From contig JABDLF010000002.1 of NCBI GenBank assembly GCA_013003115.1, forward strand, positions 68,186 through 132,185: a stretch of 64,000 nucleotides of DNA, given 5' to 3'. The notes under the pieces are model-generated. The model made no database searches. It was not told where the DNA came from and was given only the letters and a program-made list of their open reading frames with translations. The DNA is from Gammaproteobacteria bacterium (GTDB lineage: Bacteria > Pseudomonadota > Gammaproteobacteria > Steroidobacterales > JABDLF01). Shown here piece after piece: positions 1 through 64,000 of the stretch; the first letter of the stretch is position 1, and every line of letters begins with the position of its first letter. A program made the translations under genes and the position numbers.

Positions 1-548
1 TTCGTCGCGGCCATGAGCTCTCGCAAGTCCGGCAACAGGCTTGCGGTCTGCGAGGCCGGCGCGCCAAGCACCACCCAGTCGAAATCGCCGAGTTTCTCAC
101 CGGACTCATCTCTCAGATGCCACAGGTCGCCCTGTTTCTCGATCTTGCTTATCGTCGTGTTCAGGCATACCTCGACTCCCTGGGCGAGGGCGTTGCCGAC
201 GGCGCTCATGCCCGGCACGCCCACGTAGTGCGGCTTCGCATCGCTCCATTGCCAGCCGCGCTGCTGCGCCCCACGATTCATCTCAGCAAATCGTGCGTTC
301 CAGCAGCCGACCACACCGATATCGATCAGTGGGCGAAGAAACTGCCTGAATGCATCGGAACGAGCGGTAAAAAACTGCGCGCCGTGATCGAATTGCAAGA
401 CCTCTCCGCCCTGCCCGGCTCGCCTTGTGGCCATTCTCCCGCCCACGCCCCGGGATTTTTCGAACACGGTCACCTCGGCGTGTCTGGCAAGCTCCTTCGC
501 CGCCACGAGCCCCGCTATTCCGGCACCGACTATGGCAATTCTCGTCAT
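1..548 (-). CDS. FAD/NAD(P)-binding amine oxidoreductase, renalase-like (partial, 3' end outside window)
   Basis: The minus strand from 548 opens with an ATG seven bases after a good AGGAGAG ribosome site and stays open to the window edge (182 codons). The N-terminus has a Rossmann dinucleotide motif (IVGAGIAGLVAAKELA), a following VFEKSRGVGGRMATRR segment and an FDHGAQFFTARS segment. This pattern is typical of the small FAD-dependent oxidoreductases related to renalase (COG3380). The C-terminal half is missing, so substrate and exact subfamily cannot be judged. It is transcribed divergently from nei. Confidence is high for an FAD-binding oxidoreductase and lower for the renalase-like assignment. 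Confidence 0.8.
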   Translation of the reverse strand, partial: MTRIAIVGAGIAGLVAAKELARHAEVTVFEKSRGVGGRMATRRAGQGGEVLQFDHGAQFFTARSDAFRQFLRPLIDIGVVGCWNARFAEMNRGAQQRGWQWSDAKPHYVGVPGMSAVGNALAQGVEVCLNTTISKIEKQGDLWHLRDESGEKLGDFDWVVLGAPASQTASLLPDLRELMAAT

Positions 549-698
549 CCGCTCTCCTGAAGTTCCCGGCGGCCCGACCATTCGCCCATTATGACTCGCG
601 CCACGCGTTCAGTAACCCGCCCCTGCCCGGCCGTCCCGATGTTGAAGATACCCCTACGAACCTCGACACAATGTCTGCGACTCGTGCTAAATACACGC

Positions 699-1529
699 AT
701 GCCCGAGGGACCCGAAATTCGCCGAGCCGCCGATCGCATTGCCAGCGTGCTGCTCGACCAGCGCATTGAGTCCATCCAATTTGGCCTTCCCTCGCTGCGA
801 AACTTTGCGCGAAAGTTAAAGGGCCAGCTCGTAACCAGCGTCGACACCCGCGGCAAGGCCATGCTAACGCGCTTCGACAATGGCTTAACGCTGTATTCCC
901 ATAATCAGCTTTACGGACGCTGGTACACGCGCGTGCGGCCCAATCTTCCTGAAACCAATCGCCAGCTGCGCGTAGCCCTGCACACCGCCACGCACAGCGC
1001 CTTGCTCTACAGCGCCTCAGACATCAGCGTGCTCAACGAGAAGCAAATTGCCGAACACCCTTTTCTGGCCCGCCTTGGCCCGGACATACTTGACAAGGCA
1101 CTGACCGTAGATGGAATAAGAAAGCGCCTTGCACAGGCCCGGTTTCGCAATCGCGCACTGACCACACTTTATCTCGACCAGCAATTCCTTGCGGGCCTCG
1201 GCAACTATTTGCGCTCTGAAGTACTGTGGGCAGCAAATCTCGACCCCCGGCTGCGCCCCGCAGACCTTTCCCGTTCTGAAATCTCGAGGCTTGCCCGCGA
1301 AACTCTAAAGGTGAGCCAGCGCTCCTACCGCACGGGCGGCGTCACAGTGCCGGCCACCCTCGCTGGCAAACTCAGGAAGCAGGGCCTCGGGTTTCAGAAG
1401 TACCGCTTCCAGGTGTACGGACGAGCAGGCCAGAGTTGCCATGCCTGCCAAGCGGCAATCGAGCGCCGCAGTGCCGGCAGCCGTGCCCTGTTCGTATGCC
1501 CTTCCTGTCAAAGCCGCGATGAGCAGTGA
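699..1529 (+). CDS. nei: Endonuclease VIII (DNA glycosylase/AP lyase)
   Basis: Base-excision repair enzyme that removes oxidised pyrimidines and nicks the abasic site. The open frame begins at 591, but the conserved N-terminus MPEGPEIRRAADRIAS fixes the start at 699, because Pro2 is the Schiff-base nucleophile and Glu3 the proton donor in this family. Lys53 (in RGKAML) matches the conserved beta-hairpin lysine. A C-terminal zinc finger is visible as Cys247-x2-Cys250 and Cys267-x2-Cys270. The length of 276 aa is close to E. coli Nei (263 aa). Fpg also starts MPE, but MPEGPE together with the overall sequence favours Nei. It stands alone, divergent from the oxidoreductase. Confidence 0.88.
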   Translation: MPEGPEIRRAADRIASVLLDQRIESIQFGLPSLRNFARKLKGQLVTSVDTRGKAMLTRFDNGLTLYSHNQLYGRWYTRVRPNLPETNRQLRVALHTATHSALLYSASDISVLNEKQIAEHPFLARLGPDILDKALTVDGIRKRLAQARFRNRALTTLYLDQQFLAGLGNYLRSEVLWAANLDPRLRPADLSRSEISRLARETLKVSQRSYRTGGVTVPATLAGKLRKQGLGFQKYRFQVYGRAGQSCHACQAAIERRSAGSRALFVCPSCQSRDEQ

Positions 1530-1582
1530 TACCTGCGAGCCGCGACGCTAGGCTCATACGCGGCCATCGATTCAGGTACCAC

Positions 1583-1611
1583 CTGACGGTGGCCTGCCCC
1601 GCCTATAGAAT
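1583..1611 (+). promoter_or_regulatory. Candidate sigma-70 promoter giving a leaderless transcript
   Basis: CTGACG (1583-1588), a 17-bp spacer and TAGAAT (1606-1611) lie just before the ATG at 1618. With usual spacing, transcription would begin at or within a base or two of that ATG. No Shine-Dalgarno sequence is visible between the -10 element and the start. The prediction rests on motif match and spacing only. Confidence 0.4.
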
Positions 1612-1617
1612 GAGACC

Positions 1618-2673
1618 ATGAACTGCCACCGGCTATCATCCCTCATCGCCATTGCAACGGCTGTGCTTGCAGCACTCGTTTTGACGCCGCCCGCCAATGC
1701 TCACGGCAGCGTCACACCGGAAGAAGACCTTTGCCTGATTCGCATTGGCTACTACTCGGCCCACTTCAAGGTTTACCTGCCCGGGAAGCATGGGCACAAA
1801 CAGTTTTGTGAGGACCTGCCCGCTACGGGTGAAAGTATCTTTGTGATGGAATACGAGCACAGCGGCCTCGGAAACGTGCCCATCGATTTCCGGATTATTC
1901 GAAACATCACGGGGCAGGGTCGCTTTACGCAACTCAGGCATGTCAATGCCATCGCAGACCTTGATGCCCACACCGTCTATCGCCTGCCCCCGACAATTCA
2001 GCCTGATGTCTTCACCGCTATGTATACCTTTGACGAGCGCGGCAACTTTGTCGGCATCGTCACCGTAAAAGAACCGGTAACGGGGCAGGCGCTGACTGCC
2101 GTGTTCCCGTTTGCGGTAGGCTTCACAGGATTTGGCTACTGGCCACTGCTTGTGCTCGCAATCGTGTTATTGCAGCTCAATTATCTTTGGATGAGTGGCT
2201 GGTTCCAGGCGCGCAGCTGGCGCGCTTTTGCGCCAAAACGTCTGATGCCTGCGGTTGCCTTCCTGAGTCTCGTTCTTCTGATGCCGGCGCCTGCGATCAA
2301 ATCGGCAAGCGCCGCAGGCATCGACCAGCGTGCAAACATTGCTGAGAAAGTCTGGACGTCTGCGAACGGCCATTACAAAGTAAAGGTGGATCCGCAGTTA
2401 AACCCCCTCACAATCAATCGCATGCACAGCTGGACTCTGGAGCTTCGTACGGCACAGGGAGACCCGGTTGAGAATGCAAAAATATCAGTGACCGGCGGCA
2501 TGCCCGCCCACGACCACGGTCTGCCAACCCGGGCCCGCGTCACCCGCCATCTTGGCAACGGGCGCTATTTGTTGGAGGGATTGCGATTTCACATGCACGG
2601 ATCCTGGACGATTAAGTTAAGCATCGACAATGGCGAAATGCGTGACGAAGCGCTGATCGAGTTCACCCTTTGA
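1618..2673 (+). CDS. Exported membrane protein with C-terminal FixH/YtkA-like domain
   Basis: 351 aa. A signal peptide is clear (residues 1 to about 28, ending PANA-HG), followed by a beta-rich domain that probably faces the periplasm. Two hydrophobic segments follow (about 172-192 and 210-230). The C-terminal about 110 residues resemble the FixH/YtkA fold, an immunoglobulin-like domain, and include a His-rich stretch GGMPAHDHGLPT. FixH/YtkA-like domains often accompany copper or cytochrome functions, but no specific role is shown here. The stop codon overlaps the TTG start of the di-heme peroxidase gene, so the two are probably co-translated and may act together on a periplasmic redox or metal task. 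I do not recognise the N-terminal domain. Confidence 0.7.
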   Translation: MNCHRLSSLIAIATAVLAALVLTPPANAHGSVTPEEDLCLIRIGYYSAHFKVYLPGKHGHKQFCEDLPATGESIFVMEYEHSGLGNVPIDFRIIRNITGQGRFTQLRHVNAIADLDAHTVYRLPPTIQPDVFTAMYTFDERGNFVGIVTVKEPVTGQALTAVFPFAVGFTGFGYWPLLVLAIVLLQLNYLWMSGWFQARSWRAFAPKRLMPAVAFLSLVLLMPAPAIKSASAAGIDQRANIAEKVWTSANGHYKVKVDPQLNPLTINRMHSWTLELRTAQGDPVENAKISVTGGMPAHDHGLPTRARVTRHLGNGRYLLEGLRFHMHGSWTIKLSIDNGEMRDEALIEFTL

Positions 2674-3968
2674 GCAGCACCGGCAAAGCCTCTTTACGAT
2701 TTATTTCGATAGTTGTTGTTCTGTTCATGTTCGTTGCGGCCTGGATCGCGCGCCAGCAAATCATCGCGACAACACCGTGGTCGGATGCCGAGCTTGCTTT
2801 GCTGAGAAGCCTCGCCCTCGACGCACTGCCTCCGCCGCCGCCTTCGCCGGGTAACGCTGTAGCTGACGATGCGCGGGCCGTAGAGTTTGGCCGGCGGCTT
2901 TTCTTCGACCCGCGGCTGAGCGCAAACGGCCAGATCTCCTGCAGCACCTGCCACCAGCCCGTCAAAAACTTCACGGACGGCCTGAAAAAGGCGCGCGCCC
3001 TCGGTGTGTCCCAGCGCAACACCCGCAGTATTGCGGCTGCCGCTTACAGTCCCTGGCAGTACGCCGATGGACGCAGGGACAGCCTGTGGTCCCAGGCACT
3101 CGCGCCCCTGGAAGACCCTGCGGAACACGGTGGAACCCGCATGCAGTACGCGCGCTTCATCGCGACAGAACCCGTTTACAGGAAAATCTACGAAGGCATC
3201 TTCGGTGACCTGTCGGATTTCAGTGACCGCTCACGCTTTCCGGATATGGCCGCGCCCTCCCCCGATCCCGCAGCGCACAAAGCCTGGGCGGGCATGTCCG
3301 CCGAAGACCGTCGTACCGTCAATCGCGTTTTCTCCAACCTGGGAAAGGCCCTGGCTGCGTTTGAGCGCACCCAGCTGCCCGGGGCATCGCCCTTTGACTA
3401 CTACGTCGCTTCCCTTAGTAAATTGGGCAACAACGAACAAAAAGATCAGGACATCTTCGGTGCCCGGGAGATAGCCGGCCTTCGGCTTTTCATCGGCAAA
3501 GCACAATGCATCGACTGTCACAACGGCCCGCTCTTCACGAATAATGAGTTTCATAACACGGGCGCACTCCCCTATCCCGGCGACCTGCCGGATCGCGGAC
3601 GGGCCCAGGGCCTTCGCGAAGCACGCACCGATGAGTTCAATTGCCTTGGTGAATACAGTGATGATTCAAAAAACGGCTGTCCCGAACTGCGCTTCGCCCG
3701 TGACGACGCCACCATTATTGGCGCCATGCGTACGCCCTCGCTGCGCAACATCGCCGACACAGCGCCCTATATGCACAAGGGGCAGATCAAATCACTGTTT
3801 GAAGTTATCGATCACTACCGCCGAGCGGAGCCCGCCATCATTGGCCACAATGAGGCCAAGCCCCTGGCGCTCAGCCGCCGCGAGCGCAACCAGCTGTTTG
3901 CCTTTATGAAAACGCTGTCCGGCCCGCTGCCCGGCCAGGCGCCGCAGAACTCTTCGGGGAAGCCCTGA
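2670..3968 (+). CDS. Di-heme cytochrome c peroxidase / MauG-family protein
   Basis: 432 aa. One N-terminal hydrophobic segment (about residues 10-27) would act as anchor or signal. Two c-type heme motifs are present, Cys91-Ser-Thr-Cys94-His95 and Cys280-Ile-Asp-Cys283-His284, in the spacing of bacterial di-heme peroxidases. The segment TAPYMHKGQIKSL near residue 370 carries the Met typical of cytochrome c peroxidases, where MauG has Tyr. Members reduce hydrogen peroxide or oxidise protein or small-molecule targets in the periplasm. The TTG start overlaps the preceding stop by 4 bases (TTGA), which implies translational coupling. The family is certain; peroxide as the real substrate is an inference. 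Confidence 0.85.
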   Translation: MSSTGKASLRFISIVVVLFMFVAAWIARQQIIATTPWSDAELALLRSLALDALPPPPPSPGNAVADDARAVEFGRRLFFDPRLSANGQISCSTCHQPVKNFTDGLKKARALGVSQRNTRSIAAAAYSPWQYADGRRDSLWSQALAPLEDPAEHGGTRMQYARFIATEPVYRKIYEGIFGDLSDFSDRSRFPDMAAPSPDPAAHKAWAGMSAEDRRTVNRVFSNLGKALAAFERTQLPGASPFDYYVASLSKLGNNEQKDQDIFGAREIAGLRLFIGKAQCIDCHNGPLFTNNEFHNTGALPYPGDLPDRGRAQGLREARTDEFNCLGEYSDDSKNGCPELRFARDDATIIGAMRTPSLRNIADTAPYMHKGQIKSLFEVIDHYRRAEPAIIGHNEAKPLALSRRERNQLFAFMKTLSGPLPGQAPQNSSGKP

Positions 3969-4099
3969 CGTTTAAAAAGATAAAGGCGGGCGTGTCTATT
4001 TGACGCGCAACCTGTAGAATTTGCGCCTGTCTCGCGCTGGTAACCGCCGCGGACAATCCTGGAAAATTAACTTTATTAGTCACTTAATGAGGGTAGATC

Positions 4100-4993
4100 G
4101 TGAGCAATTCAGAACAGCAAATGCAAAAAATGAAAGACCAGGATGGATTTATTGCCGCCCTGGATCAGAGCGGCGGCAGCACGCCCAAGGCACTCGGCCT
4201 GTACGGCGTAAAGCCTGATGCATGGTCTAACGATGATGAAATGTTCACGATCGTTCACGAGATGCGCACGCGCATCATTAAAAGCCCCAGTTTCGATGGC
4301 GACCGCATCCTGGGTGCGATACTTTTCGAAAACACCATGGATCGGAAGATCGACGGCCACGATACCGCGGACTACCTGTGGAACGAAAAAAAGATCGTGC
4401 CGTTTCTGAAGGTGGACAAGGGCCTCGCCGACGAAGACAGCGGCGTCCAGGTCATGAAGCCCATACCGGGTCTTGACGCTTTGCTCAAGAAAGCGGTGAG
4501 CAAGAATATTTTTGGCACCAAGATGCGCTCGGTAATCAAACAGGCCAATGCAGAAGGCATCAAGACCATTGTTAAACAGCAGTTTGAGGTCGGCAGGCAG
4601 ATTGTTGGCGCCGGACTGGTGCCCATCATTGAACCAGAGGTGGACATCCACTGCCCCGACAAGGCGGAAGCCGAGGACATGCTCAAGGCGGAGATAATGA
4701 ATGAGCTTAACAGGCTGGGCAAAGACGAAATGGTGATGCTGAAGCTGACGCTGCCAGAGAAGGACAATCTCTATTCAGATTGCATCAATCACAACAATGT
4801 TGTGAGGGTCGTCGCATTGTCGGGTGGCTACAGCCGCGAAGAGGCCAATGATCGCCTGAGCCGTCAGAACGGAATGGTTGCCAGCTTCTCACGCGCATTG
4901 TCCGAGGGCTTGTCGGCACAGCAATCCGACGAGGAGTTCAACGCCATGCTCGACGCTTCAATCCAGAGCATCTACGACGCATCAAAAACCTGA
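4100..4993 (+). CDS. Fructose-bisphosphate aldolase, class I
   Basis: 297 aa, matching the bacterial class I aldolases of about 296 aa found for example in Staphylococcus. The enzyme cleaves fructose 1,6-bisphosphate to two triose phosphates through a lysine Schiff base and needs no metal. Visible family segments are [35 protein letters not shown] and MLKLTLPEK, where Lys215 is the probable Schiff-base lysine. The start is GTG at 4100, preceded by GAGGG; the next Met codons lie a few residues inside. A TAGAAT element at 4015-4020 may be its -10 box, but no -35 fits. A strong terminator follows. No other glycolytic gene is adjacent. Confidence 0.9.
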
Positions 4994-5018
4994 CCAATAG
5001 CCCGTCTGGGTAAATCAG

Positions 5019-5042
5019 AAAACCCCGCCGAAGCGGGGTTTT
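5019..5042 (+). terminator. Rho-independent terminator of the aldolase gene
   Basis: A perfect stem AAAACCCCGC / GCGGGGTTTT with a short loop lies 26 bases after the aldolase stop and is followed by TCGTTG. Flanking A and T runs could let it work in both directions. Confidence 0.75.
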
Positions 5043-5147
5043 CGTTGATGGCTCGCCTGGGCGAGGTGGCAAAGAAGAAGCACAGCTTCTTCCCACCGAA
5101 CGCCCGAGAGCTGTGCTCGAGGGCCGGATCGACGGGCGCGAAAACAT

Positions 5148-5176
5148 AAAAAAACCCGGAACACTGTTCCGGGTTT
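5148..5176 (-). terminator. Original tRNA-Arg terminator, now stranded beyond the island
   Basis: On the minus strand an 11-bp perfect stem (GTTCCGGGTTT with its complement, loop of 3) is followed by seven T residues. It lies directly after the 3' tRNA-Arg fragment, where the terminator of an undisturbed tRNA-Arg gene would sit. I infer that insertion of the island separated it from the intact tRNA gene at 8832-8908. Confidence 0.65.
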
Positions 5177-5177
5177 C

Positions 5178-5226
5178 AAAATGGCGCGCCCGGAGAGATT
5201 CGAACTCCCGACCGCCTGGTTCGTAG
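5178..5226. repeat. Distal attachment-site copy: 3' fragment of tRNA-Arg
   Basis: These 49 bases are identical to 8828-8876, the 3' half of the intact tRNA-Arg(ACG) gene from the anticodon loop through the encoded CCA plus four flanking bases. Identity stops at 5226, where the sequence diverges inside the anticodon loop. This is the usual form of an att site of an element that integrates into the 3' end of a tRNA gene. It cannot make a functional tRNA. Confidence 0.85.
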
Positions 5227-5492
5227 AAGTAACAGTAGAGAAGCAACGTAATTGAAACAACAAGTTAGATGGCCCGCCCTCGCCCGATTTGCCACAACGT
5301 GTCGTTGAAAGATGCTCAGTCACGTTGAAACGCTACGTTCTCCTTCGCCGTTTTGGCTCGCGCTCATGACCGCTTTTGGCCAAGAGCAGTCATTCGACGT
5401 TACCGCGGTAATGTCCCATCCGCTTCTGCTTCCAGCCACAAGCAGCCGTTCGAACAAGCCATAGTTGCAACAAAGAAGCTCGCTTTCCGCCG
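5227..5492. other. Non-coding left end of the island with two similar hairpins
   Basis: No gene is visible between the att copy and the stop of the TPR gene. Two imperfect hairpins occur at about 5367-5398 and 5417-5454. The first pairs TGACCGCTTTT with AAGAGCAGTCA around GGCC. The second pairs CTGCTT with AAGCAG. Both have the form CCGCTT...AAGAGC/AAGCAG...TTCG, so they may be copies of one small repeat family. Their function is unknown. Confidence 0.4.
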
Positions 5493-7313
5493 TTAAGGCA
5501 GCACCACTTTCAACTCAATCGCGTCGAGCTGCTCTTGAGAAGTACCCATCCTCTCGCGAAAAGCCAGCCAACGAGGGTCGGTGTGAAGGGGAGCGAAGAA
5601 TGGCTGTAAAAACTGACCAGCAAGGCCGGGCTCGCTTTGCGCTTCCGCTTTTGCTAGCCACTCGAAAGCGGCCTCAATATCCCCTTGCCAGGCAAAAACG
5701 TGCGCCACCTCCGAGGGAGATTTGGTGCCCCAACCCGCCTTCAATTCATCTAAGGTCACTTTAAACTCGGCTTGCCTACCTAACGAATATAAGACCATTG
5801 CCGCACCCTTGACTCGGAGTTGCTCAATCCTTTCTTCCAAAAAAGTGTCGAGCGCGAGCTCTAGATCGCCTTTAAACATGAGCGCTTCACCGATTACATA
5901 GTGTGCTCCGCCGTATCCCAGTTCCAGACCAAGTGCTGTTTGGGCCGAGGCGATGGCCTCATCTAATCGACCTGCCAGCAGATAATTTATTGCCTGATAG
6001 TAGTGGCCGGTTGCATACAGTGGATCGTGCGCAATCCAATAATTGAATAGCGGGATAGCTTGGTCGAAACGACCGAGCAAGAAAAGCAGGGAAGCAGTGT
6101 GACCAATAATATCGGCATCGGTAGGCTTTAGCACAAGCGCCAGTTCGTGATGCCGCGCTGCGGCTTTCAGATCGTGGTGGCTGTCGTCAAACACTGCGAT
6201 TCGACCAAGGACAACGTGCGCGAACGCGTAAGTGGGGTCGATCGTCAGCGCGTGCTTAGCCGTTTCTCGGGCAAGGCTGTATCCTTTTTCGTCAGACGCC
6301 TGGTTAAAATAGTTAAAGGCCAGACCGCCCCAGGCATCTGCATAGTCCGGCTCGATGGCCAACGATTGTAAATACAGCATATTTGACTGATTCATTGCCA
6401 CGGCCGTACCTTGGCGGCTCTTATATTTCGCCTGCAAATATAATGAATAGGCTTGTGGATCGATGGGCTTGCGCGTGGCCACTTCGTCGAGCAGCTCAAT
6501 CTTGAGCTGCATTACTACTGCCTCTGCGATTTCATTTTGGATCTCGAAAATATTACGCAGCGTGCGATCGTATGTACCCGACCACACGTGTGTGTCCGAA
6601 CGGGCTTCAATAAGTTGTGCCGTAATGCGAATCTCGTCGCCCTCCTGACGTATCGAACCCTCAAGAATATGATCGACATTTAGCTGGCTTGCGATAGTAG
6701 GAATAGGAACACTTCTACCCTTATACGAAAACGCTGAGGAACGAGAAATCACTCGCAATGCCGGGATCTTGGAGAGCGAATTGAGTAACTCCTCAGAGAG
6801 GCCGTCGGAGAAATACTCCAAGTTACCTGCGGGCGACATGTCGGCAAAAGGCAGCACGGCAATAGACTGCGCGCCGTAAGTTGAAAACAGAGTCTCAATG
6901 CGCGCCTCTTCACGAGCCGCTGCAATCTCTTCCGCCTGCTGCTGTGGTGTTACTACGAACTTGTCGAGCACAAAAAAACTTAGGGCTAAAGCAAGAACTA
7001 TCAAGATTAGCGAATCCAACCATTTGCTCATCCTTTGTCTTACGCGGAAAGAACGGTTCACCGCGGAATCGCGCTTGAGGCCCTCTGGGGTCAGTTCGAA
7101 CGCCCAGGCTACGACAGCGACCGGTAACAACCCTAGTCCGAGCAATGAAACAACTAGTCTAATCCATTCATCGGACAGGCCGTAGACGGGAAATAGGGTT
7201 TCAACTACCTGTATGATCAACCACGCCACTACTACGTAGGCAGCCCCTACACGAATGACTCTGCGACGCTTTAGCTCATCGAAAAAGGACAACGGACTAA
7301 CCTCCCGATCCAT
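5493..7313 (-). CDS. Inner-membrane protein with TolB-like domain and TPR repeats
   Basis: 606 aa from the ATG at 7313. The frame is open from 7445, but the N-terminus MDREVSPLSFFDELKRRRVI fits the usual start of this family (SFFxELKRRxVxRV). Hydrophobic segments lie at about 20-40, 51-72 and 99-119. A TolB-like domain follows (about 148-250, with IAVLPFADMS and YFSDGLSEELLNSL). The rest, about 280-570, is helical and TPR-like. Such proteins are often annotated as adenylate-cyclase-related, but no cyclase and no winged-helix DNA-binding domain is visible here. A scaffold or sensor role is plausible and unproven. It is the only apparently intact non-IS cargo of the island, and the region looks AT-richer than its neighbours. 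Confidence 0.8.
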   Translation of the reverse strand: MDREVSPLSFFDELKRRRVIRVGAAYVVVAWLIIQVVETLFPVYGLSDEWIRLVVSLLGLGLLPVAVVAWAFELTPEGLKRDSAVNRSFRVRQRMSKWLDSLILIVLALALSFFVLDKFVVTPQQQAEEIAAAREEARIETLFSTYGAQSIAVLPFADMSPAGNLEYFSDGLSEELLNSLSKIPALRVISRSSAFSYKGRSVPIPTIASQLNVDHILEGSIRQEGDEIRITAQLIEARSDTHVWSGTYDRTLRNIFEIQNEIAEAVVMQLKIELLDEVATRKPIDPQAYSLYLQAKYKSRQGTAVAMNQSNMLYLQSLAIEPDYADAWGGLAFNYFNQASDEKGYSLARETAKHALTIDPTYAFAHVVLGRIAVFDDSHHDLKAAARHHELALVLKPTDADIIGHTASLLFLLGRFDQAIPLFNYWIAHDPLYATGHYYQAINYLLAGRLDEAIASAQTALGLELGYGGAHYVIGEALMFKGDLELALDTFLEERIEQLRVKGAAMVLYSLGRQAEFKVTLDELKAGWGTKSPSEVAHVFAWQGDIEAAFEWLAKAEAQSEPGLAGQFLQPFFAPLHTDPRWLAFRERMGTSQEQLDAIELKVVLP

Positions 7314-7445
7314 TTGCTCTGAGTTTAGAAGATGTAGATAAAAACGCCCGCTTCGGAACCTCCAACGATTAATCTGCCACAAACTTTGTCGCAAATAACA
7401 GATTTCTAAAAACAACGAAAAAAGGGGCCCGACAAAAGTGGTCAA

Positions 7446-7615
7446 AAATTGGGTCGGATTTATTATGCTAGCTACTTGATTTTCAGCGGCAGCGAAACCA
7501 CGATCTTTCTTGTCAGATTGAAAACGTTTTGACTAATTGTTTTTGGGAACAAATTCGGAGCTTTTTTTCAATTGAGCGCTTCAATTCAGCGGCCGTCAAC
7601 CTCGCGCAAGCGGGT
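7446..7615. other. AT-rich leader of the TPR gene up to the IS end
   Basis: No gene is seen in this stretch. It is AT-rich and must carry any promoter of the minus-strand TPR gene. An imperfect inverted repeat around AGCGC (about 7569-7588, CAATTGAGCGCTTCAATT) lies close to the IS end. I could not find a convincing -35/-10 pair. Confidence 0.35.
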
Positions 7616-8595
7616 TGACCTTACCCCCGCAATCCGGTCCATGACCTCACTAGGATTTCCCTGTATTTTGACCGATGGGAGGTCCGAAGATGAAGCGCAA
7701 GCGATTTTCCGAAGAACAGATCATCAAGATCCTGAAGGCCCACGAAGCCGGCGTACCGCTGGCTGAGCTCGCTCGTGAGCACGGCTTTGCTGAGGGCACG
7801 ATTTACACCTGGAAGGCCAAGTACGGCGGCATGGAGGTGGCCGAGGCCAAACGGCTGAAGGAGCTGGAGGCCGAGAACAAGAAGCTCAAGAAGCTGCTGG
7901 CCGATAAGTACCCTCGTTACGGCTGCCCGCTGTTGCACGGGATGCTCAAGCGAGAGGGCCTAGTGGTCAACCACAAGCGCACCTACCGCCTGTACACCGA
8001 AGAAGGGCTGCAGGTTCGCACCAAGAAGCGCAAGAAGCTGGTGCGGCCGCGGATCCCTATGGCGCTGCCGAGCAAGCCAGGTGAACGCTGGTCGCTGGAC
8101 TTCGTCTCGGATCAGCTCGCCAGTGGCCGCCGCTTCCGTGTCTTGAACGTCGTGGACGACTTCACACGCGAGTGTGTCGGCCAACTCGTCGACACGTCGA
8201 TCTCGGGAGCCCGACTGGCGCGGTTCCTCAGCGAGCTCGGTCGTCCGCTGCCAAGGACGATCGTCATGGATAACGGGCCAGAACTAACCAGCAAGGCTAT
8301 GTTCTTCTGGTCGCAGGACAACGCGGTGAAGCTGCACTTCATTCAGCCCGGCAAGCCGACCCAGAACGCGTTCGTGGAGTCGTTCAACGGACGCTTTCGA
8401 GAGGGCTGTCTGAACCAGCACTGGTTCAAGACACTGACTCATGCACGCTCCGTCATCGACGCTTGGCGGACGCACTACAACGAGGAACGACCCCACAGCT
8501 CTCTCGATTACCTGCCACCGGCGGTGTTCGCCAGGAAGGTGGCGTAAGATGTCAGTTCCTAGTGAAGTCCTGGTCCTGATTCGGGGGGAAGGTCA
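7616..8595 (+). mobile_element. IS3-family insertion sequence, internally shortened
   Basis: The left end (TGACCTTACCCCCG from 7616) and the right end read on the minus strand (TGACCTTCCCCCCG from 8595) form imperfect terminal inverted repeats. The similarity extends about 40 bp to CACTAGGA in both. The element is about 980 bp, shorter than the roughly 1.2-1.4 kb of ordinary IS3 members, because the middle of the transposase region is missing. Flanking bases (GGGT left, CACA right) show no target duplication, so an old insertion or a later rearrangement is likely. Confidence 0.75.
7690..8547 (+). CDS. IS3-family transposase, in-frame OrfA-OrfB fusion with central deletion
   Basis: 285 aa. 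The start at 7690 follows a GGAGG site 7 bases upstream; an upstream ATG at 7675 is in frame but lacks one. Residues 1 to about 70 are the OrfA helix-turn-helix and leucine-zipper part (RFSEEQIIKILKAHEAG ... LKKLLAD). The frame then passes directly into the OrfB part (KYPRYGCPLLHGMLKREG). The usual end of OrfA, the frameshift region and the start of OrfB are absent, roughly 90 residues by comparison with the family. The DDE catalytic residues remain, in WSLDFV, VMDNGPEL and FVESFNGRFREG. Whether this fused protein is active is unknown. Confidence 0.8.
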   Translation: MKRKRFSEEQIIKILKAHEAGVPLAELAREHGFAEGTIYTWKAKYGGMEVAEAKRLKELEAENKKLKKLLADKYPRYGCPLLHGMLKREGLVVNHKRTYRLYTEEGLQVRTKKRKKLVRPRIPMALPSKPGERWSLDFVSDQLASGRRFRVLNVVDDFTRECVGQLVDTSISGARLARFLSELGRPLPRTIVMDNGPELTSKAMFFWSQDNAVKLHFIQPGKPTQNAFVESFNGRFREGCLNQHWFKTLTHARSVIDAWRTHYNEERPHSSLDYLPPAVFARKVA

Positions 8596-8765
8596 CAGAG
8601 GGTAAGGTTAAGAAAAAGAAGAAGACGCTAGGAAAAACATTCGAGAAGTACAGTGGCGAGACGTCAGCAGAAGCGCTGGATCCAGAGAAATTCAAAATTA
8701 CTCAAGCAAACATTCTAGGCCGAGTTCGAATCGACCTCGAGCAAATCGCTGCCGATGCTCTGTAG
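8580..8765 (+). pseudogene. C-terminal fragment of an unrecognised gene beside the IS
   Basis: A reading frame is open from just inside the right IS end to a TAG at 8765 and encodes about 56 host residues after the junction. It has no start codon of its own. The sequence begins with a lysine cluster (KVKKKKKTLGKTFEKY) and ends in RVRIDLEQIAADAL. I do not recognise it. The position next to the att site would suit an integrase gene, but the residues do not resemble a tyrosine-recombinase C-terminus. It is most likely the tail of an island gene destroyed by the IS or a deletion. Confidence 0.45.
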
Positions 8766-8801
8766 CTGATGGGACAATTGGCACTTTATGGGACAAAAGA
8801 A

Positions 8802-8825
8802 AAGGGGCTACTCTCGTAACCCCTT
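8802..8825 (-). terminator. Island-borne replacement terminator for tRNA-Arg
   Basis: Read on the minus strand just after the tRNA-Arg 3' end, AAGGGGTTAC pairs with GTAGCCCCTT (one T-G pair) around a GAGA tetraloop, followed by TTCTTTT. The island therefore seems to have brought its own terminator for the reconstituted tRNA, replacing the one now at 5148-5176. Confidence 0.6.
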
Positions 8826-8827
8826 GA

Positions 8828-8876
8828 AAAATGGCGCGCCCGGAGAGATTCGAACTCCCGACCGCCTGGTTCGTAG
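8828..8876. repeat. Proximal attachment-site copy inside the tRNA-Arg gene
   Basis: Identical over 49 bases to 5178-5226. It covers four bases downstream of the tRNA and its 3' half to the anticodon loop. The intact tRNA gene continues through this copy. Confidence 0.85.
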
Positions 8877-8908
8877 CCAGGTACTCTATCCAGCTGAGCT
8901 ACGGGCGC
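8832..8908 (-). tRNA. tRNA-Arg (anticodon ACG)
   Basis: 77 nt with the 3' CCA encoded. The acceptor stem pairs GCGCCCG with CGGGCGC. The anticodon stem CCTGG/CCAGG encloses the loop CTACGAA, giving anticodon ACG. The T arm carries GTTCGAATC. It follows tRNA-Ser(GCT) downstream of csrA, the same order as csrA-serV-argV in E. coli. It is the integration target of the island. Confidence 0.95.
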
Positions 8909-9026
8909 GTAAAACTTCGTGCTAAAACATCGTTATCAATGCCGACACCGGCAGTGCTTCGCACTGCTCAGGTACTCCCCTCAGCACTTCGTGCTTCGGG
9001 CCCGGCTTTTCGGGCCGGGTATTATA

Positions 9027-9117
9027 TGGCGGAGAGAGAGGGATTCGAACCCTCGAAGGGCTATTAACCCTTACTCCCTTAGCAGGGGAGCGCCTTCAGC
9101 CACTCAGCCATCTCTCC
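9027..9117 (-). tRNA. tRNA-Ser (anticodon GCT)
   Basis: 91 nt with a long variable arm, as expected for serine tRNAs, and an encoded CCA. The acceptor stem pairs GGAGAGA with TCTCTCC. The anticodon stem CTCCC/GGGAG encloses CTGCTAA, giving anticodon GCT. It lies between csrA and tRNA-Arg. A GC-rich hairpin (about 8999-9019) sits between the two tRNA genes and may take part in processing. Confidence 0.95.
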
Positions 9118-9322
9118 GTTTGGCAATTTCTTGCCGTCTTATTCAACGAAACACTGCGTTCGGCCCGCGATTACCGTCAGCGCCCTGTTCATCAGGGCAT
9201 GCGGGCCGCCTTCAGCCACTCAGCCATCTCTCCGATTAACCTCTTCTTGCCGGCATTTTCAACGAATCACTTCGTTCGGCCCGCGATTACCGCCAGCGCT
9301 CGGTTCATCAAGGCATGCGGGC
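9091..9322. repeat. Diverged 116-bp tandem duplication including the 5' end of tRNA-Ser
   Basis: The segment from 9091 recurs at an offset of 116 bp. The first 27 nt of tRNA-Ser (minus strand) plus a flanking base appear at 9091-9118 and again at 9207-9234. The flanking stretch CAACGAA...TTCGGCCCGCGATTACCG...GCATGCGGGCCG also recurs (9144 and 9260). Each flanking unit contains outer arms GGCCCGC/GCGGGCC that could pair. The second tRNA piece is a dead 5' fragment. Confidence 0.7.
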
Positions 9323-9405
9323 CGGATATGGGCCCTGCATCAAGATTGCCAAAGCGCGAGGGGCGCTAAGATTGCCACAGCCGCCCGCCGCAGCGCAATA
9401 AAAAA
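9323..9405. other. Non-coding stretch between tRNA-Ser duplication and csrA terminator
   Basis: No gene is seen here. The stretch should contain the promoter of the tRNA-Ser/tRNA-Arg transcript if that transcript is separate from csrA, but I found no convincing -10/-35 pair. Confidence 0.4.
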
Positions 9406-9429
9406 GCCGCAAACCCCCCGATTTGCGGC
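9406..9429 (-). terminator. Rho-independent terminator of csrA
   Basis: The minus strand has GCCGCAAA pairing with TTTGCGGC around ATCGGGGG, followed by TTTTTT. A second small hairpin (AGCACC/GGTGCT, about 9438-9454) lies between it and the csrA stop. Confidence 0.75.
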
Positions 9430-9463
9430 CTTTTCACAGCACCATGACGGTGCTTAGCAAAAA

Positions 9464-9664
9464 TTAATCGTTATCTTCGCTTATCTCCTCGGGAACGTCG
9501 TGTTCCTTTTGGATTCGCTCATAAATTTCCTCACGGTGCACTGCCACATCTTTGGGGGCATTTACGCCGATTCGGACCTGGTTACCTTTGACGCCAAGCA
9601 CGGTGATAGTGACTTCGTCACCTATCATCACCGATTCGCCCACACGCCTGGTGAGGATCAACAT
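9464..9664 (-). CDS. csrA: Carbon storage regulator CsrA
   Basis: 66 aa from the ATG at 9664, preceded by AAGGAG eight bases upstream. The open frame extends further 5', but [16 protein letters not shown] is the invariant N-terminus. CsrA is a dimeric RNA-binding protein that binds GGA motifs in mRNA leaders and controls carbon metabolism, motility and biofilm formation. Conserved segments include [23 protein letters not shown], cut here as [17 protein letters not shown], with the key Arg44-type residue in the last part. Downstream of lysC and upstream of tRNA-Ser, as in many gammaproteobacteria. Confidence 0.96.
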
Positions 9665-9889
9665 TCGATCATCTCCTTCAAAGTCTCTTCTATTTCTTTT
9701 GGTGAATGTTTGAAGTCGCGGCATTAGCATGCCTGCTGATCAAATAAATTGGTATCGGGGTATCCCTGATCCTGTCTAAACCTGCGTCCTTTGCTTTGTC
9801 GCCCCCTTTGCTATCAACATTCTCTGCAAACGAAATAGACCGAGTCTAGTTTTTACATAACATTTATAACGACTCACGAGACCCTTATT

Positions 9890-11107
9890 TTACGCCTTTT
9901 TTACATCCAGACCAAATGCCTCGTGAAGCGTACGTACGCCAAGCTCCAGGTACTTTTCATCAACCAAAACAGAGATTTTGATTTCGGAGGTAGAGATCAT
10001 TCTCACGCTGATACCTTCACCTGCGAGAGCCTCGAATACCAGACTTGCGGTTCCGGGGTGGGAACGGATTCCCATTCCGACCACCGTGATTTTTGCGACG
10101 CGTTCGTTTCCCACCACCGTCGCGCCCTCGCCCACTACCTTTGTTGCGATGTCGCTCGCGGCATGAAAGTCATCCCTGCCCACTGTAAACCCGAGATCAA
10201 CGCCGCCGTCAGAGGCCGGATTTTGCACGATCATGTCAATTTGTATATCTGCGTCCGAAAGCGGCTTAAAAACCTGTGCCGCAGCACTCGGATGATCCTT
10301 TAGTCCGAGAATGACAATTTCTGCCTCGTTCTTGTTGTATGCGATGCCCGATATTTCAGGTGCTTCCACTTGCGTTTCCTCATCAGTTATCAGGGTGCCA
10401 TCACCCACATCGAAACTCGACAGCACCCGCAATGGCAATTTATGCCGCGCTGCGAACTTTACTGCCCTGATTTGCACGACCTTGGAACCGGAGCTTGAAA
10501 GCTCCAGCATTTCTTCAAAGGTAATCCGGTCGAGCTTGCGCGCCTGCGGCACAATTCGCGGATCAGTCGTGTAGACACCCTCAACGTCAGTAAATATCTG
10601 GCACTCATCGGCCTTGAGGGCGACGGCCAGCGCCACCGCGGTGGTATCGGAACCACCCCGTCCGAGCGTCGTGATATTGCGATGCCGATCCACGCCCTGG
10701 AAGCCCGCCACAACCGGCACAATGCCCTGGGATATGTCTTCCAGCAGTCGCTCCGTACCTATCTCTTCGATGCGCGCACGCCTGTGATTGCTGTCGGTAA
10801 TAATCGGAACCTGGCTGCCGGTATAGCTGCGTGCCGCGCAGCCGCGCTCCACCAGCGATATGCTGAAAAGGGCCATGGACACCCGTTCGCCGGCCGTCAG
10901 CAGCACGTCCATTTCACGCGGGCTGGGGTTATCGGTAATGGCTTTTGCGAGCAGTAACAGCCGGTCGGTTTCATCACCCATAGCGGACAGGACGACTACA
11001 ACGTCCTCGCCCGCGTCACGCGCGTCAATGACTTTACCAGCCGCGCGCTCGAACAGCTTCGTTGAGCTTAATGAACTGCCGCCGAACTTTTTGACCACCA
11101 GGGCCAT
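9890..11107 (-). CDS. lysC: Aspartate kinase (lysine-sensitive type)
   Basis: 405 aa. It phosphorylates aspartate in the first step of lysine, methionine and threonine synthesis. The N-terminal kinase domain starts ALVVKKFGGSS, with GRGGSDTTAVALA and TDVEGVYTTDPR as substrate and nucleotide segments. Two ACT domains occupy about 260-405 and would provide feedback control. It begins 17 bases after the alaS stop, so it belongs to the recA-recX-alaS transcript. The length matches single-function aspartokinases of Pseudomonas, not the long bifunctional ThrA or MetL. No lysine riboswitch is present in the short gap. Confidence 0.95.
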   Translation of the reverse strand: MALVVKKFGGSSLSSTKLFERAAGKVIDARDAGEDVVVVLSAMGDETDRLLLLAKAITDNPSPREMDVLLTAGERVSMALFSISLVERGCAARSYTGSQVPIITDSNHRRARIEEIGTERLLEDISQGIVPVVAGFQGVDRHRNITTLGRGGSDTTAVALAVALKADECQIFTDVEGVYTTDPRIVPQARKLDRITFEEMLELSSSGSKVVQIRAVKFAARHKLPLRVLSSFDVGDGTLITDEETQVEAPEISGIAYNKNEAEIVILGLKDHPSAAAQVFKPLSDADIQIDMIVQNPASDGGVDLGFTVGRDDFHAASDIATKVVGEGATVVGNERVAKITVVGMGIRSHPGTASLVFEALAGEGISVRMISTSEIKISVLVDEKYLELGVRTLHEAFGLDVKKA

Positions 11108-11124
11108 GATTGAATCGAACCCGT

Positions 11125-13722
11125 CTAGCTGACGCGTTCGCGCACCAGTCCCGCAACGGCGGCAAGTGCAGCCGGGAGTGAGCCAGGGTCGGTGCCGCCC
11201 GCCTGCGCCATATCGGCACGGCCGCCGCCACGACCACCCACCATCGCCGCCACCTCCCCGATAATGTCACCCGCCTTGATCTGGCCGGTTTTATCTTTCG
11301 AAACGCCGGCGACAAGACGAACCTTGCCGTCGGCAATCGATGACAGCACCACAACAGACGAGCCCAGCTTTGCCTTTAACCTGTCCACGGTTTCCCTGAG
11401 CACTTTCGGGTCAGCACCCTCAAGCGTGGCCGCGAGCACTTTGATGCCTGCTACGTCTACTGCCTTGTCCGCCAGCTCGTCTCCGCGATTCCCGGCAAGC
11501 CTGGCTTGCGCCTTGCCCAGGTCCTTCTCGAGCTCGCGGTTGCGCTCAAGCAGCTGTTTGATTTTGGGTGCCAGTTCGTCCCGCCCGCCTTTGACAAGAC
11601 TGGCCAGCGAATTGAGCGACGCCTCGCCAGCCTTTACCCAGGCCAGCGCGCCCTCACCGGTGAGCGCCTCGATCCGGCGCACGCCCGCGGCCACCCCTGT
11701 CTCGCCGATAATTTTAAAAAGCCCGATGTCACCGGTGCGCGACACGTGGGTGCCGCCGCAAAGCTCCGTCGAAAAATCACCAAGGGACAACACGCGTACT
11801 TCGTCGCCGTATTTTTCTCCGAACAGCGCCAGCGCGCCCGACTCGATAGCTTTGTCATAGGGCAGCATGCGAATCTCGGCAGCCACGTTGCTGCGAATCT
11901 CCCCGTTCACCATGCGCTCGATGTCGTCCAGCTGACTGTCAGTGAGCGGCTCGTAGTGAGAAAAATCGAAGCGCAAACGATCCGGTGCGACCAGCGAACC
12001 CTTTTGCTGCACGTGCGTGCCCAGCACCTTGCGCAGCGCGGCGTGCAAAAGATGCGTAGCTGAGTGATTCAGCACGGTGGCCGCGCGCCTCGGCGCATCA
12101 ACCAGCGTCTCCACGCGCTGACCCTTTTGCAGCACGCCGTTTTGCAGCTTGCCGATATGTCCATAGGCATTTTTGAACTTGCGCGTGTCTTCGACCGTGA
12201 ATACCGCGCCGTCCACGCGCAGCTCCCCGGCATCTCCCACCTGCCCACCGCCCTCGGCATAAAACGTGGTGGTATCGAGCACCACGATTCCGGCGTCGTC
12301 AGCTCCCATGCTGTCGACAAATTTGCCGTCGACAATCAGCTCCACAATTTCGCCGGAACCATGCACGCCGTCATACCCACGAAAGTCCGTGCTTGCATCA
12401 ACTTCGATCTGATCAGCACCATCGGCCTCGAAGCGGCTGGCGGCACGCGCGCGCCGGCGCTGCTGGTTCATGTGAACTTCGAAGCCTGCCTCATCGATAG
12501 CAAGGCCGCGCTCGCGCGCGATGTCCGCTGTCAGGTCCACCGGAAACCCGTAGGTGTCATAAAGCTTGAACACGACGTCGCCGGGTATCTCTTTGCCCTT
12601 CATGGACCCAACCGCGTCTTCCAAAATGCTCATGCCCTGGCCAAGTGTCTCGGCAAAACGCCGCTCTTCCTGCAGAAGGATTTTCTCAATATGCGCACGC
12701 TGCTTGCCCAGTTCCGGGTAGGCATCACCCATCTGTTCTTGCAGGGGCTTTACCAGCTTGTAGAAGAATGCGTCCTGCACGCCAAGCATGTAACCATGGC
12801 GCAGGGCCCGACGCATGATCCGCCGAAGCACATAGCCGCGACCCTCGTTCGACGGCAGCACGCCATCCACCACCAGAAACGCGCAGGCCCGGATATGGTC
12901 GGCAATAACCTTCAGCGAGTTGTTCTCCCGATCAGCACAGCCGGTGGTGGACATGACGGCGTCAATGAGGTGCCTGAACAGGTCGATACTGTAGTTGCTG
13001 TGCACGCCCTGCATAACCGCGGCCGTTCTCTCCAGGCCCATGCCGGTATCTACGGAAGGCTTCGGCAGGGGGGCGAGCACCCCGTTATCGCTGCGATCGA
13101 ACTGCATAAAAACCAGGTTCCATATCTCAACATAACGATCGCCGTCTTCGTCCGGCGACCCGGGCGGCCCACCGGGAATACCGTCGCCATGATCGTAAAA
13201 AATTTCGCTGCAGGGTCCGCAGGGCCCCGTGTCGCCCATGGCCCAGAAATTGTCCTTGGCCCCCAGCCTCGAGAAGCGCTTCGGATCGACACCAATTTTC
13301 TTAAGCCATATCTCGGCGGCCTCTTCATCTTCTTCGTAGACGGTTACCCACAGTCTCTCCGCGGGCAGCCCAAGCACGCCGGTGACGAACTCCCACGCAT
13401 ATCCAATGGCCTCGTCTTTGAAGTAGTCGCCAAAGCTGAAATTGCCCAGCATCTCGAAGAACGTGTGATGCCGCGCCGTGTATCCGACGTTTTCGAGGTC
13501 ATTGTGTTTGCCACCGGCGCGCACGCAGCGCTGCGAACTTACGGCGCGTTGATACGAGCGCTGCTCGCGCCCCAGGAATACGTCTTTGAACTGCACCATG
13601 CCCGCGTTGGTAAACAGCAGTGTCGGGTCATTGGCGGGCACAAGCGGGCTGCTGGCCACGACTTCATGACCACGAGACTGGAAAAAATCCAGGAATGCCT
13701 GCCTTAGCTCTGCGCTTTTCAT
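11125..13722 (-). CDS. alaS: Alanyl-tRNA synthetase
   Basis: 865 aa, the normal bacterial length. It charges tRNA-Ala and edits serine or glycine mischarging. The N-terminal class II core begins [19 protein letters not shown]. The editing domain carries the zinc ligands in [17 protein letters not shown] and [12 protein letters not shown]. The C-terminal domain ends in a Gly-rich segment ([15 protein letters not shown]) typical of the C-Ala oligomerisation part. The start overlaps the recX stop by four bases (ATGA), which implies translational coupling. Confidence 0.97.
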
Positions 13723-14210
13723 GTTTCCTCGTCCGTCACCGCTGCCCTCGCATCGCGCGCTGACGACACGGCCGCCTGTGACTGCTCCCGGGTGAAGCCG
13801 CGCTGCGCCAGAAATCGAAGGCGACGCGCGCGATCCTTGAAATCTATTGCCGGCTGACCGCCAAAGCGCTTCTGAATAGCCGCTTCGGCAATGGATGCCC
13901 AGTCGGCGCCTGATTCCGCCAGCGCATCCTCGGCCATGTTCATATCGATACCGCGCTCGCCGAGCTCGGCCATCACCTTGAGGGGTCCCTTGCCGCGCGT
14001 CACCCGGCTCCTGACAAAGGCTTCAACGAACCGCTGGTCGTCCTGCAAGCCCTCTGCCCGCAGCGCGTCCAGGACCTGACTGACGGTGCCTTGAGAAAAC
14101 TCGCGACTGATCAGCTTGCGTTCAAGCTCCTGCCTCGAATGCTCGCGCCTCGCCAACAAATCCATGGCCAGACGCCGCACCGCAATGCGCTCGTCCGCGT
14201 CCGCAGCCAC
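13719..14210 (-). CDS. recX: Regulatory protein RecX
   Basis: 163 aa, made of the short three-helix repeats of the RecX family (for example [19 protein letters not shown] and [15 protein letters not shown]). RecX binds RecA filaments and limits their recombinase and coprotease activity. It lies 11 bases downstream of recA, the usual arrangement, and its stop overlaps the alaS start. Nothing unusual is seen. Confidence 0.93.
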
Positions 14211-14221
14211 GAGGCGCGCGC

Positions 14222-15262
14222 TCAGGCTTCCGCTGTGACCGGCTCCGCTTCTGCCTCAGCGTCAGCCTGTTTGCCGGGCAGCAGCTTGTCACGTAGTGAC
14301 TTGTCTATTTCGTCGGCGATCTCGGGGTTTTCTTTTAAGAAAGTTCGCGCATTATCTTTGCCCTGTCCAATGCGGTCTTTCTTATAGCTATACCAGGAGC
14401 CTGCCTTATCAACCAGGCCGGCCTCGACGCCAAGATCGATGAGCTCGCCTTCACGCGAGATGCCTTCGTTGTAAATAATTTCAAACTCAGCCTTGCGGAA
14501 AGGTGGCGCCACCTTGTTCTTGACGACCTTGACTCGCGTCTGATTGCCAATGACCTCGTCGCCGCGCTTGATAGCACCGATGCGGCGAATGTCGAGACGC
14601 ACGGAAGAGTAAAACTTAAGCGCGTTACCACCGGTCGTGGTCTCAGGGCTGCCGAACATCACGCCGATCTTCATGCGAATCTGGTTAATAAACACCACCA
14701 GGGTATTCGAGCGTTTGATGTTTGCCGTCAGCTTGCGCAGCGCCTGTGACATCAGGCGCGCCTGCAGGCCCACGTGGGAGTCGCCCATATCGCCTTCAAT
14801 TTCGGCCTTGGGCGTAAGTGCGGCGACCGAGTCGATGACGACGATATCTATCGCACCGGAGCGCACCAGCATGTCGGTGATTTCCAGCGCCTGCTCACCC
14901 GTGTCAGGCTGCGAGACCAGCAGCTCATCGACGTTGACGCCCAGCTTCTCGGCGTAAATCGGATCCAGCGCGTGCTCCGCATCGACGAACGCTGCGGTGC
15001 CGCCCGCTTTTTGCGCAGCAGCGACGGCCTGCAGCGTCAAGGTCGTCTTGCCCGACGATTCCGGCCCGTAAACTTCCACCACCCGGCCGCGCGGCAGCCC
15101 GCCCACGCCGAGTGCAATATCAAGCCCCAGCGACCCCGTGGATACCACTTCCACATCCGGGAGCGCACCGGCGTCTCCCATGCGCATGACGGAACCCTTT
15201 CCGAATTGCTTTTCGATCTGGCTTAGCGCGGCAGAAAGCGCCTTTTTCCTGTTGTCATCCAT
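14222..15262 (-). CDS. recA: Recombinase A
   Basis: 346 aa from the ATG at 15262 ([20 protein letters not shown]), with AGGTG upstream. An in-frame GTG three codons earlier would overlap that ribosome site. Walker A is GPESSGKTT and the L1/L2 DNA-binding loops are intact ([18 protein letters not shown]). RecA forms filaments on single-stranded DNA, pairs homologous strands and triggers LexA cleavage. The leader (15263-15381) shows no CTGT-N8-ACAG box on either strand, so SOS control, if present, uses another motif. It lies downstream of pncC-thpR. Confidence 0.97.
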
Positions 15263-15381
15263 TAATTTCACCTGTAGTGCATGCTTGCTTTAATGCGCCT
15301 TCCCTGGCGCCCCAATTTGCCCGGCGGGCCTCTTATCTCCGCATTATTTCATATCCGCTCGCAGCCATACAGCAGCGCGAA

Positions 15382-15912
15382 TCACTTAGGCTCGATAAGC
15401 GGAAAATGCTGTAACAGGCTGTACTCGGGCCCGCTTTGATGCGTCACCGACTGATAAAGTCCGAAGCCATTGATCTGCCAGCGCAAAGGCAGGCCCGAGG
15501 CCCCTCCGGGATCACGCGGCACCCTCCTCGCCAGCGTGACATGGGGCCTGAATGACCGCGATTCAAGGTTAAGCCCGGCCATTAGCATCGCCTCGCGCAG
15601 CTGCCCGGCGAGGCTCATCAGCGCGGGCGGCGGCTCTGTCGGCGACAACACGGCTACCTGCGGCCTTCGCCAGTAGGCAGCTTCGTCAAGCACAAGGTCA
15701 AAGCCCGACTCCGAAATGCCCTGCGCCGACGAGACAACCGCGTCGATCAGGCCGACCTCCACGCCCCCGAGAAACAGCAAGGTCGCGTGCAGCCGCTGCG
15801 GCGGAACCAGGCGACAGGTGCCGGCCCCAAGCCAGGTAATCGCGGCAGCAGCGGCTTCGTTCGCCTCCGATTCTGAAGGCCAGAGGGCGAAGAACAGCCG
15901 CAGCCGCTTCAC
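15382..15912 (-). CDS. thpR: RNA 2',3'-cyclic phosphodiesterase (LigT/ThpR family)
   Basis: 176 aa of the 2H phosphoesterase superfamily. The two catalytic HxT motifs are visible as LHATLLFLG and RPHVTLARRV. The family opens 2',3'-cyclic phosphates at RNA ends and was first described as a tRNA half ligase; the physiological role in bacteria is unsettled. The start overlaps the pncC stop by four bases, and recA follows about 120 bases downstream. Confidence 0.88.
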   Translation of the reverse strand: MKRLRLFFALWPSESEANEAAAAAITWLGAGTCRLVPPQRLHATLLFLGGVEVGLIDAVVSSAQGISESGFDLVLDEAAYWRRPQVAVLSPTEPPPALMSLAGQLREAMLMAGLNLESRSFRPHVTLARRVPRDPGGASGLPLRWQINGFGLYQSVTHQSGPEYSLLQHFPLIEPK

Positions 15913-16391
15913 GAATCGACGATACCGGCAAGGGCCGTCAAAACGGTCTGCCTTCGTACGTCCTTGCGGCTGCCGTCGAATACGAATCGTTGTGCGACGG
16001 TGCCATGATCGGTGGCCCAGGCAATCCAGACCGTCCCGACGGGCTTGCTGGCCGTGCCGCCGTCCGGGCCCGCTATGCCGCTCACCGCAACGCTCACATC
16101 AACGCCTAATTTGCTCCGCGCGCCCTCGGCCATTTCCCTGACCGTCGCCTCGCTCACGGCACCCTCCTTCTCAAGGGTGTCAGCCCTGACGCCGAGCAGC
16201 GTCATTTTGGCCTCGTTGCTGTAGCTGACCATGCCGCCGGCGAACCAGGCGGAGCTGCCGGGCAGATCAGTGAGGGTTTTCGCGATCCAGCCGCCCGTGC
16301 AAGACTCGGCCGTCGCCAGGGTTCGGTGCCCGGCAAGCAGCTTTTCTGCCACCGCCTCGGTCATCGCGCGAATTTTCCTCTGCTGGCTCAT
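15909..16391 (-). CDS. pncC: Nicotinamide-nucleotide amidase (CinA C-terminal domain)
   Basis: 160 aa, the length of the stand-alone CinA C-terminal domain. It deamidates nicotinamide mononucleotide in NAD recycling. The segment [19 protein letters not shown] contains the catalytic serine region, and [11 protein letters not shown] is the second conserved motif. It precedes recA in many gammaproteobacteria. It is divergent from mutS with a gap of about 110 bases that must contain both promoters. Confidence 0.9.
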
Positions 16392-16499
16392 ACCCCGATG
16401 CTAGCACCGCGCTGCGGCATGCCGAAAACCGGCCCGCCTTGCAGGCCCGTCAGGCGGCGACTAGCATCGCCCGTTCACGCAGAATCTACCGGCCCCGTC

Positions 16500-19106
16500 A
16501 TGGCATCGACAGAATCCGCATCCCGGCACACGCCTATGATGCGTCAGTACCTGAAAATCAAGGCAGCGCATCCCGATCAGCTGCTGTTCTATCGAATGGG
16601 CGATTTCTACGAGTTATTTTATGACGATGCGCGCAAGGCGGCCCGGCTGCTGGACATCGCCCTGACCGCGCGCGGCAAATCCGGGGGCGAACCAATCCCG
16701 ATGGCCGGCGTCCCCTACCATAGCGCCGATGGCTATCTCGCCCGTCTTGTACGCCTGGGCGAATCCATCGCGATCTGCGAACAGGTTGGCGACCCCGCCA
16801 CCAGTCGCGGTCCTGTCGACCGGGCGGTAACGCGTATCATCACGCCCGGCACAGTCACCGACAATGCCCTCCTCGATGAACGCCAGGATAACTTTCTCGC
16901 TGCCATCGCCGCGAATGCCGATGGCAGTATGGGCATGGCGTGGCTGGACCTTGCGAGCGGTCGATTTCACGTCGTCGCGCTGGATGACATTGACGCGCTG
17001 ATGGCGGAGCTCGAACGCCTCGATCCGGCCGAACTGCTGGTCAATGAAGACATGCCGCTGCCAGCGGCAATCGAGCAACGCAAGGGCGTGCGCAGGCGCC
17101 CGCCCTGGCACTTTGAGGCCGAGGAAGGCTATCGGCAGCTGTGCGCCCAACTTGGAACCCGGGATCTCAAAGCCTTCGGCTGCGACGATCAGCCACTGCT
17201 GATCGCGGCCGCCGCGAGTCTTTTGCAGTACGCAAAAGATACGCAGCTAAGTGCGATGCCACACGTACACGCGTTGGTGACCGAGCGCCGCGCAGACAGC
17301 GTTATTCTCGACGCCACGACGCGGCGCAACCTCGAAATCGAAAAGAGCCTTGCCGGTGACGACAGCCTCACCCTCGCTGGCGTTATGGATCGCTGCGCGA
17401 CGCCCATGGGTAGCCGCTGCCTGAGAAGGTGGCTGCAGCGACCGCTGCGTGACCAGCAGGTATTGAATGAACGCCTCGATGCCGTTGAAGCCTTTTGCAA
17501 TAACAGCAGCAACGCGAGTGACGAAATCGCCGCGCGCCTGCGCAACGTCGGAGACACGGAGCGCATACTGGCCCGCGTTGCCCTGCGCTCTGCGCGTCCG
17601 CGAGACCTCGCGAACCTGCGGGATGCCCTTGCCGAGACTCCCGCCATCAAGTCAGTTCTCGGCGACATGGGTAGCGGTCGGCTCACCGAACTCGCCCATG
17701 CCGCAGGTGAGCACGCCGAGATAGCAACCATGTTGAACGATGCCCTGGTAGAAACGCCGGCGCTCGTGCTGCGTGAAGGCGGCGTCATCGCGGACGGGTT
17801 TGATACCGAACTCGATGAATACCGTGGGCTGCAGACAAACGCCAGCGAGTATCTTGCCGACCTCGAACAACGAGAGCGCGAGCGCACAGGCGTCGCCACG
17901 CTCAAGGTGGGTTACAACCGCGTTCATGGCTATTACATCGAAATCGGCCGCAGCCGCGACCTTGACGTGCCACCCGAATACCAGCGACGCCAGACGCTGA
18001 AAAACGCTGAGCGCTACATTACGCCGGAGCTCAAGGAATTTGAGGACAAGGTGCTGAGCGCGAAAGAACGGGCGCTGGCACGCGAAAAACATATTTACGA
18101 GACGCTTATCGACCGCCTCGCCGACAACCTGACAGAGTTGCAAAATACCAGCGCGGCGCTGGCCGAGGCCGACGTACTTCTCAATCTCGCGGCGCGGGCT
18201 ATGAAGCTATCCCTTGTAAGGCCAGCACTCACCGACAGCGCAAGCATCGAGATTGAGGCAGGTCGGCACCTCGTAGTCGAGCAGGTGCTGGACTATCCGT
18301 TCGTGGCCAACGACCTGCTCATGAGTGACCAGCGCCGGATGCTCATCATTACGGGGCCAAACATGGGTGGCAAGTCCACGTTTATGCGCCAGGCAGCGCT
18401 CATCGTCGTACTGGCGCGCATCGGAAGCTTCGTCCCTGCCGGGCGTGCAACCATTGGCGCCATCGACCGCATCTTCTCGCGCATCGGCGCGCAGGACGAT
18501 CTCGCCGGCGGGCGCTCCACCTTCATGGTCGAAATGAGCGAGACTGCCAATATCTTGAACCACGCCACCCGCTCGAGCCTTGTTCTCATGGACGAGGTTG
18601 GTCGCGGCACCAGCACTTTTGACGGCCTGTCACTCGCCTGGGCGGCCGCCCATTACATTGGTGAGAAAATTGGCGCGTTGACGTTGTTTGCAACCCATTA
18701 CTTTGAGCTGACCGGGCTCTCTGAAGAACTGCCGCGCTGCGCAAACGTGCATCTGGATGCGAGCGAGCACGACGGCACGCTGGTCTTCATGCATGCCGTC
18801 AAGGATGGACCCGCCGACCGCAGCTACGGGCTGCAGGTCGCGGCGCTCGCAGGTGTGCCGCGCGACGTCGTGAACAAGGCCAGCGCATACCTCGCGAAAC
18901 TTGAAGAGCCCTCGCCTGCCCGCGACGATGCGGGACCAACATCGCGCGCGGCGGCCACCGCGCGCGCCCAGGCAGAACTGCCCTTTGCCGAGAGCGGCGT
19001 GAAACATCCGGTTCTCGAGGCGCTCGCCGCTGCCGATCCCGACGCCCTTAGCCCGCGCGAGGCGCTTGCTCTGCTTTACCGCCTTCAGAAAGAGCTGAAA
19101 GAATAA
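16500..19106 (+). CDS. mutS: DNA mismatch repair protein MutS
   Basis: 868 aa from the ATG at 16500. The frame is open from 16326, but the upstream residues do not resemble MutS, whereas [20 protein letters not shown] is the family N-terminus. The mismatch-reading Phe-x-Glu motif lies in [15 protein letters not shown]. The ATPase has Walker [10 protein letters not shown] and Walker [17 protein letters not shown]. MutS recognises mismatches and recruits MutL. It is convergent with the hydrolase gene, with only 17 bases between their stops. Confidence 0.96.
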
Positions 19107-19123
19107 GTCGATCGCGGCCGAAA

Positions 19124-19759
19124 CTAGCGTCGAAAGCGACCATGAGATAAGAAAAACGCGATCTGCGCAGCGACGCGTGCGCTGAATAGCGCGCTGGTAT
19201 GGCTCACGGGCAACGCAATGGCATCGGTCGCTCCCGGCAACTCGGTTTCGCAAAGGCTCACCGTGCCGTCGTTGGGAACATCAATGTGCCCGACTGTGCG
19301 CCCGAGCCCGACGCTGCGGATACCGGCTATTACGCCTGCTTCGGCGTCTGCCTGCCAGGTTCTTCTGGCGGGCGCTATCAGCGTTTCACAAACGGCCTTA
19401 CCCAGCACCCGCCTGGCCAGCGGCACTCGCGCGACGGTGGCCGCCACCGCCGATCCCTGAATGGGTGAGCAAAGAAGAACGGCGCGGCCGGGGCGCGGGA
19501 GGCCGAGGGTATGCGCAAGCTCGTGGATGACCACGCCGCCGAGGCTGTGCCCGACGAAATGCACATCGCCGGCCGGCTGTCTGTCAACGAAATCTGCGAG
19601 CTGCGCCACAATTTCCGGCAGCGAATCACGAACAGACGCGTAGTTGAAGCTGGCCGTTGGCCAGTCCGTCTGTGCCTTGAGATGACGCTTGATCAGAAAG
19701 GTCTCGACGCCGGTCATCCACAGGCCGTGAACGATGACTACGGTTGCTTTCTCTGGCAT
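19124..19759 (-). CDS. Alpha/beta-hydrolase, lipase-like
   Basis: 211 aa from the ATG at 19759; a TTG at 19786 would add 9 residues. The N-terminal strand VVIVHGLWMTGVE and the nucleophile elbow VGHSLGGVV identify the alpha/beta-hydrolase fold. The probable acid is in DVPNDGTVS and the His in PVSHTSAL near the end. No signal peptide is seen, so it is probably cytoplasmic. It follows aspS on the same strand by 30 bases and may be co-transcribed. The substrate cannot be told from the sequence. Confidence 0.75.
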   Translation of the reverse strand: MPEKATVVIVHGLWMTGVETFLIKRHLKAQTDWPTASFNYASVRDSLPEIVAQLADFVDRQPAGDVHFVGHSLGGVVIHELAHTLGLPRPGRAVLLCSPIQGSAVAATVARVPLARRVLGKAVCETLIAPARRTWQADAEAGVIAGIRSVGLGRTVGHIDVPNDGTVSLCETELPGATDAIALPVSHTSALFSARVAAQIAFFLSHGRFRR

Positions 19760-19789
19760 GAATCCAAGGCACCCGCTGGCGTCCAATCG

Positions 19790-21565
19790 CTAGCCGTTCT
19801 CCGGCCGCGCGCGTAGCTTAATGCCCACCTCGCGCAGCTGCGGTTCGCTAACGCGACCCGGCGCGTTGGTGAGCAGGCAGGCGGCTGTCTGGGTCTTGGG
19901 AAACGCGATCACATCCCTGATACTCTCGGCGCCGGCCATGAGCATGACCAGGCGATCAAGTCCGAATGCAATGCCGCCATGTGGCGGGCACCCGTACTGA
20001 AGCGCGTCCAGGAGAAATCCAAATTTCTCTCGCGCTTCTTCCTCACCGATATCGAGCAGATCAAAAACTGTTTTTTGCATTAGCTGGTTGTGAATACGAA
20101 CCGAGCCGCCGCCGAGCTCCGTACCGTTCATAACCATGTCGTAGGCTCGTGACGTTACTTCGGCGAGATTGCCGTGCAGCGCCGCCGGATCGTCCGTAGC
20201 CGGCGCGGTAAAAGGGTGATGCAGTGAGAACCAGCGCTTCTCTTTGGCATCATATTCGAACATCGGAAAATCAACGACCCACAGCGGCGCCCAGCCATCT
20301 CTTACCAGCTTGCAGTCGTGACCGATCCTGACCCTGAGAGCACCGAGGGCGTCATTGACGATGTTTGCCTTGTCCGCACCAAAGAACACGAGATCATTGC
20401 TTGCGGCATTGGTGCGCTTCAATATTTCACTGACCGCGGCATCGGGGAGAAACTTGAGAATCGGCGACTGCAGGCCGTCACGTCCCGCATCGATGTCGTT
20501 CACCTTAATGTAGGCCAGCCCGCGCGCGCCGTAGCGGCCTACGAACTCCGTGTAAACATCGATGTCCTTGCGGCTGAGGCTCGCGCCGCCAGGCAAACGC
20601 AGTGCCGCCACCCTGCCCTCGGGATCCTTCGCGGGGCCGGCGAATACCTTGAACTCGACGTCCTGCATCAAATCCGCAACTTCGACGAGCTCCAGATCGA
20701 TACGCAGGTCCGGCTTGTCGCTGCCGAAGCGACGCATGGCCTCGGCGTAGCTCATACGCGGAAACGGATCGGGCAGATTTACGTCCATCACCGTCTTGAA
20801 CAACTCGCGAATCAGCTCTTCCATCAGCCCGGTAATCTGTGCCTCGTCCATGAAGGAGGTTTCGACATCGAGCTGCGTAAATTCGGGCTGGCGATCCGCT
20901 CGCAGGTCTTCGTCGCGGAAACAGCGCACGATCTGGTAGTAGCGATCGAGACCCGACATCATCAGCAGCTGCTTGAACAGCTGCGGCGACTGTGGCAAAG
21001 CAAAGAACTTGCCCTGGTGCGTGCGGCTTGGCACCAGGTAGTCGCGCGCACCCTCCGGCGTTGCGCGCGTGAGCATTGGCGTTTCCACGTCAACGAAACC
21101 GTGTTTATCCATGAACTCACGCAGCACGTGGGTCACACGGTGTCTCAGCAACAGACGTTGCTGCATTTCTTCACGTCGCAAGTCCAGGTAGCGATACTTC
21201 AGGCGCAGGTCTTCGCCGGCATGCTCGTCGTGATGAAACGGCGGCGTCTCCGACGCATTGAGCACTTCCAGTTCGCTGGCCAGCACTTCAACCTTGCCGC
21301 TGGCGAGACTCTCATTGACCGTGCCGTCCGGGCGGGGCCTGACCTTGCCCCTGACCCGCAAAACATATTCGCTGCGCACCCTCTCGGCGGTGGCAAAAAT
21401 CTCTTCGGCATCAGGGTCAAAGACGATCTGCAGCAGACCCTCGCGGTCGCGCAGATCAATGAAAATCACGCCACCGTGGTCACGGCGCCGGTGCACCCAG
21501 CCACAGACCTCGACTTCGGAATCCGTCAGGGTTTCATTGACCTGGCCGCAATAATGGCTGCGCAT
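19790..21565 (-). CDS. aspS: Aspartyl-tRNA synthetase
   Basis: 591 aa, a class II synthetase of the bacterial type. The N-terminal OB-fold binds the anticodon ([20 protein letters not shown]). Motif 2 is in [19 protein letters not shown], the GAD insertion lies in the middle, and motif 3 is [14 protein letters not shown]. The start is ATG at 21565. It lies downstream of the FmdB-DUF502 pair, an arrangement common in gammaproteobacteria. Discrimination for tRNA-Asp alone versus Asp/Asn was not assessed. Confidence 0.96.
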
Positions 21566-21632
21566 TGTTTAATCCGGGGATAGATCGGGGCGCGTTTCGG
21601 CGACCCCGGGGGGTGTGAAAAGGCCGGAAATG

Positions 21633-22280
21633 TTAAGCCCTGGGCGGTGGCGGCGCAAGCTTGCTGTCCTGCGCCGGGTCTCGCCACTCGGGCACAACAA
21701 CGCCGAGAGAAATAATCATTCTGAGGGCCGCATCAACGGTCATGTCCAGCTCAATCACATCCGCACGGGGAACCATGACGATGAAGCCCGAGGTGGGATT
21801 CGGCGTGGTTGGCACAAACACGCACAGCACTTCCCTGCTTGTTTTTACCTGCACTTCGCCCACTTCGGTCGCGGTCTGAAACGCCAGTGACCAGACGCCC
21901 TCGCGCGGATAAGGGATTAGCAGCACTTTCTTGAAGGACTGACCACCCTCAGAAAACATCGTCTCTGCGACCTGCTTGGCGCCCGAATACACGCTGCGGA
22001 TCAGCGGTATGCGCGCAAGCAATGACTCCCAGCCACCGAGGATCTTGCGTCCCAGCAGGTTTGTGACCAGCAGCCCGGTCACGACCAGCAGAGTCAGGGT
22101 GAGTATGAGGCCGAGTCCGGGAATATGGATGCCCAGCATGTTCTCCGGGCGATAAGCCTCGGGCAGCAGCAGGAGACTGCGATCCATAAACCCGATCAGG
22201 ATTTTCAGAATCAGGAATGTAATGCCAAGCGGCACCCAGATGAGCAGGCCCGCAACCAGGTATTTGCGCAGGGTCTTCAT
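21633..22280 (-). CDS. DUF502 family membrane protein
   Basis: 215 aa. Two hydrophobic segments (about residues 8-28, LVAGLLIWVPLGITFLILK, and 55-75) anchor it in the inner membrane. The conserved DUF502 parts include IPLIRSVYSGAKQVAETMF, VLIPYPREGVWSLAFQT and VPTTPNPTSGFI. The function of the family is not established. It lies between an FmdB-type zinc ribbon gene and aspS on the same strand, a conserved neighbourhood. A likely small operon. Confidence 0.85.
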   Translation of the reverse strand: MKTLRKYLVAGLLIWVPLGITFLILKILIGFMDRSLLLLPEAYRPENMLGIHIPGLGLILTLTLLVVTGLLVTNLLGRKILGGWESLLARIPLIRSVYSGAKQVAETMFSEGGQSFKKVLLIPYPREGVWSLAFQTATEVGEVQVKTSREVLCVFVPTTPNPTSGFIVMVPRADVIELDMTVDAALRMIISLGVVVPEWRDPAQDSKLAPPPPRA

Positions 22281-22365
22281 TGCCAGAGCTTAACAAATAA
22301 AGCGGAGCGCCGGCCGCTCCGCTGTGCACGCCTGACCGCAGGCCGGGAGTGCAGATCCGGCCAGG

Positions 22366-22725
22366 CTACGTATCGCTTTTCTTCGCGGCAGGTTTCTTTT
22401 CTGTGGCAGCACCAGCCGATGAGTCTGATTTGCCGGACACCGGGTTGCCGGAGCCGCTGTCCTCTTTGGTCTTCTTGCCACCGTCAGCGGTTTTCTCAGA
22501 GCTAGCGGACTTGTCGCCGTCGCCCGCGATGTTGCGACGCTTGTCTTTCTTGAAGTCGGTCTCGTACCAGCCGCCGCCCTTCAATCGAAACTGCGGCGCC
22601 GACACAAGCTTTTTCAACTCGTCTTTGCTGCACGCGGGACACTTGACCAGCACCGGCTCGCTGATCTTTTGCAGCGCATCCATCTGGTGGCCACATTCCT
22701 GGCATTCGTATTCATAAATTGGCAT
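22366..22725 (-). CDS. FmdB-type zinc ribbon protein
   Basis: 119 aa. The N-terminus MPIYEYECQECGHQMDALQK with a second CPAC pair forms the small zinc ribbon of the FmdB/CxxC-SSSS family. After about residue 55 the protein becomes a Lys/Ser/Gly-rich, low-complexity tail that is probably disordered. The family was named for a putative regulator of formamidase, but its function is not settled. It is the first gene of the DUF502-aspS group and is divergent from the membrane-protein gene at 22840. Confidence 0.85.
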   Translation of the reverse strand: MPIYEYECQECGHQMDALQKISEPVLVKCPACSKDELKKLVSAPQFRLKGGGWYETDFKKDKRRNIAGDGDKSASSEKTADGGKKTKEDSGSGNPVSGKSDSSAGAATEKKPAAKKSDT

Positions 22726-22839
22726 TTAGGCGCTATCCCTCGGGAGTTATGCCCGACAGTATGGTGCCGTTGCCGTCGGATTCAAGTAGTCTTGCCTGCA
22801 AACCCGCCCGCACCCGGTCATTCAAGCGAACGAGCAGAC

Positions 22840-24759
22840 ATGGAATTACTGGTACTCCTGCCCCTCATTGGCTGGATCACATTGTGGAAACGAATCTTGG
22901 GCCTGTCGCTGTCCTCGGCCGCACTGCATGTTGTCAGCGCAATCATCCTGGTGCTTTTCCTTGGCGGCCTGGCAGGCCAGCTGCCGGCCATGCGGCTTGT
23001 GTTGCTTTTGGCCGGAACAGTCGCGCTGATCCACGAGCTGGCACGGCACCGAAACCAGTTTCTCGCCTCACTCTCATCGGTGCCCATGGTTGTTTTCCTC
23101 GTGTTGTGCGTGATCTATCCGCTCATTCACGGTGGTTCCGAGTTTCGCTACTACGATGAATTCTCACACTGGGGAATTAACCTCAGGGACATGGTGGCCC
23201 TGGGTGGATTCTGGGGCGCGGACACCAACAGCATGCACCCCACCTATCCTCCGGGCATCACGCTTTGGCAGTACTTTTTTGCGTTTAGCTGGCCGCCTAA
23301 AGAAAGCGCTGCCTATTTCGCGCAATTCACCTTGCTGCTCGCGCCTGTGTTGGTGCTTTTCCAGTCCATGAGCTGGAAGCACGCCGGCTGGATTGTCGGC
23401 GTCGTTGTGCTCATTTTTTTCTCTCTCGGAAACTACGGTCTGGGCATCGCAAGCCTGTACAACGACCATATTGTCTCGGTGTTTCTGGCCGGCACCTTCC
23501 TCAATTTCATGGCACAACCACGAGACAGCGGCAACTCGAAGTTATTGCTCTATCTGCTGCCACTTTCAGCGCTGGCACTGACAAAGAATGCAGGGCTGTT
23601 AATGGCATTGGCGCTGCCATTCCTGTTTTTTGCCCTGCACCTTGTTCGTAATCATCAGCGTGTACTTAAAGACAAGCGCGTCATAGTGATGGGATTGCTG
23701 TTGTTGTCTTCGTGGCTCGCGGGACCGCTCCTGGTCAGTGCCACCTGGTCAGCCAATCGGCAAGCTTTGGGCGCTGTCGAGAGCCGCGTCAATCCAGTAG
23801 GGATTTTTGCAATCCTGAGCGGCAAAGCAAAGCTTGAAGATCCGCAACGAGCCGAGTTGGCAAAAGACATGTTTCGCGACGTGTTTTTTAATCTGCAGAT
23901 TAGCAAGAACGAGGTGTCGGGCGAGTTTAACGAGTTTAATTACCAGCTGATGCCTCGCTACGACGACCGCTTCAAATTGACCACTTTCTGGTTCCTGGTT
24001 TTCTTTGCGGCCTGGTCAGTATTGCTTGCCTGGTTTCTGCTACCTGCCCGCCTGCGCATGGAGTGGGCGATCGGGCTTTCCGGCATGCTTGGGATCGCGC
24101 TGGTATACATAGGAATTCTGTATCTCACCTATCTTTTTTACCGCGCCAATCTGGTCTCATATGTGCGCTACGTGCACACGGTGCTTTTACCCTTGTTGCT
24201 GGTGGCCTTCGCACCCTTGCTACCGGCCTTCACCGGGACGTCAGAGTCATCGACCGTATTGCGCAAACCGGTGCTTGCGTCGCGCCGGCCCGTCATTTTC
24301 GCGGCGGCACTGATCGCGCTGCTGGTCATCGAACAACCTTACTATCAGACGCTGCTACCCAACCCCGGTGAAAATCTCACACGCTTTCGGGCCTACATAA
24401 AGGAAACGGCTACTACGTTAAGACACAGGGTGGGCGAACAGCGATTATGGCTCTACCTTCCGGACGAAGATCAGCACAATTTCATGTCGCGCGTGATGCT
24501 CTACGAACTGTCTCCCACACCAACTACGATCAATCGTGATTTTTCGTTTTTTGACACGCCCCGACAAGCGCTGCTATCGGAATGGGCCAGGCACGACTTC
24601 GTTTGGGTTGCGTACCAGGACGAAAAGGTCGACGAAGCGCTTCGTAATCTGGTTGGCGGGGAACTCGGCGAGCGCTTTTATCGCGTCGTGGAGCAAGACG
24701 GCCAACTAAAAGTGGTCCACGCCTCGTTGCAGAACAGCGAGCCCGGTTCCACTGAGTGA
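22840..24759 (+). CDS. Polytopic membrane protein, possible GT-C glycosyltransferase
   Basis: 639 aa from the ATG at 22840; the open frame begins upstream, but those residues run through the divergent promoter region. About 11-13 hydrophobic segments fill residues 1-500, and a soluble domain ends the protein. The first large extracytoplasmic loop has the acidic motif YYDEFSHWGINLRDM, reminiscent of the catalytic Asp/Glu loop of GT-C lipid-sugar glycosyltransferases. I cannot assign a named family. No cell-surface polysaccharide genes lie nearby, so the acceptor is unknown. It converges on clpB. Confidence 0.6.
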   Translation: MELLVLLPLIGWITLWKRILGLSLSSAALHVVSAIILVLFLGGLAGQLPAMRLVLLLAGTVALIHELARHRNQFLASLSSVPMVVFLVLCVIYPLIHGGSEFRYYDEFSHWGINLRDMVALGGFWGADTNSMHPTYPPGITLWQYFFAFSWPPKESAAYFAQFTLLLAPVLVLFQSMSWKHAGWIVGVVVLIFFSLGNYGLGIASLYNDHIVSVFLAGTFLNFMAQPRDSGNSKLLLYLLPLSALALTKNAGLLMALALPFLFFALHLVRNHQRVLKDKRVIVMGLLLLSSWLAGPLLVSATWSANRQALGAVESRVNPVGIFAILSGKAKLEDPQRAELAKDMFRDVFFNLQISKNEVSGEFNEFNYQLMPRYDDRFKLTTFWFLVFFAAWSVLLAWFLLPARLRMEWAIGLSGMLGIALVYIGILYLTYLFYRANLVSYVRYVHTVLLPLLLVAFAPLLPAFTGTSESSTVLRKPVLASRRPVIFAAALIALLVIEQPYYQTLLPNPGENLTRFRAYIKETATTLRHRVGEQRLWLYLPDEDQHNFMSRVMLYELSPTPTTINRDFSFFDTPRQALLSEWARHDFVWVAYQDEKVDEALRNLVGGELGERFYRVVEQDGQLKVVHASLQNSEPGSTE

Positions 24760-24776
24760 CGGCTGAGACGGCAGGA

Positions 24777-27356
24777 TCAGGCAGCCTTCTCAAAAGCCAG
24801 ACCGATATCCCTGCCATCCACGCTGATGCTGTCACCGGGCCCGAAGCGACCGGCGAGTATCTCCTGCGCCAGCGGATTCTCCACCTGCTGCTGGATGGCG
24901 CGCTTGAGCGGCCTTGCGCCGTACACAGGATCGTATCCTGCCTCGGTGAGCTTATCGAGCGCACGGTCTGTCAGCGCGATGTGCATATCGCGCTCGGCCA
25001 GGCGGGCACGCAGGTACCCAAGCTGGATTTCGACAATCTGCCGTATCTGCTCCTTGCTGAGCGCGTGAAAGACGACCATGTCGTCGACGCGATTGATGAA
25101 CTCGGGGCGGAAATGCTGACTGACGACTTCCATGACAGCATCTTTCATGCGCGCATAGTCCTCGTCGCCGGAAAGCGCCTGGATGCGCTCTGAACCGAGG
25201 TTGGAGGTCATGACTATTACGGTATTGCGAAAATCAACCGTGCGCCCATGACCGTCCGTAAGTCTGCCGTCATCAAGCACCTGCAGCAGGATATTAAAAA
25301 CATCGGGATGGGCCTTCTCGATCTCGTCGAGCAGGATCACCGAGTAAGGCTTGCGCCGGACCGCCTCCGTAAGATAGCCGCCCTCTTCATAGCCAACATA
25401 TCCGGGCGGCGCGCCGATGAGCCTCGCCACGGAGTGCTTTTCCATGAATTCCGACATGTCGATACGAACCATGGCGTCTTCCGTATCGAAAAGGAATGCT
25501 GCGAGCGCCTTGGTCAGCTCCGTCTTGCCTACGCCGGTAGGGCCCAGAAACAGGAAGGAACCGTTGGGGCGATTCGGGTCTGACAGTCCGGCGCGCGAGC
25601 GACGTATAGCGTTGGACACCGCGATAACGGCCTCCTGCTGCCCGACAACTCGTTTTTGCAGCGCGTCTTCCATGCGCAGCAGCTTGTCGCGTTCTCCTTC
25701 GAGCATGCGCGACACCGGAATACCGGTCCATTTCGAAACCACCTCGGCCACTTCCTCATCGCTGACACTGTTGCGCAGCAACGTGGGTTTTTTGGCTTCG
25801 ACGGCCCTGGCTTCGGTAAGCTGCTTTTCAAGCTCGGGAATCCGCCCGTACTGCAGCTCCGACATTCGCGTCAGATCATTCGCCCGGCGCGCCGTTTCCA
25901 GCTCGAGGCGCGCCCGCTCCAGATCTTCCTTGATTTGCGTGGCGCCCTGCATGGCGGCCTTCTCAGCCTTGTAAACTTCTTCGAAGTCCGCGAACTCTTT
26001 TTCCAGCGTGGAAATTTCGGTGTCCAGGGATTCCCGCCGCTTCGCCGAAGCCTCGTCCTTTTCTTTCTTCAGCGCTTCGCGTTCGATTTTCAGCTGAACA
26101 AGGCGTCTCTGGAGCTTGTCCATCGGCTCTGGCATGGAATCAATTTCCATACGGATGCGGGACGCAGCCTCGTCAATCAAATCGATGGCCTTGTCGGGCA
26201 GCTGGCGATCGCTGATGTAACGATGCGAAAGCGTCGCTGCAGCGATGATGGCAGGATCGGTAATCTCGACGCCGTGGTGCACTTCGTAACGTTCTTTCAG
26301 GCCACGCAAGATCGCCACCGTGTCCTCGACAGATGGCTCGTCAACCTGCACTTTCTGAAAACGCCTCTCCAGCGCAGCATCTTTCTCAACGTATTTACGA
26401 TACTCATCCAGAGTGGTGGCGCCAACGCAGTGCAGCTCACCGCGCGCCAGAGCGGGCTTCAGCATGTTGCCGGCGTCCATCGCACCCTCGGCCTTGCCCG
26501 CCCCCACCATCGTGTGAAGTTCATCCACAAAAAGAATGATCTGGCCTTCCTGCTTTGACAGGTCGCTGAGCACCGCCTTGAGTCGTTCCTCGAACTCGCC
26601 ACGGAACTTGGCCCCGGCGATGAGTGTACCCATGTCCAGCGCAAGGATGCGCTTGTTGCGCAGGCCTTCGGGAACCTCGCCATTAATGATGCGCTGAGCC
26701 AGCCCCTCGACGATGGCGGTCTTGCCAACGCCGGGCTCACCGATTAACACGGGGTTGTTCTTGGTGCGTCGCTGCAACACCTGGATAGTGCGCCGGATCT
26801 CGTCGTCTCTGCCGATAACCGGATCGAGCTTGCCCTGCTCGGCGCGCTCTGTGAGGTCCACGGTGAATCGCTCCAGTGCCTGGCGCGTGTCTTCGGCGTT
26901 GGCGTCAGTGACTTCCTCACCGCCGCGCACATCATCGATGGCTCGCTCCAGCGCGCCCTTCACCGCCCCGGCCTCACGCAGGGCGGCGCCCGCCGCGCCC
27001 TTGTCGTCCATGGCGGCAAGCACAAATAATTCACTGGAGATAAAGCTGTCGTTGCGTTTTTGCGCGAGCTTGTCCGTCAGATTCAGCAGCTTGCCGAGGT
27101 CATTGGAAAGGTGGATTTCACCGGCAGTGCCCTCAACCGTCGGAAGCCGATCGATTGCCTCACCCAGCTGGGAGCGCAGGACATTCACGTTGGCACCGGC
27201 CCGGGAGAGCAAATGGCGCACCGCGCCTCCCTGCTGGTCGAGCATTGCGACCATGAGGTGCGCGGGTTCCACATAAGCATGATCGCGGCCCAACGCCAGT
27301 GACTGCGCGTCCGAGAGCGCAAGCTGAAACTTGCTGGTGAATTTGTCCATTCGCAT
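24777..27356 (-). CDS. clpB: Chaperone ClpB (disaggregase)
   Basis: 859 aa, the normal length. It is a hexameric AAA+ unfoldase that works with DnaK to dissolve aggregates. The Clp N-domain starts [23 protein letters not shown]-1 has Walker [10 protein letters not shown], the coiled-coil middle domain spans about 405-525, and AAA-2 has GPTGVGKTE. No ClpP-binding loop was noted. The leader carries a clear sigma-32 promoter (27391-27418). The gene is downstream of rluD-pgeF, as in E. coli, but a ZIP transporter gene intervenes. Confidence 0.97.
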
Positions 27357-27390
27357 GAGTTGCCACCCGATTTTCTATTCGTTCCCGCAA

Positions 27391-27418
27391 AGATGGGGGC
27401 GCGCGGCGCCGATTCAAG
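27391..27418 (-). promoter_or_regulatory. Sigma-32 heat-shock promoter of clpB
   Basis: The minus strand reads CTTGAA (27418-27413), a 14-base spacer and CCCCATCT (27398-27391), an excellent match to the heat-shock sigma factor consensus. It lies about 35 bases before the clpB ATG, so clpB can be induced independently of the upstream genes. Confidence 0.85.
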
Positions 27419-27438
27419 CGCTGTAAGCCCGCGATTCG

Positions 27439-28218
27439 TCAGTGCAAGGTCGCGTGGCTATAGTAAATGACCAGCACCCCCGCAATGATCAGCAGGACCT
27501 GCTGAACACTGGTACGGGCGTCGACTCGCCGGTGCAGCCCCGGGATGAGGTCCGCTACAGCAACGTAGAGGAAGCTCGACGCCGCGACCGCCAGCACGTA
27601 CGGCAGCAAATCCTCCGATGCCACAAGCCAGAAATACGCCAGCACGCCCCCGGCCACCGAGGTGATGCTTGCGAGGAGATTGAGCCACAGGGCGCGGGCG
27701 CGGCTCATGCCGCTTTTGAGCAATACAGCGAGATCGCCCACCTCCTGTGGTATTTCGTGCGCGATAACTGCCACGGCCGTCACGACGCCAAGATGAATAT
27801 CGGTGAGAAATGCGCCGGCAATGAGAATGCCGTCCAGCAGGTTGTGAATACCATCACCTACGAGAATCATGCTGGCCGCAGACTTGTCACGATGATGCTG
27901 CTCGGGCCCGTGGGTCACGCAGTCATCCGCGTGGCAGTGGCGCCAAAGCACCATCTTCTCGAGCAGGAAAAATACCAGGATGCCGGCGAGAACCGCCAAA
28001 CCGATTTTGTGTACCTGGTCAACGCCGATTTCGCCTACGGCATGGGGCAGCAGGGCCAGCAAAGCGGCGCCCAACAGCGCGCCGGTGGCAAAGCTGATGA
28101 GGTGGGGAAGCAATACTTCGCGACCGCGCTCCGGGACCAGCAGGAACAAGGACGCTGCCAGCGCGCTCAGCGCGCCTCCCAGCAAGGTAAAAAGCAGGAT
28201 GTATGAAAGGACGTTCAT
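27439..28218 (-). CDS. ZIP-family divalent metal transporter
   Basis: 259 aa with about eight hydrophobic segments. The two conserved metal-site helices are visible: HNLLDGILIAGAF (helix IV) and HEIPQEVGDLAVLL (helix V). A His-rich cytoplasmic loop, roughly 95-115 (LWRHCHADDCVTHGPEQHHRDK), precedes helix IV and probably senses or binds metal. Members import zinc, iron or manganese; the actual metal is not evident. It is inserted between pgeF and clpB, a pair adjacent in E. coli. No Zur or Fur box was recognised in the 75-base gap before it. Confidence 0.88.
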   Translation of the reverse strand: MNVLSYILLFTLLGGALSALAASLFLLVPERGREVLLPHLISFATGALLGAALLALLPHAVGEIGVDQVHKIGLAVLAGILVFFLLEKMVLWRHCHADDCVTHGPEQHHRDKSAASMILVGDGIHNLLDGILIAGAFLTDIHLGVVTAVAVIAHEIPQEVGDLAVLLKSGMSRARALWLNLLASITSVAGGVLAYFWLVASEDLLPYVLAVAASSFLYVAVADLIPGLHRRVDARTSVQQVLLIIAGVLVIYYSHATLH

Positions 28219-28292
28219 CGGGCTTCCGTCGCGAAGAGGGTGAACATCCTAGCCCCTATCGCCCCGGCCCGAAAGCAGTAAGCGCTGCGCAG

Positions 28293-29042
28293 TCAGGCCG
28301 GCCCCATCCACAAAAGAGATGCCATACGCCCGCACTCGCCGTCGCGGCGATACGAATAAAACCGGCGCGGGTCGCTAAATGTACACAGACCCGAATGCTC
28401 TATGGCCTCGATGCCGGCCGCCTGAAGACGGCGATGGGCCAGCCCGGCCAGGTCGGCGAGCCACTTGCCACCGCCGAGCGATCTGAAGCACGTATCTGCG
28501 CCCCTGTCCCCGGCAACAAAAACCTCGCGCACCTCGCTGCCCACTTCGAAATGCCGCGGGCCGATGGCCGGCCCGAGCCAGGCATGAATGCGGGCGGCAT
28601 TTGTTTTCATCGCTGTTACCGTGTTTTCCAGCACCCCGCCCGCGAGTCCGCGCCAGCCGGCGTGGGCGACGCCGATAACCGGCTCCTCGGTGCTTGCAAA
28701 AAGCACGGGCAGGCAGTCAGCGGTCAACACGGCAAGCGCGCGGCCGGGAACCCGGCATACCGCGGCATCCGCCCGCGGCGTCGATTTGGCGACGCCGGGC
28801 TCTAGTTCGAACACGTTGCTACCGTGATGCTGTTCCAGCCACAGCGGTTGTGTTTTTAGTCCTGAAACTGCAGCGAGCCTGTGACGATTTTCGATCACGC
28901 TCTCCGGCCGGTCCCCGACGTGCGTTGCGAGGTTGAGCCCTGCATACCTGCCCTCGCTGACCCCGTCTGCGCGGGTCGTTGTCATTCCTTGAACGCCGAG
29001 GCTGGCCGGAAACGATGCCGGCACAAAAACCAGGTTGTTCAT
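28293..29042 (-). CDS. pgeF: Multicopper polyphenol oxidase / purine nucleoside phosphorylase (YfiH/PgeF family)
   Basis: 249 aa from the ATG at 29042, which overlaps the rluD stop by four bases. The open frame runs further upstream, but that part lies inside rluD. The conserved HGSNV, LTADCLPVLF and HAGWRGL segments carry the His and Cys metal ligands of the family. Family members have been linked to laccase activity, to purine nucleoside phosphorylase activity and, in E. coli (PgeF), to correction of peptidoglycan precursor errors. Which applies here is open. Confidence 0.88.
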   Translation of the reverse strand: MNNLVFVPASFPASLGVQGMTTTRADGVSEGRYAGLNLATHVGDRPESVIENRHRLAAVSGLKTQPLWLEQHHGSNVFELEPGVAKSTPRADAAVCRVPGRALAVLTADCLPVLFASTEEPVIGVAHAGWRGLAGGVLENTVTAMKTNAARIHAWLGPAIGPRHFEVGSEVREVFVAGDRGADTCFRSLGGGKWLADLAGLAHRRLQAAGIEAIEHSGLCTFSDPRRFYSYRRDGECGRMASLLWMGPA

Positions 29043-29995
29043 ACGGCTTCTTCCTGCCCGGCTCTGCGCAGAACTTCCAGCAGGGCCTCGAAATCCCCGG
29101 GCAGGGGCGCTGACCACTCCACCTCGTTGCCGTCGGACGGGTGAAGCAGTGTCAGCTTCGAGGCATGCAGTGCCTGGCGGCGAAAACCGCGCAAGGCCGC
29201 GGCAAGCGCCTCGCCACACGCCGGTGGCAGCGCCAGCCGTCCGCCATACACCTGGTCGCCAACCAGTGGATGCCTGATATAAGCCATGTGCACCCGGATC
29301 TGGTGGGTTCTGCCCGTTTCGAGCTGTACATCGAGCAGAGTGAAGTGACGGAAACGCTCGCGAACCCGGAAATGGGTCAGCGCCTCCCGGCCGCCGCTGC
29401 GCACGCTCATCTTTGTTCTCTGCGTTGCGTGCCTGCCAATCGGTTTATCCACGCTTCCTCCAGACGTTACCTCACCGCGCACGAGCGCGATGTACTTCCG
29501 GCCTATCTCGCGTGCCTCGATGGCGCTCACGAGCGTGCGATGAGCCAATGGGGTTGCAGCGACTACCAGCAGCCCGGAGGTCTCTTTGTCCAGTCGATGT
29601 ACGATGCCGGCGCGCGGCAACGCTTCCAGTGAAGGGCGGTGATGCAGCAGCGCATTTTGCAGCGTGCGATCCGGATTGCCCGCACCCGGGTGAACCACCA
29701 GGCCAGCCGGTTTGTTGACGACAATGATGCTGTCGTCTTCGTAGACAATATCGAGCGGCAAATTCTGCGCCGTCACGTGCTCGTCAACGGCCAACTCAGC
29801 TTCGATGACAATGCGCTCGCCGCCAACCAGCCGGTATTTTGGAGGGCGGCTGGTGCCGTCCACGCTTACACAGCCGGATTCGATCCAGCCTTTCAGGCGA
29901 CTCCTTGAAAAATCCGGCAGCAGCCCGGCCAGGGCCTGATCGAGGCGCCGGCCCGCTTTTTCTGCCGGAATGTCAATTTCTCGCCTGATCTTCAT
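29039..29995 (-). CDS. rluD: 23S rRNA pseudouridine synthase RluD
   Basis: 318 aa. It modifies uridines in helix 69 of 23S rRNA. The N-terminal S4 RNA-binding domain (AGRRLDQALAGLLPDFSRSRLKGWI, shown in part as RLDQALAGLLPDFSRSRL) precedes the catalytic HRLDKETSGLLV motif with its Asp. RTHQIRVHMAYIRHP is a second family marker. It is divergent from bamD with about 90 bases between likely starts, the same arrangement as rluD/yfiO in E. coli. pgeF follows in an ATGA overlap. Confidence 0.94.
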   Translation of the reverse strand: MKIRREIDIPAEKAGRRLDQALAGLLPDFSRSRLKGWIESGCVSVDGTSRPPKYRLVGGERIVIEAELAVDEHVTAQNLPLDIVYEDDSIIVVNKPAGLVVHPGAGNPDRTLQNALLHHRPSLEALPRAGIVHRLDKETSGLLVVAATPLAHRTLVSAIEAREIGRKYIALVRGEVTSGGSVDKPIGRHATQRTKMSVRSGGREALTHFRVRERFRHFTLLDVQLETGRTHQIRVHMAYIRHPLVGDQVYGGRLALPPACGEALAAALRGFRRQALHASKLTLLHPSDGNEVEWSAPLPGDFEALLEVLRRAGQEEAV

Positions 29996-30084
29996 CGCCC
30001 TGCCTTGGTTCCGTCATGGAGCCATTGCGGTATACTTCGCGGCTCCCCAGAAATGGCACTTTCGGTTACCTTCGATTTATTCCA

Positions 30085-30876
30085 ATGCATTATTACAAAC
30101 CTGTTGGCCCCGTGCCTGACAAACCGCTGAGGGCGCGCGCGCTGACCGCGCTTCTTGCCATCACCCTGCTCGGCCTTGTCGCATGCGCATCAAGCCCGGA
30201 AGAAGAGGCAATTGCCCAGCAGCCGCAGGTAATGTACGCGGATGCGAAGCGCAGTCTCGACAACGGCAATTATCGCGGTGCCATCCAAAAGCTGGAGCGG
30301 CTGGAAACGCGCTATCCGTTTGGTGAATTCGCTCAACAGGCGCGCCTTGACCTGATTCATGCGTATCACAAGGCGGGTGACCGGGATTCTGCTCTCGACG
30401 CCGCCGAGAAATTCATTCGGGAAAGCCCCCGGCATCCCAACGTGGACTACGCCTACTACATGAAAGGCGTCATCGAATACCGCGAAACCGAAAACATCCT
30501 GACCAGGACGTTGCGCATCGAAACGGGGGGTCGCCCGCCGTCCGGTATGGAGCGGGCTTTTGCGTCTTTTTCACAGTTCCTGCTGCGATTCCCTGACAGC
30601 GAATATGCGGCTGACGCGCATCAGCGCATGCTGCGCATTCGCAATCGCCTCGCTGAGTACGAGTTTCGCGTGGCGGAGTACTACCTGGAACGACGGGCAT
30701 ACGTCGCAGCCATTGGCCGGGCCCGGTATATCCTTGAGAACTACCAGCAGTCCACATTCACCCCCGCCGCGCTCAAGCTGATGGTGTCTGCCTACCGCGA
30801 ACTGGGCATGGAAGAATCTGCCAACCAGACCGAAGCCGTTCTGCGCGCCAGCTACCCCGACCACTCAAGCAGCTAG
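30085..30876 (+). CDS. bamD: Outer-membrane assembly lipoprotein BamD
   Basis: 263 aa from the ATG at 30085. The start at 30016 would add 23 residues, but a TATACT element at 30031-30036 places the likely transcript start between the two. A lipoprotein signal is clear, with lipobox LVAC and Cys34. TPR-like repeats follow, with the typical AIQKLERLETRYPFGEFAQQA and ALKLMVSAYRELGM segments (shown in part). BamD is an essential part of the BAM complex that inserts beta-barrel proteins. Divergent from rluD and convergent with nadE. Confidence 0.92.
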   Translation: MHYYKPVGPVPDKPLRARALTALLAITLLGLVACASSPEEEAIAQQPQVMYADAKRSLDNGNYRGAIQKLERLETRYPFGEFAQQARLDLIHAYHKAGDRDSALDAAEKFIRESPRHPNVDYAYYMKGVIEYRETENILTRTLRIETGGRPPSGMERAFASFSQFLLRFPDSEYAADAHQRMLRIRNRLAEYEFRVAEYYLERRAYVAAIGRARYILENYQQSTFTPAALKLMVSAYRELGMEESANQTEAVLRASYPDHSSS

Positions 30877-30914
30877 TTTTCCCGCACGTGTCCCGGCCGC
30901 AAGCCGTGTGAAGC

Positions 30915-32543
30915 TCAGGCGCGGTAACCTGAGGTAATGGGATAGCGCCAATCGCGGCCAAATGCTCGTCTGCTGACGCGAATACCGGGGGGTGCCTGGC
31001 GACGCTTGTACTCCGCAATACGCACAAGGGCGAGCACCCGGCCCACGGTTTCCCGCTCAAAACCCCTGGCAACGATCTCATCAACCGACAGGTCGTCCTC
31101 GATAAACGCCTCGAGGATGGGGTCGAGAATTTCGTAGGGCGGCAGCGAGTCGGAGTCCAGCTGATCGGGACGCAGCTCTGCGGAAGGTGGCTTCACGATC
31201 ACGTTCTCGGGGATCGCCTGCGCGATTTGGTTGCGATAGCGGGCGAGCCTGAAAACAAGCGACTTGCTGCAGTCCTTGATCGGTGCAAAGCCGCCCGCCA
31301 TATCCCCGTAAAGGGTCGCGTAGCCAACAGCCATCTCGCTCTTGTTGCCGGTGGTCAGGACCATGCTGCCTGTCTTGTTGGATATCGCCATCAGGATCAT
31401 GCCGCGGCAACGCGACTGGATATTTTCCTCCGTGGCATCCTCGGCCAGTCCTTCGAAGACGGGAGCAAGTACCTGCAGAGTCGATTTGAACATGGGCTCG
31501 ATATCAATCACATCGTGTTTGACGCCCAATAGTTCCGCCTGCTCACGCGCATCATCCCTGCTTGCCTGCGAGGTGTAGCGCGATGGCATCATCACGGCGC
31601 GAACACGGTCGGCGCCCAGGGCGTCGACTGCGATGGCCATAGTCAGCGCCGAATCTATGCCTCCTGATAAACCAAGCACCACGCCAGGGAAGCCGTGTTT
31701 TTCCACGTAGTCTCTCGTGCCGGTCACCAGGGCTTTGTAGACGACCTCTTCAATATTCTCGGACGCGCTCATATGAGAGGACTTGAGCGCCTGCACCTTA
31801 CCCCCGGAAACCTCAAACTCCGCTACAAAAATGCCCTCCTCGAAAACCGGCGCAAGCAGCTTGATGCCGCCCCCCGCATCCATCACGAGGGAGCGCCCGT
31901 CGAACACCAGCTCGTCCTGGCCGCAGCAGTAGTTTACGTGGGCGATTGGAATGCCGGTTGCGGCAACGCGGGCACGCAACACCTTCTCGCGACGCTTTTG
32001 CACACCAATGCTGTAAGGCGACGCGTTGATGTTGAATATCAGCTGCGCGCCGGCTGCTACCGTGCTCTCCACGGGACCGGGCTCCCAAATGTCTTCGCAT
32101 ATGGCAAGGCCCACCTTGACGCCGCCGACCTTGGCGATCACCGGGCCGTCGCCTGGTTTGAAGTAGCGCTTCTCGTCGAAAACGGAGTAGTTAGGCAGGA
32201 GACGCTTTCTGTAGCGCGCCAGGAATTTGCCATCCTTTACCAGCGCCGCCGCGTTATAAATGTCGCCGTTGCTGTATTCGGGATAACCAAACATTACGGC
32301 GATCCCCGTCGTTTCATCGACGACGCGCCGCACGCTATCAGCGACCTTGCGCTTCAAACCCGCATGAAACAGCAGATCTTCGGGCGGATAACCGGTAAGA
32401 GTAAGCTCGGGAAACAACACAAAATCGGCACCGAATTCGTCGCGCGCGCGCAGTGCCTCGGCGATAACCTTCGAGGTGTTACCGACGACGTCCCCGACAG
32501 TAAAATTCAGCTGCGCAAGGGCGACTTTTATCTTTGCCGACAT
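30915..32543 (-). CDS. nadE: Glutamine-dependent NAD+ synthetase
   Basis: 542 aa, two domains. The N-terminal nitrilase-like glutaminase (about 1-260) shows FPELTLTGYPPEDLL with the catalytic Glu, the Lys in RKRLLPNYSVFDEKRYF, and the Cys in VGLAICEDIWEP. The C-terminal synthetase has the PP-loop LGLSGGIDSALTMA. It uses glutamine to convert deamido-NAD to NAD, unlike the short ammonia-dependent NadE of E. coli. It stands between convergent bamD and sucD. A 48-base gap separates it from sucD on the same strand, so read-through is possible. Confidence 0.94.
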   Translation of the reverse strand: MSAKIKVALAQLNFTVGDVVGNTSKVIAEALRARDEFGADFVLFPELTLTGYPPEDLLFHAGLKRKVADSVRRVVDETTGIAVMFGYPEYSNGDIYNAAALVKDGKFLARYRKRLLPNYSVFDEKRYFKPGDGPVIAKVGGVKVGLAICEDIWEPGPVESTVAAGAQLIFNINASPYSIGVQKRREKVLRARVAATGIPIAHVNYCCGQDELVFDGRSLVMDAGGGIKLLAPVFEEGIFVAEFEVSGGKVQALKSSHMSASENIEEVVYKALVTGTRDYVEKHGFPGVVLGLSGGIDSALTMAIAVDALGADRVRAVMMPSRYTSQASRDDAREQAELLGVKHDVIDIEPMFKSTLQVLAPVFEGLAEDATEENIQSRCRGMILMAISNKTGSMVLTTGNKSEMAVGYATLYGDMAGGFAPIKDCSKSLVFRLARYRNQIAQAIPENVIVKPPSAELRPDQLDSDSLPPYEILDPILEAFIEDDLSVDEIVARGFERETVGRVLALVRIAEYKRRQAPPGIRVSRRAFGRDWRYPITSGYRA

Positions 32544-32590
32544 GAGTTATTTCGGATTTGGCAAGCTGCGCCACGGCAGCCCCGGCCGAC

Positions 32591-33463
32591 TTAGCCTTCG
32601 AGGACCTTGTGCATGGCGCTACCCAGTTCCGCGGGCGAGCGCACCGTCGTCACGCCTGCGCTTTCCAGCGCCTTGAATTTTTCTTCTGCGGTGCCCTTGC
32701 CGCCGGAGATGATAGCGCCCGCGTGCCCCATGCGCTTGCCCGGAGGCGCCGTAACACCGGCGATGTAAGCGACTACGGGTTTCGACACGTGGTCTTTTAT
32801 GTAATCCGCCGCGGCCTCTTCATCGCTGCCGCCGATCTCACCAACCATGATGACGCCGTCTGTCTTGTCATCGTCTTCGAACATCTGCAGGCAATCAATG
32901 AAGTCCATGCCCCTGACCGGGTCACCACCAATGCCCACGCAGGTGCTCTGGCCCAGGTCGTTATTGGTGGTCTGAAAGACCGCTTCGTATGTCAGGGTAC
33001 CGGAGCGTGAAACGACGCCAATGCGGCCGGGCTTGTGGATGCGTCCCGGCATGATGCCTATCTTGCATTCCCCGGGTGTGATGACGCCCGGACAGTTCGG
33101 GCCAACCAGGCGGCAGTCGTAGTCTTTCATCGCCGCTTTGACGCGCACCATATCCTGCACGGGAATGCCTTCCGTAATGCAAACCACCAGCTTTATTCCT
33201 GCGTCCGCCGCCTCAAGAATGGCGTCCGCCGCAAAAGCGGCGGGCACATAAATCATGCTGACGTCGGCCCCGGTTTCCGCCACCGCATCGTGCACGGTGT
33301 TGAAGACCGGCAGATCGAGGTGCGATTCGCCGCCGCGGCCGGGCGTAACACCACCAACCAGCTTGCTTCCGTACTCGATGCACTGCTCCGAGTGAAATGT
33401 GCCCTGCCGGCCGGTGAAGCCCTGGCACACGATGCGTGAATTCTTATTGACGAGGATGCTCAT
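32591..33463 (-). CDS. sucD: Succinyl-CoA synthetase, alpha subunit
   Basis: 290 aa. The alpha subunit binds CoA ([18 protein letters not shown]) and carries the phosphorylated active-site His in [17 protein letters not shown]. It joins SucC in the TCA cycle to convert succinyl-CoA to succinate with nucleotide triphosphate production. It starts 20 bases after the sucC stop, a normal sucCD pair. The pair sits beside pilSR, as seen in Xanthomonas-like genomes. Confidence 0.97.
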
Positions 33464-33483
33464 TTTGCTGTTTTCCCTGCTTC

Positions 33484-34644
33484 TCAGGCGGCGGCTTTGA
33501 CGGCTTTAAGCGCGGCATCGGTGAGGTCATCGGCTGGCGTGATGGCCAGGCCACTCTCGGCCAGCAGTTTCCGGCCCTTCTCGACATTCGTGCCTTCGAG
33601 GCGCACGACCACCGGCACTGATACGCCAACTTCCTTGACCGCCGCGATGATGCCCTCGGCAATCAGGTCACAGCGCACTATGCCACCAAAAATATTCACG
33701 AGAATGGCCTCGACGTTCCGATTGGAAAGAACCAGCTTGAACGCCTCAGTGACCCGCTCCTTTGTCGCGCCACCGCCCACGTCCAGAAAATTCGCGGGGT
33801 CGCCACCGTGCAGCTTGATAAGGTCCATGGTTGCCATTGCCAGGCCGGCCCCGTTCACCATGCAGGCGATGTTGCCTTCAAGGGAGACATAGTTGAGGTC
33901 ATGGGCACTCGCCTCGTTTTCCATTTCGTCTTCCTGACTGGGATCACGAAGCTCAGCCAGCTCCTTGTGACGAAACAGTGCGTTGTCTTCCAGGTTTATC
34001 TTGGCATCCAGCGCCATGATGTCGCCCTCGCCGGTGACAATCAGCGGGTTGACTTCAAGCAAACTGGCATCAAGCTCGGTGAAAAGCCGATAAAGCGCAT
34101 TCGCAATGCGCGCGAACTGGCCGGTTTGGCGCTTGTCGAGGCCAAGGCCGAATCCGAGACGCCGCGCCTGGTAGCCCATCAGGCCGGCAGCCGGGTTAAC
34201 GGCGACCTTCAGAATTTTCTCGGGCGTTTCCGCCGCAACGGTCTCGATGTCCATGCCGCCCGCGGCAGACGCCATGAACATCACGCGCTCGCGGCCACGA
34301 TCAACCAGCAGGCTGAGATACAGCTCGCGCTCAATCTTTGTGCCACGCTCAATCAGAACGAGGTTCACCGGCAGCCCGTCTGCAGTGGTCTGGTGCGTCA
34401 CGATCTGGGATCCCAGCATCGCTTTGGTTGCCTGCTCGGCTTCTTCGACGCTGCGCACGAGCTTGACGCCGCCCGCCTTGCCGCGACCGCCGGCATGTAC
34501 CTGAGCCTTGACAACCCAAAGGTCCCCGCCCAGCTCCTTGGCAGCTCTGGCAGCCTCCGCCGGTGAGTGAGCAACAATGCCTTTTGGAATGGGAATGGCA
34601 TAGTCAGCGAACAGTTTCTTCGACTGGTATTCGTGCAGATTCAT
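33484..34644 (-). CDS. sucC: Succinyl-CoA synthetase, beta subunit
   Basis: 386 aa from the ATG at 34644; the open frame is longer, but [20 protein letters not shown] is the family N-terminus. It contains an ATP-grasp fold ([18 protein letters not shown]) and the C-terminal ligase domain with [16 protein letters not shown]. It pairs with SucD. No strong Shine-Dalgarno sequence is seen, and no clear promoter was found in the 159-base gap to pilS. Confidence 0.97.
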
Positions 34645-34803
34645 GCTTGTGGGCCCGATTGCTTGTGTGATTGGTTTCGGGATCGCGTATTTTGGAGCAA
34701 ACCAACGGGATACGCAAAAGCGGCCGACTCCGCAACTCATCGATTTCCCGCGTCAGCCGCAAACCCGTAGAATAGAGAGGTTTCTCGGCAACGGATTCAC
34801 TGC

Positions 34804-36459
34804 ATGAACGACGTTCAGGCCGCTATCAGCGATCCCGAACTCCGCCTCGATCCCGGGTTGGCCGGCGACCCCAACACCACCGACAGCCGCATGCTGCGCC
34901 TGCTTGGTGGCTTCCGCATCATGGTTGCGGCGGTGCTGCTGAGCCTGTTCTTAATCATAACGGATCCCCGTGTCGTCGGATCGTACGAGCCTGCGCTCTT
35001 CGGCTGGACGACTTTTGCTTACCTGTCCTTTGCTATTCTCGCCATCGTCAGCGGCACCTGGACCAAGCGAGTCACGCCTCTGCACCTTTATTCCCAGCTC
35101 CTCGTGGACGTTCTCGCGGTTGCCATCCTGATCATCGCGAGCGGCGGCGCCAGCAGCGGCCTGGGGAGTCTGCTGTTTATTCCCATCGGTGCGGCGGCCG
35201 TTTCACTGAATCGCCGCGTAGCGCTGCTCGCCGCCGCGATCGCATCAATGACCATTTTGGTCGGTGAGTTCATTACGCGCCTGATCGCCGGTGCCGACGT
35301 CGCAGATTTTGGCGCAGCCGGCCTGCTGGGCGCCGTGTTGTTCGTATTCGCTGTCGCGGGAAACTGGCTCGGCACGCGCATGCGTGAGAGTGAGGCGCTT
35401 GCCCAGCGCCGCGGTGTAGATATCGCCAACCTGTCTCAGCTGAACGCCTATATCGTCCAGCACCTGCGCGAAAGCATTGTCGTGGTCGATGAAACCGGGC
35501 GTATTCGCTTGATGAACGAATCTGCGGCCAGTTTCCTCGGCACTATGGGCAGCGCGGCCGGCCGGCCGCTGGCGGAAGTCTCGCCTGAACTCCACGACAT
35601 CTGGAAGAAATGGCTGGAGACCCCTAATCAGGCCAGGGAACAGCCCTCATTTCTCTCTTCGGACAGGTCCAGCGTCATCATTCCTCATTTCGCGGCGCTG
35701 GGCGGTGCCGAAGAAACACCGCCGAGCCTTGTTTTTCTCGAAGACTCCAGCCTGCTTGCCGAGCGCGTCCAGCAGTCGAAGCTTGCCTCGCTGGGACGCC
35801 TGAGTGCCAGCATCGCGCACGAGATCCGCAATCCCGTGGGCGCCATTTCTCACGCGGGCCAGCTGCTGGCCGAGTCCGACAAGCTTGGCGTCGCCGAACA
35901 GCGGCTTACAGAGATCATCGGCAATCACTCCAGGCGCGTAAACGAGATCATAGAAAACGTACTGCAGCTGTCGCGTCGAGACACCACAAGACCGCAGCGG
36001 CTCAGGATCGCAGACTGGCTCAATGGGTTTTGCGACGAATTCGCGCGCACCCTGCAGCTGCCGCCCGAGACAATAAGCATCACCAATGAAGATCCTGATC
36101 TCGAGGTCAGAATGGATCCGAGCCACCTGCACCAGGTGCTGTGGAACCTTTGCGAAAACGCGTACAAATACGGCCGCGTCGGAGACGGCGTTTCCATGGC
36201 TCTGCACGTCGGCCGGATCGCCAGCACCGGGCGCCCTTACCTGGAGGTGGCAGACCGCGGGCCGGGTATCAACCAGGCGCATCGTGACAGAATCTTCGAG
36301 CCCTTTTTTGCGGGTGCCAAAGAAGGTACCGGTCTTGGCCTGTTTATTGCCCGGGAGCTTTGCGAGTGCAACCGGGCTACGCTCATTTATCAGGAGAATG
36401 AAGGCGGTGGCAGCATCTTTCGTATAATCTTTGCCGATCCTCTGCGCTGGGTGGCCTGA
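34804..36459 (+). CDS. pilS: Sensor histidine kinase PilS
   Basis: 551 aa. The N-terminal about 190 residues contain six hydrophobic segments. A PAS-like domain follows (about 210-310), then the phosphoacceptor helix SASIAHEIRNPVGAISHAGQ and an ATPase domain with NLCENAYKYG, DRGPGIN and GTGLGLFIAREL. PilS senses the pilin level in the membrane in Pseudomonas and phosphorylates PilR. The pilR start lies 4 bases after its stop. A weak TAGAAT element (34768-34773) lies 30 bases before the start. The assignment as PilS rests on domain layout and on the pilR and pilin neighbours. Confidence 0.92.
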   Translation: MNDVQAAISDPELRLDPGLAGDPNTTDSRMLRLLGGFRIMVAAVLLSLFLIITDPRVVGSYEPALFGWTTFAYLSFAILAIVSGTWTKRVTPLHLYSQLLVDVLAVAILIIASGGASSGLGSLLFIPIGAAAVSLNRRVALLAAAIASMTILVGEFITRLIAGADVADFGAAGLLGAVLFVFAVAGNWLGTRMRESEALAQRRGVDIANLSQLNAYIVQHLRESIVVVDETGRIRLMNESAASFLGTMGSAAGRPLAEVSPELHDIWKKWLETPNQAREQPSFLSSDRSSVIIPHFAALGGAEETPPSLVFLEDSSLLAERVQQSKLASLGRLSASIAHEIRNPVGAISHAGQLLAESDKLGVAEQRLTEIIGNHSRRVNEIIENVLQLSRRDTTRPQRLRIADWLNGFCDEFARTLQLPPETISITNEDPDLEVRMDPSHLHQVLWNLCENAYKYGRVGDGVSMALHVGRIASTGRPYLEVADRGPGINQAHRDRIFEPFFAGAKEGTGLGLFIARELCECNRATLIYQENEGGGSIFRIIFADPLRWVA

Positions 36460-36463
36460 ACAA

Positions 36464-37825
36464 ATGAGCAAAAAACCGCATGCACTGATCATCGATGATG
36501 AGCCCGACATCTGTGAGCTTTTGTCACTCACTCTGCAAGCCATGGACATAGACACCGCAACGGCCGGGGATCTTGCCGGCGCCCAGAAGCTGCTCGGCAA
36601 GCAAAATTACGATATCTGCCTCACAGACATGCGTCTTCCCGACGGCAACGGCCTTGAGCTTGTCGAGTGGATGCAGACGCACACTCCGGATGTTCCCGTT
36701 GCGGTCATTACCGCGCACGGCAACGTGGAATCAGCAGTCCAGGCGCTGAAGCTGGGCGCCTTTGATTTCGTCTCCAAGCCCGTCAACGTGCCAGCCCTGC
36801 GCAAGCTGGTGCAGACGTCCCTGCAGATAAACAAGCAGGGAACCTTCGGCGACAAGCAGCTGCTCGGCAACTCCCCCGCGATCGCCGCCGTCCGGGAAAT
36901 GGTGGCAAAGGTCGCGCGCAGCCAGGCGCCTGTGCACATCAGCGGCGAATCCGGCACCGGGAAAGAGCTGGTCGCACGCCTGATTCATGAATCGGGCCCT
37001 CGGGCCAACAAGCCATTCGTGCCGGTCAACTGCGGCGCAATCCCCGGAGAACTGATGGAAAGCGAGTTCTTCGGACACAAGAAGGGCAGCTTTACCGGCG
37101 CGGTGGCGGACAAGAACGGCCTGTTCGTGGCCGCCGAAGGTGGCACCCTGTTTCTCGATGAAGTCGCCGATCTCCCGCTGCATATGCAGGTCAAGCTGCT
37201 GCGAGTGATTCAGGAAAAAGCCGTGAGACCGGTGGGCGAGACCATCGAGCAGCCGGTAGACGTCCGGCTGCTGAGCGCCACGCACCGCAATCTGGCGGAC
37301 CAGGTGCAAAAAGGACATTTCCGGGAAGACCTGTTTTACCGCATCAACGTTATCGAGATGAGCGTGCCCGCCCTGCGCAATCGCGGCGAGGATATTGATG
37401 TGCTGGCCAATCATTTCCTGGCAAGGCTGGGCGCAGAAATGGGCATTGATCAGCCGACCCTGAGCGACGCGGCGCTGAGCGCCCTGCGAAAATACTCGTT
37501 CCCCGGCAACGTCCGCGAACTCGAGAATATTCTTGAACGGGCCCTGACGCTGAGCGAGGACGGCAAAGTGAACATCGATGATGTTCAGCTTCGCGGGGAC
37601 GCGCGGACAGCCGCGTCGCAGATCGAAGGCGGAGGTACAGGTGAACCAGGTGGCGATAGAGATTTCAGCGACACGACCCTGATAGGGCAGCTCAATGACG
37701 TGCAGCGAGATGCCATCGTTAAAGCACTGGAAGAGGCCAGATATAACAAGACCAAGGCGGCCAAAATTCTGGGGATCAGTTTCCGCGCCCTGCGCTATCG
37801 CATCAAGAAACTTGGCATCGAATAA
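36464..37825 (+). CDS. pilR: Sigma-54-dependent response regulator PilR
   Basis: 453 aa from the ATG at 36464. The receiver domain (about 1-115) has the phosphorylated Asp in CLTDMRLPDGNG. The AAA+ domain has Walker A GESGTGKELVA, the sigma-54 contact loop as GSFTGA, and LFLDEVADLP as Walker B. A Fis-type helix-turn-helix ends the protein (NKTKAAKILGISFRALRYRI). PilR activates pilA transcription with sigma-54 RNA polymerase. The canonical sigma-54 promoter 150 bases downstream is its obvious target. Confidence 0.95.
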   Translation: MSKKPHALIIDDEPDICELLSLTLQAMDIDTATAGDLAGAQKLLGKQNYDICLTDMRLPDGNGLELVEWMQTHTPDVPVAVITAHGNVESAVQALKLGAFDFVSKPVNVPALRKLVQTSLQINKQGTFGDKQLLGNSPAIAAVREMVAKVARSQAPVHISGESGTGKELVARLIHESGPRANKPFVPVNCGAIPGELMESEFFGHKKGSFTGAVADKNGLFVAAEGGTLFLDEVADLPLHMQVKLLRVIQEKAVRPVGETIEQPVDVRLLSATHRNLADQVQKGHFREDLFYRINVIEMSVPALRNRGEDIDVLANHFLARLGAEMGIDQPTLSDAALSALRKYSFPGNVRELENILERALTLSEDGKVNIDDVQLRGDARTAASQIEGGGTGEPGGDRDFSDTTLIGQLNDVQRDAIVKALEEARYNKTKAAKILGISFRALRYRIKKLGIE

Positions 37826-37977
37826 TTCGGCGAGGCCAAAGCCTGACAATTTGCGTCACATTCTGCCGCGACCTGACGCCGGCCCTCGAACTCAAGCCGA
37901 TACTATGTAAAACAGGTCGGCAGGGTCGCAACAATAACTCTATTTTTTTCAATTAGTTAAAGACTTATATGCAGTTT

Positions 37978-37993
37978 TGGCACGGCCTTTGCA
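37978..37993 (+). promoter_or_regulatory. Sigma-54 promoter of the pilin genes
   Basis: TGGCACG-GCCT-TTGCA is a perfect match to the -24/-12 consensus (TGGCACG-N4-TTGCW). It lies about 70 bases before the first pilin ATG and directly after pilR. The AT-rich stretch 37930-37975 upstream would suit PilR binding. Confidence 0.9.
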
Positions 37994-38063
37994 TTGTAAG
38001 GGTCGTCAGCGAGTTTTTTCGCTACACAACTGACTAACGCAATTAATTGAAAGGATGACATCC

Positions 38064-38537
38064 ATGAATAAAGTACAGCAGGGTTTTACCCTTATCGAAC
38101 TGATGATCGTTGTAGCGATTATCGGCATTCTGGCCGCGATTGCTATCCCGGCCTACCAGGACTTCACGATTCGTGCGCAGGTCTCTGAAGGCATGAGCCT
38201 GGCCTCCTCGATCAAGACGTCTGCTTCCGAGTTCTATCAGGACCGCGGCAGCTGGCCGGCCAACAACACTGTTCTGGGTGTCGGCTCCATCACGGGTAAA
38301 TACGTGTCTGACGTATCGGTGGTGAATGGCTCGATCGACGTCACTTACGGCGTACAGGCTAACTCGAACATCTCGACGCAGAAGCTGTCGATTCGTCCGG
38401 CGCCTAACAACAACGGTGACATCGCCTGGGTTTGCGGCAAGCGCGCCGTACCGGCCGGGCACACCGTTGCGGGCACCGACGTGACCTCGTTCACGGGTAG
38501 CACGCTCAAGTACCTGCCATCTAACTGCAAGCCCTGA
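38064..38537 (+). CDS. pilA: Type IV pilin, copy 1 (probable major pilin)
   Basis: 157 aa from the ATG at 38064. A short leader MNKVQQG precedes [16 protein letters not shown], the classic PilD cleavage and methylation site with Glu5. The hydrophobic helix leads into a globular domain with a C-terminal disulfide pair (Cys in WVCGKR and LPSNCKP). It is the first gene after the sigma-54 promoter and is followed by a strong terminator, so it is probably the most highly expressed pilin. Confidence 0.93.
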
Positions 38538-38581
38538 TTGGGCAAGCGGTTGCCAAGAGTGGCAAGCTTGAAGTAATCAAG

Positions 38582-38610
38582 GGCCCCTCACGTCGAGGGG
38601 CCTTTTTTTT
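38582..38610 (+). terminator. Strong terminator after pilin copy 1
   Basis: GGCCCCTC-ACGTC-GAGGGGCC followed by eight T residues. It should end most transcripts from the sigma-54 promoter before the second pilin gene. A further imperfect GC-rich hairpin (CCCGGC/GCCGGG, about 38629-38655) follows. Confidence 0.85.
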
Positions 38611-38727
38611 GATAAATTTTCGAATCTGGCCCGGCGATTCTTCCGCCAGGCCGGGTAAATGACCGGTAAAACACGATAAGATGGGCGTGGCGGTCGCGAA
38701 CATGTTCTGCAGGAACCGGGTGCTGCA

Positions 38728-39213
38728 ATGATTGACGCGAAATCTATGATTCGAAACGGATTTACTCTCATCGAGCTGATGATAGTTGTCGCGATCATCG
38801 GCATCCTCGCCACCATATCCATTCAGGCCTACCAGGACTACACCATACGCAGCCAGGTGACCGAAGGCCTTACCCTCGCTTCTTCTATAAAGACGGCCTC
38901 TTCAGAGTTCTACCAGGATCGCGGCACATGGCCGACTAACAACGATTCTCTGGGCGCCGGCACTATCTCGGGTAAATACGTCACCAGTGTTGTGGCCAAC
39001 AGCGGCTCTATCGATATCCAGTATGGCAACCAGGCCAACGCGACCATCAGTGGGTCGGTGTTGTCTGTCAGACCGGCCGTGAACAACAACGGTGACATCG
39101 CGTGGGTATGTGGCAAGCGGCCGGCTCCCACGGGCCACACCACTGCGGGCACGGACGCGACGACCTTCTCCGGTGCAACCCTCAAATTTGTGCCATCGAA
39201 CTGCAAGCCTTGA
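38728..39213 (+). CDS. Type IV pilin, copy 2
   Basis: 161 aa. The leader [11 protein letters not shown] precedes [16 protein letters not shown], and the mature part is strongly similar to copy 1 throughout, including the tail VCGKR...LPSNCKP. It is a clear paralogue by duplication. An alternative start at 38746 would shorten the leader to five residues. No sigma-54 site was found before it, and a terminator separates it from copy 1, so its expression is probably distinct. It may be an alternative major pilin or a dosage copy. Confidence 0.9.
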
Positions 39214-39353
39214 CTTAGCCAGGGATCTGACAGGGCTGACGGACGGTGCATATCTTCAAAACTTTGAACTGCGTTCCTGCCCCGGGTGGCCAGATTATGT
39301 TTAGATTGGCAGGGTCTGGGATGCAATTTCGCATTCAGGGAGAGGTGACGGCT

Positions 39354-39815
39354 ATGCGCAGGGATGGATTCAGGAAAAACAGCAGAGGGTTTACTCTCAT
39401 TGAGCTCATGATTGCAGTCGCAATCCTTGGACTGCTTGTGTCACTTTCAATCCCCGTTTATCAGGACTACACGGCACGAACCAAGCTTTCAGAAGTTATC
39501 CAGCTTTCTAAAACCGACCGCACGCTGGCGGCCGCCTATTTTTCAGAAACTTCGACGCTGCCGAGCGACCTGGCCAGCCTCGGCATTGAGACCAGTGAAA
39601 CGCGCAGTGTGTATCTGGTCGGAAACGTAACCGCGACGGTGGACACGAGCACAAATAGTTTTTCCATCATCTACCCCGTCGGTAACCTTGGCGGTTCATC
39701 GGTTCCCGGGACGCTTGTCTGGAAAGGCACGGCGGATGCCGGCGCCGCGATGAACTGGGATTGCACCGGAGGCACGCTGCCGAACCGCTACAGACCGCCT
39801 GCCTGCAGACCGTGA
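39354..39815 (+). CDS. Type IV pilin-like protein, copy 3
   Basis: 153 aa from the ATG at 39354, which has a good AGAGGTG site. The leader [12 protein letters not shown] precedes [16 protein letters not shown]. The tail has the disulfide-type motif [20 protein letters not shown], different from copies 1 and 2 but nearly the same as copy 4. It overlaps copy 4 by four bases. It may be a minor pilin or a pilin for a different surface, but I cannot decide from sequence. Confidence 0.85.
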
Positions 39816-40315
39816 CAACCCGGCGCAGTCTGCAAGAAGGAACTCACAAGACAAAGGAAAAAAGACAGGAATTCAGGAAAGGACAAAGCGGCTTTACGCT
39901 TCTGGAGCTGGTCATAGTGGTTGCAATCGCCGGCATATTGGCGGCTATAGCTATACCGTCGTATCGCAACTACATGACGCGATCAAAGGTCTCAGAAGTG
40001 CTGACGTTTGCTTCTTCGGACAGACAGCGAGTGATGGAGTATTTTGTCGAACAAGGCGATCTCGTGGTCAACCCGGAGGGTATGGGGCTCAATCTGACCA
40101 GCGATCGCAGCCAGTACCTGGACGGCGAAACGAAAGTCAGGGCGGCGGCAGACCCTTTGAGGGTGGTTTTTGTCTATAACCTGGGTGGACTTGGACCAAC
40201 GGACGGCGAAGGAACAATTGAGTACGAGGGCATCCTGAAAGATTCCGGGGTCCTGTGGAGCTGCACCGGCGGCTCTCTGCCGGCGAAATATCGTCCGCCG
40301 GCTTGCCGGCCCTGA
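39812..40315 (+). CDS. Type IV pilin-like protein, copy 4
   Basis: About 167 aa if it starts at the GTG at 39812, which overlaps the stop of copy 3 (GTGA). No ATG is available near the pilin motif, so the start is inferred. The leader would be 26 residues, long for type IVa pilins and rich in Arg and Lys. [16 protein letters not shown] follows, then a globular part ending [18 protein letters not shown]. Copies 3 and 4 form a second related pair and are probably made together. Confidence 0.8.
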
Positions 40316-40411
40316 CACCTGGATGGTGCTGTAAAGAATTATGAGATTGTTGCCGCAGGAAACTGATTTTGCGATAGAATTTGCTCAGAGACGCACGGAG
40401 TATATGAGATC

Positions 40412-42130
40412 ATGGCAGTGACAGGCACAAGCTACGCTTTAAGCGGTTTACCCCGGCGGCTGGTGCACGACGGCATCATCGACGAGGCGGTGGTCTACGA
40501 CGCGCAGGATGCCGCGAAAAAGAGCAAGACAGCCTTCGTTAAGCACCTTATCAACAACAATCTCGCAGCCGCACGCGATATTGCCATCGCTGCGTCACAT
40601 GAATTTGGCACGCCGCTGCTCGACATTGCCGCTTTCGAGCTGGACATGGACGTGGTGAAACTCGTCAGCGAAGACCTGCTGAACAAACACCGGGTCCTGC
40701 CGCTGGTCAAGCGCGGCAAGAAGCTTTTCGTCGCGGTTTCCGATCCCACCGATCTGCAGGCGCTTGACGAAATCAAGTTCCAGACAGGCTTCAGCGTTGA
40801 GGCTATCGTTGTTGAGGAAGACAAGCTGGAGGAATCGGTCAAGGCGGCCGTTGAACAGCTCGATACTTCGATGACTAATTTCGACGATGACTTCGACCTC
40901 GAAAATCTCGAAATTACGGGCGGCGATGAGGGCGTCAACGACGAGATGACCCGCGATGACGTTGACGACGCGCCGGTAGTCAGGTTCGTCAACAAGATCA
41001 TGCTTGATGCTATTAACGGCGGCGCCTCGGATATCCACTTCGAACCCTACGAAAAAATCTATCGAATTCGCGTACGCCAGGACGGCGTGCTGCACGAAGT
41101 CGCCCAGCCGCCCGTTACCCTCGCCGGCAAGCTGGCGGCAAGACTCAAGGTCATGTCGCGGATGGATATCGCCGAACGCCGCGTACCCCAGGACGGTCGC
41201 ATCAAGATGCGGCTTTCGAAAAACCGCGCGATCGATTTTCGAGTGAATACCTGCCCGACGCTTTTCGGTGAAAAAATCGTTCTGCGTATTCTCGATCCGA
41301 GCAGTGCGCAAATGGGCATTGAGTCCCTCGGCTATGAGGACTTTCAGCGCGAAATCTACGAGGAGTTCCTGGCAAAACCCTACGGCATGATTTTGGTCAC
41401 GGGGCCTACGGGTAGCGGTAAAACTGTATCGCTGTACACCGGTCTCAACATCCTCAATACGGCGGACCGGAACATCTCTACAGCAGAGGACCCCTCGGAA
41501 ATTAATCTCGTGGGCGTCAACCAGGTCAATGTTAACCCGAGGGTGGGCCTGACTTTTGCATCGGCATTGAAGGCGTTTTTGCGCCAGGATCCCGACATCA
41601 TCATGGTAGGTGAGATTCGCGACCTTGAAACGGCGGAAATCGCAATCAAGGCTGCGCAGACGGGTCACCTTGTTCTGTCTACGCTGCACACCAATGACGC
41701 ACCTAAGACCCTTACACGTATGGTCGACATGGGCGTTAAGCCATATGCCATTGCCACCTCGATAAGCCTGATCATCGCCCAGCGTCTTGCACGCAAACTC
41801 TGCAACAACTGCAAAGAAGAGAAGGAACTGCCGAACGAGGTCCTGCTTACCGAGGGCTTCTCAAAGGAAATGGTGGACGAAGGACTGCAGATCTTTGGTC
41901 CCGTCGGATGCAAACAGTGCACCAACGGCTACAAAGGGCGCGTCGGCATCTACCAGGTAATGCCGGTTACGGAAGAAATGGGACGTGTCATCATGGAAGG
42001 TGGCAACGCAATGCAGATTGCGGACGAGGCGGAAAAGCAGGGCATCTGGGACCTGCGTCGCGCCGGCCTCGAGAAAGTCAGGAACGGTGTGACCAGCCTC
42101 GAAGAAATCAACCGCGTCACTATTGAGTAA
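40412..42130 (+). CDS. pilB: Type IV pilus extension ATPase PilB
   Basis: 572 aa. The N-terminal MshEN-like domain precedes a secretion ATPase with Walker A GPTGSGKTVS, the Asp box and VGEIRDLETAEIA. Four cysteines in CNNCKEEKEL and CKQCTNGYKGRVG form the zinc site of PilB/GspE proteins. It drives pilin polymerisation at the inner membrane. A TAGAAT element (40375-40380) with TTGCCG 19 bases upstream could give it a separate sigma-70 promoter (low confidence). Confidence 0.95.
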   Translation: MAVTGTSYALSGLPRRLVHDGIIDEAVVYDAQDAAKKSKTAFVKHLINNNLAAARDIAIAASHEFGTPLLDIAAFELDMDVVKLVSEDLLNKHRVLPLVKRGKKLFVAVSDPTDLQALDEIKFQTGFSVEAIVVEEDKLEESVKAAVEQLDTSMTNFDDDFDLENLEITGGDEGVNDEMTRDDVDDAPVVRFVNKIMLDAINGGASDIHFEPYEKIYRIRVRQDGVLHEVAQPPVTLAGKLAARLKVMSRMDIAERRVPQDGRIKMRLSKNRAIDFRVNTCPTLFGEKIVLRILDPSSAQMGIESLGYEDFQREIYEEFLAKPYGMILVTGPTGSGKTVSLYTGLNILNTADRNISTAEDPSEINLVGVNQVNVNPRVGLTFASALKAFLRQDPDIIMVGEIRDLETAEIAIKAAQTGHLVLSTLHTNDAPKTLTRMVDMGVKPYAIATSISLIIAQRLARKLCNNCKEEKELPNEVLLTEGFSKEMVDEGLQIFGPVGCKQCTNGYKGRVGIYQVMPVTEEMGRVIMEGGNAMQIADEAEKQGIWDLRRAGLEKVRNGVTSLEEINRVTIE

Positions 42131-42159
42131 AACCATACGGAAAGGGACAGGCATTAATC

Positions 42160-43374
42160 ATGGCTCAAGCGACAGCGAAACCCGCGCTCTTTACCTATAA
42201 GGGCACCGACAAGCGCGGCAAGAAAGTCAGCGGTAAAGTGACCGCGCCGAATGAGGCCGCCGTGCGAGCCGAACTCAGGCGCCAGGGCGTTGTGCCCGTA
42301 CGCATCAACAAACAGCTTCAGCTTTTTGCCGCTCGCGGCAAGATAACGGCTATCGATATCGCCGTATTCAGCCGCATGATGGCGACCATGATGGCTGCCG
42401 GCGTACCCCTCGTTCAGTCATTCGAAATCATGGGCGCTGGCCACGAAAATCCAGCCATGCAAAACCTCATTCTGGCTATTAAGACAGACGTAGAGGGTGG
42501 TACTGCGCTGGCCGACGCACTGGCAAAACATCCGCTGTATTTCGACGACCTGTTCGTCAATCTCGTTACAGCCGGCGAACAGGCCGGCGCGCTGGAGACC
42601 TTGCTCGACAAGATCGCCACCTATAAGGAAAAGACCGAAGCTATCAAGAAGAAAATCAAGAAAGCGCTGTTTTACCCGGCGTCGGTTCTGATCGTAGCGG
42701 TTATCGTTACGGCAATCCTGCTGATTTTCGTTATCCCCGAGTTCGAAAACCTTTTCCAGGGCTTTGGCGCCGACCTGCCGGCTTTCACGCGCATGGTCAT
42801 CGATTTGTCGAATTTCGTACAGGCCAAAGGCTGGCTGCTCGCCATTATGATTGGCAGCGCGGTAGCCGCGTTTATTTACGTAAAGAAGAGATCTCGCGCC
42901 ATGCGTCATCTTCTCGACAAGATGATGCTCAAGATGCCGATAATCGGGGCCATCCTTAACAAGGCAGCGATCGCTCGCTTTGCACGGACGCTCTCAACCA
43001 TGTTCAGCGCCGGCGTGCCGCTTGTGGAAGCGCTGCAGTCCGTCGCTGGTGCAACGGGAAATATCGTTTACGAGCAGGCCGTACTTACCATCAGGGATGA
43101 AGTATCCACTGGTCAGCGCCTCGCACGCGCCATGGAGGACTCCGATATGTTTCCGAACATGGTGGTGCAGATGATCGCCATCGGCGAGGAGTCCGGCGCA
43201 CTCGACCAGATGTCGGCGAAGGTCGCAGACTTCTACGAAGACGAGGTTGATGCGGCCGTTGACAGCATGAGCAGCCTGCTCGAGCCGCTCATCATGGCCA
43301 TATTGGGCGTGCTGGTTGGCGGCCTTGTGGTCGCTATGTACCTGCCGATATTCAAGATGGGTGCGGTGGTTTAG
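42160..43374 (+). CDS. pilC: Type IV pilus inner-membrane platform protein PilC
   Basis: 404 aa. Two T2SSF domains with three main hydrophobic segments (about 168-190, 220-240 and 370-398). The family motifs are present in both repeats: FSRMMATMMAAGVPLVQSFE with AGEQAGALETLLDK, and FARTLSTMFSAGVPLVEALQ with GEESGALDQM. PilC is the platform on which PilB acts. It lies between pilB and pilD, the standard order. Confidence 0.95.
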   Translation: MAQATAKPALFTYKGTDKRGKKVSGKVTAPNEAAVRAELRRQGVVPVRINKQLQLFAARGKITAIDIAVFSRMMATMMAAGVPLVQSFEIMGAGHENPAMQNLILAIKTDVEGGTALADALAKHPLYFDDLFVNLVTAGEQAGALETLLDKIATYKEKTEAIKKKIKKALFYPASVLIVAVIVTAILLIFVIPEFENLFQGFGADLPAFTRMVIDLSNFVQAKGWLLAIMIGSAVAAFIYVKKRSRAMRHLLDKMMLKMPIIGAILNKAAIARFARTLSTMFSAGVPLVEALQSVAGATGNIVYEQAVLTIRDEVSTGQRLARAMEDSDMFPNMVVQMIAIGEESGALDQMSAKVADFYEDEVDAAVDSMSSLLEPLIMAILGVLVGGLVVAMYLPIFKMGAVV

Positions 43375-43436
43375 GCCACCCGCCCGGCGTTGCGCGCGGC
43401 GACGGCGCTGCAAGCCTCGCTAATCTGGCAGATGCC

Positions 43437-44378
43437 GTGATCGAACTCCTGCAATCCTCGCCCGGCGTTTTCGTGAGCGTTGCGCTCATTTTCGGTCTGC
43501 TCATCGGCAGTTTTCTCAACGTGGTTATCTATCGCCTGCCAGTGATGATGCAGCGGGCCTGGCGTGCCGACTGCATCACCTATCTCAGCAACCAGGAGCC
43601 CGCGCCGGGGATCGATAAGCCGGAATACGACCGGCTGTTTGGCGCACTGGCCGACGCCACCGATCAAAGTCCCTTTAATCTTGTTTTTCCTCGCTCTGCC
43701 TGCCCGTCCTGCGGACACGCAATCAGGTCCTGGGAAAATGTGCCGCTTTTAAGCTACCTCTTCCTGCGCGGCCGCTGCGCACAATGTCGCACGACCATCA
43801 GCCCTCGTTACCCGGCAATTGAACTGATCACCGGCCTCGCCAGCGCCGCGATTGCCTGGCGCTTTGGCTTTGGTGTCGAAGCCGCAGTTGCGATGCTGCT
43901 GAGCTGGAGCCTGATAGCGTTGACCATGATCGATTTTGATCATCAGCTGCTGCCTGACAGCATTACCCTGCCCTTGCTGTGGCTGGGACTCGGCCTGAGC
44001 CTTTTCCACGACAGCGTGACCGCAAGTGTCCTGTTTATAAGCCCCCGGGACAGCATCATAGGAGCGATCGCGGGATACGCGCTGCTCAGAGGTGTCTACG
44101 AACTCTTCAAGCTTGTAACGGGCAAAGAGGGCATGGGCTTCGGAGACTTTAAGTTACTTGCAGCGCTGGGTGCGTGGCTGGGCTGGAAACTCCTGCCCCT
44201 GATCATAATGCTGTCAGCAGTGGTTGGCGCCGCCGTCGGAATCGGGCTCATGGTATTCAAACGGCACGGCCGCGAAGTTCCCATCGCTTACGGCCCGTAT
44301 CTGGCCGCAGCAGGGTGGGTAGCCCTGATGTGGGGCGATGAACTGATGCGTTTCTATTCAGAGCTTGTCAGCCTTTAA
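43437..44378 (+). CDS. pilD: Prepilin peptidase/N-methyltransferase PilD
   Basis: 313 aa from a GTG at 43437. The N-terminal zinc-binding cysteines are in CPSCGHAIRSWENVP and CAQC. The two catalytic Asp of the aspartyl protease are in LTMIDFDHQLLPD and GMGFGDFKLLAALGAWLG. Several transmembrane helices fill the rest. It removes the leader of all four pilins and methylates Phe1. Confidence 0.94.
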   Translation: MIELLQSSPGVFVSVALIFGLLIGSFLNVVIYRLPVMMQRAWRADCITYLSNQEPAPGIDKPEYDRLFGALADATDQSPFNLVFPRSACPSCGHAIRSWENVPLLSYLFLRGRCAQCRTTISPRYPAIELITGLASAAIAWRFGFGVEAAVAMLLSWSLIALTMIDFDHQLLPDSITLPLLWLGLGLSLFHDSVTASVLFISPRDSIIGAIAGYALLRGVYELFKLVTGKEGMGFGDFKLLAALGAWLGWKLLPLIIMLSAVVGAAVGIGLMVFKRHGREVPIAYGPYLAAAGWVALMWGDELMRFYSELVSL

Positions 44379-44386
44379 AACACGCC

Positions 44387-45010
44387 ATGAATAAAAAAGC
44401 GATGAAGCACCCTGGTCCGCTGCGCGTCGGGCTTACCGGTGGTATCGCAAGTGGCAAGTCCCTGGTCGCAGATTCATTTGCGCGCCTCGGGATCCAGGTC
44501 ATCGACGCTGACGAGATTTCCCATGCCCTTCTCGCGCCCGGTGCGCCGTTGCTTGCCAGCATCCGGGAAGAATTCGGCAGCGAGATATTTGATCCAAACG
44601 GTGAACTCAATCGCTCGCGTTTGCGACGCCTCGTCTTTGATTCGGAGTCTTGCAGGCGCAGGCTCGAAGCAATTCTTCATCCGGCAATTCTCAAAGAGTT
44701 GAATGCCGCTGCCGAGTCGGCGGAAGGTCCCTACCTGATCATGGTGATACCGCTGCTCGTGGAAGTGGGCGCTGCTGACATGGTCGGCCGCGTTCTGGTT
44801 GTGGACTGCACAGTTGATACCCAGATCGAACGTCTCATCGGCCGGGATGGCATCGACCTGGCCCTGGCGCGAAGCATGGTGGCCGCGCAGGCAACGCGCG
44901 AAGAGCGCATTGCGCTTGCCGACGACATCATCGACAACAACGGCAGCCCCGAAGAAACAGATCGCATGGTCGCGACGCTCGACAGCTTCTACCGTCAGCT
45001 GGCGGCCTGA
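44387..45010 (+). CDS. coaE: Dephospho-CoA kinase
   Basis: 207 aa. Last step of coenzyme A synthesis: phosphorylation of the ribose 3'-OH of dephospho-CoA. The P-loop is GLTGGIASGKS and the substrate part VIDADEISHALL. It starts 8 bases after the pilD stop, as in the widespread pilD-coaE-zapD-yacG cluster. Three Met codons near the N-terminus leave the exact start slightly uncertain. Confidence 0.95.
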   Translation: MNKKAMKHPGPLRVGLTGGIASGKSLVADSFARLGIQVIDADEISHALLAPGAPLLASIREEFGSEIFDPNGELNRSRLRRLVFDSESCRRRLEAILHPAILKELNAAAESAEGPYLIMVIPLLVEVGAADMVGRVLVVDCTVDTQIERLIGRDGIDLALARSMVAAQATREERIALADDIIDNNGSPEETDRMVATLDSFYRQLAA

Positions 45011-45197
45011 ACCATAATGCCAGCCTGTCGCCTGCCCGACCCAGGGCAGACCAGGGATCCCCGTCCGCAGCGCCAAAGCGCAAAAAGTTGTTAAAACGAA
45101 GCCCGGGGCCCCGCGACAGGGCTATTGGCAGCTAATAGCGTTTGCCGTGGCACCCGGCCTCATGGACAATACGCCGATGGCCGACCTGAACCATGCG

Positions 45198-45980
45198 ATG
45201 CCAAATGCCAGCGATTCCGAGCGGCTAGTGATCTATGAGCATCCGCTGCATGAGCGGGTGCGGACCTTTCTGCGACTGGAATTCCTTTTTGAGCAAGCCG
45301 GCTATCATGCCGCGAGGGACTCCGTGTGGAGCAGCCGCGCCGCCATTTCGAACCTGCTGGATATCCTGGCAATCATCTCACGCGGTGACATTCGAAGTGA
45401 CGTCCTGAAAGAGCTCGAAAAGCACGCCACCGTGCTGGGCCAATACCAGTTCCGGCAAGATGTCGATACAGGGCGGCTGAACGCGTTACTTGAAACCATC
45501 GCCAGTTTGCGGCAGTCGCTGGGCGCCGCAGGGGGTCAGCTTGCCCAGGAACTCAAAGACAACGAGTTTCTGAATGCCGTTAAACACCGAAGCGGCATTC
45601 CAGGCGGAACCTGTGAATTTGATTTGCCAGACTACAACTTCTGGCTGAATCGCTCGCACGACGCTCGCATGAAGGACTTTAAGAACTGGCTGTCTTCTCT
45701 CGAACCACTTAACAGCGCTATTCGCGAACTGTTGTGGCTGACGCGCGAAAGCGCCCAACCGACGCAGGAAAAGGCCGTCGGCGGAATGTTTCAGAAATCG
45801 CTGGAGAAAGGCGTGTCATGCCAACTGATCCGGGTGACTATGCTGCCCGGCGGCGACTGCTTTCCGGAAATCAGCGGGAGCCAGCATCGCTTCACAATCC
45901 GATTCCTGGACTGGCAGAATATCGGCTCGCGGCCCGCCCAGGTGAGCGATGATATCGGCTTTTATCTCGCCTGCTGTTAA
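45198..45980 (+). CDS. zapD: Cell division protein ZapD
   Basis: About 260 aa. ZapD bundles FtsZ protofilaments and stabilises the division ring. The conserved N-terminus [20 protein letters not shown] matches E. coli ZapD (FEHPLNEKMRTWLRIEFL). The frame is open from a GTG at 45147 with Met codons at 45162, 45177 and 45198; I chose the last because it best fits family length (E. coli 247 aa). No Shine-Dalgarno sequence supports any choice. A four-base overlap-type junction (TAATG) joins it to yacG. Confidence 0.9.
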
Positions 45981-46171
45981 TGGCCAAAAAGCCACCGACA
46001 AGTCAGTGTCCGCGCTGCGGCAAGACCGTCTCCTGGGATGACCGGTTTCCGGAGCGGCCCTTCTGCTCCGAACGCTGCAAGCTCATAGACCTCGGGGGCT
46101 GGCTAACTGAAACTCACAGAATTCCCGGCAGCGACGAAGACGGGGACGGGGTTGCTGAACGAGACGACTGA
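45980..46171 (+). CDS. yacG: DNA gyrase inhibitor YacG (zinc finger)
   Basis: 63 aa. A single zinc finger with [10 protein letters not shown] and [14 protein letters not shown], the YacG signature. E. coli YacG binds GyrB and blocks DNA binding. The ATG shares a base with the zapD stop (TAATG). It converges on secA 45 bases away. Confidence 0.95.
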
Positions 46172-46215
46172 AGTCAGTTGGGCGGCCGGCCGCAGCGCCT
46201 GTGCCCTGCCGGCCC

Positions 46216-49092
46216 TTATTTAAGCCGACCGTGGCACTGCTTGAATTTTTTGCCCGATCCGCACGGACACGGTTCGTTCCTGCCAATCTTGCGCTCAGTG
46301 CGCACAAACGGCTGAGCCTGTTCAGTCGCCTGCCGAGGCGCCGGCGCTGAGGCCGTCATACTCGGAGCCGCCGCATGTCTGGCCTCGCCCGGACGAGCCG
46401 AGCGGCGCTGCTTCTCGACGGCCTCGACATCCTCTTCGCTGCGAATCTGCACTTTCGAAAGAATGCTGATCGTGTCGTGTCGCGCACGATCGAGCATGGC
46501 AACAAACATTTCGAAGGCCTCGCGCTTGTACTCCTGCTTGGGATTTTTCTGAGCGTAGCTGCGAAGATTTATCCCCTGCCTCAGATAGTCCATGGCGGCG
46601 AGATGCTCTTTCCAGTGCATGTCCAGCTGCTGCAGCATGACTGCTTTCTCGAAATGACGCATGGTCGGCGCGCCGATCATTTCGACTTTGTCCTGGTAGG
46701 CTTTTTGAAGCAGCGCCTGAATCCTGCTGCGGAGTGATTCCTCGTGCAGCGAATCGTCGGCATCGAGCCACGCCTGAATATCCGCCTCGAGACCAAACTC
46801 TCTTTCCAGTGCCTGGCTGAGCCCGGCGACATCCCAGAGTTCTTCGACGCTTCCTCGAGGAATGTATTCATCGATCAACGCGTCAGCCGTCTCTGCACGG
46901 TCTTCTTCAACCCATTCGGAGACGTCATCTTCCGTCATTAACTGATTGCGTTTCAGGTATACGACCTTGCGCTGATCGTTGGCCACATCGTCGTATTCGA
47001 GCAGATTCTTGCGCATATCGAAGTTATGCGCCTCGACTTTGCGCTGCGCGCGCTCTATCTGCCTGCTGAGCAGATTACTTTCTATGGCTTCGCCGGACTT
47101 CATGCCCACCCGGGCAAGCAGCGCCTTGGAACGCTCCGGGTCGCCAAATATCCGCATCAGCGAGTCTTCCATGGACAGATAGAAACGGCTCGACCCGGGA
47201 TCACCCTGCCGGCCGGAGCGCCCGCGCAGCTGGTTATCGATGCGCCTGGACTCATGCCGCTCCGTACCGATGATATGCAGCCCGCCCGCGGCTAGCACTT
47301 CTGCGTGGCGCGCTTCCCACTCGCTGCGTATGGTCTGACGCTTCGCTTCGTCATCGTCAGCGACTTTTGCAAGCTCGGCATCGAGACTGCCACCTAGCAC
47401 AATGTCGGTACCACGGCCCGCCATGTTGGTCGCTATAGTGACCCGCCCTGGCCGCCCGGCCTGGGCCACAATTTCCGCCTCTCGCTCGTGCTGCTTCGCG
47501 TTCAGAACCTCGTGCGAGATGTTGCGCTTCTTGAGGACACCGGACAGCAGTTCGGAAGTCTCGATGGAAGTTGTGCCCACGAGCACCGGCTGGCCGCGCG
47601 TGACGCAGTCTTTTATGTCATCAATGATGTTCTTGTACTTGTCCTCGGCGGTCAGGTGAACGAGGTCAGCGCGGTCGTCGCGAACCATGGGCCTGTGCGT
47701 CGGGATCACCACGACCTCAAGGCCGTAAATCGTCTGAAACTCGTAGGCTTCCGTATCGGCGGTACCGGTCATACCAGAGAGCTTCTCGTACATGCGGAAG
47801 TAGTTCTGGAACGTGATCGACGCGAGCGTCTGATTCTCGCTGCGCACCGCCACACCCTCTTTCGCCTCTACCGCCTGGTGCAAGCCGTCCGACCAGCGCC
47901 GGCCCGGCATCGTTCGCCCGGTAAACTCATCCACGATTACAACTTCGCCGTCCTTGACTATGTATTCCACGTCGCGCTTGTACAGCACCTGGGCACGCAG
48001 GGCGGCGTTGAGGTGATGCATGAGACTTATATTGGCAGCATCATAGAGCGTGTCATCATGGCCAATGAGTCCGGTCTCTTTGAGTATCTTCTCTACCCTT
48101 TCCTGGCCTTCCTCGGAAAGATGCACCTGCTTGGATTTTTCGTCAGCAGTGAAGTCTGCGGGCTCGACCAGACGTGCAACCGGCGCCTCGCCCTCTTCGC
48201 CTGTCAGCACCAGGTCTTTATCGAGATCGGCCGCCCGCGCGCGTGCCGCGCCGATCGCCATTACCTCCCCGCTTGATGCTTTTTCATCGCGCAGCTCGAC
48301 TTTGTCCGCCTCAATGTCTTCGTTTCGCGGAGCGCCCGGAAACTTGTCGGCGCGCAGCTGCGGAGTGATGGCATTCATCTTCTCGTACAGCTCTGTGCTG
48401 TCTTCCGAAGGCCCGGAGATGATCAGCGGTGTGCGGGCCTCGTCGATCAGAATAGAGTCGACTTCATCGATAATCGCGAAGGACAGTTCCCGCTGTGCCT
48501 TGTCGTCTGCGCGGAACGCCAGATTGTCGCGCAGGTAATCAAAACCAAACTCGTTGTTGGTGCCATACACGATATCCGACGCATAAGCTGCTCGCTTTTC
48601 CGCGGGCTCGAGACCCGCTTTGATCACGCCTACCGTCATACCGAGAAAACGATAGATCGGCCCCATCCAGTCGGCGTCGCGCTGCGCCAGGTAGTCGTTA
48701 ACCGTGACAATATGCACACTCCCACCGGACAGCGCATTGAGATAGGCCGCCAGTGTCGCAACCAGGGTCTTGCCTTCGCCGGTGCGCATTTCAGCAATCT
48801 TGCCCTGGTGCAGGGCGATGCCGCCGACGAGCTGTACGTCAAAGTGACGCATTCCGAGCGTACGAACCGACGCCTCGCGCACCGCCGCAAAGGCGTCCGG
48901 CAGCAAATCGTCCAGGCTTTCACCATCCGCGAACCTTTTCCGCAACGTCTCGGTTCTTGCGCGCATCTCGTCGTCGCTGAGTCCCTTCAGGGAATCTTCG
49001 ATATCGTTTGCGCGTGCGACCTGCTTTGCGTACTTGCGCAGCAGCCTCTGGTTACGGCTGCCAAAAATGCTGGCAAGAAATTTTTGCACCAT
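46216..49092 (-). CDS. secA: Preprotein translocase ATPase SecA
   Basis: 958 aa from the ATG at 49092. The open frame runs on upstream, but [20 protein letters not shown] is the family N-terminus. Walker A is [11 protein letters not shown] and the DEAD-type box is [16 protein letters not shown]. The C-terminus ends with the SecB- and zinc-binding motif [18 protein letters not shown]. It drives protein export through SecYEG. The upstream leader contains a TATAAT box and a stable hairpin. E. coli places secM in this leader; no secM-like gene is seen here. Confidence 0.97.
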
Positions 49093-49126
49093 GGATCCTC
49101 TCAGCTGCGCGCTTGCCCTGCGCACA

Positions 49127-49168
49127 AAGGCGGCCCTCAGGGACCGCCTTGAAAAAACGGGCATTATA
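49127..49168 (-). promoter_or_regulatory. secA -10 box and leader hairpin
   Basis: The minus strand has a perfect TATAAT (49168-49163), and no good -35. About 12 bases after it comes TTTTTT and then an imperfect stem AAGGCGGTCC/GGGCCGCCTT around CTGA (49150-49127), followed by TTTGTG. The secA ATG lies about 35 bases further. The hairpin may modulate secA expression, but this is inferred from structure only. Confidence 0.45.
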
Positions 49169-49274
49169 AAACATATGAGGGCCGGTTCGCCGGCAGTAAG
49201 GCAGTAAGTTGGGGACGAATCAGGGCATTTCAAACGCGCCCATGGTGATTCGGATCGGGGCTAAAGGCCTGGAA

Positions 49275-50201
49275 TCAGCCGTTATCCTCTACATAGCTAA
49301 GCGGATTGACCACTTTGCCGTCGCGCAGGACTTCAAAGTGGAGGTTTGGCCCCGTCGCGCGACCCGTCGAGCCCATCAGGGCAATCACCTGGCCCTTCTC
49401 GACGCGGTCTCCAACGGCCACGAGATTTTCGCGGTTGTGCGCGTAGCGGGTAACAAAGCCATTGCCGTGGTTAATTTCCACCAGCTTGCCGAAACCAAAA
49501 CGATTGTCGGACCAGGTCACGACGCCAGCGGCCACGGCAACCACATCGGCACCATCACGACCGGCAAAGTCGACGCCCTTGTGCCGCGCTTTGCGGCCCG
49601 TGAAGGGATCCGTCCGTATGCCAAAGAATGATGAAATATATCCGGATTTAACCGGCCGGCCAGCCGGATGCACCTGCTCGCGCAGATTGCGATCCATAAG
49701 CATGTTCTCAAGTACCGCCAGCTGCCTTTCGCGATCGCTTACCTTGCGATCGAGATCACCAAGCATAGCCACGAGGTCGGGCACATCGGTGCCCGCGAGT
49801 TCTATGCCGGGTTCCGGGCCGCCCTGGGCCGGTGGAATACTGAAATCAAATTCGCCGTCTTCCAGACCCGCCATGCCTGTCAGGCGCCTGCCGAGCGCAT
49901 CCAACCTGATCACGTGCGCCTGCATCTGACCAAGTCTCACGGAAAGCGCGTCAAGTTTTTCCTGCGCGATTCGCCGCGCATCGGAAATCTCGCGCGCCTG
50001 CTCGTCAAGCTGGCCTTTAAAACTCACAAGACTTTCTTCCGGCGTCGGCTCCACGTACCGGGCGGCGACTTCATAGCCGGCATAAAACGCACCGCCCAGA
50101 AGGGCAAGCAAAGAAGCAGCCAACAAAAGTTTCCACGGCAGGTAGCCGAGGTCCAAGCGCCGCGTCCTGCCGTTGACAGGTGAAAGTAAAATAACGTTCA
50201 T
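49275..50201 (-). CDS. M23-family (LytM) envelope protein, HxH motif altered
   Basis: 308 aa. One hydrophobic anchor (about 24-44) exposes the rest to the periplasm. A coiled coil spans about 60-105. The M23 domain spans about 185-300, with ligands His207 and Asp211 (HKGVDF), His255 (YAHN) and His288. The HxH motif reads GPNLHFEV, so Asn286 stands where most active enzymes have His. Active members cut peptidoglycan peptide bonds; this change may weaken or abolish activity, as in EnvC- or NlpD-type activators. The gene sits between lpxC-dciA and secA as in Pseudomonas, and its leader carries a c-di-GMP-I riboswitch. Confidence 0.85.
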   Translation of the reverse strand: MNVILLSPVNGRTRRLDLGYLPWKLLLAASLLALLGGAFYAGYEVAARYVEPTPEESLVSFKGQLDEQAREISDARRIAQEKLDALSVRLGQMQAHVIRLDALGRRLTGMAGLEDGEFDFSIPPAQGGPEPGIELAGTDVPDLVAMLGDLDRKVSDRERQLAVLENMLMDRNLREQVHPAGRPVKSGYISSFFGIRTDPFTGRKARHKGVDFAGRDGADVVAVAAGVVTWSDNRFGFGKLVEINHGNGFVTRYAHNRENLVAVGDRVEKGQVIALMGSTGRATGPNLHFEVLRDGKVVNPLSYVEDNG

Positions 50202-50310
50202 AAACCTACTGACTCGCTGCCCTTGGGCACCCCATCCGTTCGAATTTTTTTTCGCCGGTCAGTCTGGTGACGCAGCGCCCCGAGGCACCGCCACGACCCT
50301 AAAGTCGGGC

Positions 50311-50410
50311 CGACTCGCTGCGGTAACCCCGCTGTCCCTGACTCAAAAGCCCTGGATCGGTGGCTTTGCGTCCCCGCCTCACGGAGGGTTTGCCTTGAAT
50401 TCACAGGTCG
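50311..50410 (-). promoter_or_regulatory. Cyclic-di-GMP-I (GEMM) riboswitch in the leader of the M23 gene
   Basis: Read on the minus strand, the sequence has GGCAAACC (50394-50387), a stem-loop with a GTGA tetraloop, GGGACGCAAAGCC, a variable second hairpin, and AGCGGGGTTACCG (about 50333-50321). These are the conserved GEMM-I aptamer elements in order and spacing, as in the Vibrio cholerae Vc2 aptamer. CGAC/GTCG could close the outer stem. The aptamer ends about 110 bases before the M23 ATG. No terminator with a U-run follows, so control may act on translation or on another structure. Confidence 0.85.
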
Positions 50411-50472
50411 ATCATGATGCATCAAGGCACCCGCCATGATCAAGAACTTAACGAATTAAGTAGCATCCGCCG

Positions 50473-50784
50473 ATGTCAGAAACGCCAAAACCCGCCAAAT
50501 TGGCCGAATTGCTCGCCTCCGGAGGTCAGAATCTGGGGCGCCTGCTTGCGCGAACCCGCGACCTCGAGGCCCTCACGGGCAAGGTTCGGGCCGCTCTGCC
50601 GGCACCGGACGCCGACCATGTGGTCGCAGTAAGCGCCAGCGGGCACGAGTTGGTGGTCACGGTGGATTCGGCGGCCTGGGCGGCGCGCCTGCGATTCAGT
50701 GAGCCGGCAATCCGGGCTGCCGTCGGTCAGTCGGCCGAAGACAGGAAACTGGTGGTCAGGGTTCGACAGCCGGCCGTGCCGTAA
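50473..50784 (+). CDS. dciA: DciA family protein (DUF721), replicative helicase loader
   Basis: 103 aa. DUF721/DciA proteins recruit the replicative helicase DnaB to the origin in bacteria that lack DnaC. Visible are an N-terminal helical part (LAELLASGGQNLGRLLARTR), a hydrophobic core strand (ELVVTVDSAAWAARLRFSEP) and a short tail. It is divergent from the M23 gene and converges on lpxC, the same place as in Pseudomonas. The family name is secure; the role is by analogy. Confidence 0.82.
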   Translation: MSETPKPAKLAELLASGGQNLGRLLARTRDLEALTGKVRAALPAPDADHVVAVSASGHELVVTVDSAAWAARLRFSEPAIRAAVGQSAEDRKLVVRVRQPAVP

Positions 50785-50812
50785 ACGTATCCTGAAGCAG
50801 GGCCGCAGAAAT

Positions 50813-51724
50813 TCAGGCAGCGACGACCGGGCTGGTGTAGGACACCGGGGCAACCTGAGAATCAGCAAAGCTGACAACCTCAAAAGCGCTTTCCGTAGCA
50901 AGTAGCTTTCGCAGCAAGGCATTGTTGAGACCGTGCCCGGACTTGAAAGCGCGAAACTCTCCAATCAGCGTATGCCCTACAAGATAAAGGTCTCCGATTG
51001 CGTCGAGCATTTTGTGTTTGACGAACTCGTCTTCGTAGCGCAAGCCGTCGTCGTTCAAGACACGAAAATCGTCGAGGACGATCGCGTTGTCCATCGTGCC
51101 ACCCAATGCAAGATTGTTTGATCGCATCATCTCGAGATCGCGCGTGAATCCAAAGGTGCGCGCACGGCTGACTTCTTTCAGGTAAGCGGTTGTTGAAAAG
51201 TCCATGATCGCGGACTGGGAGTGACGCTTGAATACCGGGTGATCAAACTCGATCTCAAAATCGAGTCGGAATCCCTCATGCGGCAGCAGTTCTGCCCACT
51301 TGTCGCCGTCCTCCACCCGAATGGTCTCGCGGATGCGCAGAAACTTCTTTGCCGCCTTCTGCTCCTCAATCCCGGCAGACTGCAGCAGAAACACAAAGGG
51401 CCCGGCGCTACCGTCCATAATCGGCACCTCGGCGGCACTGACATCGACGTAGGCGTTGTCAATTCCGAGGCCTGCGAATGCGGACATCAGGTGCTCTATG
51501 GTTGAGACTTTCGCCTCCCCCGCCTCGATGACCGTGCCGAGCATCGTCTGTCCGACACTGAGCGCCGTCGCCGGAATATCCACCGGGGGATCAAGATCCA
51601 CGCGCCTGAATATTATTCCCGAATCAGGCGCCGCGGGCCGCAGGGTCATGAAGACCTTGTCGCCGGTGTGCAGGCCTATACCCGTCGCCCTGATTGAATT
51701 TTTTAATGTTCTTTGTCTGAGCAT
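50813..51724 (-). CDS. lpxC: UDP-3-O-acyl-N-acetylglucosamine deacetylase LpxC
   Basis: 303 aa, normal length. It catalyses the committed step of lipid A synthesis and uses zinc. Zinc ligands lie in [20 protein letters not shown] (His) and [14 protein letters not shown] (His and Asp), and the catalytic His is in FKSGHGLNN. It follows ftsZ, as usual at the end of the dcw cluster. The 246-base gap between lpxC and ftsZ contains no gene I can support; it probably carries the lpxC promoter. Confidence 0.96.
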
Positions 51725-51970
51725 TTAATTACCCCGAAGCTAAACTTCACGTGCGAAGAGGGGGTCGGCTCTGGAGGAAACAGACCCACCTCTCGACACG
51801 CGTGCCAACACCCCGCGCTCTTGGCAACGATTTCGACGCGTGGCGCCAGCCTGCCCTGTTAGACGCTGATCGAGAGCAAAAATCAGCGCGCAACGGTATC
51901 ACAGCCCGGGAACCAATCACAACTACATGATTCTTAAGCATAAATACCTGGCAAGGCCCGTCTTCCGCCC

Positions 51971-53119
51971 TCAGTCCGCCTGCCTGCGCAGGAACGCCGG
52001 GATATCCAAAAGCTGCTCGCTGGGTGCAGCCGGCACGATATTGTCGCCCACGGCTCGCTGCTGCTGACGCTGCACGGTTGGCTTCTCCAGGTCTGAATAG
52101 TTGACCTCACCGCCGCTGCCCTTGCGGACTACGCGCATGCTCGGCTGCTGACGCTGCCCTGCCGGCAGGCCAATTCCTGTGGCGACGACGGTTACACGGA
52201 TGCTGTCGGCCATCTCGTCATCGATAACCGTACCCACGACAACGGTCGCGTCGTCCGAGGCAAACTCGCGGACAGTTTCACCAACTTCCTGGAACTCGCC
52301 AATGGACAGATCCGGTCCCGATGTCACGTTGACCAGGATGCCCTTGGCCCCTGAGAGGTTTATGTCCTCGAGCAGTGGGCTGGAAACGGCAGCCTCCGCG
52401 GCCTCCCGCGCACGATCCTCACCGAGCGCCGCGCCGGTGCCCATCATTGCCATTCCCATCTCCGCCATCACGGTACGAACGTCTGCGAAATCAACGTTGA
52501 TCAATCCCGGGCAGGTAATCAGTTCAGCGATGCCCTGCACTGCGCCCTGCAGGACCTGGTTGGCTGAACGGAAGGCGTCCAGCAGTGTCGTATCAGGGCC
52601 CAGAACGGTGAGCAGCTTCTGGTTTGGTATGGTGATCAGCGAATCACAGTAGCGCGCGAGTTCCGCAATACCCTGATCAGCAATCGAGCCGCGTTTCGCG
52701 CCTTCGACGCCGAAAGGCTTGGTTACGACGGCCACGGTCAAAATACCGAGTTCCTTAGCCACCTGAGCGACGACGGGGGCAGCGCCGGTTCCCGTACCAC
52801 CGCCCATGCCTGCGGTGATAAAGAGCATGTCACTGCCCTCGATCACCTCGATGATGCGATCCCTGTCTTCCATCGCGGCCTGGCGTCCGATCTCGGGATT
52901 GGCGCCCGCTCCCAGACCCTTGGTGATATTGCAGCCTATTTGCAGGCTGGTTTTCGCCATGTTGTTTTTCAATGCCTGGGCATCCGTGTTCGCGCAGATG
53001 AAGTCCACGCCTTCGATGCCCTGCGAAACCATGTGAGAAACAGCGTTTCCGCCGCCACCACCCACGCCGATCACCTTGATGATCGCATTTTGACTATATG
53101 AGTCCATTAGTTCGAACAT
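51971..53119 (-). CDS. ftsZ: Cell division protein FtsZ
   Basis: 382 aa from the ATG at 53119, preceded by a strong GGAGG site nine bases upstream. An upstream in-frame start exists at 53146, but MFELMDSYSQNAIIKVIG is the family N-terminus. The tubulin signature GGGTGTGAAPV and the C-terminal peptide LDIPAFLRRQAD, which binds FtsA and ZipA, are both intact. It forms the division ring. ftsA ends 44 bases upstream. Confidence 0.97.
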   Translation of the reverse strand: MFELMDSYSQNAIIKVIGVGGGGGNAVSHMVSQGIEGVDFICANTDAQALKNNMAKTSLQIGCNITKGLGAGANPEIGRQAAMEDRDRIIEVIEGSDMLFITAGMGGGTGTGAAPVVAQVAKELGILTVAVVTKPFGVEGAKRGSIADQGIAELARYCDSLITIPNQKLLTVLGPDTTLLDAFRSANQVLQGAVQGIAELITCPGLINVDFADVRTVMAEMGMAMMGTGAALGEDRAREAAEAAVSSPLLEDINLSGAKGILVNVTSGPDLSIGEFQEVGETVREFASDDATVVVGTVIDDEMADSIRVTVVATGIGLPAGQRQQPSMRVVRKGSGGEVNYSDLEKPTVQRQQQRAVGDNIVPAAPSEQLLDIPAFLRRQAD

Positions 53120-53163
53120 TTGTCTTTCCTCCAGATTTGAAGACAATCAAGTCACTTAAAAAA

Positions 53164-54399
53164 TCAAAAATTTCCCTGAAACCACGCTTTCATGCGTTCC
53201 CAGACCTCAGCAAGGCCGCCGCTCAGCTGTGACTCAGCTGCGATCCTCGAATAGTTTTCCAGCCCGTACAGCAACAGGCCGACGCCCGTTGCGTGGATAG
53301 GATTGCGCACAACCTCGACGAGTCCCGCGACGTGCTGCGGCACACCCAGGCGCACCGGCATGTGGAACACTTCCTCCGCAAGCTCCACAGCCCCTTCCAT
53401 CTTCGCGCTGCCGCCGGTTATAACCACGCCGGCCGCAATTAACTCCTCGAAACCGCTGCGCCGCAGCTCGTCCCTGATCAGGGTGAAAAGTTCTTCGTAG
53501 CGCGGCTCGACAATTTCTGCGAGGGTCTGGCGCGCGAGGCGCCGGGGCGGTCGGTCGCCCACGCTCGGCACTTCTATGGTTTCGTCCGGGTTGGCAAGCT
53601 GCGACAGCGCGCATGCGTATTTCATCTTGATTTCTTCCGCATACTGCGTCGGCGTCCGCATGGAAATCGCAATGTCGTTGGTTACCTGGTCGCCGGCGAT
53701 GGGAATGACGGCGGTATGCTGGATAGCGCCACCTGAGAAAACAGCGATGTCGGTAGTACCGCCACCAATATCAACCAGGCACACACCAAGTTCTTTCTCG
53801 TCCTCGGTGAGGACCGCGAAACTCGACGCCAGCTGCTCAAGGACAATGTCCTCAACCTGTAGCCCACACCGCTGCACGCACTTGATAATGTTTTGCGCCG
53901 CGCTCGCGGCTCCGGTCACCATGTGCACGCGCGCCTCCAGGCGTACGCCCGACATGCCGATGGGTTCCTTGATACCTTCCTGCTGATCGATGACAAATTC
54001 CTGCGGCAGGATATGCAGGATCTTCTGATCAGCGGGAATGGCCACGGCTCGCGCTGCATCGATAACACGGTCGACATCGCCGGCGGTAACCTCTTTGTCG
54101 CGAATCGCCACGATGCCGTGGGAATTCAGGCTGCGGATATGGCTGCCTGCAATGCCCGCATAGATTGAGTGAATCTCGCAGCCCGCCATAAGCTCGGCTT
54201 CTTCGACGGCCCGCTGAATGGACTGCACGGTAGATTCGATATTTACAACCACGCCTTTCTTGAGGCCGCGCGAAGGGTGGCTGCCAATGCCTATCACTTC
54301 GATACCGTCGTCATCGCCGACCTCACCCACAATGGCGACCACCTTCGACGTCCCTATATCGAGGCCGACAATCAGTTTCTTTTCCGCTTTCTTGGTCAT
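53164..54399 (-). CDS. ftsA: Cell division protein FtsA
   Basis: 411 aa. Actin-like ATPase that ties FtsZ to the membrane. The start segment LIVGLDIGTSKVVAIVGEV and VDIGGGTTDIAVF are the phosphate-binding motifs. The C-terminal amphipathic helix that binds membrane is visible as VWERMKAWFQGNF. The gene directly abuts ftsQ, with its ATG next to the ftsQ stop. Confidence 0.97.
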   Translation of the reverse strand: MTKKAEKKLIVGLDIGTSKVVAIVGEVGDDDGIEVIGIGSHPSRGLKKGVVVNIESTVQSIQRAVEEAELMAGCEIHSIYAGIAGSHIRSLNSHGIVAIRDKEVTAGDVDRVIDAARAVAIPADQKILHILPQEFVIDQQEGIKEPIGMSGVRLEARVHMVTGAASAAQNIIKCVQRCGLQVEDIVLEQLASSFAVLTEDEKELGVCLVDIGGGTTDIAVFSGGAIQHTAVIPIAGDQVTNDIAISMRTPTQYAEEIKMKYACALSQLANPDETIEVPSVGDRPPRRLARQTLAEIVEPRYEELFTLIRDELRRSGFEELIAAGVVITGGSAKMEGAVELAEEVFHMPVRLGVPQHVAGLVEVVRNPIHATGVGLLLYGLENYSRIAAESQLSGGLAEVWERMKAWFQGNF

Positions 54400-55278
54400 T
54401 CAGATCGACTCTCTTGCTGCTGGCTCAATCGCATTGAAAGGCGCGCCGGGCCACCCGGCTGTCAAGGCAGCTGCCGCACCTGTTGAACTCGAAATTTCCT
54501 GCCCGCCGGATTCCCGCTGTGGCTGCTGACCTTCCCTCCACGCGATGGCGAAGCCGTTGCTGTAGCGCATGTCGATGTACTTGACGCGCGCCTGCAAATC
54601 CTGAATCCGGGGAACCACGACGTCGGCGAGGCGCAGCAGTCGCTGCCGTGTCTGCTGGCGCCCGAGTCGAATCTGCAGACCGCCGCCCAGCGTAATGTCC
54701 CAGGCTCCTCGTGCGCCGAGTCGCAGAGATCTCACGTCTAAGCCGAGGGGAGTAATCAGCCGATGGACCTCAAGATAGCGCTGAGCAACCCGCCATTCGC
54801 TGCCATCGGGACCACTAAGGCCCGGCAACTCGGGTAGCTCATAACGCGCCGCGGAAATGAACAGCTCCCCGCGCGTATTCAGGAGGCCTTTTTCGCCCCA
54901 GCGTGCCGCCGCAACCTGCTCGGTAATGGTCACCCTGAGCTGCGCCGGAAACGCCCGTTCGACCCTTGCTCTATCAACCCACGGCAACGCCTCTGCGGCA
55001 GCTCGCACCGCATCAAGCTCGACGGCGATAAAGCCCGCGCCGTCAAACTCTGCGAGGGCCGCTCGCACGTCCAGCTCTGTCACACGCTGTCCGCCACCGT
55101 TCACTTCGATCACCACGGGCCGGTCGAGGAGCCGCCCCAGGCCAGCAACCGTTGCGGCAAGCGTCAAGACGACAAAACTCACCACCGCGATAGCCCGCCA
55201 CGGAAGCGGTTTGCGCTCAACCGCAGGGGGGCGTGAGCGATTAACTCGTGCGTTGCGCTTCTTGATGATCGTGCTCAT
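54400..55278 (-). CDS. ftsQ: Cell division protein FtsQ
   Basis: 292 aa from the ATG at 55278, which overlaps the ddlB stop (ATGA). A longer in-frame start exists upstream within ddlB. A basic cytoplasmic N-terminus (IIKKRNARVNRSRP) precedes one transmembrane helix (about 32-54). A POTRA domain follows (VIEVNGGGQRVTELDVRAAL) and then the beta domain that contacts FtsB and FtsL. FtsQ bridges early and late division proteins. Confidence 0.93.
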   Translation of the reverse strand: MSTIIKKRNARVNRSRPPAVERKPLPWRAIAVVSFVVLTLAATVAGLGRLLDRPVVIEVNGGGQRVTELDVRAALAEFDGAGFIAVELDAVRAAAEALPWVDRARVERAFPAQLRVTITEQVAAARWGEKGLLNTRGELFISAARYELPELPGLSGPDGSEWRVAQRYLEVHRLITPLGLDVRSLRLGARGAWDITLGGGLQIRLGRQQTRQRLLRLADVVVPRIQDLQARVKYIDMRYSNGFAIAWREGQQPQRESGGQEISSSTGAAAALTAGWPGAPFNAIEPAARESI

Positions 55279-56243
55279 GCGCTGGCCCCGCTGCCCGAAT
55301 GATCCAGACTGGTTTCGAGGATTTGCCAAGCCAGTTCGTCGAAATCGGCACCTGCGGCTTGCGCCGCCATCGGCACGAGGCTGTGACTTGTCATGCCAGG
55401 GATGGTGTTCACTTCGAGGAACAGCGCTTTATCACCATCCAACAGGAAATCGACCCGGCCCCAGCCGGCGGCGTCTACGGCGCGGAACGCGCGCATCGCC
55501 AGTGCGCCAAGCGCGTCTTCGCGGGGCTCACTGAGACCGCTCGGGCAAAAGTAGCGCGTGTCGTCGCTGAAGTACTTCGCCTGGTAGTCGTAAAAGCTGT
55601 TGTCGGTCTCAATGCGGATGATGGGCAGCACGCTCTCGCCAACAACCGCGGCCGTGTATTCGTCGCCACTGATCCACTGCTCGGCGAACACCGTGTCGTC
55701 CAGTTTCGCCGCCGCTCGCCACGCGGGAACCAGCTGATCCGGCGTATCCACTTTGCTAAGCCCGACGCTGGAACCTTCGTTGGCAGGCTTGATAATCAGT
55801 GGCAGCCCGATTTCGCTGACAGCGCGCTCGCAGTCCTGAGAGTTCGACAGGACCTGGTAGCGCGGCGTGCTGAGCCCGCTGCCTTCCAGCAGCATCTTTG
55901 TCCGAAGTTTGTCCATCGCCAGCGCCGACCCGAGAACGCCGCTGCCGGTAAAAGGAATGCCGAGATGCTGCAGGGCGCCCTGTATGCTGCCATCCTCACC
56001 GCCGCGGCCATGCAGCGCGATCCACGCACGATCAAATCCCCCGGCCATCAGCTTGACGAGCACGTCTTCTTTTGTGTCCACCGCGCGGGCATCAACGCCG
56101 CGTCGTTTCAAAGCGTCAAGTACGGCGCGTCCTGTCATCAGGGAAATCTCTCGCTCCGCAGAGCGACCACCAAGCAGCACGGCAACGCGGCCGAACAAGC
56201 GTGCATCGGATACTCTTGCGCTGGCCAGCTGACGCGTGATCAT
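55275..56243 (-). CDS. ddlB: D-alanine--D-alanine ligase
   Basis: 322 aa, ATP-grasp fold. It makes the D-Ala-D-Ala dipeptide of peptidoglycan. The N-terminus carries VAVLLGGRSAEREISLMTG, and KPANEGSSVGLSKV and EVNTIPGMTSHSLVP are the ATP- and substrate-binding parts. The start overlaps the murB stop and the stop overlaps the ftsQ start, both as ATGA. Confidence 0.95.
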   Translation of the reverse strand: MITRQLASARVSDARLFGRVAVLLGGRSAEREISLMTGRAVLDALKRRGVDARAVDTKEDVLVKLMAGGFDRAWIALHGRGGEDGSIQGALQHLGIPFTGSGVLGSALAMDKLRTKMLLEGSGLSTPRYQVLSNSQDCERAVSEIGLPLIIKPANEGSSVGLSKVDTPDQLVPAWRAAAKLDDTVFAEQWISGDEYTAAVVGESVLPIIRIETDNSFYDYQAKYFSDDTRYFCPSGLSEPREDALGALAMRAFRAVDAAGWGRVDFLLDGDKALFLEVNTIPGMTSHSLVPMAAQAAGADFDELAWQILETSLDHSGSGASA

Positions 56244-57139
56244 GGCGCGTCTCCGACAATTCGCACTTCGGGAATGAGCTCTGTTCCGTGATCCTCGACA
56301 ACGCGCTCGCGTACGTGGTCGATCAGCACCTCGATATCCCGGGCGCTGGCGCTGCGGTCGGTAATGATGAAATTGGCATGCTTCTCAGATACCCATGCGC
56401 CACCAATTCGATGGCCTTTGAGTCCGCTCGCCTCAATCAGCCGGGCGGCATGATCTTTCGGGGGATTACGAAATACTGAGCCGCAGCTTGGTTCACCGAT
56501 AGGCTGGCTTGCTTTGCGACGAGCCAGGAGATTTCGGATATCGTCCTGTTGCACGTTCGCACGCGGCTCGAAACGCAGGTAAGCCGACAAGAACCAGGCC
56601 TCATCCGGGGCTGTGACTTCGCGATACCCAACTTCGAACTCTTCGCGAAGCCGCTCACTGACCCTGCCGGACCGGTCAATGACCTCAACCTTTTCAACAT
56701 GGTCCCAGGTCTCGCCACCGAATGCGCCAGCGTTCATCGCAAGGGCACCGCCAACGGTACCCGGAATGCCGGCGAAGAATTCTGCAGGGCCGAGCCCCCA
56801 CTTAACGCACTGTCGCGCGAGCTTGGCGCAGGCAACGCCCGCACCCGTATGCACAAGCCCCGGATCATTTTTTGAATCTGGGCGCCGCAGGCCCCCGAGA
56901 ACCTTATGCGTGGCAATAACGGTGCCGGACCAGCCGCCGTCGCGCACCAGCAGGTTGCTGCCGAGACCAACCCAGAGCAGTGGCTCATCCGGCGCGAGCG
57001 AGCAGAGAAACTCTGAGAGATCCTCGACATCCGCCGGCGTGAAATATTGTTTCGCCGGGCCGCCCACTCGCCATGAGCTGTGGCGCGCCATTGATTCTGC
57101 CGTGCGCAGTTCGCCGCGAATTTGCCTGGTGTCCGTCAT
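56240..57139 (-). CDS. murB: UDP-N-acetylenolpyruvoylglucosamine reductase
   Basis: 299 aa from the ATG at 57139, which forms an ATGA overlap with the murC stop; an ATG three codons upstream is possible. It reduces UDP-GlcNAc-enolpyruvate to UDP-MurNAc with FAD and NADPH. Visible motifs are [44 protein letters not shown] and [10 protein letters not shown] with the catalytic Ser. It resembles the shorter type II MurB proteins rather than the longer E. coli form. Confidence 0.95.
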
Positions 57140-58566
57140 GACGCGCATTGACCTGATAGCTCCGCCAGCTGTAAACGCAGTGCATCTGGCAGCGCCCGGG
57201 CTACGGTGCCAATGTTGCCAGCACCAAAGGTCACGACGATGTCGCCAGCTTTCATAAGCGGTGCCAGCACTTCCGGAAGGCGGCCAATATCCTCGAGAAA
57301 AACCGGTTCGACCTTGCCGCGACTGCGCACCGCACGGGCGATGGCACGACCATCCGCACCCTCAATGACAGTTTCTCCGGCCGCATAAACCTCGCTGATC
57401 AGAAGCACGTCACAGCCGGCCAGCACGCGCGCAAAGTCATCGAGCAAGTCGCGGGTCCGCGAATAACGGTGCGGCTGAAACGCAACCACCAGGCGCCTGC
57501 CCGGCCATCCCCGGCGCACGGCATCCATCACCGCGCGAATCTCCGTGGGGTGGTGTCCATAGTCATCGACCAGCAGGGCCGGACCATCGGCCGTCATAAC
57601 CTCACCGTTTATCTGAAAACGACGCCGGATGCCCTGAAAAGAGGCCAGCGCCCCCAGTATGTGCGCATCGTCGACATCCAGTTCCCGACCAACAGCCACC
57701 GCCGCAAGTGCATTCAGCACGTTGTGACGGCCAGGCAAATTCAGGTCGACGCGCATATCGGCGTAGCCTGCCTGTTTTACGGTGAAGGCGGTCACGCCAC
57801 TGTCGCTGTTGATATCGACCGCGCGCAGGTCGGCGTCTTCGGAAAAACCGTAGGCGAGAATCGGCCGGCCAACCGCTTCTCGGATTTCACGCACTACCGG
57901 GTCTTCCACGCACAAAACGGCGAGGCCATAGAATGGCAGATTGTGGAGAAACTCCACGAAACCATTGCGCAACTGCTCGAAGGAGCCGTCGTAGGCTTCG
58001 AGATGATCGGCGTCGATGTTGGTAACCACGGCAATCATCGGCTGCAGGTGCAGAAATGACGCATCGCTCTCGTCGGCCTCGGCCACCAGGTAGCGGCCGG
58101 CACCGAGGCGCGCGTTGCTGCCGGCGCTTACCAGCATCCCACCAATCACGAATGTTGGATCCTTGCCGCCCTCGGCCAGCACGCTCGCGACCAGGCTCGT
58201 TGTCGTCGTCTTGCCGTGCGTTCCGGCAACTGCGATGCCGTAACGAAACCGCATAAGCTCAGCAAGCATCTCGGCCCGGCGAACCACCGGAAGACGGTTC
58301 TCCTGCGCAGCGAGCAGTTCAGGATTGTCTCTGCCGATCGCGCTGGACACCACCAGTACGTCCGCGTCAGAGATGTTGGACTCGGCATGGCCAAGGTAGA
58401 CCGTCGCGCCCAGGTCCTGCAGGCGGCGCGTCACCGCGCTCTCCGCCAGATCGGAACCTGATACGGTGTAGCCCAGGTTCAACAGGACCTCCGCGATCCC
58501 GCCCATACCAACGCCGCCGATGCCAACGAAGTGCAGGTGATTGATACGGCGCATGCGGTCGCTCAT
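57136..58566 (-). CDS. murC: UDP-N-acetylmuramate--L-alanine ligase
   Basis: 476 aa from the ATG at 58566, which overlaps the murG stop as ATGA. Residues upstream in the open frame belong to the murG region. Glycine-rich [16 protein letters not shown] starts the nucleotide-sugar domain. The ATP loop is [11 protein letters not shown], and [17 protein letters not shown] is the C-terminal signature. It adds L-Ala to UDP-MurNAc. Confidence 0.96.
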
Positions 58567-59654
58567 TTCGAATCCCCGCTTGCCAGTGCCGCACATGCCT
58601 CGGTAAGCGAGTCGCCTGCTGACGGCTTGGCCAGCACGCGCGCCCGCTCTGCCATTCTCAGCAGAACGGTGCGATCCGCGAGCAATCGGCCGATGCACGC
58701 GCCGAGACGTTCTTCGCTCATCTCGCTTTGCCGAAGCAACTCTGCTGCCCCCGCGTTTACGAGAAACTCTGCGTTGCGTGTCTGGTGGTCATCAACCGCC
58801 GACGGAAACGGAATCAGCACGGCGGCGACGCCAACAGCAGCGAGCTCAGCCACCGTGATCGCGCCTGCCCTGCATACGACCAGGTCTGCCCAGGCGTAGG
58901 CCTCGGCCATATCCTCGATAAAAGGTTCGATGGTGAATTCAAAACCTGCGTCGGCGTAGGCGGCGCGCGCCGTATCGAGGGTCTTCACGCCCGCCTGATG
59001 ACGCACAACGGGGGCTTGTTGCCATTTCCACTTCGAGAGCGCAGGCCCGATCCATGTGTTGAGCGCCAGGGCACCCTGACTCCCGCCGATGACCAGCAAT
59101 CGCGGCGGGCCTGTCCGGTCCGCAAAACGCTGCTGCGGGGGCGCCACGGCGATGATCTCCCTGCGAACCGGATTGCCGATCGTTTCCGCCTGCGCGCGCT
59201 CGCCAAAACTGCCGGGGAATCCCTCCAGGATTCGCGTCGCGAAACGCGCTAACACACGGTTGGTGACGCCTGCGACTGCGTTTTGTTCGTGAATGACCAG
59301 TGGCCGCCTGGAAAGCCAGGCCGCGATGCCGCCGGGCCCACTTACAAATCCGCCCATGCCCAGCACCGCCCCTGGCTTCCTTCGGGCAATCACGCGCAGT
59401 GACTGAAGCAATGCAATCAAAAGCCGCAGGGGCGCAAGCACCCATGACATGAAGCCTTTGCCTCTGAGCCCCGAAACGGAAATCCACTCCATTGGAAAAC
59501 CGGCGCCCGGCACCACGCGCGCCTCAAGACCCTGGCGAGTTCCAAGCCAGACGACGTCTATTTCCTGATCGCGCAGCGCGTGCGCCACGGCGAGTGCCGG
59601 AAACACGTGACCACCGGTGCCTCCCGCCATAATCATGACCGAGCGCGTACTCAT
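58563..59654 (-). CDS. murG: UDP-GlcNAc:lipid I GlcNAc transferase MurG
   Basis: 363 aa from the ATG at 59654, which overlaps the ftsW stop as ATGA. The long upstream open frame is inside ftsW. The GT-B fold motifs are [36 protein letters not shown] and a donor-site segment [15 protein letters not shown]. It makes lipid II at the inner face of the membrane. Confidence 0.96.
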
Positions 59655-60850
59655 GCTGCGCGCCTCGCCCGCCGGCGCAGGCGCGGGGGCAACGGCGCGC
59701 GCTTCGGTCGCGCCTCGTGAGCGACGCGCAGCAGCAAACCAACCGCGGCGCATGAAACCAGCAGGCTCGACCCGCCAGAGCTGATCAGCGGCAGTGTCAG
59801 CCCCTTGGTGGGCAAGACGCCCATATTTACGCCGATATTGATAAACGCCTGCAGCCCGAACCAGATACCAATTCCACGGGCGAGCCAGGCGCCAAAAAAC
59901 GCTTCCGCATGCATCGCAGACTGCGCGATGCTGAATGCACGCCACAGCAGCGCCATGTAGAGCGCGATGACAACAACGACGCCCGCCAGGCCAAATTCTT
60001 CTGCCAGCACCGCGAAAACGAAATCGGTATGCGCCTCCGGCAGATAATAGAGTTTCTGCACGCTCGCACCGAGGCCTACTCCGAACCACTCGCCACGACC
60101 GATTGCGATCAGCGACTGGGTGAGCTGATAACCGCTGGCATAGGCGTCGGCCCAGGGGTCAAGAAAACCAGTCAGGCGCTGCAAACGATAAGGCGAAGTC
60201 AGGGCCAGTGCTGCGAACGCACCGCCTACGATCACAAACAGAAAGAGAAAATGGCGCAGTCGCACGCCACCCAGAAAGAGCATCCCCAGCGCCGTGCCCA
60301 GCAGCACGGTTGCCGCGCCAAAATCAGGCTCCAACAGCAACAGTGCGGCGGCCAGAAGCATGAACACCATGGGCTTCATGAAACCTTTGAAGTTCTCTCT
60401 TATCGAGTCTGGATGCCTGACCATGTATCCGGCGAGATACATAATCAGAAGCAGGCGCGCAGGCTCGGAAGCCTGCAGACTCAGAGGTCCGAATCGCAGC
60501 CAGCGCACGCTGCCGTTTACAGAATGTCCCAACCCCGGAATCAAAACCGCGGCAAGCAAAAGCAGGGCGAATGCGAGGAGCACGTAACCGCTGTGCACCC
60601 AGAATCGCAGCGGGCAGGCGAGCATCAGAAGCAAACCCATGACGCCCAGTCCGGCGTACGCGCACTGCCGCACCAGGTAGTAGAACGGCGACTCCAGCTC
60701 GCGATCAGCAATGACAATAGACGAGGACGCGACCATCACAAGGCCCGTCATCAGCAGTGCCGAGAAGATCCACACCATCGGCAGATCAATGTGCAGCGCG
60801 CGAGTCTGCCTGCGCATAGCCGGGGTTACGTGCGTCGCGATAGCGCTCAT
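59651..60850 (-). CDS. ftsW: Septal peptidoglycan polymerase FtsW
   Basis: 399 aa, about ten transmembrane helices of the SEDS family. Conserved parts are PDFGAATVLLGTALGMLFLG and the C-terminal PTKGLTLPLISSGGSSLLV with the SEDS signature. FtsW polymerises septal glycan together with FtsI. The gene overlaps murD upstream and murG downstream. Confidence 0.96.
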   Translation of the reverse strand: MSAIATHVTPAMRRQTRALHIDLPMVWIFSALLMTGLVMVASSSIVIADRELESPFYYLVRQCAYAGLGVMGLLLMLACPLRFWVHSGYVLLAFALLLLAAVLIPGLGHSVNGSVRWLRFGPLSLQASEPARLLLIMYLAGYMVRHPDSIRENFKGFMKPMVFMLLAAALLLLEPDFGAATVLLGTALGMLFLGGVRLRHFLFLFVIVGGAFAALALTSPYRLQRLTGFLDPWADAYASGYQLTQSLIAIGRGEWFGVGLGASVQKLYYLPEAHTDFVFAVLAEEFGLAGVVVVIALYMALLWRAFSIAQSAMHAEAFFGAWLARGIGIWFGLQAFINIGVNMGVLPTKGLTLPLISSGGSSLLVSCAAVGLLLRVAHEARPKRAPLPPRLRRRARRAA

Positions 60851-62214
60851 GGCGTGAGCCTCCGCACTGCGCGCGCGAACACATCGCCACGTTCTTCAAA
60901 CCCACTGAACATATCGAAGCTTGCACAGGCTGGCGACAGGAGCACCGTGTCGCCATCATTGCAGATCTCCGCCGCCGTCCTGACGGCATCGTCCATGCTT
61001 TTTTCGTAGTGCACTGTGCAGCGGTTCTCCAGCGCGTCGCCGATCAGGCTTGCGTCCCGACCGATGAGTATTGCGCTGTGTACTCTGCCCGTCGCCGCAT
61101 CCGCCAACTCAGAGAAGTCCGCTCCCTTGGCCTCACCACCTGCAATCAATACGAGGTTGCCGCTAAGCCCCCTGATCGCGGCAACCGTCGCCCCTACGTT
61201 GGTGCCCTTTGAATCATTTACCCAGGTTGCACCACAGACGCTCGCGACTCTCTGCATTCGATGCGGCAGTCCGCGATATTTGCGAAGCGCCTGGGCGGCC
61301 GCCTGCGCCGGTGCGCCTGCTGCAGAGGCAATCGCCAGCGCCGCGAGCGCGTTGGCGACATTGTGCCGCCCGATAAGCGGGATCTCGGCAGCGCGAAGCA
61401 GCGCCATCGAACCTCGGGCAAGCCACGGCTCGCCATCTTTGTCCACCAGGCCAAACTGCTCTCTTGCGGGGGCATCGAAGCCGAAACTGACGGTCGTGGC
61501 ATGCGTGGGGATTCTCATGACGCGCGGATCATCCCGGTTCACGACCGCTATGTGACATTTCTCGAATATTTTCGCCTTCGCCGCCGCGTACGCATCGACG
61601 CTGCCGTGGCGATCTATGTGGTCTGCAGAAATATTGAGCACGGCGGCAACCGCCGGCTCCAGCGTGTACACGCTCTGGAGTTGGAAACTCGACAGCTCGA
61701 GCACGTAAAAGTCCGGGGCCTCATCGCCGATCAGCGCGAGAGCCGCGGGACCAAGGTTGCCGCCGGCCCTTACATTGCGCCCGCTTGCTTTCAGTAAAGC
61801 GGCGACCATGCCGGTTACGGTGCTCTTGCCGTTGGAACCCGTGATCGCGAGGATCGGCGCGTCAGCGACGCGCGCAAACAACTCGATATCGCCGATGATG
61901 GGGATAGCACGTGCGCGCGTCTCGGCGAAAAACGGCAGGCTGAGGTCGAGCCCGGGTGAGGCAACGACCTCCCCGACTTCATCGAGCACGCTGGCGGGCA
62001 AGGTTCCGACATAAATACGAATCTCCGGATGCTCGCGCTGCAGCGCTTCGAGGCCAGGCGGCGATTCACGCGTATCCGCAACGGTAACCGCAACACCGCG
62101 GCGCGCCAGGAACCGGGCGACCGACAGGCCGGTTGCGCCAAGACCTGCTACCAGCACTTTGGCAGCTGTAACGGCCTGGTTGTTTTGCAAAGCGTTTACC
62201 ATCTGATGATTCAT
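60847..62214 (-). CDS. murD: UDP-N-acetylmuramoylalanine--D-glutamate ligase
   Basis: 455 aa from the ATG at 62214, which shares one base with the mraY stop (TGATG). A second Met lies four codons later. The N-terminal domain starts VLVAGLGATGLSVARFL, the ATP loop is ITGSNGKSTVTGMV, and RMQRVASVCGATWVNDSKGT is the C-terminal signature. It adds D-Glu to UDP-MurNAc-L-Ala. Confidence 0.96.
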   Translation of the reverse strand: MNHQMVNALQNNQAVTAAKVLVAGLGATGLSVARFLARRGVAVTVADTRESPPGLEALQREHPEIRIYVGTLPASVLDEVGEVVASPGLDLSLPFFAETRARAIPIIGDIELFARVADAPILAITGSNGKSTVTGMVAALLKASGRNVRAGGNLGPAALALIGDEAPDFYVLELSSFQLQSVYTLEPAVAAVLNISADHIDRHGSVDAYAAAKAKIFEKCHIAVVNRDDPRVMRIPTHATTVSFGFDAPAREQFGLVDKDGEPWLARGSMALLRAAEIPLIGRHNVANALAALAIASAAGAPAQAAAQALRKYRGLPHRMQRVASVCGATWVNDSKGTNVGATVAAIRGLSGNLVLIAGGEAKGADFSELADAATGRVHSAILIGRDASLIGDALENRCTVHYEKSMDDAVRTAAEICNDGDTVLLSPACASFDMFSGFEERGDVFARAVRRLTP

Positions 62215-63296
62215 CAACGCAGCTTGAGCGTTGCGAGACCAACGAGCACGAGGATCACGGTGATGATCCAGAAGCGCACGATGACCTTGGGCTCTGCCCA
62301 ACCCTTTAATTCGAAATGATGATGAAGCGGAGCCATTCGAAAGATGCGCTTGCCCGTCAGCTTGAACGAAGCAACCTGCAGCACGACGGAAACCGTCTCC
62401 ATAACAAACACGCCGCCCATGATGAGCAGAACGATTTCCTGACGAACGATCACGGCCATAACGCCCAGCGCGGCGCCGAGCGCCAGTGCGCCGACATCGC
62501 CCATAAAAACCTGCGCCGGGTAAGTGTTGAACCAGAGGAAACCGAGGCCCGCGCCGACCATCGCCGCGCTAACAATGAGGACTTCTCCGCTCCCCGGAAT
62601 GTACGGAATGCCGAGATAACCCGAGAAATTGATGTTTCCTGATGCGTAGGCGAAAACACCGAGCGCGCCACCCACCATCACCGTCGGCATAATGGCCAGG
62701 CCGTCCAGACCGTCAGTCAGATTGACGGCGTTACTGAAGCCCACAATCATGAGCCAGGCGAGCACAACGAAAAACACGCCAAGGGGCAGCATGACGTCCT
62801 TGAACAAGGGCACGATTAGCTGAGTCTCAACGGGCTCGCGCGCAGTAAGAAAAAGTACCAGCGCAAAAACGACGCCGAAAAACGATTGCCAGAAAAACTT
62901 TGCCTTCGCGCTCAGCCCCTTTGAGTTACCGAGTGTCAGTTTCTTGTAGTCATCAACAAAACCAATCGTGCCGAAACTGAAGGTCACGCCCAGAACGACC
63001 CAGACGTAGCGATTTTCGAGATCCGCCCACAGCAGAGTCGCGACAATCATTGCCACCAGGATTAGCGTGCCACCCATGGTCGGCGTGCCGGCTTTCAGAA
63101 AATGCGACTCCGGACCATCGTCGCGCACGCTCTGGCCAATTTGGTGAAAATTGAGCTTGCGTATCATCAGTGGCCCGAGCAGGAGCGCCATGAGCAGTGC
63201 CGTCAGGGCGCCCATAATCGCGCGCATCGTCAGGTAGCTGAACACGTTGAAGCCCGAGTAGATGCTGGTCAGGTAGTCTGTCAGGTAAAGCAGCAT
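62214..63296 (-). CDS. mraY: Phospho-MurNAc-pentapeptide translocase MraY
   Basis: 360 aa from the ATG at 63296, matching E. coli MraY in length. The start segment [20 protein letters not shown] fits the family ([13 protein letters not shown]). About ten transmembrane helices carry the catalytic Asp-rich motifs DDYKK and [10 protein letters not shown]. It forms lipid I. The gene starts 4 bases after the murF stop. Confidence 0.96.
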
Positions 63297-63300
63297 CGGC

Positions 63301-64000
63301 TCAGCCCCCGTTCGCCTGTCGCTGCGCGCCATTGGCGTTTGCAACCAGCGCGTCAACGACCTGTTCAAGTTGCATTGAACGTGAAGCCTTCACCAGCACG
63401 GTGATGCCCTCGCCAACCTCACCCCGCAGCGCGTCGATGAGTTCTGCCGCGCGTGGATACCAGGTGGCGCCTTGCCCGAAACTCTTGACTGCCTCTGCTG
63501 ATAGCTCACCGGTCGCCAGCAAGCGCTTGACGCCGCTCGCGCGCGCGAGCTTGCCTGCGGCCGCATGCTGCCCGGTGGCCCCTGCACCCAGCTCGCCCAT
63601 GTCGCCGAGGACAAGCCAGGCTTCGCCACCGAGATCCCTTTGCACGTCCAGCGCCGCCCGCAACGAGTCCGGGTTCGCGTTATAAGTGTCATCGATAATG
63701 GTTGCGCCGGTTGCGGCGACGCGCAGCTGCAAACGCCCGGCGACGGTTTGGGTCGCTGCCAGGCCTTGCCTGATGTCATCGAGAGTTGCACCGGCCGACC
63801 AGGCCGCGGCCGCTGCTGCGAGCGCATTGCGCACGTTGTGCACACCGGCAAAAGGAATCGTGATTTCAGCTTGCCCGGCGCGGCTCTCAAGCCTGAAGCG
63901 CGTGGCCACCCCACCGTCGCCACCTTGCAACTCGATGTCTTTCGCAAAGAAATCGGCGTCGGCGTCAATGCCCACAGAAACCACCTGGCGGCGCCCGATA
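63301..64000 (-). CDS. murF: UDP-MurNAc-tripeptide--D-Ala-D-Ala ligase, C-terminal part (partial)
   Basis: The minus strand is open from the window edge to a TGA at 63301-63303, about 232 codons of the C-terminal half. Visible are [20 protein letters not shown] and [18 protein letters not shown], the MurF C-terminal motif. The ATP loop lies outside the window. It adds D-Ala-D-Ala to the UDP-MurNAc tripeptide. mraY follows after 4 bases. Confidence 0.92.

Follow-up and report, generated by a model that had tools for sequence, protein, structure and literature searches.

The M23/LytM gene that lies between dciA and secA in a gammaproteobacterial genome raises the question of whether a cyclic-dinucleotide riboswitch can be attached to a cell-wall gene at this locus and, if so, which ligand it would sense and which step of expression it would control. 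The window analysed here, a stretch of 64,000 nucleotides, belongs to a 2.17-Mb draft genome that is 82% complete. In the first-pass annotation of this DNA, a GEMM-I aptamer had been placed at 50311-50410 on the strength of three motifs and a GNRA-type loop in the first hairpin, ahead of an M23 gene said to be set between dciA and secA; an Infernal search with RF01051 and a survey of the leader in related genomes had been proposed as checks. The three motifs are present in the order claimed, and Pfam matches confirm the setting of the gene, with the aptamer in the divergent dciA/M23 gap and on the strand of the M23 gene (Table 1). Further past lpxC, ftsZ, ftsA, ftsQ and ddl-like ORFs were identified by reading. 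The palindrome ACTTAAcgaaTTAAGT, near the dciA side of the gap, has one match in the window, against 0.03 expected.

Table 1. Features of the dciA–M23–secA region, in window coordinates
Feature	Position	Strand	Basis or remark
c-di-GMP-I (GEMM-I) riboswitch aptamer, G20 type, GUGA first loop	50319-50404	-	RF01051, order-specific model, fold, covariation
Expression platform / rest of 5' leader, 117 nt from aptamer to ATG	50202-50318	-	mechanism inferred
M23/LytM gene, 308 aa	49275-50201	-	PF01551
dciA, divergent neighbour	50473-50784	+	PF05258, 44.1 bits
lpxC, beyond dciA	50813-51724	-	PF03331
secA, downstream of M23 gene	46216-49092	-	PF07517 and others
Perfect palindrome ACTTAAcgaaTTAAGT, possible operator	50446-50461		between dciA and putative -35
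Putative leader promoter: TTGATC (50443-50438), 18 nt, CATCAT (50419-50414)	50414-50443	-	by-eye alignment with leaders of relatives

When cmscan was run with Rfam 15 on the whole window, RF01051 (c-di-GMP-I, GEMM-I) was matched over its full length and untruncated (model positions 1-87 of 87) with 63.6 bits (E 4.2e-10; gathering cut-off 35 bits), within a few bases of the limits first claimed, and the only other matches above cut-off were two tRNAs. A covariance model specific to the order (R1), built from 33 aptamers of the order, gives the window aptamer 70.6 bits. No conserved core position is disrupted; the first hairpin ends in a GUGA loop, which is of the GNRA type that had been supposed, and the minimum-free-energy structure of the isolated 86 nt consists of the GEMM-I helices. 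The folding energy of these 86 nt does not improve on that of shuffled sequences (z 0.00), so that the case for the aptamer rests on the covariance model and on conservation.

The order compared consists mostly of marine gammaproteobacteria and includes the Woeseiaceae. Among 59 of its genomes, the source genome included, 44 harbor a GEMM-I element somewhere and 53 have an ortholog of the M23 gene; in 32 of these 53, the order-specific model finds the aptamer directly upstream of the ortholog. The source genome as a whole contains four GEMM-I elements only, and this scarcity, together with the same placement in 32 genomes of the order, argues that the position in the window is not due to chance. 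The aptamer is also present at 35 of the best 80 named M23 loci, many of them labelled Woeseiaceae. At nearly all aptamer-bearing loci on a long enough contig, secA is kept together with lpxC or dciA, the aptamer usually lies 100-125 nt from the start codon, and the M23 proteins are about 46-59% identical to that of the window. In families that lack the aptamer, the start of dciA can be ~30-50 nt from that of the M23 gene by tblastn coordinates, versus ~270 nt in the window. A paralog of the M23 gene in the same genome (50% identity; G000:C68, L159) was considered as a second copy of the locus and rejected, as secA, lpxC and dciA are not nearby. In the class sample of 274 genomes, 143 of other orders have an M23 ortholog, and a comparison of coordinates, with few candidates scored per genome, placed a listed GEMM-I beside the ortholog in none of them; a direct search of the M23 loci of Cellvibrionaceae, Microbulbifer, Ectothiorhodospira and others detected no aptamer either. 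Judged by sequence model and conservation, the leader of the lpxC–secA M23/LytM gene is the carrier of a genuine c-di-GMP-I riboswitch. We regard as highly probable the explanation as a whole, namely that the switch is genuine, that it binds c-di-GMP and that binding alters translation of the M23 gene or survival of its transcript.

The pattern of substitutions was followed in 57 M23-linked aptamers, a set in which kinship inflates covariation and loop–receptor statistics. Standard pairs occupy 94.2% of the pair cells, versus 34-46% when the partners are slid, and double-changed cells number 89 versus 38 in shuffles, with a covariation score of 0.280 versus 0.155 (shuffled) and at most 0.079 (slid). 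The loop of the first hairpin varies with its receptor, which lies in the second hairpin: the canonical receptor accompanies 43 of 45 GAAA loops but 4 of 12 other loops, the remaining 8 of these 12 having a non-canonical one (Fisher p 1e-5, uncorrected for kinship). The window belongs to the second group, combining its GUGA loop with a changed receptor as L053, L106 and L147 do, and the loop change occurs in several families. This matched change of loop and receptor looks like the product of selection; docking of the GNRA loop into its receptor is a prediction.

The presence of the switch was mapped onto a tree of 124 M23 proteins, whose deep branches are weakly supported. It requires 8 changes, whereas shuffled labels need 41 on average. 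With few exceptions the carriers cluster in a single, loosely supported part of the tree, and the window lineage branches off near the base of that part. The simplest account would be one early gain followed by several losses, but the weak support of the deep branches means that the switch may have been gained more than once. At L036:2524-2606 (same genome as L068), a degenerate aptamer of 18 bits occupies the orthologous place, apparently a riboswitch in decay and a loss in progress. It could be argued that the window aptamer has gone the same way, being a decayed or non-regulating copy kept by descent and without effect on the M23 gene: its 70.6 bits lie below those of most orthologous copies, decay is seen in the relative just mentioned, and in C. 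difficile not every c-di-GMP riboswitch is functional (PMC6366702). This is quite improbable, however, as the conserved core is intact, a non-GAAA loop paired with a changed receptor is also seen in other families, and the host lineage has itself diverged (M23 identity <60%).

The genuine switch that is favored here would be expected to have a ligand that can be predicted. For this purpose the Vc2 numbering, including G20 and the ligand-pairing C, is taken by us to be transferable to the window aptamer. At the Vc2 G20 position, the window (AAGGCAAACC) and 50 other M23-linked copies carry G; the conserved ligand-contacting A and C are present, and all 57 M23-linked aptamers have the C that is read as ligand-pairing. 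Since G20 is kept, c-di-GMP is the predicted ligand; the source genome has 21 GGDEF domains. One sister family departs from this rule. In f9, all five M23-linked aptamers (L035:1305-1387, L038:2526-2608, L040:1305-1387, L041:1305-1387 and L047:1305-1387) have A20, whereas a further 15 GEMM-I elements examined in these genomes have G20, and this contrast points to an altered ligand or affinity at the M23 gene only; 3',3'-cGAMP or a relaxed specificity is a possible outcome. The aptamer of L158 has C at this position. As a GEMM study has assigned to the G20-equivalent position a role in selecting between cyclic dinucleotides (PMC9262584), the f9 copies also lend some weight to the idea that the window aptamer is real but senses a different or broader dinucleotide (3',3'-cGAMP or a mixture) instead of c-di-GMP. 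This is very improbable for the window, where the A that marks cGAMP-selective GEMM-I aptamers is replaced by the G found in the other 50 copies. The cGAMP-selective aptamers of Geobacter have their fold in common with the window and share the A20 change with the f9 copies, but the latter lie in Gammaproteobacteria, and cGAMP is only a possible ligand for them. With c-di-GMP kept as the predicted ligand in the window, a broader history can be sketched, in which control of the lpxC–secA LytM factor by a cyclic-dinucleotide riboswitch arose early in the order, was kept by most families, ties c-di-GMP to peptidoglycan growth or division, and had its ligand shifted by one family at this switch alone; we offer it tentatively and hold it, in this full form, to be possible but doubtful.

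The mechanism has to be sought between the promoter and the start codon. In Woeseiaceae, a very constant promoter-like sequence (TTGTAA-N17-CATATT) ends a few bases before the aptamer, so that the M23 message should begin with the aptamer. The putative TTGATC/CATCAT promoter of the window occupies the same position; it is a weak match that a consensus scan of the window does not recover. Other leaders show additional elements: those of several Woeseiaceae (L058, L107, L072, L053 and others) have GTGA-N6-TCAC palindromes, CRP/Clp-like, upstream of the promoter and ~61 nt ahead of the point where the M23 leader is predicted to start, which suggests a second, protein-based input there, and no such palindrome is seen in the window. 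TATACT/TATAAT-like boxes follow just after the aptamer in L043, L066, L067 and L051 (families f3/f6), where a second promoter bypassing the switch is possible.

An intrinsic terminator was considered as the expression platform and rejected, because the window has no standard one between aptamer and ATG and because the matches of a loose test, positive in 21 of 53 leaders, differ in position between genomes, many being inside the coding start. Across the same number of leaders (53), anti-aptamer pairing shows no conserved excess over shuffles (mean z -0.38), the window alone exceeding them (z -2.0), and modelled accessibility of the start site with versus without the aptamer gives no consistent ON or OFF direction. 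RNAalifold finds no more than a small structure in the Woeseiaceae platform, refined to a four-pair hairpin at the start codon that masks the purine-rich stretch just before the ATG (90% of pairs formed, versus 26-54% when slid). This hairpin favours translational control in that family; it is not evident in the window. Control of M23 translation is the most likely function that we can assign to the switch. The current model would start transcription, most likely, a few bases upstream of the aptamer, so that the M23 mRNA would have the aptamer at its 5' end. The diguanylate cyclases of the cell would supply c-di-GMP, which would bind the aptamer and refold the leader between it and the ATG (roughly 117 nt). 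Translation of the M23 gene (or survival of its transcript) would change as a result, and the c-di-GMP level would in this way determine how much is present of an inner-membrane LytM factor that faces the peptidoglycan. Ligand binding, the start site and translational rather than terminator control are steps that we infer.

It has also to be considered that M23 translation might not be the main point of action of the switch, which might for instance give a short leader RNA through termination or govern read-through into secA. The switch is oriented in the direction in which both M23 and secA are transcribed, and the terminator-like patterns of the loose test could be read in that sense, but the lack of a standard terminator in the window and the scattered places of those matches speak against it, as does the lack of operon evidence for M23-secA; we consider it improbable. 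Cells normally require SecA throughout, which makes its strict control by c-di-GMP unlikely, and we found no evidence tying the switch to secA itself. Between M23 and secA, reading of the window sequence reveals a GGCGGTCC/GGGCCGCC hairpin followed by TTT (49129-49148) and, near it, TATAAT at 49163-49168; secA may have its own promoter here.

The product of the M23 gene, on whose translation the switch most likely acts, has, on reading of its sequence, a hydrophobic N-terminal segment and a middle part that is likely a coiled coil, followed by the M23/LytM domain at residues 206-300 (PF01551, 111 bits, 2.5e-32). The Zn-ligand positions H207, D211 and H288 are each conserved in 124 of 124 homologs, in which H255 is invariant as well. 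The HxH motif reads NxH in the window, its first His being replaced by N286; among the 124 homologs this position is H in 61, N in 59 and S in 4, and the switch is found with both H and N forms of the protein. The first His of HxH is important for catalysis in LytM and lysostaphin, and its replacement makes peptidase activity uncertain, so that the window protein may have weak or non-standard peptidase activity, or may instead regulate other hydrolases. Of the possible link from c-di-GMP to a cell-wall gene at an unusual locus, as first proposed, the link itself has been strengthened by conservation, while the part concerning peptidoglycan remodelling has become less certain on account of N286. 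Matches to the NCBIfam equivalogs MepM, ShyA, EnvC, NlpD and DipM are far below their cut-offs; in the PDB, M23 peptidases and ShyA are the top-ranking relatives, and EnvC and the Vibrio TagE protein follow lower in the ranking.

Motility, adhesion, pilus, virulence and polysaccharide degradation are among the GEMM targets named in reviews and surveys. In the source genome, one further copy (L172:2098-2183) precedes a DUF4382 lipoprotein-like gene (938-1921) and another (L171:7640-7722) has no obvious same-strand gene downstream; in family f9, L197:1612-1696 lies before a PilM-like ORF (2017-3078) and opposite a PBP1A-like ORF (genes assigned by reading), and similar aptamers occur in L185, L187, L190 and L198. 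V. cholerae Vc2 and Vc1 (RF01051) share with the window the full-length model match, the conserved core, G20, a GNRA loop with its receptor and the position in a 5' leader, but the window has a GUGA loop and a non-canonical receptor, and its target is the lpxC–secA M23/LytM gene, whereas switches of the Vc2/Vc1 type serve motility, pilus, adhesion, chitin-related and c-di-GMP turnover genes. Two other systems connect c-di-GMP with M23 proteins in different ways. EagA of Erwinia amylovora, of MepM type, is likewise an M23 cell-wall protein through which c-di-GMP acts; unlike the window protein it combines LysM with M23 and sits at the znu locus with a Zur box, and the parts of the source consulted describe no riboswitch before the gene (PMC7705223). 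In Sinorhizobium meliloti, RgsM is a membrane-anchored LytM/M23 protein tied to a c-di-GMP enzyme, RgsP, but according to the sections consulted the link is between proteins, the essential function is independent of c-di-GMP and no riboswitch is described (PMC6107284). In the open-licence literature searched for c-di-GMP riboswitches with M23, secA or peptidoglycan, the present target is undescribed, which is weak evidence of absence; the class is known, and its order-wide target here is apparently unreported.

The genes best known to be served by c-di-GMP riboswitches are those for surface functions, motility and pili, and many GEMM targets have no assigned function. Retention of the switch at one LytM gene of a division and envelope locus, through much of the history of the order, would mean that the protein level set by c-di-GMP matters, and suggests a little-noticed link from c-di-GMP to cell-wall upkeep. 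The A20 copies would allow the evolution of cyclic-dinucleotide specificity to be followed in nature while the gene stays the same, and the locus itself would provide a direct, testable handle on how sessile/motile signalling may reach the cell wall in Woeseiaceae and their relatives.
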